A stretch of DNA of 64,000 nucleotides from Rusavskia elegans (taxonomy: Eukaryota > Ascomycota > Lecanoromycetes > Teloschistales > Teloschistaceae): positions 124,001-188,000 of the forward strand of contig SAUG01000087.1 in the NCBI GenBank assembly GCA_011316305.1, read 5' to 3'. Below are positions 1-64,000 of the stretch, in pieces; position 1 is the first letter of the stretch; every line of letters begins with the position of its first letter. The notes below the pieces were generated by a model that saw only the letters and a program-made list of their open reading frames with translations, did not search any database and was not told the origin of the DNA. The position numbers were made by a program, and so were the translations under genes.

Positions 1-2550
1 AGTTGTCCGCTCCCGCCCGCTCACGGTCACACGGTAAAGGGTGCGCCCAGCTGATGGAGCTTTCTGCTTTCAGGAACGGGAAAAGGAAGGACAAGGGGCG
101 AGCCGCAGCATGCAAGCCAAGTGGTCCACAACCAGCATTCGATCGCTTACTCCGCTCGTCACACTGCTAGCTTACTGGACCATTGCCTGCAGCACGATCC
201 GCCTACTTGATGACTACACCCGAAATGGCTACCGGGGGTGCCGCAAATTTGACGAAAAGGAGCAGCCCCCAATCAAACTATGCAACCACTATCGCCTAGC
301 TCTGGTGAAATCCCCCCGATGGATTATTATTTGAATTATGCCGGTGCTAAACAATGTTCATGAGCTTGATCTCGGGATGCTAGGTGGCAGGAGCAAAGAG
401 AGGTCAGTCAAGCTTCTGTCTGAATAAAGATGAGATGGAAAGACGAAAATGCTGCGACACCGATGCTAATTATACTCGAAATTGTGATACGAAAACGTAC
501 TCAGCCTTGCAAGTACCCAACGGAGCGCGTGCTGTTCCAGTCGCCTTTCGCTGCGCCCCTGTGTGCAAAAATAAGATTACCTTGGGCCGAGTGTTACTGT
601 TGGCGCTTTGATGCTTGTGGGGCTAGAGCCGTCGAAGCTCCACGTTTGGATATCGGATGACAGCCACGATCCAATTGCGAGCTTTCCCGCTGAGTGGTCC
701 ACAGATTATTGCGTTCTACACGACTCGGCAGCGTTCCGAACTCATTTTCTGGCGCACTACACTCGTTGGGGGAAAAAGCATGTGGGTAATACCACCGGTT
801 CCAACAAAACAACTGCTAATTTTCTGTGCCTGGCCTTGATGAGTGTTCCAACGGTAAGATAGGTAGAGTTGGTACCTGAACCACCCATAATCTCCGTGCG
901 GCGAAATTGCAGGCGATTGCATATCCGACGGGGTGATTGAGACTTTGAGAGGTCAAACGGTTCGACAAATGTATTGTGTGTAGCAATAGACCCATCAACA
1001 GAAGCAATGGGTGCTCTACCTGAACAACATAAGACAGCTGCATCGGAGGAGAAGGTGCCGTCCGGCATGACTCCTTCATGTGCAGGGAGGGCGAAGAAAT
1101 GGATGCATTAATTGCAATAATGTCTAAAGGCGCGTACAGTACGGAGTGAGCGAGCTAAATCTACTTTGGGATAAGAGCATGCCGCCGCCTGGAAGTCCCT
1201 CAGGCATGCTGAAGCAACGTGGAGTGCAACGGCAACACCAGCAACGTCTGCCTCCACAGTTCAAGAAATTGGCCCCGCCCGCCATCCGAACAATTTTGCG
1301 TCCAATCCCCTGGACCGTTGCAGTAATAGCGGCAGGCCCCTTGCCTTCAACGAGGGTAGCTTGTAGCCCGTTCTGCCCGCAGCAAACCTCGCACCTTTCA
1401 TTTCCTCCTCCAAGAGACCTCTCCTTCTCCATTCGTCACCGCCGCTCCCCCACGACGACAGCAGGACCCCTTCGTCGCCCTCATCATGAGGTCCTGACCG
1501 ACTGCTAGCCTGCAAGAGCGAGCGAACAACCGTCAATATACATCCTCGCTCGCCAACGAGAACAACACTTCCCACCTCCTGACCCAATTCACCACCAAAC
1601 ATTCTTGCGCCGTCTCGGTCGCTCACGCTCTTTCAGCCTCGCCAGAACAACACCACGCTCGTTTTTCCATTTCCGTCAGCGTTCGTCTCGCACTTTCGTC
1701 CTTAAAAAGAGTCTAGGGTTCTTTGGAAGCTCCAAGTAGGGTGCATTTCTTCGCTTCCAATCAACAACAAGCGGATCCCGACCGTCACGGAAGCTTTGCA
1801 ATTATCCTACTCCTCAGTCCATCCTCGAGCATTCATCATCCAGGACAAACGCACCATCTCAACGTACTCGCTGGCCGACTTGGGCTTGCTCCAGACCTTT
1901 GCGGACATCGTTGATTTCAAAGGAGCGAGCATTTCTTTGTTAAGCCACGAGGGCCACGTGGACGTGGACCTGGTTATTAAAGCTTGAGACCCTCAAAAAC
2001 AGATGAATTGATAAGGAACAAGGTCGTTGGTTCAAACAAAGAGCACGGCGTCGCTGAAGAATTCGGTCGTCCAAACAGGCCAAGATACTTATCACCGTTT
2101 GCCTATCTCACAGGGCACCCTTGCGAGCGTAGCATTGATACCTATTCAACACCCGAGCAGCCTTCTCAATACCACGTTGCCAAAAGGCGTCGCTTTTTTC
2201 GTGCTCGCGACTTTTTGAGTCGCCCTTCTTGTGGACCTCGGTTGTCCCTTTCCACTCCTTTAAGATCTGTTCCGTTTCTTGAGCGCTGTTGGTGTAAAGT
2301 GAGTCCTATCCATGCATACAACATGATGGCTCAATCGCCGTATGAATAGCACTGACAGTCTTTTCATCTAGTCACGCTCTTTACAAGTTTGACTTGTCAA
2401 TTTCGCTCGTTTTCCCCATCTTGACAGTAAGATAAATCTCCGTTCGTGACTCGAATGCATACTAAACATATCAGAAATCGTATACTATCATAATTAGAAG
2501 GCTTCTTTCACACCACATTCGACGCGGTTCTATTGCTAGATCGAACAATC
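1..2550. other. Upstream region and long leader of MSB2; no gene supported
   Basis: No open frame here shows a recognisable protein or fungal coding character. From about 1350 to 2300 the plus strand is rich in C/T tracts, as is common in fungal promoters and 5' leaders. Several short ATG-started frames (for example 1146-1508 and 1984-2349) precede the MSB2 start. They could act as upstream ORFs if the transcript begins this far out, but nothing shows where transcription starts. A likely leader intron is listed separately. Confidence 0.5.
2299..2371 (+). promoter_or_regulatory. Probable intron in the MSB2 5' untranslated leader
   Basis: A GTGAGT donor at 2299, a CACTGAC branch-like site near 2350 and a TTTTCATCTAG acceptor ending at 2371 would make a 73-nt intron, a normal size for this genome. 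It lies about 180 nt upstream of the MSB2 start codon. This is inferred from signals only. Confidence 0.4.
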
Positions 2551-5500
2551 ATGGTCGGATGTACTTTCACGGCAGTTGCAACATCATTTGCACTGCTTTC
2601 CGCCCTGAGGCCTGCAGTTTGCTTTGCCGCTGCTGCGCCAGCCGGTCAGCCTGGTGTGGAGAGACCCCGATATTACTTTCCACGGCATGTAAAGCGACAA
2701 GTCTTTACCAACTCATCTACCCCAAACACCCCTGAAGATACAACAACGCCTGATCCAACCACGACGTCAACGACATTGGATGCTCTTCTGAGCAGTCTCT
2801 CGACAGCGGCCGATGACCTGCCCGACGGTGGCAAGGTCATTGAAGTCGTCACCGGAACCCCGGCCACCACACCGTCTCCTACAGCGCCTACTACGACACC
2901 AACACCAACGACATCCAGTAGGCCTACATCGTCAAGACCCACCACAACACCTACGCCAACGTCAACGAACCGGCCCGTAGATACTCCCGAAGAAGCGACG
3001 AGCGATGAGGATGAGTCGTCCAGCAGTCCCACGACGACGCTCACGCCAACTTCAACAAGTCGGCCAGTAGATATTCCTGATGGGACGACAGGCGAGGAGG
3101 ACGGGACGACAAGTAGTCCCACGACGACGCCTACGCCAACGCCAACGTCGAATCGGCCAGTAGATATTCCTGATGAGACGACAGGCGAGGAGGACGGGAC
3201 GACAAGTAGTTCCAGGACGACACCTACAACAATACCAACACCAACGTCAACGAATCGGCCGGTAGATATTCCTGATGAGACGACAGGCGAGGAGGATGAG
3301 ACGATAGGTAGTTCCAGGACGACACCTACAACAACGCCAACGCCAACGTCAACGAATCAGTCGGTAGATGTTCCTGATGAGACGACGAGTGAGGAAGATG
3401 AGACGACAAGTAGTCCCAGGACGACACCTACAACAACGCCAACGCCAACGCCAACGCCATCGAGCCCGCCAGTAGACACTCCTGATGGAAAGTCAAGCGA
3501 GAAGGATGAGACGTCAACCTCTCCTACTACACAAAATGCTCCCACAACCAAATCATCTTCAAGTTCAGAGGACATCCCGCGACAATCGGTTCCCACCACA
3601 ACTTCGCCAAATTCTAGTAATGGCGAAACAACAGCAAAAGCTGCAGCGTCTACCGCTAAGAGAAGTTTCATACCCCTGCCGATAGATGATGCCACTTCGA
3701 CGAGTGCTTCGGTCAGATCTAGCACTACGAGTCCGAAAGAAGGCAACACTCAAACTGCGAACACAGCATCGGCACAAACTTCGAGAGGTGGAAATGTGGG
3801 AATCACATCCAATGTCCCAACGACTAGTCCCGTTTCTTCAGCGGTGGGAGTGATCAGTTCCAGCTTAGAAGTCGAAAGGTCCGGTGCGGTACCGGTCGTA
3901 CCTGTACCCCTCAAGCCAACCTCGACGACTGGCTCGGCAGGGACAACTAGTGTCAGAGACAATGGAGGAGCTGAAGCTACGACTAGCAATCGGTTACCCT
4001 CCTTGCCAAATACGACCGGTGGCTCTGTTTCTGGGTCAAGAGATCAGAATCCGATTAAACCTACAAGCACACAGGATACCAATTCCGGGTCTCAGGCGAA
4101 TGGGTCAGGTTCTTTGACAAGCAATGCCAACGGACAAGGATCCCAGACATCGGTTCCCGGAGGCTCTGGGGTTGGAGGCTCCAACAGTCAAACTAGTCCT
4201 GATACGGGGACTACTCAGCCAAATGCACAGACCTCGCAAACTGACGGGTCAGATTTACTGCTGCCGACGAGTCTACTACCCTCCGGGTCTACCAACACCA
4301 GAGAGTCCGACGAGACAAATCTGCCGCTGCCAACCAGTCTAATACCTTCCGGTCCTACGAATACCAGACTATCTGACGGGACAAACTTGCCGCTGCCAAC
4401 GAGTCTACTACCCTCCGGTTCCACTAATACCAGAGTATCTGACGGGGTAAATCTGCCGCTGCCAACAAGTTTACTGCCTTCTGGTTCTACGGATACTAAA
4501 GAATTCGACGGGATAAACGTGCCGCTGCCAACGAGTCTAATACCTTCCGGTTCTACGAATACCAGAGTATCTGACGGGACAAACTTGCCGCTGCCAACGA
4601 GTCTACTACCTTCCGGTTCTACGAATACCAGAGTATCTGACGGGACAAACTTGCCGCTGTCACCGAGTCTACTACCTTCCGATTCTGCTACTAACAGAGA
4701 ACCTGGCGGGACAAATTTGCCGCTACCAACGAGTCTACTATCCGGTTCTACGAATACCAGAGTATCTGACGGGACAAACTTGCCGCTGCCAACGAGTCTA
4801 CTACCTTCCGATTCTGCTACTAACAGAGAACCTGGCGGGACAAACTTGCCGCTGCCAACGAGTCTACTACCTTCCGATTCTGCTACCAACAGAGAACCTG
4901 ACGAACCGGTCCAGACTACAGCAGGGAACACTGCCGGAGCAGGTAATACGCAGACCTCGAACTCTGGCTTTGCTACCCAGTCTAGCGGTGTTGTACCACC
5001 GGTGATCCCTCTGCCGGTAACGATTTCCAACGACCAGATTACTTTCACCAGCAATGTTCCAGTAAGCAGACTGCCTCAAGGCTCAGGTACAGGAGCACTG
5101 CCGTTAGTCTCATCAGTCCCGGTTACGTTGCCAAACGGCCAGACCACTAACATTGCGGTGTCTGTGCCTACTTCCTTACCAATCGGGGTGTCTCAGGTCT
5201 TACCGACCACACTGCCATCAGGATCTGTACTGGTGACGGTGTCCAACGATGAGACAACTTTCACCAGTGCTGTTCCTGTAGTTGTGCCCACCCCCTTGCC
5301 CTCGGGCGGGACTCAGATTCCGCTGGGAAGCCAGTCAGCTTCTGTCCCGGTTACGATTTCCAACGATCAAACCACCTTTACCACTGAAGTGCCGCTCGTT
5401 ATTCCAACTTCGTCAGCAGTTCTTCCAGGCACTGTTCCGATCTCTATCCCGGTTACTTACTCCAATGACCAGACAACCTTTACCAATGCCGTAGTGGTAA

Positions 5501-7722
5501 CCCCTAGCATTCTTCCCTCCGGAGTTCCAGAGCTATCAACGTCTGTCCCATTGATCATATCCAACGATCAAACGACCCTTTCAACCAATGTGCCTGTTGT
5601 TATTCCGACATCATTGGAGCAGCCGGATACTCAGCCGACTGCCGTACCGGTCACAATTTCCAACGATCAGACAACCTTCACAACCGATGTACCTCTTGTT
5701 GTTCCGGACACTTCGGTAGTACCTCCAGTGCCGCAACAAACAGCGCAAGTGACTATATCGAATGACGAAATGACCCTCACGACTGGTGGTATAATTCTCA
5801 CGAATGCTGGGACCCCTCTTCCAACAGCTACTCCTGACAACCTCTTCTCAACGGCTGTTACTCTGGGCAACGGTCAAGTTGTGACCAGTACAGGATCTGG
5901 TAACATCCCACCAATCATCATACAACCAACCACCAAGGAAGAAAACACACAACCGTTGGTTACTGGCCAAGCATCGATCACAGGTGACACTCCTGAGAAT
6001 CCTCTCACGGGCAGTGGCGGCATCATCGTCGGACCTTCGACAGTGATCACCCCAACAGCTGGAGGATCCGGTACAGCAACCTCAAATAATCTTGGGGCCA
6101 CTTCCCAGACTCTTGATGGTGGTGCCACGCAAACTGCCGGTCTTACTTATACGGGATCCGGGCCAGCAGGGATGAATCCGACCCAAAGTGGTGAGCAATC
6201 AGGCTCGGGTCAAATCATAGGCACCGGACAAATTCAAGCTACTGGTTCAGGGACAGCAGCGGCGAATCCGTCGCAAAGTGGTGAACCATCCGGCTCAGGT
6301 CAAATCATAAGCACCGGACAAATTCAAGCTACTGATTCAGGGACAGTAGCGGCGAATCCGTCGCAAAGTGGTGAACCATCGGGCTCAGGTCAAATCATTG
6401 GCACCGGACAAATTCAAGCTACTGATTCAGGGACAGTAGCGGCGAATCCGTCGCAAAGTGGTGAACCATCGGGCTCAGGTCAAATCATTGGCACCGGACA
6501 GACACAAACCGCAACGGGGGACGCTATAAATACTGGTACAAACCAAGACGTTGCTACGTCTGGAGGTTCGGGTACCTTGGCTGGTGCCACTTTTACAGGG
6601 GATTCAGCCACCAACCCGACTGGACAATCTGCAACGACTGGTAGCAGCGAGCCAACAACAGCTCCGTTGATAGTCCCCCAGTATACCACCACTGGAGGAA
6701 CGTCGTCCGTTACATATGGTGCAACACCAGGAGCGCCTCAGACAATACAGCCAATCGGCACCGACACAAGAACTGCTATCTCAGTCCCAACAAGCCTCGT
6801 TCACGCGCCAACTGGTTCCCAGACGCAAACTTCAGAATTCATTCCAGCCGCTTTGCCTTCATCGGTGCCGCCCCTAATCCAGCCACCAGGCGGTATGCCA
6901 TCACAACCGGCCGACACAACGCGCATCCAAGTTGGCTTTCTGCAAGCACTGAACTACGCGTTTGTGGTCAACAACGAAGTGACACAGGAACAAATTTTCG
7001 ACTTCCTCCCGCCAGGCATAGCCTATGGACTTAACATCCCCGTGGAGAATGTGCTTATGGAGACCCTCAAGGCCGACGCCAGTACAGATCTGCCATACAT
7101 CCGAACTTTGGCGTTGGCTTTCATTCCAAAGGACCAAGTCAACAACCTTTACCTCCATCTCCATACGCCTGCTCACCCAATATATCATAATCCGAATGCA
7201 AGCATAAGTCAGCTGATGAGCTTCATCGATCCATCGGTCGCCATACAAGCAGACAACCCGATGAGCGGATCTTCAGGACCTGGAGGATCCGGTTCTGGCG
7301 CATCCCCCACCCCGACCAATCCGGCACAAGGGGGAGCACCCATTGGCGGCGGTATTGCTAGCGATATGCCTGTGAGGAAGTCGTCTGTAGCAATCGGCGT
7401 TGGGGTTGTTTGTGGAGCAGCTGCCTACGGAGCCGCCATGTTCTTCATCGCACGCAGATACAAGATGCGAAGACAATCCCACATACGGTCGCCGTCTATG
7501 TTCAATTCTCCTGTCTACTCAGGCAGCCACCACGACTTCATGGGAGGAGCCAACGCAGCCCTCATGTCCGGAGCTCGAGGCGACGGTGGTCGAAGTGCGA
7601 CACCACCGATGGACGGATTTGGCTACGGCAGAGATAGCAGAGGCAGTGGCCGAAGCGGATCAACAGGCCGGCAACAGATATCAGCACCGGTCATGGCAGA
7701 AAATTCTCTCGGCTGGAACTGA
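2551..7722 (+). CDS. MSB2: Msb2-type signalling mucin (plasma-membrane osmo/surface sensor)
   Basis: A single exon of 1723 residues starting at the ATG at 2551; an in-frame TTG lies just upstream. Order: signal peptide (about 1-30), a very long Ser/Thr/Pro-rich extracellular region with several tandem-repeat blocks, a conserved Hkr1-Msb2-homology-like region (about 1455-1568, containing QVGFLQALNYAFVV and IDPSVAIQ), one membrane span (about 1611-1637) and a cytoplasmic tail of about 85 residues ending AENSLGWN. I recognise that ending from Msb2 of filamentous fungi. Msb2 is known to act upstream of Cdc42/Ste20 in the filamentation/invasive-growth MAPK pathway and, with Sho1, in osmosensing; in plant pathogens it helps sense surfaces. 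Homology rests on the C-terminal part; the repeat region is not alignable. The extracellular part is expected to be heavily O-glycosylated and shed. Confidence 0.9.
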   Translation: MVGCTFTAVATSFALLSALRPAVCFAAAAPAGQPGVERPRYYFPRHVKRQVFTNSSTPNTPEDTTTPDPTTTSTTLDALLSSLSTAADDLPDGGKVIEVVTGTPATTPSPTAPTTTPTPTTSSRPTSSRPTTTPTPTSTNRPVDTPEEATSDEDESSSSPTTTLTPTSTSRPVDIPDGTTGEEDGTTSSPTTTPTPTPTSNRPVDIPDETTGEEDGTTSSSRTTPTTIPTPTSTNRPVDIPDETTGEEDETIGSSRTTPTTTPTPTSTNQSVDVPDETTSEEDETTSSPRTTPTTTPTPTPTPSSPPVDTPDGKSSEKDETSTSPTTQNAPTTKSSSSSEDIPRQSVPTTTSPNSSNGETTAKAAASTAKRSFIPLPIDDATSTSASVRSSTTSPKEGNTQTANTASAQTSRGGNVGITSNVPTTSPVSSAVGVISSSLEVERSGAVPVVPVPLKPTSTTGSAGTTSVRDNGGAEATTSNRLPSLPNTTGGSVSGSRDQNPIKPTSTQDTNSGSQANGSGSLTSNANGQGSQTSVPGGSGVGGSNSQTSPDTGTTQPNAQTSQTDGSDLLLPTSLLPSGSTNTRESDETNLPLPTSLIPSGPTNTRLSDGTNLPLPTSLLPSGSTNTRVSDGVNLPLPTSLLPSGSTDTKEFDGINVPLPTSLIPSGSTNTRVSDGTNLPLPTSLLPSGSTNTRVSDGTNLPLSPSLLPSDSATNREPGGTNLPLPTSLLSGSTNTRVSDGTNLPLPTSLLPSDSATNREPGGTNLPLPTSLLPSDSATNREPDEPVQTTAGNTAGAGNTQTSNSGFATQSSGVVPPVIPLPVTISNDQITFTSNVPVSRLPQGSGTGALPLVSSVPVTLPNGQTTNIAVSVPTSLPIGVSQVLPTTLPSGSVLVTVSNDETTFTSAVPVVVPTPLPSGGTQIPLGSQSASVPVTISNDQTTFTTEVPLVIPTSSAVLPGTVPISIPVTYSNDQTTFTNAVVVTPSILPSGVPELSTSVPLIISNDQTTLSTNVPVVIPTSLEQPDTQPTAVPVTISNDQTTFTTDVPLVVPDTSVVPPVPQQTAQVTISNDEMTLTTGGIILTNAGTPLPTATPDNLFSTAVTLGNGQVVTSTGSGNIPPIIIQPTTKEENTQPLVTGQASITGDTPENPLTGSGGIIVGPSTVITPTAGGSGTATSNNLGATSQTLDGGATQTAGLTYTGSGPAGMNPTQSGEQSGSGQIIGTGQIQATGSGTAAANPSQSGEPSGSGQIISTGQIQATDSGTVAANPSQSGEPSGSGQIIGTGQIQATDSGTVAANPSQSGEPSGSGQIIGTGQTQTATGDAINTGTNQDVATSGGSGTLAGATFTGDSATNPTGQSATTGSSEPTTAPLIVPQYTTTGGTSSVTYGATPGAPQTIQPIGTDTRTAISVPTSLVHAPTGSQTQTSEFIPAALPSSVPPLIQPPGGMPSQPADTTRIQVGFLQALNYAFVVNNEVTQEQIFDFLPPGIAYGLNIPVENVLMETLKADASTDLPYIRTLALAFIPKDQVNNLYLHLHTPAHPIYHNPNASISQLMSFIDPSVAIQADNPMSGSSGPGGSGSGASPTPTNPAQGGAPIGGGIASDMPVRKSSVAIGVGVVCGAAAYGAAMFFIARRYKMRRQSHIRSPSMFNSPVYSGSHHDFMGGANAALMSGARGDGGRSATPPMDGFGYGRDSRGSGRSGSTGRQQISAPVMAENSLGWN
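2970..3530 (+). repeat. Six degenerate Thr/Pro/acidic repeats inside MSB2
   Basis: About six units of roughly 28-34 codons share an RPVDIPDETT...EED core followed by a TTPTPTST spacer. Units differ in length by small Thr-Pro insertions, consistent with slippage. They form part of the mucin stalk. Confidence 0.85.
4255..4911 (+). repeat. Ten-copy 22-residue (66-bp) tandem repeat inside MSB2
   Basis: Ten consecutive units have the core LPLPTSLLPSGSTNTRVSDG. One unit is a codon shorter (21 residues). Two variant types alternate near the end (STNTRVSDG and SATNREPGG), which suggests unequal exchange within the array. The antisense strand is open across this array only because of the repeat composition. 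Confidence 0.9.
6181..6500 (+). repeat. 90-bp tandem repeat inside MSB2, about 3.5 copies
   Basis: Units begin at 6181, 6271, 6361 and 6451 (the last partial) and encode a Gly/Ser-rich 30-residue motif containing GSGQIIGTGQIQAT. The units at 6271 and 6361 differ at only a few positions and the last one matches over its length, so the array has expanded or been homogenised recently. Confidence 0.9.
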
Positions 7723-9737
7723 GTCCTTTTCGAATACTGTACGATACGCGATTTACACCATTACACGTAATATCCGTCGCCATCTCGGCAAGGCAGGCAT
7801 CATAATCACTACCTCGTCGCGATATTTGGACCTCGTCACGAATCAACCCATCCAGGAAGTTGAAGCGGAGATGACCTTCTACCTCCCCACCTAGATCTCT
7901 TCTGGCGCCATATTTGTGGAAAATGTTTTCTTTCAACGAGATATCCCCCCCACCGCATGTTGTATTACGGTCGGATAGATTTGGCTTGATCTGATTTATT
8001 CTGAATGTGCTGGGAGGTTTGGAGTGACTGACTGACCCTACTGGACGGGAAAAAGGGTCTTCCCTACCTATCATTGTGTATACTTACGTGCTCCTGCCCA
8101 TACCATGTCCTAGTCATATAGCAATTCTTTTTCGCTACGCCACCTTTCTTTTTCCTTTGTTGCTTGTCTTGGGGGACCCTTCCTTGAATGGGATAGGGTA
8201 GAAAATGCGGGTAGAATTTTGGTGCCCGGTATATGAGAGTCGTTCATAGGTAGTGAGTGAAAGTATGATTGATAATCAAGGAAAGAACCACCTTCTTCCT
8301 CATTCCAAATATTGATCACTCCTCCATAATACTTACTTACTATCCCAATCACTAGCCAAGCCCATCGCCTTGATTCTACCCTCTCCGTTTCATTGCCTAT
8401 TATTTCCTATCTCTCAATCCCCGTGATTTTAAAAAAATTGCAACGATGCTTGCTGAAGATGTTTAAGAGACCCCTACCCGCCGCCCCCTCCCTCATCTTA
8501 CACATTGAAGCCTTATTCATGTGACTATTACATACCCTATTAACAGTGATCTCATATACGAATAACGAAATAGAATCATAATACCACATACAACCCCCCC
8601 CCCCGGCTGCAAAACCAATATACTTTTCAACCTAAATAAATAAACTCCATCCTAGCTCCACCACTCTCTTCCAAACCCCAAGAGCGAGCGAAGGAAGAAA
8701 GACAAAAAAGACTCGAATATCCGTCCGCAAGGTGGAAAGGAAAAGGTAACCCCGACGACTAATAAAGCGAGTAGATTCTGCACGAATAAGGTATATTTCT
8801 TATCTGGAATACAGGAATTTCTTATCCTTTAGAGAAAGTGGGGACTGAGATGTGCTGCAGGATTGATTACCTTTCCAGAAGAGGAAGAAAGGAACGGCAG
8901 AGGAGAGATGCATATCACGCGTTGTTGAGGGATGTCATTATACTTCACTGGAAGTTGATGATGTTGGAGGTTCTGGATGGGTAGATCATTCGATCTATAT
9001 TGCTGGACAAGGGCTGAAGCACCGATGTATCTGGTCCTCCAATTAGGAAGGATGATCATGTGTTAGAGAAGAGAGATCCATGACGCCTTGGCACGAGATT
9101 ATTGTTAAGCTTCAATGTTCGAGTGGAGTATGGCTCTCCGCGAACCATGTAGGCGTATGGAAGCGTTTTCGTGGCTGGTAGGAATGGGCAGGAGTGGGAG
9201 CAGCAGCTACTGGGGCTTTGGTGTTACCTCTTGGACATTTTGGACCGTTGAGAGGAATTAGATGATTGGTAGATTATTGTTGGAAGATGGGCTTGCACAT
9301 AGGAGAATGTTTTGTTCCAAACCGAAGTCACTTTCAGGTCTCAATCAGAATGGGAATCCCTGTTACAAAGAGTGTGAAGCAGGAAAGTCGAAGGAATAGT
9401 ACCAATACTTTACCTTGGATTCAAAGAGGGCTAAATGTGTTCCCGCAGATGTAAGGGAGACTTGGATAATTGATGCCGTATATTGTGGGAATGGTCAAGC
9501 TACTGACAAGGTCTGAATGAATGCCCGCCACGGGGAGAGTCGAGGAAGTGAGTAATGCTGCATGTTGTGTTATAGGTTCGTGTTTAGACAGTCTTGCCCG
9601 AAAGAGATTCGTTCGGCTCGTCCGACTCCCGCGCTATTGACCAGCAGGACGGCCTGATTCAATCGCTCTGTGTTTACCGTTGGCGATGCTCGCAACACCG
9701 TCCGCCTGACCCCGTTGTTGCCGTGCTCCTAAGCGAA
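7723..9737. other. Gene-poor stretch after MSB2
   Basis: Holds the 3' flank of MSB2 and, at its right end, the 3' flank of FKBP12. It is AT-rich in places and has an 11-C homopolymer at 8594-8604. I found no frame with conserved protein motifs, no tRNA and no repeat element. Confidence 0.5.
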
Positions 9738-10581
9738 TTATTTGTTGATGCCTTTGAGTTCAACCACACTAAAGATATCGCAGGTTAGCCACGGAAAAGA
9801 TGTAGTTGTCGAGATACCCCGATCCTTCACAAGGATGGTGCCAGCGGACGGAACGATGGCTTTCTAGCCACATTGCTGGCCGCAGGATCCTCTCCCCGCC
9901 ATCTTCGGTAACAGTGCGGGACAGCAATGAGACGATGAGGCTGAACTTACAACACGAGGCTCGCGTTCGGCGGGATAAGGCCAGGGAAGCCGCTAATTCA
10001 GACGATGCCTGGTTAGCTGCATCGGAGAAGGGAGGGATCGATTGGATGTGATCGATTTGAGTGGTGAGGCTCGACAGGAAATAGCCGCGCCGGATCCCGG
10101 GGGTTGTGTTCCATCTCATGACTTACCCGTCACCGTATGCATAGTCTCTAGACGGACAATTAGCAACAGTCTGTGCTGTAGACGAAGGACAAGTGAGGAT
10201 AGAACCATACCCCGAGATTGTCAAGACGCTCTTCTCGCCCAGGCTCATCTCCGTGACACCTTCATCCCAACCTTGAAAACATCAGCTGACTTCACGAGGA
10301 ATCAAGTGGACTCCATACCCCGGATAACCTTGCCGACGCCGATTTGAGTCTTGAAGTCTCCACGACCAACCGAGGAATCGAATCTGGTGGAGCAGGCATG
10401 GATCAGTCCATGCACCACGCAGTCAACCAGGTAACAAGTCGTCTTACTGGGTCCCTCGACAGTCATTATCCGCCTTTGCTTCGTCATACAGGTTGCCGGT
10501 GTACTCGATGGTGACTACATCGCCCTTCTTGGGCTTGTCGGTGCCATTGCCTTCCTTGAGGACCTTCCTCGTGACGCCCAT
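9738..10581 (-). CDS. FPR1: FKBP12-type peptidyl-prolyl isomerase (FK506/rapamycin-binding)
   Basis: Six exons (10581-10448, 10383-10319, 10271-10211, 10147-10127, 9992-9951, 9768-9738) join into a 117-residue protein. All five introns (64, 47, 63, 134 and 182 nt) have GT...AG ends and every junction keeps frame. It is a single FKBP domain starting MGVTRKVLKEGNG. The pocket residues known from FKBP12 are present: YTGNLYD, FDSSVGRGDF, VIRGWDEG (Trp68), DYAYGD, GFPGLIPPN and the C-terminal Phe of LVF. The family catalyses proline cis-trans isomerisation and mediates rapamycin inhibition of TOR. The exon of 21 nt at 10147-10127 is unusually short. At first sight the gene looks broken, because no long frame spans it, but the introns account for this. 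Confidence 0.92.
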
Positions 10582-12216
10582 GATGACGGCTGATGATCGA
10601 AGCTCGGCTGAAATGATGGAACGGTCGTCAGAAACCAAGGATGCTGGACAGGAGCTGGAGGAATAATTCGAAGATGGGCGAAGGAATAAGAATCCAGGTA
10701 CGGCCAGGACTTTAAGCTAGCGAGGAGTGAATGAGAAAGTGAAGTCTACCTTAGCCCTGGTAACAACGGTCCTGGACTGGCCACGGTCCGTCGAAGAGTG
10801 GGGAAGGCGCGGACCTCCGCGTGGAGCATGCTTTTTTCGCGCATGATGTTAGTTGACCTGGTCGGCTCTGGTTCGAGGTGGTTACATGGGGCCTGGTCGG
10901 CGGCCAATGATCAGGATGAGGACCAGCTCGTTCGATTCATGGGGCTCCTGCTCGCTCCGGGGTCAAGGGTCGTGGTCGATGCATGCTCTGGCTGTGTTTG
11001 GGTCGCCAAACAGGGGATGCATAAGGGAGGAGAGGAAGACAGGACGGTAGTTGAGATAGACAAGCATCCCACATCGCTTCGGTGCTAGAGACGACAAGCG
11101 ATCTTGGTGCAAAGTTTGGTACTCAAGGGGCTGCTGCAAGACCGTTGGTGCCGTTCCGGTGCAGGTGCGTATGGCTCTCTCAATGGCCTTTGCCCTCTCT
11201 TTGCAGAGTATGGGACCGTCGGGAGCTATGAGTACGGGTTGGCTCCAAGTGTGGTCGAGGAGTCTGGATGTTGGAGCGAGTGAGATTCCCAACGGACAGC
11301 ACGATGGTTATTAGCATCCCCCTGGATCCGTGACGAGCCAGGTAGACAAGAGCTGCACCACGCGAGGCATCCAGAAGGGGCTGGTTGTGGTTGTGCTCCG
11401 GCTTCTGCAGCCTTCACATGTTGCAAGCAAGTGACGTCTCTGGCAGGTTGTTTGGGGGCTCCGCTCACTGCCGATCATCGATCAGCACCAACACCCCCAA
11501 TCATTATTGTTATTGTCGACTACGACCCAACGTCAGGCTGACACTGCTCTGCTACAGTACGCACGCTCAACATCCATACTTTCATGTATACTTCCCAATC
11601 CGCGTCACCGACCATCTGTCGTGCAACGATTACATCATCCGGTACTCGCCTCCTCGATTACCGCAATATGTCGCGCATCTCGACCAACCAGTCCAGACAC
11701 CGGCAGACGTCGTGTCACCTGTCATCCACCAACCAGGTCGTTGCACCTGCTCTCTGCATCATCTGCATGCGCTCTGCACTCTCCACCCTGCATCTCCCTT
11801 CCTTCCCGTGCCACTCACCGCAACCCCCTGAATTCATGAACATTCGCTTGCCGCGCTGTCGACTCAAATGCCTGAGATAGCAAAGCTTGAGGCCAATTGA
11901 CTCCCTTGGTGCTCACAAGTGGATGTGTTGGCATACTGTGGGGTCTCGGCAACGGTCCAAGGGCACTACCGCAACATAGCGCGGGATTCAATGGCATCCG
12001 TCATCCGTCATCCAGCCGATGATATGAGGTCGAAGTGTCCATCCAACCGTCATTCCGAGAAGGCTTCCAATCAGAGGGATCAGGGGATCTGGGATCTTCC
12101 TGGCCTTGCCCCCAACTTGGCTGCCTGCGCCGACGGGCACCATGAGGGAAATTGTCCTTCCGAATAAGCTTTTGGCGCCGAGAATTCTGCTTGACAGACT
12201 GTCGAGTTGCCACGCA
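10582..12216. other. Intergenic region between FKBP12 and HIS2
   Basis: Contains the FKBP12 promoter side (left) and the HIS2 3' flank (right). The plus strand is C/T-rich at 11500-11830, which opens several unrelated frames of about 80-150 codons. None has a recognisable motif, so no gene is called. Confidence 0.45.
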
Positions 12217-13239
12217 TCAGGCGAAGAATGGATGACTCTCCAGGAGGGACAGCGTTGTAGTTTTGCTAGTGACATTAGGAAATCGCAAATCCTTATCCGA
12301 AGAATCCTTCTCGAAGTAGGTAATCTGCAGGATGCCAACCTCCTTAGCGAAGCACAGGAGTTCTCGGTAGTGACATCCGATTTGGTCAATGCCATGGCTA
12401 TCATCCGAGATGGTGAATTTCCCCCCCAACCCCAGAAACTCCTGCGGCTGACATCAGCAGCGTTATCTAGCCACGTGTTGGGCAGCATCGACGAACCTTG
12501 CTTATCACCGCGTTGGGATATGGCTCCTTCAGTCCTTTCCTCAACGCTGCCGAGTTGAGCTCGAGGACACCTCCATACTCCCTGATGAAGGTGAGGTTTC
12601 TGCTAATCCTGCGTCGAACACCTTCCATGGATGCAAAGTTGGTATCAGGATCGTCACTCTTCAATCTGATCAAGTCGAAGTGGCCTACGATCGGCGGCCT
12701 CAGTGCCACCAGCATCTCATATTGGAGATCAAAATAGTCCTCGAACAGTTTTTCGTTTGAACCATTGGAGATATGACGCGCCTGGTCAAAGAGAGCGGTA
12801 CTGTAGTCGATGGGGACGCAATGGACATGATGAACGGATCCAATGAACAGCTCGAATGGAAATTCAGAAAGCAAATTCTCTATGAATGCCTTGGATGAGG
12901 GCCGTATCCAATCAACTTCCATGCCTATGAGGATGTTCATGTTTGACAGATAAGCTTGCTGAAGCCTGCGAGCCTCGTCATAGTATCGGCGAAAAGTGTC
13001 CAGGAGTACCTTGTCAGAATAGCCACCTTCGATCTAGTCTAGTTAGTTCAGTTTGAGATAGACGGCTTGTGAGGGATACCCACCTCTTCAGGATAGAGGT
13101 CCTGTTGTTCTCGGGGCATGTGTTCGGTTAGAGCCAGAATATGCATCTTCTTTGTAAGCGCCGCCTTGACAACATCCTCCAGGGTGTCCTTAGCGTGTGC
13201 ACAAAATTGCCCTGAATGACTGTGATGGGAGAAAGGCAT
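12217..13239 (-). CDS. HIS2: Histidinol-phosphatase (PHP family)
   Basis: Three exons (13239-13084, 13033-12497, 12441-12217) with introns of 50 and 55 nt give 305 residues. This enzyme removes phosphate from L-histidinol phosphate, the penultimate part of histidine synthesis, in the cytosol. Metal-binding PHP motifs are visible: HHSHSGQF at the N-terminus, LALTEHMPRE (His40), GMEVDW, GSVHHVHCVPIDYS, GHFDLIR and the C-terminal TISDDSHG. The length is slightly under that of yeast His2. The second donor is GTTCGT, a less common form that recurs in this window. I saw no clear TGACTC-type Gcn4/CpcA site in the proximal upstream DNA. Confidence 0.9.
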
Positions 13240-13698
13240 TCTGAAACTGCCGAATGTTCCAATCTACTTCAGAGTCTGGTACACGTGGTAAGATTCGAAT
13301 GAATGAGAGCATTAGGACTATCAAGATCCAGTCAAAGTCATAGTTCGGGAGCGTGGATTGATGTGGAACCGAATGGTGTTCTTGCCATATGATGTTCAAG
13401 GAGAGAAAAAAAGGTATTTGGAGAGCGAGCAACTTATTGCTGGCGCAGTGAAGAACAGTTGCACGGAAGCCTCGACAGATAGCTCAGCAAGTATGATATA
13501 AAGTAATGATATCATGATTAAAAAATGGAATAGGAAATGAATACGGAAGTGGTGAACCGAGGCGCTAAGCTCTTCTGGGCAGCCGTGCTCGAAGAAGTCA
13601 GAAATGAAAGTTGCGACCACGCGAACACCTTAATATTCGAAGAATAGAGTGCTTATGTTTTCAAAAAGATCTCAGCTGGGCGAAAAAAGAAGTCACAT
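13240..13698. other. HIS2 upstream region
   Basis: Promoter side of HIS2 and downstream flank of the tRNA gene. A run of six A on the plus strand (T6 for the tRNA strand) at 13683-13688 would be the Pol III terminator of the tRNA. Nothing else recognisable. Confidence 0.5.
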
Positions 13699-13836
13699 CG
13701 AGGAACAAGGGACTCGAACCCTCAACCTTGTCTTTGGAGGCACCAAATAGGAGAGACACGCGCTACCCTACAACCGTAATTAGCTTGGACAAGTCAGACA
13801 ACCAGAAAGAGCTCGCCCACATTGCGCCAATTCCCC
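13699..13836 (-). tRNA. tRNA-Arg(CCT) with an anticodon-loop intron and a D-loop insertion
   Basis: Read on the minus strand, the 138-nt gene folds as a canonical tRNA once two segments are removed. The acceptor stem GGGGAAT/GTTCCTC pairs 7 of 7 with two G-U pairs. The D-stem is GCGC/GCGC and the anticodon stem TGTCT/AGACA is perfect. The loop reads CT-CCT-A, then a 13-nt intron at the normal 37/38 site, then A. The T-arm is GAGGG-TTCGAGT-CCCTT and the discriminator is G. The body resembles tRNA-Arg(CCT) of other fungi (TTGGCGYAATGGTARCGCG). The mature length would be 72 nt. A T6 terminator follows 10 nt downstream. The oddity is a 53-nt insertion in the D-loop (13768-13820), listed separately, which also splits the A box. 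It reads AGG codons if functional; a pseudogene cannot be excluded. Confidence 0.8.
13768..13820 (-). other. 53-nt spliceosomal-like insertion in the tRNA D-loop
   Basis: The D-loop should read AAT-GGTA. Here it reads AAT, 53 extra nt, then GGTA. The insertion starts GTGGGC, has GCTAATTA 12-19 nt before its end, and ends TAG. Those are the features of the short GT...AG introns in neighbouring protein genes: HIS2 uses a GTGGGT donor, and CTAAT-type branch sites are common here. Exact removal restores A14, A15, G18, G19 and A21. The border is ambiguous by one G. Confidence 0.75.
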
Positions 13837-14394
13837 CGCGATGATTTTGGAACATTTCCTTATTCCTCTATATAATTTACGTGGTTCATCTGAGAAGTGG
13901 CTCTGTCATATCTGGAAATGGTTCCCCGGGTTTCAAATCCCACTTTTTCGAGCACTTAAGCCGGTAGTTGGAGACCCTGCAGGATCCAACAAGTGAAGAT
14001 GATTGGACGATATGCTTGCTTGGCTCTTGATTGACGGTTTTGCTGTATGGTTGGGTTGCACTTGTGCGCGCGTGTGTGTATTGAACTATAGGTGACACGA
14101 TTGGAACAATTCAAGGCCTTGATAGAAGATTGTTGTGATAAAATCTGTAGAAAAGGGCAAGGGACTGTCACTTAGTCGGTCCCGTTCTTGTCCCCCAGAA
14201 ATACGTTATATGTGTGGAAGTAACTTTCGAGCAGCTGGAACTCGACTACGGGATGTGCCAATGACGATCAATGTTTGTTTGAGAGAATCGCCTGTTCTTA
14301 TGGGCACTCGGTCCAAGTTAATGCTGAGTCATGCGAGAAGCCGGTCGTTGCAGTCATTGCAGGATCCCTTCCATTGCTAGATGGCAAAGTGTAT
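13837..14394. other. tRNA upstream flank and 3' flank of the ACP synthase gene
   Basis: No protein frame with conserved motifs and no further RNA gene seen. A short GTGCGCGCGTGTGTGTATTG alternating purine-pyrimidine tract lies near 14063-14082 on the plus strand. Confidence 0.5.
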
Positions 14395-15344
14395 TCAGTT
14401 GTTACCGGTGCTTGAGAGATTTCCGCCTTCGAGATATCCTGAATCGCCCCACTCCGGTTCATGGAGCGGCTCCCCTAAGCCGTCATCGATAATGCTCTGA
14501 GAACGGTCCCTGCTGTGAGAGTCCTCAGCCAACGCCATGCAGACCGCTACTGCGTACTCATTGTCGTGACTGATGCTTATTTCTGCGATCTGTTGCTCTT
14601 TATCTTTGATCTTTGCTTTTCTAAGAAAGAATCTGCTGTCCAACCCATGACGAGACACAGTCTGATTATTGCTGACGAATAGGCCGTTGACTACTTGCCC
14701 AAGAGTACCCGCGCCAGGAGACTGAGCCTCGGATAAACCTCGTTTCGTGGCCACTTCGGGGCTCATTACAATGTCGGTTGCATGCTCAGGAGCGATAAGG
14801 GCATGTACTCTACCATGCGAGTTGCACTGAACAATGGAAATGTCTTTCAAGAGCAGCTTACGCTGGCGGCTGGCTTTGATAGTTGCTTCCTTGGCAGCCC
14901 ATCTATCTTGTTCGTGAGTAATGACAGATTTGAAAGGAGACTCAGATGGACGGACCTGCCCGCAAGATGCTGTGCTAAGACGCGCCACTTGTGTTCTGAC
15001 ATTGACGGAGTCGGAGGTGGAAGCTCGTGGACCGGAGGAAGACTCCCCACAACATTGATACTGGGTTCCACTGGTGTTCCATGTACGTCTGGTTTCTGCT
15101 TTCCAGGCCGGGTATTTCGGAAGTTGGGTAACGAAAGCTGAGGTTTCGAGGATCCTGACGCGTTGGACGAAGCAAATGCTCGGTGAAAGCTCTGCCATAG
15201 ACTCGGCCATTCTTGACGCGTGAAGACTTTCTTGGCCCAGCGAGTCACGTAGTCGTCTTGCTTGCTCAATATGAAAGACAATCGCTTGAGATGACATATA
15301 TCGACGCCAACACCGACGGGAAAGGGAAATGGTTTGGGGGCCAT
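14395..15344 (-). CDS. Holo-[acyl-carrier-protein] synthase, AcpS type (Ppt2/PptB-like)
   Basis: Two exons (15344-14956 and 14902-14395) with a 53-nt intron give 298 residues. AcpS-type enzymes transfer 4'-phosphopantetheine from CoA to a Ser of acyl carrier protein; the fungal stand-alone member serves the mitochondrial ACP. Motif 1 VGVDICHLKRL (Asp15) is at the N-terminus. The intron sits inside the second signature and joins LAG-R to WAAKEATIKA (Lys134, Glu135); a third element ISISHDNEYAVAVC follows near residue 255. The middle (about 55-110) is Pro/Ser-rich and probably disordered, longer than in bacterial AcpS (about 125 residues). The donor is GTCCGT. Unspliced, the two halves lie in different frames, which could be mistaken for a frameshift. 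Confidence 0.88.
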
Positions 15345-16166
15345 TGAAAGTCACCTGTTATGCCGGGAAATAGACCGTTTTTTAAAAGGGCAAAATTGTA
15401 GGCTTGAGGTCGCAGCTGCAAAGGTAGTAATCGAAATCACATTGAAGTCATCCCGCTTCAGGCACTGAGGCCAAAGTTGAGACCTCAAGGAGCACTGCAG
15501 ATTTCGATACCTCGTTGCTGCATACTGGAGCCAGTGTATGTTATGTCATCAAAACCCTGTCTGTCATGCGTGCTTGTTGTGAAGCCACCACAACCTTTAG
15601 TCTCTCGCCAGACCACATACACCAAATTGTATTCCTTTCTCATAATTTGATATGATTGGCTTGGATTCATTTGCTACTCTCCTATTCTCTACATGAAAGC
15701 AAGACTCTCAATCAATGTATCCCAACCCTGAAGATCTTACCAAGCTGACTATGTACAGCTTCATGTCGCCGCCATCGCAGGAAGTACGGTGCAAGGCATG
15801 AAGATGGTTGGATGTCGTAGTAATGTTTGTTTAGAGACCGTACGATAGGAGTTTGAGGGGGAGGGGGATTGTTGTTTAAATAGCGGGATAACCACCGCAT
15901 CAGTTGTTTCTTGATTGCCCTCCCAGCCCCAGATAAGTGTCACCGACCTGATCACACTATGATTTTCTCAATCATGGAGACCACTTCATGGTACGCAAGA
16001 GGAATAATAAATAGGATTGCTGAGGGTTGTGCCGCTTTAGGACGATGAGCATCGTTACGTAGTACGTGGGATACGGAGTAATATGTAGGATACGGATGGC
16101 ACCTGCACAGCATATACCATCCGTCTATCGACTCGAAAAAACAATAGCCATGTTTTACAGTATTCG
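15345..16166. other. Intergenic region upstream of the ACP synthase gene
   Basis: Promoter side of the ACP synthase gene and 3' flank of the aminopeptidase gene. It is AT-rich with several short frames of 60-65 codons lacking any recognisable motif. No RNA gene seen. Confidence 0.5.
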
Positions 16167-17433
16167 CTAGTCGAATGAGGCAAAGGCAAGCTCATATGCC
16201 AACCCTAGGGTTAATCGAGCATGTTGCAACATGTGATCGAAGTTCAGATATTCGATCTTATCTTCTGTCGTATGGATCTTGCCATCGGAGTACTTAAAGT
16301 CGGATTCGATGACGAAAGCAGAAGGGTATCCGGCCTTCGAGGCCGAAGCATGATCAGAACAAGCGTAGCCACACTTCGTCAACACGTAGGGTATCTCGCA
16401 ATACTAAAAGGTCATTAGCACATTGGGCACGACATCCAATCTAATGGTCTGACATACTTCTGTAACGATCTTCTTGATGAACTCGGTCAGACCTGGATCG
16501 ACGAAGTCTGTGATCACACCCACACTCTCAGGCTCACCAGCTGCGATCGTCTTGTGGACATATCCCGTCATGTCTTGCTGCAGCATTGCTTTGACATCTC
16601 GGCCGGCCTTTTCGTATGTGGAGAAAATTGCTTGACTTCCCAGTAATCCCCCTTCCTAGAGAATGCGTTAGGATCATCGATATGATAACGTGAAGGAACC
16701 GACATACCTCAGCACTATAGAAGTGGAACTCGATGGTATTTGAAGCTTTGCCGTTAACGATGGTGTCGAACTGCAATAAGACCCTCAAAGCTTCCAAGAT
16801 GGTGACGGTCCCACTTCCATCATCGTCTGCTCCTGGTGCAGCCAGTATTGAAGGGAGGAAGAGGTTGATGCTGTCCTGATGGGCGCCTACAATGACTGTC
16901 TTACTGCTTTTCCCGGGAATGGTTGCGATCACACTGTTCTGGCCCCAAGGATGCGAGAAGGCTTTCACGAAGGCGCCGTGCTTAGCAGCACCAGAGTCGT
17001 TGATTGTTGTATTCACTTGATCTAATAGCCAAGCAGAAGACTCAGCTCCGTATGGCAATTTATAATACCGGGTATAAAAAGAGGTGAATTTCACGAGGTG
17101 TTTTCGCATGTTCTTTTTTGACAAGCTATTCATCGCAGGAGCAAGAGTCTCGTTATAGAAAGGCTTCTCCGGATAGACTACGGTGGCTCGCGGAGATAGT
17201 CTTGTGGCTGCAACCTGTCCGAGATCTTGCGTCTCCGTTATATCCATGAAGTTGACCCCATCCCTTCGTAAAGCCCATTTGTCGTCTTCGAGTATCCATC
17301 TTGTTTCTCCAGGGTTCAGTTCGATGAGGTATCTTTCATTGAGGTCATATCCTAGAGGATGCTGGTCCTTGCTGGGGAGAGAAGACGCTGTAGCTATTGT
17401 AACAAAGGCTAGCAGCAAAATGGAGTTGTGCAT
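16167..17433 (-). CDS. lap1: Leucine aminopeptidase, M28E family, secreted
   Basis: Three exons (17433-16708, 16655-16458, 16403-16167) with introns of 52 and 54 nt give 386 residues, the usual length for fungal Lap1. The start is the ATG at 17433; the frame extends upstream only through a TTG. It begins with a signal peptide ([18 protein letters not shown]), followed by a propeptide-like segment to about residue 80 and the M28 zinc peptidase domain. Metal ligands and catalytic residues are visible in order: VGAHQDS (His), GADDDGSGT (Asp), SAEEGGLLGS (the Glu pair, assembled across intron 1), TDFVDPG (Asp) and CSDHAS (His). It releases N-terminal Leu and other residues from peptides outside the cell or in the vacuole. 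Intron 2 has a good TGCTAATG branch. Confidence 0.92.
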
Positions 17434-17827
17434 GGCGACGTCGACTACCCGGCGGTGTATATCCAAGGTTTCGACTGCGGAGATCAGGTAATTAATACTG
17501 ATGATGTGAAGTAGAGTAGTCGTGCTTTTAGACTCGATGATAAGGTAAGCTCTTGTCTCTTGTCTGAGGTTGGGTGCCGAGGCAATATAAATTCTAAAGA
17601 TAGGACATCAAACGCTAGGCCAAAAGCATGGCATCGGAGATTTCAGTTGGTTCCGCTGTCCAGATGAATGACTCCATCATCCTGTGATCTGTCCGCTTTG
17701 GTGTCCTCTAGATCACCAGCTCGGTGCGCAAGGAAGGAAGAGTAAAGACCACTTATGCCACATCTACTTCTCATCACTCGTCGTCGTAGCTTCAGATAGA
17801 GTCTCCGCGACTTTTCTTTACCCATCA
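17434..17827. promoter_or_regulatory. Divergent promoter region: aminopeptidase / R3H-associated gene
   Basis: 394 bp between two genes facing away from each other, so it must hold both promoters. No TATA box at a convincing position and no known factor site was identified. Confidence 0.5.
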
Positions 17828-18937
17828 ATGGCTATCTTCCCGGAGACTATCGGGCCGGCCAACGGGCCTCATCAACCCTCCGCTCAACCCATCAATATTG
17901 AGGCTTGGACCGAACAAGCAACTGAATCTATCAACGCGTTATCTTTGTTGTCGTCAGCTCCTCCTGTCCGTGGCACGTCCGTGTCTCTGGCCATCCCACT
18001 TGACGAGCAGGCTGCCAAACGGACCGAGGACGAGCAACACCTCCATAACGCGTCCACAACCAGCCGCCCACGCCGCGAGCCACTTCGCCGTGACAGCCTG
18101 AAGCGCCGTGAAGCATTGCTGAAAGGCAAGGAGGGAAGTCGGCGCCGACAGAGATGGGAGAACGGTTCGTATCGATGAAGCTCAAGACTTAGTCTTGGTG
18201 TTGACCAAGGCGCCCGTACTAGACCGTCTCCTGAGCAATCCCTGGGCACAGCCGCCTTTGCCTTCTGACTGGGAAGTTCAGCCTACCTATCGGAAGCACT
18301 CCGTGCCTTACTACCTGGCGCCGCTGTGGGACGCGCAAGTGGCAGCCAGAGAAAGCGCCGAGGCCACGAAGCGGAAGAATCAGAGCAAGGGCTCCGCAGC
18401 TACCGGAGGCGATGGCAAAGTCCCGAAAGAACTCCGCGAGAAGCTCAAGAAGACAAAGGCTGCCAGGGGCCTTCTGCAGGACCTGGAGGAGCAAGTCCGA
18501 AACTTTGTCAAGCAGTGGGAGGCTAAGAACCAAGAGGCCCCTCCCGTCCCGAAAATGGACTTGGACTCCGACGAAGAGGAGATCGTCTTTGTTGGCCGCA
18601 ATGGGCAGATGCATGATGTACCACAGTCGCCGCATGCTGTAATGGACGACTTTGATGAAGATGACATCAAGAGAGACAAGCTGGTGTTTGACAGCTTGGC
18701 CGATGATCATGGTGCAAGCTTCGGGTATGTCATGTCAATGGTCGTCGCTGATGGATCATTACTGATTTGCATCCAAGTCGCTGGCTCGTCCACTCGATCG
18801 CTACGTACTATGATCTTCATACATGGTCTGTTACTACTGGGCACCCTGCGCGGCGAGAAGCATACATTGGGCTGAAGTCGGGTCGGCCTGCTTCTCCTTC
18901 TGGATCTTTACCACGACCACTATGGGGCATGGTCTGA
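17828..18937 (+). CDS. R3H-associated N-terminal domain protein
   Basis: Three exons (17828-18164, 18223-18724, 18778-18937), introns 58 and 53 nt, 332 residues. The first junction joins RQRWEN to DRLLSNPWAQPPLPSDWEV and the last joins GASFG to RWLVHSIATYYDLHTW; both reconstruct the R3H-associated domain found N-terminal in many fungal proteins that carry or once carried an R3H nucleic-acid-binding domain. The middle has a charged helical stretch (about 170-220) and an acidic patch with DSDEEE. No R3H motif itself is present. The N-terminal 110 residues are basic and likely disordered. Biochemical role is unknown; an RNA-related nuclear or cytoplasmic role is only an inference from the domain name. 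Confidence 0.85.
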
Positions 18938-19186
18938 AACCGCCGCTTCAGCTATGCCTGGATTGAATTGATCCGTGGTGGATCATCTACATTTTGAACA
19001 CATTGAGATCGATATTTGGGGGTTTTGTAGGAACTGTTGTCACTCATTCAATATCGAGGATTCGATCAAATATGCATCAGCTTACGTCAATCAAGCGCGT
19101 CGCGTGTTCATGGACGCGACTTCCTAGACCTCGGTTCACCGTAGACTTGAATCTTCTACCTCAATGAACGCTCCTCCTGGGTCGCA

Positions 19187-20331
19187 ATGGAATCAGCTCC
19201 TGCGCCAGAGCCCAGTGCCGATGCGCACGGGTCAAGGTCAAAACCCAACGGATTTGACCCAAAATCTACCCATGAAGAATACCAATACCTCGATCTGATC
19301 CGCGAAATCCTAGCAAACGGCGAACACCGTCCAGACAGGTCCATCGACCCCTTCAAACTACTAAGACACTACGGTTGTTGATGGCTGACTGATTGTCCTT
19401 TAGGACCGGCACAGGAACTCTCTCCCTCTTCGGCCCCACCCCCCTCCGCTTCTCCCTTTCCCGCCCTTCAGATCCCTCCTCCCCATCCTCCCCACCTATC
19501 CCCATCCTTCCCCTTCTAACTACCAAACGCGTCTTCCTTCGTGCCGTCGTCGCCGAACTTCTCTGGTTCATCTCCGGCAGCACCTCCTCACTGCCCCTTT
19601 CCGCCGCTGGGATCAAAATCTGGGACGGCAACGGCAGCCGCGAATACCTGGACAGTGTCGGTCTGTCCCATCGCGAAGTCGGCGACTTAGGTCCTGTCTA
19701 CGGATTCCAATGGCGCCATTTCGGAGCCGATTATGTGGATGCCAAGACGGATTATACAGGGCAAGGGGTCGATCAATTGGCGGAGGTGATTGATAAGCTG
19801 AAGAACAGGCCCTATGACCGGCGGATTATATTGAGTGCTTGGAATCCCAAGGATCTAGGGGAGATGGCGTTGCCGCCTTGCCACATGTTTGCTCAATTCT
19901 ATGTTTCGTTTCCTCGGGGTGGTGATGCTTCTGCAGCAGAGAAAATCGCGGATGGCGGGACGAGGAGGGGGGATGATGCTACGACAAAGACGAAGCCAAA
20001 GGGTGTCCTCTCTTGCCAACTGTATCAGCGGTCCTGCGATATGGGCCTGGGCGTTCCTTTCAACATCGCTTCCTACGCCCTGCTGACGCATATGCTGGCG
20101 CACGTTTGTGGTCTCACGCCTGGTACCTTCATACATACCATGGGCGACTCGCATGTTTATCTGGACCATGTTGATGCACTCAAGGTGCAGTTGGAACGAG
20201 AACCGAGGGAATTTCCCAAACTGGTCATACATAGAGAGTCGGGTGGAAGCATCGATGGGTGGAAGGCGGAGGAGTTTGAGATAAAAGGGTACAAGCCGCA
20301 TCCGAGTATTGGGATGAAGATGAGTGTGTGA
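19187..20331 (+). CDS. TMP1: Thymidylate synthase
   Basis: Two exons (19187-19338, 19404-20331) with a 65-nt intron (branch GGCTGACTG, donor GTCCAT) give 359 residues. The enzyme methylates dUMP to dTMP using methylene-tetrahydrofolate. The junction falls in the folate/phosphate-binding loop and joins EHRPDR to [10 protein letters not shown]. The catalytic cysteine is Cys210 in [13 protein letters not shown]; other signatures are [20 protein letters not shown] and [14 protein letters not shown], ending [14 protein letters not shown]. Two low-complexity insertions are longer than in bacterial enzymes: a Pro/Ser-rich one after the N-terminal loop and a Gly/Asp/Lys-rich one between FYVSFP and LSCQLYQ, both known to vary in fungi. 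Confidence 0.95.
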
Positions 20332-20638
20332 ATGGAACTCTGAAGATGATTGAATCAGGGCAGACTGGTGCTGACAGAACATGCCTCTGGGAGTTGTATC
20401 GAATAAGAACGTGTGCTGGTACAGTGATAGAAGGGGCAGACGCAAGTTGGAATCACCGATGCCACAATAAAGTTGAGAGTAGCGAATGTACATAGAAAAC
20501 ATATGAGAAAAGCTGTCTGAACCCTATACAACAACAAATGCCTATATCCAGCGCCAGAGGGTATCCTGAACAGCGCCATCGCTATGCTCCCAGTAGGAAC
20601 CCAAAGAAAGCAGGTAGCATCGAGACGAGGCGCGCATC
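20332..20638. other. Convergent 3' flanks of TMP1 and the AN1 zinc-finger gene
   Basis: 307 bp between converging genes; expected to hold both polyadenylation regions. Nothing else seen. Confidence 0.5.
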
Positions 20639-21556
20639 TTAAGCAGCAGCAGAGACCGGCCCGACGCCCCTCAGCAGAACGATGGTGTTGCCTTGCGCCA
20701 GCACATCTTCCGCCTTTTCACCAAAATCCAACAACCGCCCACCTTCCACATGGAACACGCGCAGTCTCTCCTCTTCGCCTCCGCCTCTGTTGTTAACGTT
20801 CTGGACCTGCAAACCCCTGGCAGCATCATCAAGCAGCCGTCCTACACTCCAAGCCTTGTTATACCAGAAGGCTCCCTTTGGCAATTTCGATGTAGTCGTA
20901 TTCGCTTCGGCTTCAACATGCAGATATATTCGCTTCTCAACCGGTACCTTTTCATCTCCCTTTGCTGTTCTCTTGAGCTGGTTCAGCGCGACTGCCCGAC
21001 TGGCGGCTGTCGAAGGCTTGGGCTTCGGTAGTACAGCAGCTTGCTTCTCTTTACCCCAGAGCTTCAGTCTTCCTAGAGCCGACCTGGCCTTATCCGCTTG
21101 ACTGGGGCCTCGGATACCCTGTCGGGCGCCGACTGGTATGATGTTCTTACAGTCGTGGTCCTCAGGTATTCGATGCTTGAGACAGTACTTCCTGTTGCAG
21201 GTCGAGCATGCGACGCCTACAGAATTCAAGGTATCGATGAGCGTCTTGCACTGAGGATGTGAGCATTGAGTTGCCGTGAGAACTGTGGGCTTCGGGCCAG
21301 ATGAAGGACTGGAGGTCCTGTTGGCTTGCTGTTGTAGTTTCTTTGCTGCCCACTCGCCTGCATGGGCGCACTTATGGCCAGCCTCGGTTCTGTGATCTTG
21401 ACAAAAGCGTCCATGACATGATTCGCAGCGGAAAGGGAGGAAGTCGTAGCTGTCGCAGGTGAGAAATTGGCATGTACCACCGATATTGAGCATCTCTTTA
21501 TCCATTGCGGTGAAGCTCTGGGGCTCGCCAGGAGGGGGTGGAATTGATGAGGACAT
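20639..21556 (-). CDS. CUZ1: AN1-type zinc-finger protein, CUZ1-like (Cdc48/proteasome-associated)
   Basis: One uninterrupted exon, 305 residues. Two AN1 zinc fingers are evident: about residues 29-64 (CQFLTCDSYDFLPFRCESC, then CQDHRTEAGHKC) and about 98-137 (CSHPQCKTLID...ACSTCNRKYC, then HRIPEDHDC). After a basic linker with LKLWGKEK comes a C-terminal ubiquitin-like region ending VLLRGVGPVSAAA. This architecture matches Cuz1/ZFAND1, which links Cdc48 and the proteasome and helps clear arsenite-induced stress granules. The first ATG is used; an alternative Met18 lies just before the first finger. Confidence 0.88.
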   Translation of the reverse strand: MSSSIPPPPGEPQSFTAMDKEMLNIGGTCQFLTCDSYDFLPFRCESCHGRFCQDHRTEAGHKCAHAGEWAAKKLQQQANRTSSPSSGPKPTVLTATQCSHPQCKTLIDTLNSVGVACSTCNRKYCLKHRIPEDHDCKNIIPVGARQGIRGPSQADKARSALGRLKLWGKEKQAAVLPKPKPSTAASRAVALNQLKRTAKGDEKVPVEKRIYLHVEAEANTTTSKLPKGAFWYNKAWSVGRLLDDAARGLQVQNVNNRGGGEEERLRVFHVEGGRLLDFGEKAEDVLAQGNTIVLLRGVGPVSAAA

Positions 21557-21815
21557 GGCCGGCGAGTATGAGCAAGCTTATATATTTAGTCGCACTGCTG
21601 TGGAATCGTGCTCTGGCGCCCTACAGGCACCCACGACGTCGTCAGCTCAGTCGGCTTGGTAAGTGGATGTACAAGGATGTCAAGAAGCTGCCAGAAAGAA
21701 CAGCCGAAAGCTTGGCACATGCTTATCTTATCATGATCTTGCGGGGCGGCCTTGAGTATCAAAATATGAACGCTGCATCATCTTTCAGAGACCTCTCAAT
21801 TCAGTATCGTTTAGT
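21557..21815. promoter_or_regulatory. Divergent promoter: CUZ1-like / C45 acyltransferase
   Basis: 259 bp separate the two start codons, so both promoters lie here. No specific factor site recognised. Confidence 0.5.
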
Positions 21816-23026
21816 ATGCGTATAGTCGCATGTCAGGGTACACCACACGAGGTCAGCTCCGCTTTCTCGAACTCGAATAATGCTGGCTAAGCTTATTCTT
21901 GCTGTCCCAAGATCGGCTACCAACATGGCCGCGAAGCGAAGACAGAAATCGCTGCTGGGATAGAGTTCTACAGACAGCTCTTTCTAGAATCGAACAAGCT
22001 GTCATGGCCCCAAGTCTGTGAAGTTGCGAATGAATTTTCTCCGCTTCTTCTTGGTAAATGGCCCAATCTATACAGCGAGATCCATGGTATGTGGTGACTT
22101 GCAGATTTGATCAGCGGGTGCTGCAGTCACTGCAACCTGCAGATTACCAGTGACCGAGCATTGGTATCCCGATCTCCATTAGATGGTTGACTCTTCGTGT
22201 AGGCGTTGCGGCAGGTGCAGGACAATCCTTCTCTTCAATCTTGGCCTTGAACGTTCGTACCGAGATCGCCTTCGGACTGTTTTCTGATGGTTGCACGGCC
22301 CTGTCATGGAAAGATGGCAATACTAGTCTGCTAGCGCAGAACTGGGATTGGCAGCAAGAGCAGGAGGCAAACCTGATCCATTTGCGAATAAAGCAAGTTG
22401 GCAAGCCGAACATCGACATGATCACTGAAGCCGGCATCATCGGTAAAATCGGCCTGAATTTTGCAGGTGTTGGTGTTTGCCTTAATGCCACTCGAGCCGA
22501 AGGCGTCGACTTTGGCAGATTGCCATGCCATTTGGCTTTGAGGAGATGCCTGGACAGCAACAGTCGAGCAGAAGCTATAGGGGCCTTGCAGGAGGCTGGT
22601 GTTGCGAGTTCTTGCCATATCTTAGTGGCGGATCTGGAGGGGGGGACCGGAATCGAATGCAGCTCTGCCGATATCATCTTGATCCCAATGTGCGATAGAG
22701 GCAGGGTCATACATACCAACCATTTCGTCAATGAACACCCAGGAGTAGCAGAAAATGTGTTGTTAAAGGACTCGGAGGCAAGGCTCGCACGGATCAGCGA
22801 ACTCGTCAAGACTGCTAAGCCCGACGTTATATCGATACGACGACTGCTGAAGGACGAGGATGGATATCCCATATCTATCAATCGTCAACAAACACATGAA
22901 AGCACGATTGCGACATTGTTCAGCATAGTCATGCAACTTGATAAGGGATATGCGGATGTTCGAATGGGTAGACCAACAGAAGCTGAACAATATCTCAAGC
23001 TTCAGCCGGATTTGAAAGACGTCTAG
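21816..23026 (+). CDS. C45-family acyltransferase (penicillin acyltransferase-like, self-processing)
   Basis: Three exons (21816-21851, 21912-22086, 22203-23026), introns 60 and 116 nt, 344 residues. The 12-codon first exon ends GTPHE and joins IGYQHG, rebuilding the family's N-terminal motif; intron 1 has a GGCTAAGC branch. Downstream are NVRTEIAFGLFSDGC and NWDWQ. These Ntn hydrolases cleave their own chain before a Cys. Here the Gly100-Cys101 bond sits almost exactly where the Penicillium enzyme is cut (Gly102-Cys103). Length is close to that enzyme (357). The gene is not beside beta-lactam genes, and homologues are widespread in fungi that make no penicillin, so the natural substrate is unknown; acyl transfer or amide hydrolysis on a peptide or acyl-amino acid is likely. 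Intron 2 borders are the least certain part. Confidence 0.85.
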
Positions 23027-23325
23027 AAACATTGAATAGCCTGATAAGTTGGAAACATCCTCGGCTGGATTCTAGCCCTCTTCTGTCATATCTGAGCGGC
23101 TGCTGATGGGTGCACTCGATGGGCCGAGCCATGACGACTCGGATTGCCGTGGTAATGCATGAACTATACTGGGAATGCATATGGATTGAAGTAAACCGTT
23201 TCGATAAACTGGAAAACAGTGATTTTCCATCTTTTGTACAAAGCCGTGTGCAGTACTCCGTTTTGGTCGAGGAATGACTGCTGAATGTAGATCCGACGAC
23301 TCTACCACCTGCCTTGTGCTTCTGA

Positions 23326-23699
23326 TCAAGCCTTCGCTTTCTCTCCCCCACCAGCATTCTTCAGGAAGTCCCTGTAGTATTGGTCAGTCCTGTTTTGAAA
23401 ATGGAGATCTCCGGCCGATCCCGCTCAAGGTTTCCACTTGTGCATAGAGGCATACTGTATGAACTTTTCTTCATCTTTACTTCCAGCATTGATCGGCGGT
23501 CCTGACTCCTTTTCCTTCGTCTTCGCGGGCATGGCGAGGTAGACACCGGCGAACGTCGTGCCGAGGGTTGTCAACGCGAGCTGGAGATCGTGGTATCAGC
23601 GACTCGGGTCTCGTCCAGAAATGGCTGAAACCTCAGTTGACTTGGACATACCACATGGGCACCGACTTGTCGGCCGAGTATAGTGTATGTTGCAACCAT
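23326..23699 (-). CDS. ATP19: Mitochondrial ATP synthase subunit k
   Basis: Three short exons (23699-23652, 23580-23456, 23371-23326) with introns of 71 and 84 nt encode 72 residues. The product begins MVATYTILGRQVGAHV, followed by LALTTLGTTFAGVYLAMP (membrane span), a charged stretch and DFLKNAGGGEKAKA. This is the length and pattern of fungal subunit k, a small F1Fo component linked with dimer formation. Each exon is too short to stand out alone; all three junctions keep frame. It shares a 231-bp divergent promoter with another mitochondrial gene. Confidence 0.88.
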
Positions 23700-23930
23700 G
23701 ACTGATGGTGGGATTGCGAGGTCTGGGTTGCAAAGAGAATGCCCGAGGAATGTTTTCGTGAGAAGCTACGGCTCAAGCGCTTGACGCGGTTACAGCCAGC
23801 CGCGTCGGTACCTTCCCGGCGGCCAATTTTGGTGGGGAAATGACGAAGATGCGACCGTTGCGACGAAAGGCGTGGTAGGATAAATATTCGAATTACCTTC
23901 TCCAACATTGAAGCACAGCTACTCGCGAAC

Positions 23931-24890
23931 ATGTCTCAAGACAAATCCTCAAGTGCCTCAGATCTCCGACAGCGATCTACAGGTTTCCAAGATGCCCCAT
24001 TACCCCGAGAAAAGCTGCCTAAAGACCTGCAGAATCTTGTGGATAATGAAGAGTCCCTCATGGACCAAATATACGATGGCAAGTAAGTCTGTTCTGGTAT
24101 TTCTCATATGTATCAGCTCCCACTAACAGACATCTAGTGCGGAGGACACCACAAACACCGCTCTCCGCTACACACCCTACCTTGCCCGCGCCCGCACAAT
24201 CCTCCTCAGCGCACACCGCTATGTAGCCTACACGTCAGACATCGGCGAATCTTTCCGCCCCGTCGCCCACCCATGGCTAATCCGCGGCGCCTACGGCATC
24301 TCCTGGGCCTACCTCATTGGCGATGTCAGCCATGAAGGCTACAAAGCCTACCTCCGCAACCAACAGATCCTACATCCCGGCCAACCAGGCGTGAGCTCTG
24401 TCCGCGCCTCCGACGCCAGAGACGACCATCCGAGTACGAGCACAGTCGCGTTCAAGCCGGGTCATGTACCGGCCCTCGAAGATTATAGGAGCGTGATGGC
24501 GCAGAGGGCTGTGTTCCAGAGTGTTGCGAGTATGGGCCTGCCGGCTTTTACGATACATTCTATAGTGAGGTACTCGGGGAGGGCGTTGAAGGATGTGAAG
24601 AATACTAGGATTAGGAGCTATGGACCCATTGGGGTAAGTGAACTCTTGGATTTCACATCTTGAATACAAGTAGTCAGACTAAACTCATATTGTAGCTCGG
24701 CTTGGCTGCTGTACCGTTGTTGCCATATATGTTTGATCAACCGGTGGAGACGGCAGTCGAATGGACCTTTCATAAAGCCTTTGAACGCATCGGTGGACCA
24801 GAAGCTGTTGCTCACAGGCCAGAAACTGGTAGATCGGATATCCTGCAGGACCAGAGCAAGGACCGAGCTACTAAGGAGAAAGAACTATGA
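23931..24890 (+). CDS. Mitochondrial 18-kDa protein / MTFP1-like
   Basis: Three exons (23931-24082, 24138-24633, 24696-24890), introns 55 and 62 nt, 280 residues. The conserved core starts TALRYTPYLARARTIL and includes HRYVAYTSDIGESFRP, WAYLIGDVSHEGY and, across the last junction, YGPIG-LGLAAVPLLPYMFDQPVETAVEW. This is the MTFP1 (MTP18) family, inner-membrane proteins that influence mitochondrial fission and morphology in animals; the fungal members are little studied. An internal 50-residue segment with HPGQPG and DDHPSTST is a fungal-type insertion. The N-terminal 50 residues are polar, without a strong presequence. Intron 1 has a CACTAACAG branch. Confidence 0.88.
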
Positions 24891-25434
24891 GTGCCGCTAT
24901 ATGGGCAGTATGATTATGGTGTATTTTCTTTAGCGCGGCGTCCTTGGTATGATACCTTGTTCCTCTCATTCTCTTTCTGCACCACTCCTTCTCCTTTGAT
25001 CGTTGTTGACCAAGGGGGATGTACATTATTTGCTTGCAGTAAGAAAAATGAAAACGAACGCGTATCTATTCATCATGGTGACCAATCGTCATGACAATCC
25101 TTTGTCTGACGAAATGGGTTTCATGACCTGAGTTTGTGACACAAAGATTCTGGTATCGAGTCTGCAGCATCTCGCAACATGAGTATGCTCCAGCCTTGAT
25201 ATGTTTCTCATCACCCTCCGCTTGTGGCGAGCTTTGACTCCGTACCTCCTTATAGTGGGTTCCGACTTGTTGTATTGGGACGGTCCCTTGGCTCCTGTGA
25301 GGACAACAAGCAAAACCTTAGAGGCGGCTGCAGAGGAGCGTTGAGTGTAATTAACAATATCAAGATAGTCTATGGGGGTATCAAGTGTGTTACCTGCAGT
25401 ATTTTTCGAGACCCAAAGCGTGACACATCTTCAC
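24891..25434. other. Convergent intergenic region
   Basis: 3' flanks of the MTFP1-like gene and of the next minus-strand gene. T-rich tracts near 24930-25000; no other feature recognised. Confidence 0.5.
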
Positions 25435-26417
25435 CTATTCCTCCTCCAACTTCCCCATCAATCTTCGTCTGACCTTTGCATTGATGACCCCTCCAAACCC
25501 AAACGCCGGGATGATCCTGCCCATCCTTGCGAGAGTACTTCCCGCCCAGTTCTTGCCCACCTGCCTCATCCTTTCTGCCAGGGATACCCCGGGCCGATTA
25601 TAGAAGTCCAAGCCCCAAAGATGCAAAGGCGTAGTGAACACCTGCATCGCCGCCGGTGCCAATATCTGTGTCAAGCTAGCTCTGCTCATGACTTTTTCCA
25701 CCTCTTCCGATAACAATGGCGCTAGCAAAGGTGGAAGATTGAAGCTTGCGAAAACAGTCATCGAGTCGCGCAGTCCAAAGAGTACGTAGCTGGCTTTTGG
25801 AACCGACTTCGTTAATGCCGAGGCGGCATTGCCAGGAGCCCGGAACATCTGTGCGAATTGACTGTCTTTGTAAAGGCAGAGAGACATGTTGACGGAGCTG
25901 GCGGCGAGAAATTTAGAGGTTCCAGAGGTTGTGTGGGTCATCGATGAAGGGGTAAATGTACTAGAGATGGTATCGATTGAATTGGCCGTTAAGTAGGTGC
26001 TGAAGTAGACCATGGATATTAGGCGGAAGGGGCGGGATGCGAGAAAAGTGTGAGGACGTGTTAGCAGAGCGCGGAAGGAGCTCTTTATGGAATTCATGAG
26101 CAGTGAGCGACCGGATGCATTTTCGATGATGCCACTAAAGATTCCGATTTTAGCTGAGGATTGCTACCAGAGATCTGTCGCTGGTAGTCTACATACCGAT
26201 CAAAGATCGTAATCAAAGGTGCTATAAGGCCAGCGGCGGAGGCGGCAGAAAGTGCATCTGAAGCAATCCGTAGATGCAACTTGTTTGTATTCCATTCTTC
26301 ATGATACTCGGTAGTAGCGACAGTCGCTGGCGATTGCTGGAAGATGCTCTTGGGGTTCAAGGGAGTAGCGTGCTCTCCTGCACGGGGCACGTCGTTGCGA
26401 CCGGCGCCATTGCTCAT
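25435..26417 (-). CDS. Conserved fungal membrane protein, function unrecognised
   Basis: Two exons (26417-26197, 26134-25435) with a 62-nt intron join into 306 residues; the junction rebuilds FDRGIIENASGRSLL. I do not recognise a named family. Visible features: a hydrophobic segment SAASAAGLIAPLITIF before the junction, then PFRLISMVYFSTYLTANS, an SKFLAASSVNMSLCLYKDS stretch, a longer hydrophobic run VFASFNLPPLLAPLL, PAAMQVFTTPLHLWGLDFY, and a basic end (INAKVRRRLMGKLEEE). The spacing of short amphipathic or membrane segments with basic loops recalls mitochondrial carrier-like proteins, but no PxDxxK/R carrier signature is present. The start is uncertain: the frame stays open upstream of Met at 26417 to about 26573 without an ATG, so an additional 5' exon is possible. 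Confidence 0.75.
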
Positions 26418-26660
26418 CGCGTACGAATAGTCAAATTCAGGGTTGCAAGGTGCATGATGGAGTCCGAAGACTCCTGAAGACACTCCTCGTAGCGGTGAGG
26501 ATTTGAAGAAATTTTGGCTCCGAACTTCGGGTGAGCGGCAAAGATGCCAAGGAATTTCTAGGCCAGACCGCAAGGGGTATCATAGCACGTGAGAGAAACC
26601 AAACTCACAGAACTATTGGCATAGGGTAAGGACGGTGATGGATTTGATTGATGATGCGAC

Positions 26661-28060
26661 CTAAAATATGTCGTTGGATACTGTTTCCTTCGGGGATGCT
26701 TCTCCAAGATCTTTTGCTCTGAAACTTCCCCCTGCCGTAAGGTTGACAGCGCCTGCTTGCACAAGCTGCCAGAGGTAAGTACAAGCAGATCAAGAAGTCA
26801 CAGAACACTCACAGCTCTGCTCAAATCGTCGATTAGGTCATCGGCGTCCTCGATCCCGACACACAATCTTATGATATCTTCGGGCATCGCTCGCTCCCGT
26901 CTTGTTTTGGCATCGATACTGGCATGACTCATGCGGCATGGCATGCTGATCAAGCTGTTGACGCATCCAAAACTGACACTGATGGCCCACAACCGAGCAG
27001 CCTCGACAATACGCTCGCTCACATGGGTGTCACCCGTCTCAAAGGAAAGCACCGCGCCTGCGCCTCGTGCCATAGAATTGTGTAGCTTGTATTGAGGGTG
27101 AGATTTGAGACCAGGGTAGCGCACTTTGAAGCCGTGAGACTCCAAAAACTCTGCTATTCTCTGTGCATTTGACTGTTGTTGCTCGAGTCGTACTTTGAGT
27201 GTCTTGACGCCTCTCATCAACAGCCACGAGTCAAATGGAGAAAGTCCACATCCCGTCGAGTTGATGACGAAAAACAAGCTCTCACCAATGCTAGCTTTGT
27301 TGACAGCGATGACACCCGCCATAAGATCATGATGACCTGAAAGGTATTTGGTTCCACTTTCGTAAACAATATCAGCGCCAAGATCAAGAGGGTTTTGTAG
27401 AAGAGGTGAAAGCATGGTATTATCGACCGCAACGACGGCTGCGGGATTTGCCTCATGCGCAGCGAGAGCAATGGTAGGAATGTCGACGATTTTGATCAGA
27501 GGATTGGTTGGAGTTTCGAGGAGCACCATCGCAGTCTTAGCCCCAAGCACTCGGCGAACTATTTCTGGGTTGGTAGTATCCACATGGTGGACGATGATAC
27601 CTCCGTGGGTAGAAAGGAACTTGAGTAAGCGATTGGTACCTCCATACAGATCGTCGCCCGTTACCACTTCGTCGCCCGGTTTTAGCAGCCTTGTGATAAC
27701 ATCCAGAGCTCCCATGCCGGACGAAACGACAAGAGCTCGCTCAGCATTCATAATCTTGGCCAAGTGCCGTTCGAGGTGCGTCCTTGTGGGATTGCCGGAT
27801 CGGGTATAATCATATTCACCGCCTCCACTTCCTGATGTCTGCTTGAAGGTTGCCGTCTGGTAGATAGGTGTACTGCTTGCACCATATTGGTCGCTGCCTT
27901 CGGTATAGACAAGCTCGGTGGCTATGGCGTATCTTTTGCCATTGCGCGGACTTGAAGGAGCGGGTGAAGGTGGTAGATCGTGTCCATCGAGATCGAATTT
28001 CGCAAAGGCTTTGCTCATGGACTGCGAGGACTTCGGAGGGTCTGATCTACCGTCGGACAT
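26661..28060 (-). CDS. metG: Cystathionine beta-lyase (PLP-dependent)
   Basis: Two exons (28060-26813, 26765-26661) with a 47-nt intron give 450 residues. It is a Cys/Met-metabolism PLP enzyme. The pyridoxal lysine is Lys238 in ESGTKYLSGHHD; other signatures are YDYTRSGNPTRTHLE, SSGMGALDV and VDNTMLSPL. The sequence matches filamentous-fungal cystathionine beta-lyase (A. nidulans metG type, yeast Str3), including the Pro/Ser N-terminal extension, rather than the gamma-lyase. It cleaves cystathionine to homocysteine, pyruvate and ammonia in methionine synthesis. The terminal exon encodes the familiar LVQAGAV plus about 27 further residues, longer than usual; if the intron were retained the protein would end at AVSVL. 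Confidence 0.9.
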
Positions 28061-28508
28061 CGTAGAGACGTAAGCCGTTCCGGATGTTACGACCTTATGG
28101 CTGCGTGATTCGTTGGTTCAGGCTATCCGAGTTAGTGTACGCTCTTCTATTGTTTCTCCTTGGAGTGCTTTGAGTGTTTAATCGCAATGGAGATTCTTGT
28201 GTGCGAGAAAGGGTAAACATCGAGCTGGAGTTTACGGCGAGTTTGAAAGTCCATGCCGAATTCTCTAGTCAGGAACTAGCGTCAATGACGCAATCCGGGG
28301 TAGATTTAAGTGCAAAGAACGGAGTCGCAGGTCGATACATGACAAGTATATACTCCACTATACACAATATTTACTTCAGTCAACATTCTGTTCAAAAGGG
28401 ATAATCCTCAAGATTAGCCTATTGAAAACCCCGGAGTGAGTATAGTGTGTCTACATGATCCTAACACCGGTCCAAGCCCATGCATAAGCCCCGGGGTATC
28501 ATAGTACG
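28061..28508. other. Upstream region of cystathionine beta-lyase; 3' flank of MSP1
   Basis: No coding frame of interest. Expected to hold the metG promoter. No Met4/CpcA-type site could be called with confidence. Confidence 0.5.
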
Positions 28509-29749
28509 TCAGTCCAAACGCTCTTCCTCGGATACATCTGAATATTCCGAATCATTACCTATCTCTTTCCTCCGCTGTACTTTTTGCAATTGTGACCCTC
28601 CAGCTGATGCGAAAAAGTCGCTAGTCCTCAAGCCTCGTACCAATGTGGGATTGACAGCGTTCATCTGAGCGCCAGACGCCCGTTGTTGCCTGATGAGCTC
28701 TCGAACAGGGCCCATGGCAGCATCGCGGCAGGCTTCTTTGATATCGCTTCCGGACATGCCCGCCATGACTCGTACCAGGTATTCCAAGTCGAATTGGTCT
28801 TTGTCGATCCTAGTATCTTTGAGAACCAAACCAAGGATACGTAATCGCTGAGGTGCTGAAGGTAGAGAAACCGAGAACTTCTTGGGCATCCGCCGTAATA
28901 TTGCCTCATCGATGTCTTGTATCCGGTTCGTGGCTCCCAAGACTAGGATGCGTTGCGACTCCCCAGCTGAGTTGGCTGACGTCAAGCCGTCCCACAACGT
29001 CATGAATTCTGCTTTGACCATGCCACTTGCATCGTGTTCATTGCTCCTTCTTTGTCCCAAGACAGCATCAATCTCATCAATGAAGACAATACTTGGCTCC
29101 AGCTTTCTTGCAAGGGAGAATACAGCGTTCACGAGCTTGTTGGAATCGCCATACCACTTTTCGGTCAGTGTAGAGATGTGTAGATTGATAAACGTTGCGC
29201 CACTCTCATGTGCCAGAGCTTTGGCTAACATCGTCTTGCCACAACCAGGAGGGCCATATAAAAGAACACCCGACGGAGCAGATAGTAGTGATGACGTTTG
29301 GGCGTATAGTTGTGGCATGGTCAGCGGGTAGATGACGGACTCCTTGAGCTCATCGATAATATCCCCAAGACCACCAATGTCTTCAAAGGTTACCGGTATA
29401 TCTTCAGGCGCCACGACATCCATAGCTATTAGTTGTTCATATTGGTTTAAAGTGAGATCATCTTTCCGCGACCGCCGTAGCTTGCCGTTCCCCGTGTTCG
29501 AGTCTCCTTCCGAGGGTTTGCGATCAAGCTTTCGAAGAACTGCCGCTGCTGCAGCTTTACGATTGACTTGCTCCTGGTCGGGAGCATTAAGCTGGGTGAG
29601 ACTATAGCGAATAAGGAAGTAGAGAGATACGCTCTACATCGCGATGTTAGCTTCATCGCGCACCGGTTCCTCAAAACCAAGGCAGGTAGGCTTACGGTCG
29701 AGGCTAGAAGGAACAGGTCTTGCAAGAAGTCAACCCTTCGATATGGCAT
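28509..29749 (-). CDS. MSP1: Msp1/ATAD1 AAA-ATPase, mitochondrial outer-membrane extractase
   Basis: Two exons (29749-29696, 29633-28509) with a 62-nt intron give 392 residues. A single N-terminal membrane anchor is assembled across the intron (FLQDLFLLAST plus SVSLYFLIRYSL). The AAA module follows, with Walker A GPPGCGKT at 145-152, Walker B IVFIDEID at 200-207 and a GATNRIQDIDEAILRR sensor/arginine-finger segment. Msp1 pulls mislocalised tail-anchored proteins out of the outer membrane and clears stalled import substrates. The acidic C-terminal tail (DSEYSDVSEEERLD) is longer than in yeast. It is divergent from the CSM1/PCS1 gene across 213 bp. Confidence 0.93.
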
Positions 29750-29962
29750 CTTCAATATAATTATATGCACATACAATTAAATTGGGGGATTTTCCAGGAG
29801 CAATGCGCAAGCTGTCTTAGATCTTCCACTGAGGCGCTAAAAGGATCGACAATCTTATCAGTTCTCTATTTACACCCGACCTCCCAGATCTTGCCTACTC
29901 GTATGAATCGCGTCGACAAATAAGATAAATCACGCGTTCACCGTTCGAAGGATTGGTCTAGT
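29750..29962. promoter_or_regulatory. Divergent promoter: MSP1 / monopolin subunit
   Basis: 213 bp between two start codons; both promoters must overlap here. No specific site recognised. Confidence 0.5.
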
Positions 29963-31681
29963 ATGGCATCCAAACCAAAGGTAATGATTTCACGCTCGTC
30001 GCCCATGGAATTCGACATGGAAGAGGTAACCACGTTGCCGGATGCGCTGCCCACTCCAGAGTCCAATCAGGAAAATGCAAAGCCCACAAGAAAAGGTCGT
30101 GGTAGAGGCAAAGCTGCGGCCAGTGCCAGCACAAAAGCCAAGCCAAAACAACCTGGGACGATAGCAGGAAAGAAGAAAGCTGCACCGAAAAAGACAGGTC
30201 CCAAGCGAGCCCCTCTGAAGGAACAGTCAACCAACCAGAACCACGAAGACACCGAGGAGGTAGATGAATTTGAAGGAGAAATGCGGAAAGGAAAAGAGGG
30301 CGATCAGTCCGCGGCCTCGGCCGATGAACTGGTCGCGGTGAAACAACCCATCAAGAAGGCACGAACCGCGGCAAAAGGAAAGACTCAACCCAAAAGAAAG
30401 CAGACGGATACCGAAACGCTACAACAGATCAAAGATACTGGCAAAGATGAAGAATTTGAGTACACGCCAGTCACTGCTCGCCAGACCAAGCCTCCCCAGA
30501 AAGCTCGTGGTAGACCATCAGCCGATTCAGCAAAAGCTGTTCCTGAGTCACAGATTCCCCAGAAAGTTATTCCAGATACACAGGAGGTAGCTATGGATGT
30601 TGAACCAGCACAATATTCCATACAGAGCGAAGCGGACGAAGAGATTCCTCAGTCAGTCTTCCGTCGGACGAACAATGCACAATTAAACTCCAGGCCACTG
30701 CAACCTGCTGCAGTGCGAAAACAAACCGATTACCTATCCGATAATGAGCGAGGAGGTGGAGATCCAGCACTAAGACGAAAGCTTGGAGAAATGACGAAGA
30801 AGTTCGAGAGTCTCGAAGTGAAGTACAAAAAACTCACGGATGTCGGGATCAAAGAGGCCGAGGCCAATTTCGAGAAACTGAAAATAAGTGCGGAAGCCAA
30901 GTCAAAAGGTCTGAGCCTGTTCGCCTTCCTGCCAAGTCATATTCAACTGACGGTAGCACAGCGGCAAATGAATTGATCGCCAGCTTGAAGAAGGAGTTGG
31001 CTACCCAAAAAGCTTTAGCGCAAGAATCACGCAACCTACAAAAGCAGCTGGTAGCCAAAGATGTAGACGTTTCTAAAGCCCAGGCTCTCGCGACCGAATT
31101 GTCCAATGCTCTTTCGGAATCGCACAATGAGAACAAAGTTTTACAAGCCAAGATAGCCAGTACGCGCACGGCATCGACGGTCATTGAGAGCACCAACTCC
31201 AAGACACCCGGAAGTGCTATCAAGGGTAATCGTTCGTTGCGTACCATCATGGTCGGCAGCGCGGAAGCGGCGCAAGCAGCACAAGCAGCCCAGTTGAAAG
31301 AGGATCTTTATAGAGATCTCACAGGTCTGCTAGTACTTGGAGTGGAGAAAGGAGAGGATGCCGATATGTATGATTGCATTCAGACGGGCCGCAACGGCAG
31401 TAAGTCAAAGCGTTCACATGACAAGGTTGTTCATACTGACAAGCTTGGATCAAGCGTTGCACTTCAAATTAGGGATTGCTACCAATACGGATGACAATTA
31501 CGAAGAGACGGAGTTTCAATACACGCCGCGACTAGACAACGACCGAGATCGGGATTTGCTTGCAATTCTCCCAGATTACTTGAGTGAAGAAATTACCTTT
31601 TCCCGACACAATGCGGCCAAATTTTATGGGCGAGTAGTGGAGACGCTGACCAAAAGACGCACTGAGGAAGATGGAGCATAA
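29963..31681 (+). CDS. PCS1: Monopolin subunit Csm1/Pcs1 (kinetochore clamp)
   Basis: Three exons (29963-30908, 30962-31399, 31455-31681), introns 53 and 55 nt, 536 residues. The N-terminal 250 residues are basic, Lys/Ala/Pro-rich and disordered, with repeated RGRGK and KKAAPKK stretches like AT-hook or chromatin-binding tails. A coiled coil runs from about 270 to 385, and the conserved globular Csm1/Pcs1 domain lies at the C-terminus: YDCIQTGRNGT joined across intron 2 to LHFKLGIATN, then YTPRLDNDRDRDLLAILPDY. Csm1/Pcs1 clamps kinetochore microtubule-attachment sites together and, in yeast, also sits in the nucleolus at rDNA. The tail is longer than in yeast Csm1 (190 residues), as is usual in filamentous fungi. 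Confidence 0.88.
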
Positions 31682-32224
31682 TGATCAGGCATTGCAAAGC
31701 AGGTCCAGCAGGTAGCTACGGAGTTTTTGGGCGATCTGGCATTTGGGTTGTGAATATATACCCGACCAATGGTAAGATGCTTGTAAGCTACGAGAAGCAA
31801 GATTCTGGATGTCCTCTGTATGGTTTTGTCGTGCTTCAGCGTCACCTAATTCCGCACTTCCCCAAGATGTAGAACTTCACAGATGGCCGACGAGATAGAG
31901 ATTAGAATCAATATGACAAAGGCATCTTGCAATGATGTCCGATGCAATGGCAGCTCAGACCATTGGAGTGTCAGATACATCAGGTACGATGCCCACATTG
32001 CCCTGGCGATCCATGTTGCGTGCTACGCAACCTGTGCAAGCCTGTCTCTTCCAAATAGGGGGTGAAATCCTCGGGATATCCGCGCGGAACCGAACCGCGT
32101 TTCATCGACTTCACGTTCCCGACATCCATTATTATCCCAAGAGATACAAAAGCCAGCCCAATGCGCTCATTGTCAGGGTAAGGGTCAATTGATTTGAGCA
32201 GAGACAGCTCCATCCCCCTCTTTT
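31682..32224. other. Intergenic region between PCS1 and MCD4
   Basis: 3' flank of PCS1 and promoter of MCD4. Several short frames, none convincing. Confidence 0.5.
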
Positions 32225-35200
32225 ATGATGGCACGTCTCGGGCGTTTCGGCTTCTTGGGTGTAGCCATTGTCTTCCATCTCATCTATATCCGTTCCATCT
32301 TTGATATCTACTTCGTCAGCCCCATCGTGAGTGGTATGAGACCTTATGCTATCGACCGAAGCAGCAGTTCAAGCGCTCCAGCTCAACGACTTGTCCTTTT
32401 CGTTGGCGATGGTCTTCGTGCCGACAAAGCATTTCAATCATTTCCAGACCCATCTCCTTCAGATCCGGATGCGCCTGGCGCCCACGAGCCTCGTCCGCTT
32501 GCGCCCTTCTTACGCTCCCGTGTACTAAAACATGGTACATTTGGCGTCTCGCATACCCGAGTACCCACCGAGTCTCGTCCGGGCCATGTCGCTTTGATCG
32601 CCGGACTGTACGAAGATGTTTCGTCTGTCACCACCGGCTGGAAACTTAATCCCGTCAATTTTGATAGCGTTTTCAACCGAAGCAGACATACATGGAGCTG
32701 GGGAAGCCCCGATATTCTACCCATGTTCAAAGAAGGGGCATCTCCTGGGAGAATCGAGGCAGAGACCTATGGGGAAGAGTTCGAAGACTTCTCAAAAGGT
32801 ACGATGTTTGCCAACCGTGGCAGTTGCAACCATTGATTGTCAGCAGACGCAACAGAATTGGATACTTGGGTCTTTGACAAGGTTAAAGATCTGTTCGCCT
32901 GCGCCGGCACCAATGGTAGCCTTGACGCAGCCTTGAGACGGGACAAGAACGTTTTCTTTCTGCACCTCTTGGGATTAGACACGACAGGCCATGCTTATCG
33001 GCCATATTCGAAAGAGTACCTGCATAACATTAAAATTGTGGACCAGGGTGTCCAGGAAATCACCAGACTTATCGATGACTTCTATGGCGACGGGAAAACA
33101 GCGTACGTGTTTACCGCTGATCATGGCATGAGTGACTGGGGCAGTCACGGAGATGGCCACCCCGACAATACTAGGACACCGCTTGTTGCCTGGGGATCTG
33201 GCGTCGCAAAGCCCGTCATCAGCAGTTCAGGCACTGCTCTCGGACATGAAGATGGCTTTTCTGCAAACTGGGGATTGGACAGCGTTCGGAGACACGATGT
33301 CAATCAAGCCGACATTGCAGCGTTGATGGCATATCTGGCGGGGCTTGAGTTTCCTGTCAACTCTGTTGGCCAATTACCGTTATCGTACCTCACAGCCAAT
33401 GTTCACGAGCAAGCGGAGGCAATGCTGGTCAATGCACGCGAGGTGCTCGAGATGTATTGGGTCAAGGAACAGGAGAAGAAGGCCACAGAGCTCCGGTATA
33501 GACCATACGCTAAATTGGGAACCGGAGCACGTTCGGCAGAGCAGAGAGTTCTCGATATCCGACACGCAATCGACAAGGGTCAATTTGAGCAAGGGATCAT
33601 CATGAGTCAGGATCTCCTTCAGATTGGCTTGGGAGGTATGCGGTATCTCCAGACCTATGACTGGCTTTTCTTGAGAACGCTGGTCACTATCGGCTACTTG
33701 GGCTGGATTGCATTCGCTTTGACAACCGTGATTGATCTCCATGTACTGCAAAACAAAGGAACATACCTCCGCAATACGGCCACGTCTGCACTTTGCGGCA
33801 TCGTCTTGTCTGGACTGTTACTGCTTTTGTGGCTGAGGAGTGCGCCATACACCTATTATCTTTACGCTTCTTTTCCAGTTATATTCTGGGAAGAGGTATT
33901 ACAGCGGAGGTCTGCTTTGACCTCGGGGGTCCGACTTCTCCTGGCACGTTCATCTACTTCGGAACAGGCTGGAAATCTTTTACTCAAGGGCTTTGCCTTT
34001 GTTTTACTCTTAGAGGCACTGGTGAGTTTTTCTCGAGCCTTTGTCAAGTCACTGAAACATTGCGTGGAATCTGATATGGCAATACAGGTTCTATCATATT
34101 TCCATCGATCCGTGTATACCATCTGTTTCGTAGCGGCTGCCTTCTGGCCACTCATATATGGCGGAGACTTCATTTCACGTAATAGCATCCTGATAGCGAC
34201 CTGGTCGGTTGCGTGCATGTCAATGAGCGGGTTCACGCTACTTCCTGTCATCAAGATCGAGAACATCACTGTAATGTGGGTGTTTTTTCTTTCTGAGTCG
34301 GCCAGCTCGCGTTGCCTATCCAGACTATGACTGATTATTCCTCAGACTATTAGGTGGACTTCTCATGGCCTGTGTAGGCCTCCTTTATCTTCTATTTGAA
34401 AAAAGCATACTTTCGACATCCTCTTCGACTCGGGGGCAGCTGTCCTCACCCCTGGCTGATGGGCTGTCGAGGAATATCTTAGGAGCTCAGATCGGTCTGA
34501 TCGTGCTGGCCATGGTCATAACACACTCCAGTGTGGCATCGCTACAAGCAAAACGTGGACTGCCCCTGGGTAACCAAATAATCGGGTGGCTTGTCTTGAG
34601 TAAGTCACTTCCTGTAAAAACGATGCTCCGTTTCTAAGACCATGCTGATATCATTTAAGTTGCATCTCTCGGACTCCCTTTTCTCCATAGCCTCCAGCCC
34701 AACAGCCATTATCTCCACCGCCTCGTCATCCTGTTTCTGACTTTCTCTCCGATCTTCATCATCCTCACCATTTCCTACGAAGGGCTGTTTTACTTCGTCT
34801 TCTGCGCCACGCTTGTGACATGGGTTCGCCTGGAGCATCACATCTACACCTACACCAGGACAAATCGAGCCTCGCCGCCTTCATCTCCAGTACCTGCACC
34901 AAAATCTCTACAATCCGCAATATCCGACTTTTCCAACCAGCTCAGGTCCTCAAACGAAACCTCCGATCTCGAACCTCCAACATCATCCTCGGCATCAGAC
35001 CCCACCACCACCGAGCCTAGCCCCATTACTAGATCACCACCGCGCTCCCCCTACCGACCTCTCACCCTCTCCGACGCCCGCATCTCCCTTTTCTTCCTCT
35101 ACCTCCTCCAATCCGCCTTCTTCTCCACCGGCAACATCGCCTCCGTCTCCTCCTTCTCCCTCGACTCCGTCTACCGTCTCATCCCAGTCTTTAATCCATT

Positions 35201-35663
35201 CTCCCAAGGCGCCCTCCTGTTGCTCAAACTCCTCATTCCGTTCGCCCTGATCTCCGCAAACCTCGGCATCTTGAACAAACGCCTCGCCGTCGCGCCCAGT
35301 AGTTTGTTCATGGTCGTCATGGCCATCAGCGATGTGTTGACGTTGAATTTCTTTTGGATGGTGCGGGATGAGGGAAGTTGGTTGGATATTGGGACCAGTA
35401 TCAGCCATTTTTGTATTGCGAGTTTGTTGTGTGTTTTCGTGGCCGGATTGGAGTTTTTGAGTGAGGTTTTTATTAGTGGGGTTGAGGTTGGGGGTGAGGA
35501 GGTGGGAGGGAAGGGGGATGGTGAGGTGAAGGGGGATGGTGAGGTGAAGGGGGATGGTGAGGTGCAAGGGAAACAGAATGGGGAGAAGAAGGGTGGGGAG
35601 TTCAATGGGAGTGTCGGCGGAGGGAAGGCGGCGGCAAAGTACGGCCTGTCAAGGAGTAGATAG
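32225..35663 (+). CDS. MCD4: GPI ethanolamine phosphate transferase 1 (Mcd4/PIG-N)
   Basis: Five exons: 32225-32798, 32847-34021, 34088-34275, 34346-34599 and 34660-35663, 1064 residues. Introns are 48, 66, 70 and 60 nt. It adds phosphoethanolamine to the first mannose of the GPI anchor in the ER. An N-terminal membrane span is followed by a lumenal alkaline-phosphatase-like domain: [44 protein letters not shown] and [16 protein letters not shown]. Next come many membrane spans of the PigN region, then a charged tail with three 6-residue repeats. The second intron (34022-34087) has no stop and a length divisible by three, so a simple frame reads through it; removing it gives the continuous [17 protein letters not shown] segment expected in the family. 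The first acceptor is a CAGCAG tandem; the downstream AG gives DFSKDATELD. Two ATGs at 32225 and 32228 are equivalent. Confidence 0.92.
35511..35564 (+). repeat. Three 18-bp tandem repeats at the 3' end of MCD4
   Basis: Three perfect in-frame units encode KGDGEV each, just before the C-terminus in the cytosolic or lumenal tail. A likely slippage-prone site with no effect on the catalytic region. Confidence 0.9.
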
Positions 35664-36030
35664 GATGGCGATGGTGGCGATGCAGGAAATCCACTCAATA
35701 CCGTGAGACATGTCAATAAGGTACTAGCCTGCGTCTCAAAGCAATAGTAACTAATGATCAAGAAGACCCCAGTTGGGACTGACACATTGGAATCATCCAA
35801 AGATCTAGACAGTAGTATACAATTCGAGCTCTATATGAGGAGCGAGAGCCCCGGATACCACGACACCGGGACTGGGGTATCATAATACATCAGGCATGTG
35901 TGCGCTATATACGTCTCTTCGCTCCGAATCGCCGACCCGTCATATACACCCATCTCGCTGGATCAAACCGGAACCGAAGTATGAAGCTAAATCGTGAGCC
36001 GTCGAGATCATAATCGTTACGCTGTGTTCA
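35664..36030. other. Convergent 3' flanks of MCD4 and the RING-PHD gene
   Basis: Contains a short inverted pair (GGATACC near 35853 and GGGTATC near 35875). No gene seen. Confidence 0.5.
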
Positions 36031-37921
36031 TCAATGCCCACTCTTGAGACACTCAACGGCTTTCGCGACCTCCTCGCCCGCCATCTTCTCCCAGCTTCCT
36101 CTGGCGCTGTCGTTGAGGTTTTCCTCCACTCCGACCTTCTCGTACAGCATCCGCGAGACGCTGCGGTTGATATCGGTATACTGGTCCTTGGAGATTTCGC
36201 TTCTATGGTAGTGAGGTTTCAATGCTGAGGAGACCATCTTCGCCACACCCTCTTTAGCCGTCAGGGACATATTGACACGAGGCGGGGAATTCTCGTCTGA
36301 GCGTGGAGGACTTGAGCCCCACGGATACCTCGACCGAGGACATGGATGGCGTATTTCACAGTTGTTCTGTTGCCATTCTGAGATGGAACGATGATTATCC
36401 GGCGGCGAACGAGCAGGTGAGAATTCTGGAGCTGGAAAGATAGGCTCGATTTTGGAGGTGAGGGACAGTGGCGAGCCAGAGCGAGGGGACAAGGACGGAG
36501 GCGGCGTCGCGGAAAGCGCCCGGGGGCTGGCGTCGTTAGACGCGGGAGGGGAGGTTAGCGGCGATGAGTATGAAGGCGAGGAGTGACCTGCATGTGCGAC
36601 ATGCGAGGAGCGGTGTTGGCCTAAGGAATCGTCGGGCGGCGTGGAACATTCGACCTCTTTGAGGAGGGATTGGAGGAAGCTTGGACCCTCTGATCGAACT
36701 GGGGCCATAATGGTGGGTTTACGGACTGAGTTTGAGCTCTCAGCGACGCTCTCAGATGGCGGATCGCTGTTATCGAGGTTGCGTCTTGTCCTCGGTCTCT
36801 TCAGTGGCCGTTCGGGTTCAGGCACTTGCGCGGCATCCGATGGTGAAGCACTGGGAGATTTTCGCTTCCTGGCGTTGGCATTTGCGTCCAATTGGATGAC
36901 CTTGGCTTTCTCTAGAGCATTCCAGGCGCGAAGCTCCTCTTGGGATTCAGGTTCGGGTGAAGCAGGTCGTTCCAGAGCCGCCCGCACCCGTCGAATCTCA
37001 TTAATGTCCAAAAGGGCAGAGGCTGTTTCTCGAAACCTGTTGGCCCCGCCTTGACGATCGGCGATCTGAAGCCTACGTTCCCATTGACGAACGTCACGAT
37101 GTTCGAAAGCATCACGGGCTCCAGAGCGGGCTAGTGGTCCTGAAGACTCATCATCAAAGGGAAAGTCGAGGTCAATATTCAGACGGTCCCATACAGATTG
37201 CCATACACGAGCCCATCCAGAGTGCGAAGCTTGGACTCGAGTCCTTTCTCGCCGCTGTTGAGCACGTGTACGCCGATCGGCAAGTCGATGAGATCGACGA
37301 GTATTTCGGGTGTTGTTGACGCTTTCCATAGCTCGCTGCGTGACACAAGGGTCGCAAAACCAATGTCCACGAGGGATAGCGTCAAGATCGACGCAGAAGG
37401 TATGATAATCCGTACCACATCCATCACACGATAACAACAGTTCTTCGTTATCATCATCATCGCAAATAGGACATGGTGGGAATTCTGGGTCTTCGTCCAG
37501 CTCGTCGATGTACATTGATGGATCGATGTCGGCAACTTGGGTACGATCGTCCACGCTGTAGCTGGAGAGGATGGGGCCTGTATGAGAGCAACGCATTAGA
37601 CATTGAGCGTACCCTTGCTTGTGAAGATCAATAGCTCTTACCGCCGACATGCAGACTAAGCTCGACTTTATTGAAGCTTTGGCGGCAAATGGGGCAGCTG
37701 TTGGCCCTCTCGACCCACGGCTTCAGGCAGCCATTGTGCAAGTCGTGGCCACATGGCAGAAGGTGTGCAATCCTTTCGTCGTCTTGATCCGTGATACGGA
37801 CTTGGGGTTTCTCGCTGGCACCGACGGCTTGCTCCAACTTGACAGCTGGAGAAAGTGCACGGTCCAAGTCATTGCCGCTTTCGCCAAGGTCGCCGAGACA
37901 GACAATGCAAGTCTCTGACAT
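36031..37921 (-). CDS. PHD- and RING-finger protein
   Basis: Two exons (37921-37642, 37577-36031) with a 64-nt intron give 608 residues. A RING-H2-type finger opens the protein (CIVCLGD, then [17 protein letters not shown] and CPICRQSF, residues about 5-83). A PHD finger follows ([19 protein letters not shown], then [20 protein letters not shown], about 120-165). The remainder is Ser/Pro/Arg-rich and disordered, with basic KRKSPSAS and KRPRTRR motifs that look like nuclear localisation signals. A conserved helical tail of about 60 residues ends the protein. The RING-then-PHD arrangement is that of PHRF1-like proteins and fungal homologues; it suggests a nuclear ubiquitin ligase that reads chromatin, but no substrate can be named. 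Confidence 0.88.
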
Positions 37922-38833
37922 GGTGGAAGGTGTTTGTGAGGGTATTGAAGGGTTGCAGTTGAGTGAAAGTCATAAGGGTTGTCTGAGTTGGCTGGTAGCT
38001 CAGATGTGAAGGTAAGAAAGAAGAGATCCAATGGTCGAGGAAGGCGGTATTTGACCAACGCTAAGCGAAGGCGCTAGAGCCTATGTCACGCTGTACTCGT
38101 ATCATATGCACCACCCTATGTAAGCAATTGTGGCCAATGGAAATGAACCGCGGAAGGAGGAATGATTAGAAAGAAAAGATCCATAGTCTTTGTCTAGGAT
38201 TGGAAATTCTCACCAAACAGTGATCTCACAGTTTACTGAAGACCAAGATGATGACGCACGCAGGCGACTCAGAGTAGAGGATACCAAGCAATACTCTACC
38301 TGGCGAGGTATACTTGCACACTGGTGGTCTACGATACGTACCCTTTCAAGTCTTTACCTGGGCAATCGATGGGTCATCGATCTGTTAGTGTATGCATCGA
38401 GGGATCCATCACGAAGTAGTTTTAGGCACCAGCAGTGCTCGTAGCCGTAGATTTGGGTGATAACCTTGGACTGCAGCAGGCCTTTCTTGAAAGCAAGAGA
38501 CGGTCATCCAGACACTGAGCTCCAAGACCGAAGGAACATCCGATGTCTCGGAGTAAAACGTCTTGGTGGATGCTTGTGCCTGAAGACGACGAGTGGCCAC
38601 GGCTGAACAGATAATCACAATGCACTGCAGGATTCTTGTCACCATAGGACCAGATCCCTTTAGGCTGTAGGATAGCCAGTCAAGACCGGTATGATGGCAT
38701 CGTTCAAAAGACATTCCGATTTTGCTGAGCTGAAGCAGCGCTTGCTATCAACTACCGATTTGATACCCGTCCATAAAGGGAGCGCATCGAGTTGAATTGT
38801 TGTTTGAACCGAACAAGACGAATAATTGTTCCC
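37922..38833. other. Upstream region of the RING-PHD gene
   Basis: 912 bp holding the RING-PHD promoter at left and the eL43 3' flank at right. A minus-strand frame at 38409-38714 (101 codons) has no recognisable motif and is not called. Confidence 0.5.
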
Positions 38834-39326
38834 TTAGACCTCCGCAATTTCCCTCAGCCGACGTATCGTGGATCTCGTTGCAGCAGCTGCCGGGGTCCTA
38901 AACATGTGCATCAGCACTGGTCAACAGTGGCAAGCTGGCCTTGATGCGGCAGCCTCCAGTCTGCAGCACTTACGATACTGTCCATGCTCCACCAGCCACG
39001 GTTTTCTTGCAAGATCGGCAATTCCAGATTCCCACGGAATGGCGCTTCACAGTGACCTTGCCGCAGAAGGTGCATGTATATCGCGCGTGCTGGGTTATCT
39101 CCATCTTCTTGACTTGTTTTCGGAGAGAGGCGCCATATCTACAAGTAGGTTATCGCGTCAGATGGGTTTCGATGGTGTGTAGCTGCTGAATCCGGAATTC
39201 CGCAGGCGAATATGCCATACCTAGTACCGTATTTCCCGGTCACTCCGACCTCTGCGATCATCGTTAGTATGCCTCTGGCAGATTTAGATGGACAGGAAGT
39301 GACGGACTCTTCGTTCGTTTGGTCAT
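38834..39326 (-). CDS. RPL43: 60S ribosomal protein eL43 (L37A/L43)
   Basis: Four exons (39326-39308, 39251-39221, 39138-38974, 38897-38834), introns 56, 82 and 76 nt, joining to exactly 92 residues, the normal eL43 length. It starts [20 protein letters not shown] and carries the C4 zinc ribbon CTFC/CRSC (Cys39, 42, 57, 60), ending [13 protein letters not shown]. The first two exons are only 19 and 31 nt. Intron 1 has a textbook TACTAAC branch but a GTCCGT donor. It is a structural protein of the large cytosolic subunit. No single frame spans the gene, so it is easy to miss. Confidence 0.93.
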
Positions 39327-39575
39327 CTTGGCGTATGGCTGAAAGACGACACGTTTGGGTTGGTGATGGTCTGGAGACTGTTTGGTGCTGTGCAGGATTT
39401 CTGTGTGGAAGATGCCCCTCGCTTATTTTCAAAGTCTTGGCGGAGTTTCGTACGAGAACTTGGAAGCTCACAAAGCACATAATCCTTCGAACGCCCCTAC
39501 ATCTCGAACCCTCCCACTCAGTGTAATTCTATTTGATCTACGCGGTAGGTGTTTTGCCCAGCTTCAGCTACACCA
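39327..39575. promoter_or_regulatory. Divergent promoter: RPL43 / oxidoreductase
   Basis: 249 bp between two start codons. As the promoter of a ribosomal-protein gene it should be strong, but no named site could be identified. Confidence 0.5.
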
Positions 39576-40835
39576 ATGGCTTCGACAAAATCTAGGAATT
39601 ATGATCTGATTCTACTGGGTGCTACGGGATATACTGGCAAACTATGCGCTGAGTACATTACTACCAGTCTACCCACAGATCTCAAATGGGCAGTGTCCGG
39701 TCGTTCTCATGAAAGGCTGTCCGCGATTGTGGAAGAATTGGAGTCCTTCAATGCCGAACGAGTGCAGCCAAATATCGAGGTGGCCACCTTGTCGCTGGAT
39801 GATTTAAGATCCCTAGCCAAAAAAACACGCATCATTTTGAATACTGTGGGTCCATATCATAAGTATAGCGGCCCTGTTGTCCAAGCATGTTCCGAGACTG
39901 GTACTCACTATCTGGATGTTACTGGAGAAACGCCTTGGGTATATGAGATGATACACAAACATCATGATACCGCAAAAGCAAGTGGTGCAATCATCATCCC
40001 AGAGATTGGCCTTGAATCTACCCCTTCCGATCTTCTTGCATGGACTTTGGCCACTTTGATTCGGGAAGACCTTTCCCTGGCCACCAAACAAATCGTAGCC
40101 TCTGTTCACAAGATGGATTCCCAGCTATCTGGTGGCTCACTCGCTACTATCACTGGTATATTGCAACACTACACCTTGGCTGATTTCAGAAAGTCCTCTG
40201 CTCCCTGGGCGCTGTCCCCCGTCCCTGGGCCTAAATCGTCAAAGACGGTGCCACTCGCAACGAGGCTGCTGGGTGTCCGAAGGACACAACATCTCGGGAT
40301 TCTCACTACGTCTATTACAGCGGGGCCTAACGTTGCCATTGTCCAACGTTCATGGGGTCTGCTGGGTGGCCCGAGGTCATATGGCCCCAATTTCCAGTAC
40401 CATGAGTATATGCGGGTCAAGAATTCACTGGCGGGTTTCATTATCCACGCTGCGTTGTGCCTAGGCGGTCTGGCCATAATCATACCTCCGGTAAGATGGT
40501 TGATCCAATGGGCTGCCCATAACTATTATGCACCGGGCCAGGGCGCTTCTAAAGACGCCACTGCAAAGGATGCATTCGAGCTCCGAGCTGTCGCTGAAGC
40601 CGACCAAGATGTGCCAAAACCACGAATGGCAATGGCCAAATTCCGGTACGACGGCGGTATTTACTATATGACCGGGATTTTCTTAGCTGAGGCGGCCATG
40701 GTACTGTTGACGAACGACGACCTGACTACCAGGCTAGGCGGTGGGCTCTTGACGCCTGCAATGTTAGGGCAGCCCTTTATTGACCGTCTAAGAAACGCAG
40801 GCGTGACCTTGGAAAGCAGAATTATGCCTGAATGA
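39576..40835 (+). CDS. Saccharopine-dehydrogenase-like oxidoreductase (SCCPDH / trans-acting enoyl reductase family)
   Basis: One exon, 419 residues from the ATG at 39576; the frame continues 9 codons upstream only to a GTG. An N-terminal Rossmann fold is clear: YDLILLGATGYTGKLCAEYI at about 8-27 binds NAD(P), followed by NTVGPYHKYSGPVVQAC, YLDVTGETPW and IIPEIGLESTPSDLL. A hydrophobic segment LAGFIIHAALCLGGLAIIIP near 288-307 could anchor it to a membrane or lipid droplet, as in SCCPDH. It ends GQPFIDRLRNAGV. The reaction is unknown; the fungal members are not the lysine-pathway saccharopine dehydrogenase, and a role in lipid metabolism is an inference. Confidence 0.9.
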   Translation: MASTKSRNYDLILLGATGYTGKLCAEYITTSLPTDLKWAVSGRSHERLSAIVEELESFNAERVQPNIEVATLSLDDLRSLAKKTRIILNTVGPYHKYSGPVVQACSETGTHYLDVTGETPWVYEMIHKHHDTAKASGAIIIPEIGLESTPSDLLAWTLATLIREDLSLATKQIVASVHKMDSQLSGGSLATITGILQHYTLADFRKSSAPWALSPVPGPKSSKTVPLATRLLGVRRTQHLGILTTSITAGPNVAIVQRSWGLLGGPRSYGPNFQYHEYMRVKNSLAGFIIHAALCLGGLAIIIPPVRWLIQWAAHNYYAPGQGASKDATAKDAFELRAVAEADQDVPKPRMAMAKFRYDGGIYYMTGIFLAEAAMVLLTNDDLTTRLGGGLLTPAMLGQPFIDRLRNAGVTLESRIMPE

Positions 40836-40998
40836 AAATGACCAAGGAAAGTTGGTTTCTCTTTTACCGTTGGCTTCAGTTTGATATCATTAGCTAGCTG
40901 GCAAGGTTGGCATCATATATCTCTACTGTCACCCAAAGCGATGGCCTGCCGGTATTCTCAAAAAGCATGTGATGTTGTCGCTGGCCGACAAACATTGA

Positions 40999-41760
40999 AT
41001 GGTGTTTGCCAACTCACACTCTCAACATGTAAATACGGGAACAAGTAGATTGGTCCACAAACCACAATCAAACATAATGATGGGACTTCCAGGTCATTCA
41101 AATATTGAGTTCCAAATGTTCAGAGGCGATGCTCCATCTCAGCCCCCGTATCCTACCATTCAGTCGCAGCAACGATCCAGCAACATCATGGGGAATTTCC
41201 CGAGTGCCCCTCGTCAGCGTCCACAGGCTGCCTATGCCTTACGAGAAGGCATGGAGGAAGAAATCCGAAATTTAGCTCGCAGCATACGAATTGAAGCTGA
41301 AAACAACACGCGACTGATCCAACAGAAGTACGAGCGTCGTGAGCAACGTTACGGAGCTGGTGCTCGCTCGAGGAGACAAGCTGGTAATTTAGGGTGCCCT
41401 GTCTGGGGGTTCCGCAAAGAGAGACTGATACATCACCCAGCAGGTCGTGACCGCTCTACGAATGACGATAGCATGCGCGGCCATCGGCATTTTACGGCGC
41501 CAGAACCTGGACAATTCGATCCCCAGGACATGGGATACCCCGGCTATCCCCATCCTAGAGGCCGCTCAAGCAATCGTCGCGGGCCACCGAAAGGGTTCCA
41601 TTCTCGGTACACACCAGGGAGGGAGGAGCCTGGGCTAGATGAAAACGATCCGGAGAATAATTATAATGCCAGGATGGGCGAACAATACCCAGATTTCGAT
41701 CAACCAGGACCGATTCCGCCTCAACAAGGCGGACAACAACACAGCCCTGGACGGCGATAG
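40999..41760 (+). CDS. Hypothetical protein, Gln/Pro/Arg-rich
   Basis: A single open frame of 253 codons starting at an ATG 163 bp after the oxidoreductase. I recognise no domain. The composition is low-complexity: Gln/Pro/Ser at the start, a short charged helical stretch MEEEIRNLARSIRIEAENN at about 85-103, then Arg/Gly/Pro-rich sequence ending in GQQHSPGRR. The frame length and its even codon use argue for a real gene, but chance or a recently formed gene cannot be excluded without transcripts or homologues. Confidence 0.45.
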   Translation: MVFANSHSQHVNTGTSRLVHKPQSNIMMGLPGHSNIEFQMFRGDAPSQPPYPTIQSQQRSSNIMGNFPSAPRQRPQAAYALREGMEEEIRNLARSIRIEAENNTRLIQQKYERREQRYGAGARSRRQAGNLGCPVWGFRKERLIHHPAGRDRSTNDDSMRGHRHFTAPEPGQFDPQDMGYPGYPHPRGRSSNRRGPPKGFHSRYTPGREEPGLDENDPENNYNARMGEQYPDFDQPGPIPPQQGGQQHSPGRR

Positions 41761-42072
41761 CCAAGATCATTTTGGTTCGTGAAGGACAGGAAGGAGCAGA
41801 GTCTGAGCTACCAACGTAGCGATGTGATATTATGTTCGTTCACAGTGGAAGCGATGCATACAGGGCAGTTCTGGAATGTTGTGCTTTTCTTGCTTAGATT
41901 TATCCTGGTGTACATATCCAAGCTTGGGCCTAAATGCGTTTGTTCCAGTCCACTTCGGAGCCTTGCCTGATAATGCCATTGACGAGTAATGCGCCCTTAG
42001 TCATAAGTATTCCTTCTCCCTCACTTCGATTCCTCATCGCGAATAATCTGATACAGATTGGGGGTCAGAAGT
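41761..42072. other. Intergenic region
   Basis: 312 bp of 3' flank on both sides (hypothetical gene and PIN1). Nothing further recognised. Confidence 0.5.
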
Positions 42073-42768
42073 TCATCCGAGCCTAGCCGGTACATCAGTA
42101 GACTCTCCGCGGCACTGCACATCAAGCTTCTCCGGCAGAAAGTCCTCCGTGATCATCGTCACTCACCTCTGAATCAAATGGACTCCTGAAGCCGTGTCGA
42201 CAACGCCACTGACTTGACCAGGCTCCAAAGCAAAAGCGACCTCCTCAAACTCTTTCTGCATTTCACCTTTCCCAAATATGCCCCTGGCCAAGTAAATCAG
42301 CTTGTCCCATCAAAGACTGGATGCTGTTCAGACTAACAAATCCCCATTCTTCCTCGCGCTGCTGCAGTCCGATTCCGTCTGAGCAATGTCCCCGAGGCTG
42401 GTCTCCCCGGATTGTATGCGTCGTTCATGCCCCTTGAGTATCTCTATAGCTTCCTCCTTCGTCCGCGTAATGGTGGGTTCCTTCCAGCTGCCAGGTCGCC
42501 GACTGTCCCTGTGCTTAACGAGTAGATGTGCGGCATGGATCTTTCCCTCTGGTTTTCTTGTGTTCTGGGCCATGTATGCTTTGAGTTTGTCCACGTCTGT
42601 ACCCTCGGGTGGCTCCCATCTCGACTCTTTGCTCGATGCGTTGAAGAAGTAGGGAAGATTCTTAGAGTTGGAATGGCGAACTTCCCAGCCCGAGGGGAGA
42701 CCTGCGTCAGCCTGTAGTAGCTTATCAGTCGAGACCGTTGACATGAATTGGCGAGCGGCTCTGACCAT
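42073..42768 (-). CDS. PIN1: Pin1/Ess1 peptidyl-prolyl isomerase (WW + rotamase)
   Basis: Three exons (42768-42338, 42283-42167, 42082-42073), introns 54 and 84 nt, 185 residues. A WW domain (GLPSGWEVRHSNSKNLPYFF to RWEPPEG, about 24-57) is followed by the parvulin domain: AAHLLVKHRDSRRPGSW (His and the Arg pair that bind the phosphate), SDCSSARKNGDL and, across intron 1, GIFGKGEMQKEFEEVAFAL, ending SGVHLIQR. It isomerises phospho-Ser/Thr-Pro bonds, notably on the Pol II tail. The last exon is only 10 nt and adds Leu-Gly. If intron 2 is not removed, a TGA occurs at once and the protein ends at Arg, so both forms are viable. The start at 42768 has a better context than Met at 42744. Confidence 0.9.
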
Positions 42769-43047
42769 ATTGATGTTATCTATCTACGAATTACTTTCAG
42801 AGATTGGTGGGGAAAACAATAGCTTTCTCCAAAACAAACTTCTGTTCCTGAACTTGTGCACTAAAAAGGTCCGTGCGTTTCCGCGCCCCTCACGTGCCGC
42901 TAGCGGGGAGGGAGGGCGATCACGATTGCTACCTTACTTTTGGATTCCTTGAAACGTTCGTACCAACGTTCAAAAATCTCGCCAAGTTCAACAAAGTACT
43001 TTCTCGAACACACCGCTTCCCACAGCTCCAACACCACCAGCGCTACC
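42769..43047. promoter_or_regulatory. Divergent promoter: PIN1 / RPB9
   Basis: 279 bp between the start codons of a Pol II CTD isomerase and a Pol II subunit. No specific factor site identified. Confidence 0.5.
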
Positions 43048-43838
43048 ATGTCGGCTTCACCGGCAGTCTCACCGAGCGATGCCCAAGTCACTGGTCAACC
43101 AGCAAAACCAGGAAATGAGCAGGTCAAATTCCGCTTTTGCGGCGACTGGTATGTGCACCCATCTAACCAGATAACACAAATATCACTGACAGATTTTAAG
43201 CTCCAACATGCTTGCTCCAAAGGAAGACCGTATCAACAACAAGCTCATGTATTGCTGCCGGATGTGTCAGTATAGTGAGGAAGCCGATTCCGCATGCATA
43301 TTCCGGAACAATATATACAACGTCATCGGAGAGACGGCAGGTGTAACGCAGGATGTCGGCTCGGATCCTACGGTTGGTTTGCCTGATCTTTGGTGTACTC
43401 TTTGCGGTCAGACGATCGCATGCGACCTTTGTGATGGGGTGGATGGCGGCGAGCTGGAGGCTGCTGACTTGTCTTCTGAAGAAGGCGAAGAAGATGTTGA
43501 CTATGAAGAAGAGGATAGTGACAACGGCGGAGGAGGAATGAAGACTACGAATGAAGCAGCAGCAGCAGCAGCAGATCAGAAGTTGCATGGCATAGAGCAC
43601 GGTGGTGATGGCAAGAACACTTGGCTGACATGACTACCTACAGCTACCACGCTCGAACAAACGGTGCCCCAAGTGCCACGAGGTCGAAGCGGTGTTCTTT
43701 CAGTCCCAACAGCGATCGGCGGAAACCGGGATGGTAAGACTTCGAGAGGTTGTTCAGCATTACTTTCACCAACGCTGAGATCTTCTGCTGCAGAAACTTT
43801 TCTACGTCTGCTGCAGTTGCGGTCACATATTCCAGTGA
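43048..43838 (+). CDS. RPB9: RNA polymerase II subunit Rpb9
   Basis: Four exons (43048-43148, 43201-43372, 43644-43733, 43794-43838), introns 52, 271 and 60 nt, 135 residues. The N-terminal zinc ribbon has FRFCGDCSNML (Cys31, Cys34) and CCRMC. The TFIIS-like ribbon at the end has [23 protein letters not shown], joined to [14 protein letters not shown]. The linker ends [19 protein letters not shown]. Rpb9 sits at the jaw of Pol II and affects start-site choice and transcript fidelity. Intron 2 is far longer than its neighbours and open in frame for 86 codons, encoding an acidic, Cys-containing sequence that ends at a TGA just before the acceptor. Retaining it would replace the second zinc ribbon. 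It also holds an AGC microsatellite. Confidence 0.9.
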
Positions 43839-43988
43839 CCGTCTTTTGAGGATACGATGGCGATAACGGGCATAGCGAAGGTGTTGGGCATTTGTTGTAT
43901 GATACCACCGGCACCTCAGGAGGTTATTCTCGACGTCACTTTGATTTAAATTCAAAACGCACCCACCAAATCCTCTGGTCTTGCTTTG

Positions 43989-44600
43989 TCATATGTGCAT
44001 GGATGCTAGTGACAATATTTTCGACCACTTCTTATCTCGAAGTTCCGATCCCACAACTCCTACCAACTGGGGTCAGCAAATGGTGATCATGTATCGTAGT
44101 GTTGTGGAATGAGTAGAATCGTGCACATGGGTATCCTAGGAGAGAGACAGGCATAGGCTCACCGTTTACCCTCGTCCCTATGGGCTCCCCATTCTTCCCT
44201 ATCAAGGCACAAGCATTGTCGTCGAACTTGACCACCATCCCATCCTTCCTCTGAACCTTCTTGGCCGTCCGCACCACTATGGCATGCCTGATATCGCCTC
44301 TTCGAACTTTTGCCGCAGCGCCCATTCCCGGACCACCTGCAGGCGATGCGTCGCCCATGGTTCGTGACTTCTGAACTACAACAATGATCCTGTCGCCTCC
44401 GCGTCCTCAGCATCATTTTGATGAGTGAGAAGCTGTAGTAATATACCGATTCGTGCATGTCGTTTCATCTTGATGTTTGCGATACATTCGACGACAGTGG
44501 CTCCGGAGTTGTCGATGCAGTTGAGCATCGTCTGTCCGGTATTTTTAGTCTGAACTGAGCCGGAAGCCGGGGCATCTAGTCTTACCTTGAGCTGTATCAT
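43989..44600 (-). CDS. MRPL38: Mitochondrial ribosomal protein uL14m (Mrpl38)
   Basis: Four exons (44600-44586, 44531-44447, 44396-44163, 44059-43989), introns 54, 50 and 103 nt, 134 residues. The first coding exon is only five codons (MIQLK) and joins [20 protein letters not shown]. The bacterial-type uL14 core continues with [46 protein letters not shown] and [11 protein letters not shown], ending [20 protein letters not shown]. This end matches mitochondrial rather than cytosolic L23. It belongs to the large mitoribosomal subunit. All junctions keep frame. Confidence 0.92.
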
Positions 44601-45110
44601 CGTGGCAACATGAAGAAGACTGTCAGGCTTTCCAAGGATGCCTTGAGGAAAGACTTGTTACCTGTAATTCGTAGAAGATGTCGCGGACCTTTGATTGGTG
44701 GACCAAGAATAGGAAGATCGACGAGGCTAGTGCATTTCTCCTTTCCGCCTCGTGTCGTCGTGTCGTCTCCTTGTTTCGTTCCAGGGGGGGGGTGCTGTCA
44801 TCAACGATAAAACATCATCAAGCTTGCTGGCAAGTACATTGCTTGATGTATGAGGTGTCGTCTTATTGACTGACACTATTCACTCCTTTGCTTCACGCGA
44901 TGTCACCTCTGAATATCTGTTTCATCTACTGAATAGAATATGTTGTCATTAATTGCAGTGTTCTTTCTTTCCGGTCATGTTCAGCTACTCCTTCCTTACT
45001 TCCTCTGAAAATCTACATAGCTGCGCCATCCCTCATTCTTGACCAAAATATCTACACACTCCCAAATATCCTTAGCTAGCATATTGCTCTTCGATGAGCT
45101 TTTCTTCAAC
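44601..45110. promoter_or_regulatory. Divergent promoter: uL14m / SET9
   Basis: 510 bp between start codons. It contains a G run at 44787-44793; the last 150 bp before SET9 are C/T-rich on the plus strand, as in many fungal leaders. No defined site. Confidence 0.45.
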
Positions 45111-47324
45111 ATGCCGAAAGAGAAAGTTGTGTTTGCCCCCCCGAAGAAGCTCACTCTGTCGCAATTGGCGAGTTACGATGACATCCTGACTGATGCTCTC
45201 GTTGACCATGTACGCCCCCAACTGGTATCAGCGTCGAAGAAAGTCCCGGCTAATTTCCCCCAGGTCTATTTCTGGACTACCATTCGCAAAAATAGATCCA
45301 AGTACAACATCGCTCGAGGTATCTCGGAAGACGATGTTACGAATATCCTACTGCACCAGGTCATCGTGGAGAAAGATGTGCAAAAGGCTGAAGCGTCCTT
45401 GCTCCAACTGCCGGGCTTGCGCAAGTTCCATTCCGCCTTGAAATCAGATAGGGAGAAGGATGACTTTCGTCGCCACATGCGAAAGTACATCAGCATATGG
45501 CTTCCTGATTGCCCATTCGAGGTCTCGACAACAAATCGCTATACCATTATCACGCACGAGGCCGCCGTCACCGCTCGTCGAGAAATCAAGAAGGGCGAGA
45601 CGGTGAAGTACCTGGTGGGGAACCTGGTAGCGATGACACCAGAGGAAGAGAAAGATTTGGGTCTCACCAGGCGCGACTTCAGCATAGTAATGTCAAGCAG
45701 GAAGCGAACGCCCTCGATATTCCTTGGTCCTGCCCGTTTCGCCAATCATGATTGCAAGGCCAATGCTCGCTTAGTCACTTGTGGATCCGAGGGCATGCAA
45801 ATCGTCGCTGCTCGGGAAATCGGCATCGGTGAGGAGATCACGGTGACTTATGGGGACAACTATTTTGGCGAAGGCAATTGCGAATGTCTGTGCCGCACCT
45901 GCGAAGAGACCGGGTGTGGTGCGTGGTCTGGGCCTGCGACACACGGTCTGGAAACTCCTCCCTTGACGGATGAAGTTGAAGTGTCTGGACTGTATGCCTT
46001 GCGAACATCAACTAGGAAGCGTAGCCGAGTGAGTGAAATGTCCGAAACTCAGAGCTCGACGCTTGAAAACCAGAGTCCCCGCACATCGCGAAAGAGCAAA
46101 GCTTCAGAAACCCAGTCAACCTCGGTAGCCGAGCCTTCCAGCGGCTTGCGGAGATCTGGAAAGAAGAGAACTCGGATGGAGGAAGAGTCGCTTTCTACCG
46201 GAAGCGAAGCTGGTGAAAAGTTCTCGTCGAAGCGTCTGAAGTCCCTGGCTTCGCAGGCTCGCTCTTCGCGACGTATTCAGAACCATGAAAAGAGGGTGCC
46301 CGGTTCATTGAAGGTTGAGTACAAGGCGCCAGCCCTTTCACTCTCAGAACTGCCAGGGAATAATCAGCACTCGGCTCGTGAATCATCGACTTCGATGTCA
46401 CCAATGGCCAATGCCATGTTTGATGAATTGAGCGCAGCTCTGAAACGAAGGCCATCGAAAGCCAAAGGAGTGACTAAGCTGAAAAACACTAGAGACCGCG
46501 GAAATACCGCTGAAGGCATGGTGGATGATGATAAGAGATTAGAGCTGGTCGCCCCAACGGTTCCCTCAACTCCAAATGGTTTAGGGGGCTCAATGCGCGG
46601 TACAAGCCAGCCAACCGATACCCCAACATCATCCAGCGACCAAGACTTCCTCTTTGACAGCAGCAAGCCACCAATCTCCAGTCCGGCCACCACCCCTAGC
46701 GAGGATATACCGGGTTTGAAGTCGACCATGGCGTCAGAACGCGGTATGGGTGACTCGGATGAGGAGCTGTCGGAGCTTGATCCAGAGGTCGAACTTGACG
46801 ACAGCACGATGACTATCGTTGAGAAAACTCCCAGATGCGAGAAAGCGGCGAAGAGCTCCAAGATCTTGCCTACGATTGAGGTCGAAGACGCCTCGTTACG
46901 GATTCCTGGCGATTACACGAGGACGGCGCTACTTCTTGGTGAGAAGTACAGTCGCTGGGTCGACTGTCGGACCTGTTCGGGTTGCTGGGTGCAGCCAAAC
47001 GGCTACCAAACACGCAAGGAATGCCCCCGGTGTGAGCGGCACAGCAAATTGTACGGCTACCAGTGGCCCAAGACAGAGAGGCAAGGCAAAGATGATGAGG
47101 AAGAGCGGGTGATGGATCACCGAACCGTACATCGTTTCATCAATTTCCAGGAGGAGCGTCTTTTGGTGAAGAGAGGAAAAGGGGTCAACCGGGCCAGATC
47201 CAAGTCCAGTGGTGCAACATCGCGTACAGACAGCCTCTCGGCGGACGTTGACCATGGGCAACTTTCCAGACTACGAGTGTCTCGAAGGAGTTGGAGAGGA
47301 TCCCAGCTGAAGTGCGAAGACTAG
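45111..47324 (+). CDS. SET9: Histone H4-K20 methyltransferase SET9 (Suv4-20/KMT5 family)
   Basis: Two exons (45111-45209, 45264-47324), 719 residues. The intron is 54 nt with a CGGCTAAT branch; it has no stop and keeps frame, so an unspliced frame reads through 18 extra residues. Splicing restores ALVDHVYFWTTIRKN, typical of the family. The SET domain lies at about 115-265: RREIKKGETVKYLVGNL, GPARFANHDCKANARL (the NHDC core), GEEITVTYGDNYFG and the post-SET CECLCRTCE. A long disordered Ser/Thr-rich region follows, then a Cys-rich C-terminal module (CRTCSGCWVQPNGYQTRKEC). It methylates histone H4 Lys20, linked to DNA-damage checkpoint signalling in fission yeast. Confidence 0.92.
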   Translation: MPKEKVVFAPPKKLTLSQLASYDDILTDALVDHVRPQLVSASKKVPANFPQVYFWTTIRKNRSKYNIARGISEDDVTNILLHQVIVEKDVQKAEASLLQLPGLRKFHSALKSDREKDDFRRHMRKYISIWLPDCPFEVSTTNRYTIITHEAAVTARREIKKGETVKYLVGNLVAMTPEEEKDLGLTRRDFSIVMSSRKRTPSIFLGPARFANHDCKANARLVTCGSEGMQIVAAREIGIGEEITVTYGDNYFGEGNCECLCRTCEETGCGAWSGPATHGLETPPLTDEVEVSGLYALRTSTRKRSRVSEMSETQSSTLENQSPRTSRKSKASETQSTSVAEPSSGLRRSGKKRTRMEEESLSTGSEAGEKFSSKRLKSLASQARSSRRIQNHEKRVPGSLKVEYKAPALSLSELPGNNQHSARESSTSMSPMANAMFDELSAALKRRPSKAKGVTKLKNTRDRGNTAEGMVDDDKRLELVAPTVPSTPNGLGGSMRGTSQPTDTPTSSSDQDFLFDSSKPPISSPATTPSEDIPGLKSTMASERGMGDSDEELSELDPEVELDDSTMTIVEKTPRCEKAAKSSKILPTIEVEDASLRIPGDYTRTALLLGEKYSRWVDCRTCSGCWVQPNGYQTRKECPRCERHSKLYGYQWPKTERQGKDDEEERVMDHRTVHRFINFQEERLLVKRGKGVNRARSKSSGATSRTDSLSADVDHGQLSRLRVSRRSWRGSQLKCED

Positions 47325-47739
47325 CTTGTATCGTTTCATTGACGATTCTTTTGGCGTTTGATATGGCAGTGCTAGCATGGCTGGGAGGTTTCGGCTGCAT
47401 TCAAGATACCCAGGTTGTATAGGGCGTTGGGATAACTCAGACTCAGACATGCTGCTTCGATAAGCCAGCAAGTATTACAATTATTCCAAGCTCGAGGATG
47501 AATAGTGTCTGGCTCTGAACATCGTACACGGTGCCATGCATGTAGCGCGCCTTTCTGACGCCTTTCTGACAATCATATTGCTCTCGGTGCTTTGTGGACT
47601 CTATACAATTTGACAACCCAGCATTAGTATCGATGCCTGGATGTACATTCACGCTCGACATCAGTGCGTGAAGAAAACAGCAGTATTGGCCTGCAAGCGC
47701 CATCCATTCTCCATTATATTCCCAGTCCCTGTCCATAAG
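47325..47739. other. Intergenic region before the aminopeptidase/epoxide hydrolase gene
   Basis: 3' flank of SET9 and promoter of the next gene. An in-frame ATG at 47641 would extend the downstream protein by 33 residues (see findings). Confidence 0.5.
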
Positions 47740-49673
47740 ATGGCAACTACAACGATTCACGCTCCTCGTGATCCAAATACATTATCAAATTACAATAACT
47801 TCCTTACTCAGCACACCTCTGCTACTTTCGATATTGATTTCGAGAGAAGGAGACTGGATGGAAATGTAATCCTGAAACTCATCTCGATTGGTGACATTGA
47901 GACCAAAGACATTCTCCTGGATACCAGTTACCTGGATGTCAAGAATGTCAGTCTCAAAGATAATGCCATATCCAAGTGGCAGCTGCTTCCACGATTCGAG
48001 CCATATGGGAGTGCTCTTAAGATCTCACTCAAGAAAGAGGCCGCCAAAGGCCAATCCTTCGAGGTCGATATCCAAGTCCAGACAACAGACAAATGCACTG
48101 CTTTACAATGGCTGACACCTGCTCAAACATCCAACAAAAAGCACCCGTATATGTTCTCTCAATGTCAAGCAATACATGCAAGATCGGTATTTCCTTGTCA
48201 AGATACACCGGATGTCAAGTCTACTATTGATTTCAATATACGGTCACCATTGCCAGTTATTGCCAGTGGTCTAGCTACGGGTGTCAACAAAGACTCTGAT
48301 CTAGCTATCGATGACAAAGCGTCTGGGACCTCGCTCTATACTTTCAAACAAGACATCCCGATCCCCAGCTACCTCTTCGCCCTCGCAAGCGGCGACATCG
48401 CCACTGCCCCCATCGGCCCACGCAGCGTCGTCGCCACTGGCCCCGAAGAGCTCTCCGCTTCACAATGGGAACTCGAAGCCGACACCGAACGCTTCATCCA
48501 GGTCGGCGAATCTCTCGTCTACGACTACGCCTGGACCACCTACAATGTTCTCATCCTCCCGCCCAGCTTCCCCTACGGCGGAATGGAAAACCCTGTCTTC
48601 ACCTTCGCGACCCCAACCATCATCAGTGGCGACCGCCAAAACGTCGACGTCATCGCTCACGAGCTCTCCCATTCCTGGAGCGGCAATCTAGTGAGCAACG
48701 CCTCATGGGAACATTTCTGGCTCAACGAAGGCTGGACCACCTACCTTGAACGAAGAATCCAAGCCGCGGTCCATGGGGAGCCCCATCGGGATTTCTCGGC
48801 CATTATTGGATGGAAGGCTCTCAGTGACTCGGTGAGCGAATTCGGAGATCAGCATGAATTCACGAAATTAGTCATCGATCTCAAGGGTAAGGATCCAGAT
48901 GATGCGTTCTCGAGCGTGCCGTACGAGAAGGGCTTTCACTTCCTGTATCATCTTGAGAAACTGCTAGGAAAGGAGCAATGGGATCGTTTCATCCCGCATT
49001 ACTTCTTCAAGTACAAAGAGAAGTCGTTGGATTCTTACGATTTCAAAAGTACCTTGCTTGACTTCTTCGAAAAAGATGCGGCCGCGACGAAGAAGTTGGG
49101 CGAGGTGGATTGGGACGCCTGGTTCTATCAACCGGGCTTACCGCCCAAACCGCACTTTGATACGACTATGGTGGATGTGTGCTATGCGCTTGCGGATAAA
49201 TGGAAGGGGTTTGGCAGTTCGGACAACGGGGGTTTTAAACCGCAGGAGAAAGATATCGAGGGTTGGATGGCGAATCAAGTCGTTGTTCTTCTCGAACGGA
49301 TCCAGGATTCCGAGAAGCCGTTGAGTAAAGAGGCGGTGCATGTTATGGGCCAGACGTATGGATTTTTCAAAAGCAAGAATGTGGAAATTGTGTCGAGGTA
49401 TCTAGCCGTGGGCTTGAAAGCGAAGAGTGAAGAGGTGTTGGAACCGACGGTGGAGCTGCTGGGGAGAGTGGGGAGGATGAAGTTTGTAAGACCTTTGTAA
49501 GTGATGGAAGTGTGGAGTGTTGCAGTTGGAGGTGGTTGCTAATGTTTGCTCGCAGGTATAAGAAGTTGAATGAGGTGGATAGGGAATTGGCGGTCAAGAC
49601 GTTTGAGAAGAACAAGGACTTTTATCATCCGATCTGTCGAGCAATGGTTGAAAAAGATCTGTTTGGAACGTGA
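47740..49673 (+). CDS. Leukotriene A4 hydrolase-type aminopeptidase (M1 family)
   Basis: Two exons (47740-49496, 49556-49673) with a 59-nt intron give 624 residues. It is a gluzincin with a GGMENP substrate motif, zinc ligands His307, His311 and Glu330 ([10 protein letters not shown] then [12 protein letters not shown], the HExxH-18-E spacing), a catalytic Tyr in [15 protein letters not shown], and the C-terminal helical domain ending MVEKDLFGT. The fungal members cleave N-terminal residues from tri- and tetrapeptides and can hydrolyse epoxides; leukotriene synthesis is not expected in a fungus. The start at 47740 matches the usual fungal N-terminus, but an upstream in-frame ATG at 47641 adds a basic 33-residue leader. 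The neighbourhood suggests nothing about regulation. Confidence 0.93.
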
Positions 49674-49997
49674 GATGTTGAACGATTCCAGTCGTGGAAT
49701 GGCAACGGAGTCGATGCTGGTGGTAGAATTTTCGAGCAATTGAGCCATGCGACGAGGCAAAAAGCAGAGTCAGCACCAAGACATTCTGTTGCCGGCCCTT
49801 CAATTTGCTGCTCGTTCGATCGAAATCCATGTAACCGACTGTTCGACAATGCCATCACTAGGTCGATGTAAAGACTAAAAAGTTTGACAGTGGCATAACA
49901 AATGCATTGAACATGTAGGAGTGGGAGGTTAATATTGGACATATATATACTTGCTAGCCCTAGTTAGCTGCTTGTTCTAAACATCATATCTACAATA
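49674..49997. other. Convergent 3' flanks
   Basis: 324 bp between the aminopeptidase and CBP3 stop codons. Nothing recognised. Confidence 0.5.
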
Positions 49998-51162
49998 TTA
50001 GTTCTTGGAAAGGTCGCCATCTTCTTTCCGCAACGTATCCATCATCTTACTCCTAACCTCCACAATCTTCCTCTGCGACCTCGGATCCCCGAACTGAATC
50101 TCCCCATCCGCCACCACCTCATCCTCCATCCCATCCAGCCCCTTTATCACCCCCCGCATATAACTCACCACCTCCCCCAGTCCCACCAAATTCACATCCT
50201 CCTTCCCCCCAAACACATTCCTCCACACAGCCGTCGCCAAAACCGCATCGCCCTTCACCAAGCCCTCATCATACCCCGCCAAAAGCCCCCGCCATTGCGT
50301 AAAGAGGTCTTTGAGATACTTATTCCGGAGTGACCGGGCTTGGATATTGTGTTCGCGCACCAATCGGTCTTCAGCAGAATAGAAAAAGTGATCGAGGAGA
50401 TGCTGGTGCCAGGACGGGGCGTGAGCGGCGGGGAAGGCGCGGAGCCGGACGGCGAGGATATACATATGGAGGAAAGTTATTTGAGCCCAGGTGCTGAAGG
50501 TTGGGGCGAGCCCAAGATCTATTGGATAGCTTAGGTGTTAATTGGATATTCATCCTCGGCGACGAAACAATATAGTTCGTATATATTACCTTCATACCAC
50601 CATCCCTTGCCCACACCCAGATCTTCGCCGTCCGTACCCTTGGGTACTACGCCGTTCTTTTCGTGACGTTGAGGGATGATGTAGTCGGCCTGGATGGCGC
50701 ATTCTTTGACGAGCTTTTCGCAGATGCTGTAGGCGATGTAGGTTTCTGTGACGGAGGTGGCGCGTTTGCGGAGTTCGGCGGCGAGCTTGATGGATGCGGG
50801 GACAGCTTTTCCGGACTTAGGATCGGGTTCGGCTGACTCCTTGGGAGATGGGACGGTAGCGGTTGTGGCAGGAGATTTGGGGATATGGGGATGGGGCGCA
50901 GGGGGTTTCGTTGACGATGAAGGAGCCGCGGCGGAGGGTATGTATTTTGAGGCAGCTGGCGTAGCAGAGACGGAGGGTGAGGCGGAGAAAGAGCGATGTT
51001 TAGGGATTGATGGAGTGATTGGAGTGCGTGACTTTGTAGTGTGCAGCGATTAGTATTTGGGATGAAAGCTGGGAAGCTGGGAGTTACCTGTGGAATACTG
51101 GTATGCAATACTCGACTTCGCAATGCTCGAAAGCAGGCACTACAGTGTGTGCTTGATGCCAT
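49998..51162 (-). CDS. CBP3: Ubiquinol-cytochrome c chaperone Cbp3
   Basis: Three exons (51162-51088, 51031-50590, 50518-49998), introns 56 and 71 nt, 345 residues. The N-terminus (MASSTHCSACFRALRSRVLH) is a basic, acid-free mitochondrial presequence; a Pro/Ser/Ala-rich linker runs to about residue 100. The Cbp3 domain follows: LAAELRKRATSVTETYIAYS, then, across intron 2, LGLAPTFSTWAQITFLHMYI, WHQHLLDHFFYSAEDRLV and NKYLKDLFTQWRGLLAGYDEG. Cbp3 with Cbp6 binds newly made cytochrome b and the mitoribosome exit site for complex III assembly. The C-terminus is longer than in yeast. Intron 1 carries a TACTAATC branch. Confidence 0.9.
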
Positions 51163-51476
51163 TACACAGTCGACTATACAACTGTTGAAACTTGTGTTCA
51201 ATTGAATATTTACAAAAGTGAGGATACGTCGAAGTGCGTCATGACTGACCGCCGCTAGGTCTGGGGCGCGATCTAGATGAGACGAGGCGCGTACCATCCA
51301 ATAATTCCCCGGACGTCCCCTGAATTTAATACAAGAAACTCACTCATCGTCAAGTAATTGATATCGAACTGCGGACCCTGGCAGTACCACCTGCTCGACC
51401 AATCCGCGAACGCCAGTGGCTATGCTTGTGCTGATAATCTCCTCATGTCTCTGTGCCTAAATCGACGTCTGAAGTA
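51163..51476. other. Intergenic region between CBP3 and TIP41
   Basis: Promoter of CBP3 and 3' flank of TIP41. No RNA gene: an isolated TTCGAT near 51362 lacks a matching T-stem. Confidence 0.5.
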
Positions 51477-52352
51477 TCATTGGAGCTGGACACGCTCTAA
51501 AGACTTATCCACTACGGGCAATAAATCTACAATACTATTGGGATCCCTCAACTGCGCTGGTGCATCTCTGCCTTGCATGGCTAGCTTCTATAAGAGAGGT
51601 CAACGATATGAGCATATTGATCACAATTTTGGGTTTCTCACCTGTCTCACTACTTCATATTTGTCTTCTCGAGCTGTGTACTCTCTGATGACCTCGCTTG
51701 TCTGAAACTCGACATATATCCTTGTGTCCCTGATCCGGAGCATGACCCCGTCCAGACGCATAAAGAAGCGGCACAGAAGCAACAGGCGGGCGGGCATGAC
51801 CCTCAGTTTGCAGGATAAAAGTGTAATGCCGTTGTCGGCCATTTCATCTTCATAAAGCATCACCTCGTCGAAAAAGATGATTGGATCTGGCCGTTTTAAC
51901 AGCTCGAGCGGGATTGGAGTATTGGATGGTTTAAGGGCCTTTGACGTTGAATGTTCAGTTCCTTTGTAGCCAGTGCTGTAGGACCAGTCAAACGGCTTCA
52001 CCACCTCCGTGATGCCCTCGTGTTTCTTTTCTCTTGTGCTTTGCCATTCTTTGGAATGTGCAACCTGCAACATTGAATTTCCAGTCTTGTCAACCAGATC
52101 TAGCGCATCGAATGCGTTGAATTCAATCTTCCAGCCACTTTCCACATGCTCGATTGAAGCAACGTTGTCACCGAAGATCATCTCTGGAGGAGCAATCCCC
52201 AATTTAGCCGTCATGTGGTCAATTGGTCCTGCTTTGAGGATAGGAAGTTTCCTAGTGGTGATTTTGAAGCCATGTTGGACCACACTTTTATCAGAGTTTG
52301 AGCTCATAGGAAAGGGTTCATTTGGGCTAGATTGCCCATTCATCGTCACCAT
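51477..52352 (-). CDS. TIP41: Tip41-like TOR-pathway regulator
   Basis: Two exons (52352-51642, 51587-51477) with a 54-nt intron give 273 residues. Conserved family blocks: HGFKITTRKLPILKAGPIDHM, KLGIAPPEMIFGDN, FDWSYSTGYKGT, FDEVMLYEDEMADNGITLLS and RFFMRLDGVMLRIRDTRIYV. Yeast Tip41 binds Tap42 and tunes PP2A-type phosphatases downstream of TORC1. The terminal exon adds 36 residues (from KLAMQGRDAP) that are less conserved. Two start codons, at 52352 and 52343, are three codons apart. The gene diverges from Aurora kinase across 245 bp. Confidence 0.9.
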
Positions 52353-52597
52353 GGCCCTCAATCCTCAGCGGTGCATCCAAAGCATTGGATAGCACCAGCC
52401 AAGTTTTGATTGGCGCGATCCCGCCGTTAGCGCGGTCGGTTCGGCTTCGGGCGTTGCTACAACAATCTGTCCGCGTTAGCGTTGTTGACAGTGACCTCCA
52501 CCCCAATTTCCAAAGCCAAAAGTCTTCGGACAGTACAGAGGGTCTCCGGAAAGGTTCCAATCTCATTCCTCGGTGTTCATATAGGTTCGTGGAAGTC
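52353..52597. promoter_or_regulatory. Divergent promoter: TIP41 / Aurora kinase
   Basis: 245 bp between start codons, so both promoters overlap. GC-rich with repeated CGCG/GCGCG steps around 52410-52480. No defined cell-cycle element (for example an MCB box ACGCGT) is present. Confidence 0.5.
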
Positions 52598-53961
52598 ATG
52601 GCTATCCGTACAATCGAAGCTCGCTTGGAGCGCATGTCAGTCAACGACGAGAATGAGCCTGCGAACGGGGCCCCAATTCATGTCAAGCCTAAGGTACATC
52701 AGCGAATTAGTCTTCACTACAAGTCGTCTCTAACGAATCCGGAAGGGTTCTCTATCTACAGCATTACCGCTTTCTGGACTTGCGCCCACCACCCAGCTGA
52801 CTTCAAATCCCAATCGCTCAAATCTCCTGAAATATGCATTACAGAACAACAATGAAGCCGTCACCAAGACTACCATGACTACCGTGACCAGCGGTCCACA
52901 ACAATTACAATGGCGTGGGTCTCAAATACCACCCACAGCGCTCTCACCTCCTCGAAAAGCTCCTAGCATATCCTCCTCGGCTCGACCCTCCAACGAGAGT
53001 ATACCGCAACGTCTGTCGAATCCACCACCACAAGAGCAGCCACAACCGAAAAAGTTCCACCTTGGCATGTTTGAAATTGGGAAGCCTCTGGGAAAGGGAA
53101 AGTTTGGACGAGTGTACCTGGCAAAAGAACGATCGACCGGCTTTGTGTGCGCTCTGAAGGTTCTTCATAAAAGCGAGCTGCAGCAAGGCAAAGTGGAGAA
53201 GCAGGTGCGACGAGAAATTGAGATTCACAGCAACTTACGCCACCCGAACATCTTACGCTTTTATGGCCACTTCCATGACAGCAAGCGAGTGTTCTTAATC
53301 CTAGAATTTGCCGGTAAAGGAGAATTATACAAGCATCTTCGGCGAGAAAACAGATTCCCCGAGTGGAAAGCTGCACAGTACATCGCTCAGATGGCCGCCG
53401 CTTTGAAATATCTGCATAAAAAGCATGTCATGCACCGGGACATCAAACCAGAGAACATCCTCGTCGGCATCCATGGAGAGATCAAAATATCTGATTTCGG
53501 TTGGAGTGTCCATGCGCCAAACAACAGGAGGAACACAATGTGCGGAACTCTTGATTACCTACCCCCAGAGATGATCAAGCCTGGCAGTCAAGAAAATTAC
53601 TACAATGAGAAGGTTGACCTGTGGAGCTTGGGCGTCTTGACCTACGAGTTTCTTGTCGGCGAAGCTCCATTCGAAGACACTCCAGTGATGACACAAAGGA
53701 GGATAGCCAGAGGAGAGATGACGGTCCCAAGTTTCGTAAGCTCAGAAGCAAAGAACCTGATCCTCAGAGTAAGCGTTCCAATACATCTTGTCGGTGGTTT
53801 AAGCTGACCTGTGCCAGCTTCTTGTTCTTGATCCAGAAAAGCGTATAACGCTCGAGGAGGTCCAGCAGCATCCATGGATTGTGAAACATTGCGTTAAGGG
53901 TGAGCGGGCAACGCAAAGAAGTTCAGGGGGAAAGGATGCGAAGGCCGCTCCAGCGTCATAG
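52598..53961 (+). CDS. ARK1: Aurora kinase (Ipl1/Ark1)
   Basis: Three exons (52598-52693, 52845-53768, 53818-53961), introns 151 and 49 nt, 387 residues. The N-terminal 105 residues are variable and Pro/Gln/Ser-rich. The kinase domain then shows [24 protein letters not shown] (Lys137), [30 protein letters not shown] (the Aurora-type activation loop with an RRNT autophosphorylation site) and DYLPPEM, ending [25 protein letters not shown] plus the short C-terminal tail identify it as the single fungal Aurora, the catalytic subunit of the chromosomal passenger complex. Intron 1 is longer than usual; the alternative of starting at Met in exon 2 would lose MSVNDENE, a conserved N-terminal element. 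Confidence 0.93.
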
Positions 53962-54201
53962 GATTCTTGCTCTTGCCGTTCGGCTCTTCCATTGCACGAA
54001 TCTGTTTCCCCACTTCTTCAGAGATAAATGTCATCATGATTGTCAGGAGAGTCCTTGCATTTGGAACCTTTTTCTTTCATCCAAGCCGGAGTAGGGGGTA
54101 TCTAATGAATCACATTTTCCAACGCCGTTGCAATGCTATTCTTCATGCCTTACCTCGAAAGTGTCTCCGGGACGTGCCGGCCTGATGGAGGCAATTGTCG
54201 G

Positions 54202-55013
54202 TCATCGATAAACCTCGTCGAAAGGTCTAGTGTCGGAGAAGCAGCTGTCCCAGACCTCATTCACCACCTTAGCAGCTTGGACGTCGTCCTTGCATTCCGG
54301 TCTGTTCGCGACTGACAAAACCGCTCTTCGCCTTATGCATTCCTGAAACTGTTGCGTAACCTTGTATTGGCCTCTGGTCCAGAATTCTCGAATCCAACTA
54401 CATTCGCCGCTGAGAGCCGAAGCTCTGATTTCCGTACAAGCGGCATGTCGTAAATTGCCACTCCACTGGACCTGGAATCTGAGATGGTCGTATGCGTGTA
54501 TCATTTCTAGGGGTCATTAGCAGTTGTCACACCCAAGCCACTGTCGGATAAGACCTACCGTGAGCCATTGTGTCTTCGACATGGCCTTGATCCCGTAGCT
54601 CATTGGCGCACAATATGATGCCGTAGCTCTTCTCGAAGCCACCGCTTTGCCGCGTGTCGCACCTACGACAGCGAATATTCTCGCTATGCAGATCACCCCC
54701 CAACTTATTGATGTTCTGCCGCATGAAGCGAATGATAGGACCTGGGGAACCCCTTAAGCCACACGGCATCTCACTTCAGGACCCGGCACCTACTATAATT
54801 CAATAGATAATCCCGGTGTTTCTCACATCTTGCGCAGTCGGTTGCCTCATTGCATAGATCTCGGGCCTTCTTCCATTGGCGCTCTCCATCATCGGTCATT
54901 CGACCTAAGGCGAGACGGAAGTAGTTTGTCCATTTTGCCGTGAAGTCGTCGCCTGGAACAAACCCTGAGTCTTCTTGATTGTCTGGCGATGGCGACGTTT
55001 TGTCATCAGACAT
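54202..55013 (-). CDS. ATP23: Mitochondrial inner-membrane protease Atp23 (M76)
   Basis: Three exons (55013-54794, 54741-54559, 54506-54202) with two 52-nt introns give 235 residues. The zinc-protease motif HEMIH spans residues 134-138 and is assembled across intron 2 (GCT CAC G + AA ATG). It is followed by [11 protein letters not shown] and [18 protein letters not shown], and it ends [16 protein letters not shown]. Many conserved cysteines (CARCEKH, CRRCD, CKDD) are expected for this twin-Cys intermembrane-space protein. Atp23 processes the Atp6 precursor and chaperones Fo assembly, and degrades Ups1. Intron 2 has a TGCTAATGAC branch. Divergent from the glutamate kinase gene. Confidence 0.92.
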
Positions 55014-55256
55014 CTGGTGTTTGGCTCGTCAGACCTGTTCCTAATGAAAGTTTGGGAGAGAGCCAAGGGAGGCAAAGAAAAGCCGAGTCCCACAAAACTT
55101 TTCAACATGCGCTCCAGAAAAATACGACTACCGGCGCATTGGGCGCCATACGACCCTGACAGTTCACTTCTGTGTGAACAATTCCTGGCTGGAGAATTTC
55201 AGATTGCAGAAGGCTAGATTCAGTCTCCAATCTTCCCAAATACAAAGGTACGCACT
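55014..55256. promoter_or_regulatory. Divergent promoter: ATP23 / glutamate 5-kinase
   Basis: 243 bp between start codons. No Put3- or CpcA-type element recognised. Confidence 0.5.
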
Positions 55257-56895
55257 ATGAGGGGAAACAAACATCTAACCATAGTCATTAAGCTGGGTAC
55301 GCAAGATCTGGGACTGGGAGCAACAATTGCTAATAGCAAATGCTCTCCTAGGAAGTAGCTCTATCGTTCATGAGAAGACCCATCAGCCATTACTCTCCAT
55401 CCTCACCCTCATCGTCGAGACTGCCGTTCGGCTTCACAAAGATGGACATCGCGTCGTTATTGTCTCTTCAGGGGCCATTGCGGTGGGATTACGGAGGATG
55501 GACGTCGAGAAGAAGCCCAGGAATCAACCCAAGAATCTTCCCAGAATCCAGGCAAGCACTCTGAGATACTGTAAAGGAAACCTCGCTGATACCTTGGTGA
55601 AGGCTCTGGCAGCAATTGGACAGTGTCGTCTGATGACACTCTATGACAGCTTATTTGAGCATCTTAGACAGCCAATAGCTCAGATCCTATTGACACGAAA
55701 CGATATCGCCGATGTATGGTTAATACTCCTACCCAGCTATCCTCGCACTAATGCATTTACAGAGGACCCAATATCAGAACGCTCAGAACACCTTCGTAGA
55801 GCTCTTCAACCTTGGCGTGATACCAATTGTCAACGAGAATGATACATTGGCTGTCTCGGTGTGCCATCACCAAAACAGTCCGTGGAAGCTCTAGCTGAAG
55901 AAGTTCTCCAGGAAATCCGATTTGGCGACAACGACACGCTATCCGCCATCACAGCAGCCATGCTTCAAGCAGACTATCTCTTCCTCATGACCGACGTCGA
56001 CTGTCTATACGACAAGAACCCCCGAACATGTCCAGATGCCATACCCATCGAGGTTGTCGAAGACGTGACCTCCCTGGAAGCAGATGTATCGTCCGCCGGA
56101 TCTAGCCTAGGCACAGGAGGCATGTCTACCAAGCTCGTCGCAGCTCGCCTCGCAACCTCGGCCGGTGTAACAACCGTAATCACACGATCCTCAAACCCTG
56201 GCAACATTGCTAGCATCGTCGACTACTGCCAATCCCTTAAAAAGGCCCAGGCCGGGGTGCACCCAGATACCCTTTCTCAGTCCCTCACTCCTGCAGAGGA
56301 AGACTCGTTGTCGAACTCTATCTCTTCACTTCATTTGGAGGCATTATCGAGAGCTCCGTTACATACTCGATTCTTGCCTGATCCGGAACCAATCCGCGAC
56401 CGCTCATTCTGGCTTCTGCATGGCATCGCCGCTCATGGCACCGTATTCATTGACGAAGGCGCTCATCGCGCTCTCGCGTCCAAAGCCGGTCTCCTGCCAG
56501 CTGGCATCGTCGATGTAGAGGGCCATTTTGCAGAGCAAGAAGCCGTCCGATTAGTCGTCGTCCCCACGAAACGCCAGACGCCTTCATCCAGTGTACCAAA
56601 TAGCAATGCCACCACACCTCTATCTGCTCCATCAAGTACGGCTGAATCCGAGGTCAGATCCGGGGTGGAAGTAGGCAGAGCGCTGGTCAATTACAGCGCT
56701 GCAGAGATCTCAAGGATAAAAGGCTTGCAGAGCACGCAAATTCAGGGGGTACTGGGTTATGCGGACTCGGAGTATGTGGCGTTGCGGGAGAATGTCAGCT
56801 TGATCAAAAGGGAAAAGGGGGGCGTTCGACCTGCTACGCCGTCGCTGCCTTCAAACATGTCTCTGGAAGATCTGACGAGCCTTCGAAATCCATAG
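55257..56895 (+). CDS. PRO1: Glutamate 5-kinase (proline biosynthesis), AAK + PUA
   Basis: Five exons (55257-55296, 55352-55551, 55603-55713, 55763-55858, 55912-56895), introns 55, 51, 49 and 53 nt, 476 residues. It phosphorylates glutamate, the first and feedback-controlled step to proline. The amino-acid-kinase domain shows [62 protein letters not shown] and [19 protein letters not shown]; a PUA-type domain follows ([14 protein letters not shown], then [12 protein letters not shown]). Intron 2 has a GC donor (CAG|GCAAGC) and a CGCTGATAC branch, ends AAG, keeps frame and has no stop; removing it restores RIQ-ALAAIGQ. A Ser/Thr/Pro insertion splits the PUA part. The terminal 30 residues are low-complexity. 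Confidence 0.9.
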
Positions 56896-57179
56896 AAGCT
56901 GGTTGGATATTTTAGATGAAAAAACAAAAGCGTGATTTGTAGCTTGCTTGTAACTCCAGGACTCAATAGCTCCTTCTTCGATACATAATAGAGCTGACTC
57001 ATGCCAACATAATGTCGCGGGTTCTACCCAACATCTTGTATCCATCCGCATCAACATCAGAGTCTTGCGCAACCAATCCCTACAGATTATTCAATCCTAG
57101 CCATATCCATGTTCCTCAACACCCTATCTCACCTACGGCAACCAGATCTCTCCAATCCATAGCACGACCACCCAACACA

Positions 57180-58871
57180 TCACCTCGCATCCCGCATCCG
57201 ATCACTGCTCCCAGTCACCTCCTCAAACTCCAACCCCCAATCATCCACCTCCCTAAACTTCGCCGCCAACTTCTTCATCTCTTGCCTCGCTTTCTGATCC
57301 ATCAACACCCCCCTTCCTCCACTACGTTGCTCATCTTCTCCACTTTCGTCGTCACCAGAGTCGACGAGTTCGTTCTCATCCCCGGCTTCTGATGTGTTTT
57401 GCGTTTTCTTGCGAGTGTACGTCATACTCTGTCGCTGCTGTGCTGCTCCCTTATTCGCCGTCGCCCCTTGGCCCAGCTTCCTCGTTCCAATTGTATTGGC
57501 CTCACTTTTACCCTTCTTGCCGCCTTTTCCCTTGGACCCACTTTTCTTCGACTTCTCGGTCCTGGGTTTACGTGCAACTCTTGTTGTGGATTGATAATTT
57601 AATTCATCCTCGTCTTCGTCCGCGTTCAAGGAATCGATCTCACTGCTTGTGTTGAGATAGAATACGGTGTTTTCTTTGTTGGTTGAGGATGCGAGGCGGC
57701 GGCGTCGACGCGGAAGGAGGTTTTGGAGGGCGGATGTCGTGAGGGGTTTTAGTGGCGATCGGGCTTGAGGAGCGGTGGTAGGTGAGGACTGGGTGGGTGA
57801 GGGAGAGCGTGGGGGGAGGATTGGGTGGGACGGGTCGTGGAGGGCGCTGTTGGTTCGGTTGGGTTTGGATTTTGAGGCCACTGGGGCTTTCCTATTGCGA
57901 AGTTTGGGTTGACGATTCTGTTGTAGGTTTTGGGGCGAAGGAGGGAGAGAGCTGCTTTGAGGTGGCGCCATAGTATCGCTATCCATTGGTTTTAGCTGAG
58001 GGAAAGTCCCAGTTGGAATTTTGGGGAGTGGTGGATTGGGTTGGGAGTCCTCTGCTATTAGGTCAAAGAGATCGCCTGGCTGTGACGGTGGTGGTGATGA
58101 AGATGGAAATGGCGGACTCTGTATTTGTGATGCGGGGACTTGGATTTCCGGTGTGGATAATTTGCGCTTGCGAGGTAAAAGTTGGCGGGATGAGGTTGAA
58201 TAGTGTTCCTGTTGGTGAATTGAGCGAGAATCTTGAAATGGCGTAGACTCGTCGTCGGGATTGAAATAGTCCAGCGTATCGTCATTCTCTGATTCTGCGG
58301 CCGCGTTGTGTGCTTGTGCGATCTGTAGGATACTTGGCTGTCTTGGTCTACGTTTGAAGTTCTCCAGAGCTAGGACGGAGTTCTCTCTCAATGGCGTTGC
58401 TTGAGTCTTTGCTATTTGGATGGGCGCGATCTTCTGACTTGGCGCCTTCGCCTTGTGTGTTGATTGCATCTGGCGTTCGGCATCTTCTGCGGTCCTTGCT
58501 AGTCTTTCCGCCACAACATTAGCATCCCCTCGCTTCTTTGCTGTTTCATGGCTTTTTGCATAGTCTCCTTCTCTTGCGATCCTGGAGAGTTCGACCCTTT
58601 TCCCTGAGGAGACTGGCCGGGGTCTTCCTGGACCAACATCCTCTACAGCGAGAGCTCCACTCATGAATACCTGCTGAGGCGCGATGCCTCTTCGATTGAC
58701 GCCCGTTTTGCTTTGTGTCACTACGCCTTCACTGTCATCACTGCCATTTGTCCCGCGGCTGGACGAGACTGCAGGTGATCCATCAGGTCGAGTCTGTGGT
58801 TTCCAAGAGGCGATGGCAGCCGGTATGATCGGGACAGAGGGCGCCAACTTCGTGCGCTTTGGGCGGGGCAT
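57180..58871 (-). CDS. Conserved-looking nuclear-type protein, function unrecognised
   Basis: One uninterrupted exon of 563 codons; the ATG at 58871 is the first in frame. I cannot name a family with confidence. It opens with a basic MPRPKRTKLAPS motif like a nuclear signal and has a helical charged segment (about 92-135, ELSRIAREGDYAKSHETAKK). A compact motif SVLALENFKRRPRQPSILQI at about 166-185 looks like a conserved interaction segment. A long Pro/Ser-rich disordered centre and two strongly basic patches (PRRRRRLASS and KSGSKGKGGKKGK) follow. The acidic end has a helix KARQEMKKLAAKFREVDDWG, then LEFEEVT. The pattern suggests a chromatin or kinetochore-associated adaptor, but that is only an impression. 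It converges on PRO1 across 284 bp. Confidence 0.8.
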   Translation of the reverse strand: MPRPKRTKLAPSVPIIPAAIASWKPQTRPDGSPAVSSSRGTNGSDDSEGVVTQSKTGVNRRGIAPQQVFMSGALAVEDVGPGRPRPVSSGKRVELSRIAREGDYAKSHETAKKRGDANVVAERLARTAEDAERQMQSTHKAKAPSQKIAPIQIAKTQATPLRENSVLALENFKRRPRQPSILQIAQAHNAAAESENDDTLDYFNPDDESTPFQDSRSIHQQEHYSTSSRQLLPRKRKLSTPEIQVPASQIQSPPFPSSSPPPSQPGDLFDLIAEDSQPNPPLPKIPTGTFPQLKPMDSDTMAPPQSSSLPPSPQNLQQNRQPKLRNRKAPVASKSKPNRTNSALHDPSHPILPPRSPSPTQSSPTTAPQARSPLKPLTTSALQNLLPRRRRRLASSTNKENTVFYLNTSSEIDSLNADEDEDELNYQSTTRVARKPRTEKSKKSGSKGKGGKKGKSEANTIGTRKLGQGATANKGAAQQRQSMTYTRKKTQNTSEAGDENELVDSGDDESGEDEQRSGGRGVLMDQKARQEMKKLAAKFREVDDWGLEFEEVTGSSDRMRDAR

Positions 58872-59827
58872 GGCGACGCAATCTGTTCGATATCTGCTCT
58901 GTCGATGCGATGATGTTGATCGATTGAGGTTGCGAAAGTCAGGATGTCGTTGTCGCGTCTATGAATTCAAGACGCGTCTCGATGAGACTAAACCATTTTG
59001 GAAACTGACAAGGCACGTGACCGTTCAAGCCGGCAGATTGACGGAGTCACTGTACGAGATTCACTTAAAATTTTCTCAAATTGCCATGGGGAGGTAAGAA
59101 AGAAAAAAGACATAATTTGGGTATGTTGTCTCTAAATGATAGCGGTCTCTCTGGGTTCAGATCGGAACCAAAACTTCTCGTTCCTTGAAAGGTACTCATG
59201 ATCTGATCATTGCACCTTTGGATATGCCGCAGGGTTTCGAGTCAGTATTGAAGAGTGCTCCGCGCTTCAACCTCGAACTCGTATGCATCGACATTTCAAA
59301 GGAAACAGTAGTGTGCGCAGGATCTATCTAACAGTAAGCCTTGGGATAAGCAGATACCGCTAGCGAAAAAAGACTGCATCGATTGAGTCTCGGCACCGCT
59401 AAATGATCAATGTATCCAAGGAGTACAGGAACATACTTGACGATAAGGAATGGGTGCCTGGTTGTATCAAAGAGAAGAGGAAAGTGAGAACTTGGGAGAG
59501 AGTATGACTAAGCAATGTAAGCCACAAGACATGGCGCTAGACTCAGAGAGGCAGGCGGCGACTTCACCTCTCTTCGCGTGCTGATCTAGAACACAGAAGA
59601 GAAGGGATCCAGCGTCGGACAATTACGGAAATCTTTTGCTGTCTGTGCGAGTTTGGCGTCCCTGCCTGCTGTGAGTGATTTTGTTAAGGCGCTGCAGGAG
59701 AATGCGAGGTTGGAAAAGAAGATGGGCTTGCAGGCCAGGGCATAACATGGAGATGGCGAAATGGCTTTGCGGATGGGAGCAAGGGGAGCCGAGATAGGGG
59801 CATTGCCTTACGAGCGATTCCAGGCCA

Positions 59828-60136
59828 AGTCGGACCATCAGCAGCACTGATGACAGGGATGACGCCATCCATTGGCAATGCACCTGTGATCATGCATCTC
59901 ACGAGATCGGCGTGACTGGGCCAAACTGCGTGCTCGTAAAGGCGAGCTGGCGTTCCATACTCCACATGAGCGGTTTTGATCATTATGCCGCGGGTATCCA
60001 CCCCTGGTACACTGTCGAGTCGGTCAAAGAGTCTGGTAGAGCCGCCGTATGTTTCCGCCAAGACGATTGGGATTGCAGCGGTGAGGGTTTTCTTCCTGTG
60101 GTCGACGTGGCCGATAACTCCCGTGTTGATGGTTAG
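59828..60136 (-). pseudogene. Decayed fragment of a bacterial-type elongation factor Tu
   Basis: About 103 codons read on the minus strand as the start of EF-Tu's G domain: TINTGVIGHVDH, TLTAAI, LAETYGGS, RGIMIKTAHVEYGTP, HADLVRCMITGALPMDG and ISAADGP can all be aligned in order. The LAETYGGS...FD segment is the bacterial (gammaproteobacterial-like) form; fungal mitochondrial Tuf1 has a different, longer segment here. Function is lost: the P-loop GHVDHGK reads GHVDHRK, the DCPGH motif reads AVWPSH, and the NKxD motif and everything after are missing or out of frame. Upstream it runs into unrelated sequence and a minisatellite. No start, splice signals or partner genes are visible. Confidence 0.7.
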
Positions 60137-60236
60137 TTTCTTGCGCTTGTGAGTTTCGTCAGATATTTTGACGGGATGAGGTGAGGGGGATCCAGTTATC
60201 GATGGGCAAACCTGCGGTGGGCAATGTCGACGGTGC

Positions 60237-60278
60237 GGACAGTGGACAGTGGACAGTGGACAACGGACAACGGACAGC
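60237..60278. repeat. Six-copy 7-bp minisatellite
   Basis: Six units of GGACAGT/GGACAAC/GGACAGC in a row, close to the upstream side of the EF-Tu fragment. Clear head-to-tail periodicity of 7 nt. Confidence 0.9.
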
Positions 60279-62383
60279 GATTGAGCAATTGCTTGAGCGG
60301 GATTCTTAGGGATCTTGTCCTCTTCGTGTTCTCCACGATTTGGATGTTTTTGCACATCCATGGTGCAATTTGCGTTCTAGATAGAGGGATGGGGGATAGC
60401 GGAGTATGAAGGTAGCGTAGGGTCCCCTTAGTCGTGCGCGGAATCACTCGGTCACGATGCTCTTGGCTTTTCACAGCGATCTTCTATGCTCTTCTGGTTC
60501 AATCGGTTGAATAACTCCTTGATAGGCTGGGCGGAGCTGATTACGACGAGCATCAGCGAGGGTAAAACAACGGAAGTGTTCTGATCCTTTGCAGTAGAGA
60601 GAATCTAGGGAGTTTTAGGAATGCGCAATCGGCTTGGACGAAGTTTGTAATCGATTTTAGGAATGCAATTTTTGTTTATCAAAGTATTAGATGAAAATTG
60701 CCTTATTCAATATAGAACTCAGAAAAAGTGTGTCGAAACGTCATGTCTCTCAGTACTTACTCCTTGATAGAGATTCAGTCGCTTTGCGTAAGAAAATGGA
60801 AGAAAGACGACGGGCAGCAACGATCGCTAACGCTGAAGTGAAGTCGAGATCATGGCACCATTTTTGCGGGCAACCCTCTGATTGGGCTTACGACCTGATT
60901 GGGCAACTTGGGGTAAAGCTTGCGCGCGGTGATGATGCACGGCATCATATTGCGCCATTAGCAAATGTGCCTCAGCCCTCGGAGGAAGTCGGTCGAGTCA
61001 TCCACCGTCCGCTCCTTGGGAGGTTCAATGGCCATTAGCAAGTCCAACACGTCGCTTGCCGAATGCTCATGCTCGTGATATTCTTGCGACCATTGAATAC
61101 AGGGGAGTAAAACAGTTCTCCTTCCCACCAGATGATTGGCAGTCTGCCACGACCCGTCTTGTTGATTCCGCAGGGCTCAGTATGAGCCTGCAGAATTGTG
61201 GAATGCCAACGGTCCAAGTGGTCACTAAGATGATTCGAACCCATTCGAAAGGTCTCGGTCCAGCGTGTGGTATCAAACCCTGGCGTCTTCTCAGTCTGCA
61301 ACATTAACAACGGTAAGACTTGAGTTGAGCAGATATCGCCATCGAATCATGACTGTATCGGTCTAACCTGGGCATTAGATGGAAGACAATGAGGAAGAGG
61401 TGTGGTTGTTGTCTCGATTGGCCGCGGCAGCTTACTAATAATCGGGAGTGAATGAACTGGCTAGCGTCCGGTCGTCTGAACACTGAGAGAACGTGGTTGC
61501 GGGTGCATGAGTCTTGGCAATAAGCGTGGTGCGTGTTCTTGATGGCGACGGACATGCCTCTGGTAGGCTCGGTAGGGATCTCAACGGCTGCAGCTGACCG
61601 TGGTTTGCAGTGGAGTTGTTATCCAACGTCCTCTAACGGTCATCAACTCGTCGACTGTCGGAATGGTTGCAGAATGGAGCGCCGTAAATAGATTGCTGTG
61701 GATTGGGCCGAATCGCTAGCTGCCGATCCGGGGCAAGTCAACTCCGTGACCCGTAACTCGCGTGAGCACCTCGAGGACGTATTCGTAAGCCTAATGCAAC
61801 AATAATAATGTAATGATTGCCGGAACTCCCGTCCGTCGACATCCATTCTCCTTCACCCACTTTCCTTTTGTAAACGTCCTCATCGCCCTGCATTGCAATT
61901 ATCTACTTCTCTATGGCCTAACTTAATAATCTTTGCCAGAGTCCCAGCTGCCTCGAAGCCAGACAGCTGACGCTCCCACATCCGAATCGAAAGGGGCCTT
62001 CATGTGGTAGATCAGAACCACGGTTTACTCCAACACTGTCCTTACAATCCCTAACATTCTGTAAGCCTGCCCAAGGTCGTTCATGCCGGCAATGCAGTCC
62101 ATTAATGTGGCTCATGGGCCTGTCGACCTCATGCCCATAAGAGCCCCCCTGTCGCTAACTTCTTCAGCCAACTCACAGAATCTCCTTCCTCTCAGCCTCC
62201 ATACATCCTGCCTGACATTCTCAATCACCTCCTCGTCTCCCAGATTCGTTGGGAGTTTTCAGTCGGCGATTCAAGCCCCAAGTCGCCACGACCGTTTTCA
62301 CAAGCCTTGGTCGCGTGACTGTCACGAGACACCCGTTGGACTGTCACGCCCAACCGTTTTATATCCAACAGAGCAAATCCACC

Positions 62384-63667
62384 ATGGCATCTAACTTGAC
62401 GGTTACCGACATTCCTCCGGCATGGAATAGCGAGCCCATGTACCACCTGCCGCCATGGGGAGAGCCTTTGGTATGCGCCATTTTCAACTTCACGCCCGTG
62501 AGATGCTGATCATGTCCCCAGATTGTCCTGACTATCCTTGTCAGTGCCATGTTCTTTACCAGACGGCAAAATTTCCGCATATTTGGCCGCAAGCAAGACG
62601 ACAGATATCACTCTCTCCTCGACGACACAGCGTCCTCCAGCTCCTCAGATGATCTACTCTGGCATAATCCGGACAATGATGACGACCTGGAAGAATACAA
62701 TGCTTCGTCCAAAGACCTACCTAAGCGGCGAAGATGCTGTGGCATGGCAATGTACACTCCCAATACCTCTCGATTCGCCGACAACGTCCATAGTCGCATC
62801 CTTCAGAAATTCCCTTTTCTCATCGAAATGTTTTACTGGATCGTCACCTACCTCTTCTACCGCATGACCAAGGTCCTCTCTCAAAAGATCTTCTCCGAAT
62901 CAATCTGGGCTGTTTCCGAGTCCCATGGCCTGGCCGTTCTCGAATTCGAGCAATTCGGCCCTCTGAGCTTCCTTTTCCCCTTGACGGAACACTCCGTCCA
63001 GCATTGGTTCATGTCCGGTCACCAAACCGCACTGACCGTTCTTAACAGAGCCTATGCTCTCATTCACATCCCCGGCACCGTTGGCTTCATTGCCTGGTAC
63101 TACTATATCGCTCCTTCACACCCAACCTTCGCCACAATCCGCCGCACTCTCACCCTCACCAACTTCTTCGCCTTTATGACCTTCACCTTATATCCATGCA
63201 TGCCACCTCGCCTCCTCCCGCCAGAATACGGATTTCTGGACTCTGTTCGCCACGACAATGCCACCAGCATTTGGATGAGCGGTAACTACGTGAATTCCCT
63301 CGCCGCCATGCCTTCGATGCATTTCGGCTACGCCTTCGTCATCGGCTGCACCATGTTCTACCACGCCGGTATCTTCCGGCGCACCCTCGAGAAAGGCGAA
63401 GTTCGGAAGTCCGCATTCTGGAAATGTGTGTACATATTGATTGGGATCGGATACCCGGGTATGATCCTCCTGACGATTGTGGCGACCGCGAACCATTACT
63501 GGATGGACGCTTTAATGGCATGCGTGGTTGCGGTTCTGGCGTATCTGTGTAATGGGGTATTTCTGGCGTTGCTGCCGTTGGAGGATCTGCTGTTGTGGTG
63601 TTTGCGGGCGGACAAACCGGTGCCGTCGACCGGAGAAAGATTCAGACTCAAAGGTGGAAGAATATAA
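62384..63667 (+). CDS. PAP2_3 / Aur1-Ipt1-type multi-pass membrane protein
   Basis: Two exons (62384-62470, 62522-63667) with a 51-nt intron give 410 residues. Exon 1 encodes the tail-in segment MASNLTVTDIPPAWNSEPMY and joins IVLTILVSAMFF, the first membrane span. After an acidic Ser-rich loop come several spans and the lipid-phosphatase-like signature: SVQHWFMSGHQTALTVLN, AMPSMHFGYAFVIGC (SMHF core) and TANHYWMDALMACVVAVL (His...Asp core). This matches the PAP2_3 superfamily that includes inositol phosphorylceramide synthase Aur1 and sphingomyelin synthase-like proteins; Aur1 itself differs in detail, so the exact head-group transfer is not settled. It probably acts in the Golgi or ER. A longer downstream start at 62549 would delete the first membrane span. 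Confidence 0.85.
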
Positions 63668-64000
63668 TTTGACGTTGATGAATGAGGGCGAATATACTTT
63701 TCGAGATCGGCGCACAGTCCGTTGAAGTACTGCTTGACGCAGGAGACTGACAGAGTGGAGGAAAAGCGATTGATGGAGAAAAAAGGTTGTAAGCGGAACT
63801 TGGAAGAGACTTGTTGAGCATAGATACCCGGTTTCCAAACCTGTAAAAAGCCAGCGGTTCATCGAGGTTGTGATTACTTGGGGGAGTAAATTAAAGCGTA
63901 TCATCTGTTCGAAATTGCCATACGATGAACACTATATATTATTATCCTCCGTCCGTCCTGAGAATTCCCTTCAGTATCCTAGCTACAAGAGGATATTTTT
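63668..64000. other. 3' flank at the window edge
   Basis: 333 bp after the PAP2-type gene. Holds a minus-strand frame with no motif; nothing supported. Confidence 0.5.

What the first reader, a model, noticed from the sequence alone, without database searches (positions are those of the whole stretch)
13699..13836. tRNA-Arg(CCT) gene whose D-loop is split by a 53-nt spliceosomal-like intron
Seen: every tRNA element is present and paired only if a 53-nt segment is removed from the D-loop as well as the ordinary 13-nt intron at 37/38. The D-loop segment starts GTGGGC, carries GCTAATTA and ends TAG, matching neighbouring mRNA introns; its removal restores the invariant A14, G18G19 and A21. Known: eukaryotic nuclear tRNA introns sit at 37/38 and are cut by the tRNA endonuclease, and Pol III needs an intact A box, which this insertion interrupts. 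Inference: either a nuclear tRNA that depends on the spliceosome (and possibly on Pol II or an altered Pol III promoter), or a recently disabled gene. tRNA-Arg(CCT) is often single-copy in fungi, which would make the first option striking.
Basis: partly seen in the sequence, partly recalled or inferred. Interest (0 to 1): 0.88.

Follow-up and report, generated by a model that had tools for sequence, protein, structure and literature searches.

The report
Nuclear tRNA genes with mRNA-type introns
In a lichen-forming fungus, the tRNA-Arg(CCT) gene and three other nuclear tRNA genes each carry a short insert that looks like the introns of messenger RNAs, at places where the normal tRNA-splicing enzyme is not expected to cut, which would make these tRNAs depend on the spliceosome.

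Summary
Confirmed and extended. On the minus strand at 13699-13836 lies a tRNA-Arg(CCT) gene. Removing 53 nt from the D-loop (13768-13820: GT...GCTAAT...AG) and a 13-nt 37/38 intron leaves a 72-nt cloverleaf with 21 of 21 stem pairs. Its D arm is identical to that of the genome's own tRNA-Arg(TCT). A covariance model built without it scores it 57.5 bits. Whole-genome patterns find no other tRNA-Arg(CCT), within their limits.

New: it is not alone. In 210 kb read from this Teloschistaceae genome, three more tRNA genes become intact when a 48-55 nt GT-AG segment is removed: Gly(CCC) and Gly(GCC), in the T stem at 52/53, and Pro(AGG), in the D arm at 13/14. All four inserts have GCTAAY 14-17 nt from the 3' end, as mRNA introns do. 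None forms a bulge-helix-bulge. With a branch site required, control removals give no further case. Stems keep 82 of 84 pairs.

Best reading: Pol III pre-tRNAs spliced by the spliceosome. No RNA was examined. Ten searches of the held library listed no precedent in nuclear tRNA genes.

The parts
13699..13836 (-). tRNA-Arg(CCT) gene, 138 bp, with two introns
   Evidence: cloverleaf 21/21 pairs after both removals; model R1 57.5 bits over exactly these coordinates
13821..13836 (-). 5' exon (positions 1-16: acceptor 5' strand, D stem 5' strand, A14 A15 T16)
13768..13820 (-). 53-nt mRNA-type intron in the D loop between T16 and G18, GTGGGC...TAG
   Evidence: GT-AG ends; removal restores a D arm identical to tRNA-Arg(TCT); signal score reached by 1.05% of 1,425 GT-AG segments of 48, 53 or 55 nt
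13779..13784 (-). putative branch site GCTAAT, starting 17 nt from the intron's 3' end (branch A at about 13780)
   Evidence: of the 13 mRNA introns used for comparison 12 have a CTRAY hexamer starting 14-24 nt from the end
13748..13767 (-). middle exon GGTAGCGCGTGTCTCTCCTA: G18 G19, D stem 3' strand, anticodon stem 5' strand, C32 T33 C34 C35 T36 A37 (anticodon at 13749-13751)
13735..13747 (-). ordinary 13-nt tRNA intron at 37/38 (TTTGGTGCCTCCA), expected substrate of tRNA endonuclease
   Evidence: 11 of the 18 class I tRNAs parsed from this genome have 5-20 nt introns at the same place
13699..13734 (-). 3' exon: A38, anticodon stem 3' strand, variable loop, T arm, acceptor 3' strand, discriminator G
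13817..13829 (-). A box TGGCGCAATGTGG, kept in the unspliced gene because the intron begins GTGG
13710..13720 (-). B box GGTTCGAGTCC
13869..13874 (.). TATATA, 38 to 33 nt upstream of the tRNA 5' end
   Evidence: of 30 other tRNA loci, 5 have as best match a full TATAWA between -41 and -25 (L005, L015, L016, L028, L029); so such a box is found in this position but is not general
13683..13688 (-). run of six T starting 11 nt after the tRNA 3' end, Pol III terminator
13034..13083 (-). mRNA intron of the neighbouring PHP-domain (histidinol-phosphatase-like) gene: GTGGGT...ACTAAC...TAG, 50 nt, same kind of signals
   Evidence: (PHP match at residues 5-179 of the predicted protein spans the junction at residue 52)

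Best explanation
It is a working nuclear tRNA-Arg(CCT) gene whose D loop holds an extra 53-nt spliceosomal (mRNA-type, U2) intron besides the usual 37/38 intron. Shown from sequence: the anatomy; the GT, GCTAAT and AG signals; the Pol III signals (upstream TATA, A box kept by the intron's first bases, B box, T6); the absence of decay; and three sister cases in the same genome, Gly(CCC), Gly(GCC) and Pro(AGG). Inferred: Pol III transcribes the 138-nt gene. The spliceosome removes the D-loop intron through a lariat at about 13780, joining AAT to GGTA. The tRNA can then fold and be trimmed, and tRNA endonuclease and ligase remove the 13-nt intron. Inferred origin: insertion of spliceosomal introns into non-coding RNA genes (for instance by reverse splicing), as lichen fungi are known to have in rDNA and fission yeast in U6. 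Such introns would persist most easily where an intron end rebuilds a Pol III box: the A box in Arg, and the B box in both Gly genes, where the terminal AG supplies G52.
For: Cloverleaf after removal, 21/21 pairs. D arm identical to Arg(TCT). Model R1, which does not contain this gene, 57.5 bits. No other Arg(CCT) found: DNA search with the spliced gene (close copies only), CTCCTAN{15,45}GGTTCRANTCC 1 hit, {46,76} 0 hits. Three more genes: L080 Gly(CCC), 55 nt; L040 (also in L032) Gly(GCC), 48 nt; L006:1020-1162 Pro(AGG), 53 nt. In 210,076 bases, 2,994 GT-AG segments with a branch site were removed one by one; the 5 places scoring 109 or more are these 4 genes (Gly GCC is held twice) and the next best is 100.5. 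Seven other dinucleotide pairs, branch site also required, reached 109 only by imprecise removals at three of the same genes, Arg, Gly(CCC) and Pro. Insert lengths 48-55 nt against 47-70 nt for 13 mRNA introns, GCTAAY starting 14-17 nt from the end in all four; signal scores reached by 0.2% (three inserts) and 1.05% (Arg) of 1,425 GT-AG segments. No bulge-helix-bulge in any of the four. TATA and T-run. Codons served are ordinary: AGG 10.5, GGG 13.2, GGC 24.8, CCT 15.9 per thousand in 27 predicted genes. Precedents: spliceosomal introns in lichen rDNA are removed from rRNA (PMC8527467, passages); U6, a Pol III transcript, has an mRNA-type intron in fission yeast (PMC10484740, passages).
Against: No RNA data: neither transcription nor splicing was observed. 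The Arg intron has the weakest signals of the four (score 8.43, below all 13 mRNA introns; GTGGGC with G at +4 and C at +6). The 13 comparison introns were hand-picked from a gene finder that favours such motifs; 12 of 13 junctions lie inside a Pfam match. ARAGORN does not fix insert borders: imprecise removals score as high for Arg (112.0) and Pro (110.1). In the earlier version without a required branch site, one probably false GT-AG hit (L097, 110.4) and one control hit (L130, 111.2) outscored Pro. R1 gives Pro 26.7 bits, no more than a tRNA-derived repeat (up to 28.2). Pro(AGG) loses its A box and has two non-pairs. The minimum-energy fold of spliced Gly(CCC) is not the cloverleaf, and Gly(GCC) was folded only with its 37/38 intron left in, again not a cloverleaf. 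Copy numbers of the Gly and Pro genes are not known. Yeast survives without tRNA-Arg(CCU) (recalled), so loss of this gene might be tolerated. DNA of related species could not be compared.
Confidence: 0.86

Rival explanations
1. A recently disabled gene: a stray insertion broke the D loop, the tRNA is lost, and AGG is read by tRNA-Arg(TCT).
For: Standard tRNA finders do not see the gene. Arg(CCT) is dispensable in yeast (recalled). The insert's splice signals are weak.
Against: 21/21 stem pairs, invariant residues, TATA, B box and T6 are all kept. The insert has GT, branch and AG in the right spacing, and three other tRNA genes carry the same kind of insert with stronger signals; both Gly genes have 21/21 pairs.
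Confidence: 0.07
2. An ectopic tRNA intron cut by tRNA endonuclease, as in Cyanidioschyzon merolae or nucleomorphs, with GT-AG ends by chance.
For: Ectopic D-loop and T-loop tRNA introns exist in a red alga and ectopic ones in nucleomorphs, and many nucleomorph ones form no defined BHB motif (PMC3978253, passages), so lack of the motif alone does not exclude this. This fungus has 37/38 introns in 11 of 18 parsed tRNAs.
Against: None of the four inserts forms a bulge-helix-bulge at its ends: the best central helix has 3 of 4 pairs, and 76-92% of shuffled introns do as well or better. GT, AG and GCTAAY at -14 to -17 in all four, with lengths of mRNA introns, is not expected of endonuclease introns.
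Confidence: 0.05
3. A chance resemblance or assembly artefact.
For: ARAGORN reads the same coordinates as a different tRNA, Ala(TGC), if a long intron is allowed at 37/38, and on its own does not fix the exact insert borders. The genome holds tRNA-derived repeats and tRNA-like shells.
Against: Model R1 gives E 7e-14 with exact ends. The spliced D arm is identical to a sister tRNA. With a branch site required, control removals give no comparable tRNA elsewhere in 210 kb. There are four cases.
Confidence: 0.02

Closest known systems
Ectopic spliceosomal introns in the nuclear rDNA of lichen fungi (Bhattacharya et al. 2000, cited in PMC8527467, passages seen)
   Same: mRNA-type introns placed inside a non-coding RNA gene of lichen-forming ascomycetes; the text says they need spliceosomes and that the mycobiont removes all introns from rRNA.
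   Different: Those lie in Pol I rRNA genes; these lie in Pol III tRNA genes. I could not find the rDNA in this assembly, so the two were not compared here.
mRNA-type intron of the U6 snRNA gene in Schizosaccharomyces pombe (PMC10484740, passages seen)
   Same: A Pol III transcript with an mRNA-type intron that is spliced out; thought to come from reverse splicing.
   Different: U6 is part of the spliceosome, which suggests how its intron got there; tRNAs are not. The single U6 hit in this genome is 103 bases long over all 105 model positions, so has no intron.
Ectopic tRNA introns of Cyanidioschyzon merolae and the Guillardia theta nucleomorph (PMC3978253, passages seen)
   Same: Nuclear or nucleomorph tRNA genes interrupted at places other than 37/38 (in C. 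merolae the D loop and T loop among them).
   Different: Those of C. merolae are tied to BHB motifs and tRNA endonuclease (many nucleomorph ones lack a defined BHB). These have no BHB and carry GT, GCTAAY and AG.
Canonical eukaryotic 37/38 tRNA introns
   Same: The same gene carries one of 13 nt.
   Different: The D-loop insert is elsewhere, longer, and has mRNA-type signals.

Membership tests
U2-type spliceosomal intron | GT at the 5' end and AG at the 3' end | tested here: met
   13768-13820 and the three sister inserts
U2-type spliceosomal intron | 5' splice site, branch site and length like this organism's mRNA introns | tested here: met
   lengths 48-55 against 47-70; GCTAAY at -14 to -17; scores 12.7, 10.8 and 10.3 against 10.5-13.9. 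Arg scores 8.4, below all 13, so it meets this only weakly
U2-type spliceosomal intron | Removal by the spliceosome through a lariat | not testable with these tools
   needs RNA
Functional cytoplasmic tRNA gene | Cloverleaf with conserved residues once introns are out | tested here: met
Functional cytoplasmic tRNA gene | Pol III signals: TATA, A box, B box, T-run | tested here: met
   for the window gene. Of the sister genes Pro(AGG) lacks the A box and Gly(CCC) shows no TATAWW within 60 nt upstream
Functional cytoplasmic tRNA gene | Expression and aminoacylation | not testable with these tools
   needs RNA or a complementation test
Eukaryotic 37/38 tRNA intron (tRNA endonuclease) | Position between residues 37 and 38 | tested here: not met
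   the 53-nt insert lies in the D loop; the separate 13-nt intron does meet it
BHB tRNA intron (archaea, C. merolae) | Bulge-helix-bulge at both junctions | tested here: not met
   central helix 3 of 4 pairs at best; 82% of shuffled introns do as well or better for Arg
Introner element | Many near-identical copies in the genome | tested here: not met
   a DNA search with the 157-nt locus finds no second place; the four inserts share no long match (best local scores 5-7)
Ectopic spliceosomal intron of lichen rDNA | Lies in rDNA | tested here: not met
   lies in a tRNA gene; works like one, but is not a member

The most novel reading that the evidence does not exclude
In this lichen lineage spliceosomal introns have invaded nuclear tRNA genes as a class. 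Several tRNAs that serve ordinary codons, including the only tRNA-Arg(CCT) found, exist only if a Pol III transcript passes through the spliceosome and then through tRNA endonuclease. Translation capacity is thereby tied to splicing, which could act as a brake under desiccation, as has been proposed for lichen rDNA introns. Introns survive mainly where their ends rebuild an A or B box.
Probability: 0.4. Interest if true: 0.95.

Novelty: new variant of a known kind. Interest (0 to 1): 0.9.

Why it matters
tRNA splicing is described as independent of the spliceosome and guided by structure rather than GT-AG signals (review PMC13149111, passages). Nuclear tRNA genes that need both machines would break that rule. 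They would show that Pol III pre-tRNAs can enter the spliceosome before the D or T arm can fold, and they would explain why standard finders miss or misread some tRNA genes of such genomes: Arg(CCT) escapes both ARAGORN and Rfam here, while Rfam does see Gly(CCC) in a small search. They also offer a natural test of how introns enter non-coding RNA genes, and of whether lichen fungi limit translation through slow splicing.

Tried and rejected
Pattern GCGCAATNNNGTAGCGC was mis-specified (two bases too long) and says nothing. Pattern TCCTAN{15,45}GTTCRANYC is close to chance (169 against 152 reversed) and only 100 of 169 places were listed; one hit that looked like a tRNA, C14:18608, is Arg(ACG) and another, C23:127031, is Tyr. 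The first gene finders were too strict or over-trained; the version was used. The ARAGORN deletion scan does not fix insert borders. Folding the unspliced RNA shows no unusual stability (z 0.47). GGTTCGASTCC has 50 hits against 60 reversed; all 50 were read, 44 fetched and 6 already held. GGTTCGAWTCC (362 hits against 17 reversed) is swamped by a tRNA-derived repeat; 100 places were listed and 97 of those were read: 11 GGTTCGATTCC (9 fetched, 2 already held as L019 and L030) and 86 of 89 GGTTCGAATCC (6, 80); 262 places were never listed. R1 run on the fetched loci and on the window with the first 32 loci gave as further D-loop case only Pro(AGG). rDNA was not found, so rDNA introns were not compared. 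Two alignments (A1, A3) were not used for models; A1 was misaligned in the T stem. In one search I set the variable loop of Pro(AGG) one base too short, so its printed acceptor and T pairs are wrong; read by hand with a 5-nt loop it has 19 of 21 pairs (misses A6-C67 and U13-U22). Of the pairs counted as 82 of 84, 63 are and 19 from that hand reading. In one search, L031 and L037 were dropped because they repeat the window locus; L032 and L040 overlap and were both kept, so Gly(GCC) appears twice. One search was a submission in the wrong format.

Full report
What was checked. The window is bases 124001-188000 of contig C207 of a 44.16-Mb assembly in 217 contigs. A conserved protein (39576-40832) is 96% identical to one of a Rusavskia elegans MAG, a species of Teloschistaceae. 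The named proteins among the next best hits (72% identity or more) come from genera such as Calogaya, Polycauliona, Flavoplaca, Xanthocarpia, Gallowayella and Teloschistes, which I recall as the same family. The genome is therefore from a lichen-forming ascomycete close to Rusavskia or Xanthoria.

The gene. On the minus strand, 13699-13836 reads GGGGAAT TG GCGC AAT [53 nt] GGTA GCGC G TGTCT CTCCTA [13 nt] A AGACA AGGTT GAGGG TTCGAGT CCCTT GTTCCTC G. Without the two bracketed segments it folds as a perfect cloverleaf with 21 of 21 pairs, 3 of them G-U. With only the D-loop segment removed the acceptor, D and T arms still form. The D arm is letter for letter that of the genome's tRNA-Arg(TCT), so the insert is bounded to within one base; of the two equivalent choices one gives GT-AG. 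Model R1, built from nine other tRNAs of this genome with 53 neutral positions in the D loop, scores the gene at 57.5 bits, E 7e-14, with exact ends. Rfam's tRNA model reaches only 14.3 bits, and ARAGORN misreads it.

Copy number. A DNA search with the spliced tRNA finds only this locus (it shows close copies only). CTCCTAN{15,45}GGTTCRANTCC has exactly one match in the genome, this gene (reversed control 0), and N{46,76} has none. A copy with a 37/38 intron longer than about 60 nt, a different loop or B box, or one missing from the assembly would escape. The 157-nt locus has no second match, so the insert is not a recent repeat or introner.

Transcription signals. TATATA stands 38 nt upstream and TTTTTT starts 11 nt downstream. 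Of 30 other tRNA loci 5 have as best match a full TATAWA between -41 and -25, so the box is found here but not general. In the DNA it is not: TGGCGCAAT followed by the intron's GTGG still fits the box. The B box is intact.

Is it the only one? All 50 places of the B box GGTTCGASTCC and 97 of the 100 listed places of GGTTCGAWTCC (362 in all) were read, together with the 3-kb surroundings of 30 tRNA hits. Rfam showed a tRNA in L080 with an insert in the T arm. The gene is tRNA-Gly(CCC), and the insert is GTATGT...GCGCTAACGTGTCCAG, 55 nt, between 52 and 53. A systematic test followed: in 210,076 bases (176 sequences), each of 2,994 GT...AG segments of 44-75 nt with a CTRAY near the end was removed and ARAGORN run. 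Five places scored 109 or more and were absent or weaker before removal: Gly(CCC) in L080 (117.5), Gly(GCC) in L040 and again in the overlapping L032 (115.3), Arg(CCT) in the window (112.0), Pro(AGG) in L006 (110.1). The next best was 100.5. With seven other dinucleotide pairs, branch site also required, the only hits at 109 or more were imprecise removals at three of these genes (Arg three times, Gly(CCC) once, Pro once); for Arg and Pro they score as high as the GT-AG removal, because ARAGORN does not fix borders in the D loop. There the borders rest on the restored D arm.

The earlier version is less clean. Anchored on B boxes and without a required branch site, GT-AG removal gave four loci at 112 or more (three genes, Gly(GCC) twice), all with a branch site, while six control pairs gave 112 or more only by imprecise removal at L080 and never with a branch site. 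Below 112, however, a probably false GT-AG hit (L097, 110.4), a control hit (L130, 111.2) and another (L041, 109.6) lie around the score of Pro (110.1). Pro therefore rests on its sequence more than on its score.

The other three. Gly(GCC) (L040:151 onwards) has a 48-nt insert GTAAGC...GCTAACTCCATTAAG at the same 52/53 position, plus a 13-nt 37/38 intron. Pro(AGG) (L006:1020-1162, plus strand) has a 53-nt insert GTACGT...GCTAATCGTCCCACAG between 13 and 14, plus an 18-nt 37/38 intron; spliced, it reads TGGTCTAGTGGTATGATTCTCGCTTAGGG, the familiar proline tRNA D and anticodon arm (recalled). R1 matches it over its full length at 26.7 bits, but a dispersed tRNA-derived repeat of about 115 nt reaches 28.2; in the alignments shown the Pro insert fills the neutral D-loop positions, which the repeat copies shown do not, except one (L154, 20.9 bits). 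Pairs: Gly(CCC) 21/21 and Gly(GCC) 21/21; Pro 19/21 read by hand, because I set its variable loop one base short. The minimum-energy fold of spliced Gly(CCC) is not the cloverleaf; Gly(GCC) was folded only with its 37/38 intron left in. In both Gly genes the intron's final G restores the B box GGTTCGAGTCC. In Pro the A box is lost.

Are the inserts like mRNA introns? From the gene predictions I took 13 introns of the window by hand; for 12 of 13 the junction lies inside a Pfam match (PHP, M28 twice, RPB9, kinase, FKBP twice, MTP18 once of two, LTA4H C-terminal, PIG-N three times). They are 47-70 nt long, have G at +5 in 13 of 13, and a CTRAY hexamer starting 14-24 nt from the end in 12 of 13. 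The tRNA inserts are 48-55 nt, with GCTAAY at -14 to -17. A small weight matrix gives the mRNA introns 10.5-13.9 and the tRNA inserts 12.7 (Gly CCC), 10.8 (Pro), 10.3 (Gly GCC) and 8.4 (Arg). Of 1,425 GT-AG segments of 48, 53 or 55 nt in the window, 0.2% reach each of the first three scores and 1.05% the last. The Arg insert is thus the weakest case by signals. Two of the 13 mRNA introns start GTGGGT, one of them in the PHP gene beside the tRNA and one after an exon ending AAT, the tRNA's exon end. The matrix rests on few introns found with a motif-aware finder, so these numbers are guides.

Against the tRNA-endonuclease reading, none of the four junction pairs forms a bulge-helix-bulge; 76-92% of shuffled introns do as well or better. 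Since many nucleomorph tRNA introns also lack the motif, the positive mRNA-type signals weigh more than its absence.

Need. AGG, GGG, GGC and CCT are ordinary codons here (10.5, 13.2, 24.8 and 15.9 per thousand in 27 predicted genes).

What is known. Lichen fungi carry ectopic spliceosomal introns in rDNA that are removed from rRNA (PMC8527467, passages). S. [quoted passage not shown] Ectopic tRNA introns are known from C. merolae and nucleomorphs (PMC3978253, passages). [quoted passage not shown] The Cladonia grayi genome paper, in the passages seen, mentions rDNA introns and no tRNA introns (PMC6652019). Ten searches of the held open-access library listed no paper whose title or opening abstract reports spliceosomal introns in nuclear tRNA genes. 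Five of those lists were cut short (15 of 19, 10 of 12, 15 of 23, 12 of 14 and 20 of 126 papers shown), most subscription papers are not held, and no listed paper was read beyond the passages named.

Conclusion. What is missing is RNA. The step from signals to splicing is inference, strengthened by four tRNAs with intact or nearly intact stems that would otherwise all be dead in the same improbable way.

Noticed in passing
L041:118-282, L054, L069, L130:127-282 (G000 C14, C65, C148, C35): tRNA-like shells (GCCCAGGTGG...GGTTCGANTCC...GTCTGGG) whose anticodon region holds roughly 90-130 nt, forming a long hairpin in L041 and L054, with no sensible anticodon next to the stem; inserts not GT-AG; L069 fits only in part. 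Function unclear.
   Followed up: partly
L046, L050, L052, L063, L076: Five copies of a Pol III-like element with conserved ends (TCTGGGTGAGTGGTCTGGCAGC...GTCAATTTGTCCGGGGTTCGAGTCCTCGACCAGA, with variants) and an unrelated interior; no Rfam match at E 0.01.
   Followed up: partly
whole genome G000; examples L132:169-282, L151, L108, L111: B box GGTTCGAWTCC occurs 362 times against 17 for the reversed pattern. Many of the fetched copies belong to one dispersed tRNA-derived repeat of about 115 nt (GGCCTGGTGGCGCAG...GGTTCGAATCCCTCGAAGGC), SINE-like.
   Followed up: partly
L030:1501-1632, L090, L091: tRNA-like repeat GGCGCTATAGTATAGTAGTAGTA... with mutated stems and a long anticodon-loop insert; may be a C-to-T mutated (RIP-like) repeat.
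   Followed up: no
L007:1501-1571 and L022:1501-1571: Two intronless tRNAs, 67 of 71 bases identical, read by ARAGORN as Ile(GAT), an unusual anticodon for a nuclear eukaryotic tRNA-Ile (recalled).
   Followed up: no
G000:C21:362656-362758: The only U6 snRNA hit of the genome is 103 bases over all 105 model positions: no intron.
   Followed up: yes
window 2551-7722 (+): A 1,723-residue open reading frame, Ser/Thr/Pro-rich with repeats, probably a secreted or cell-wall protein.
   Followed up: no
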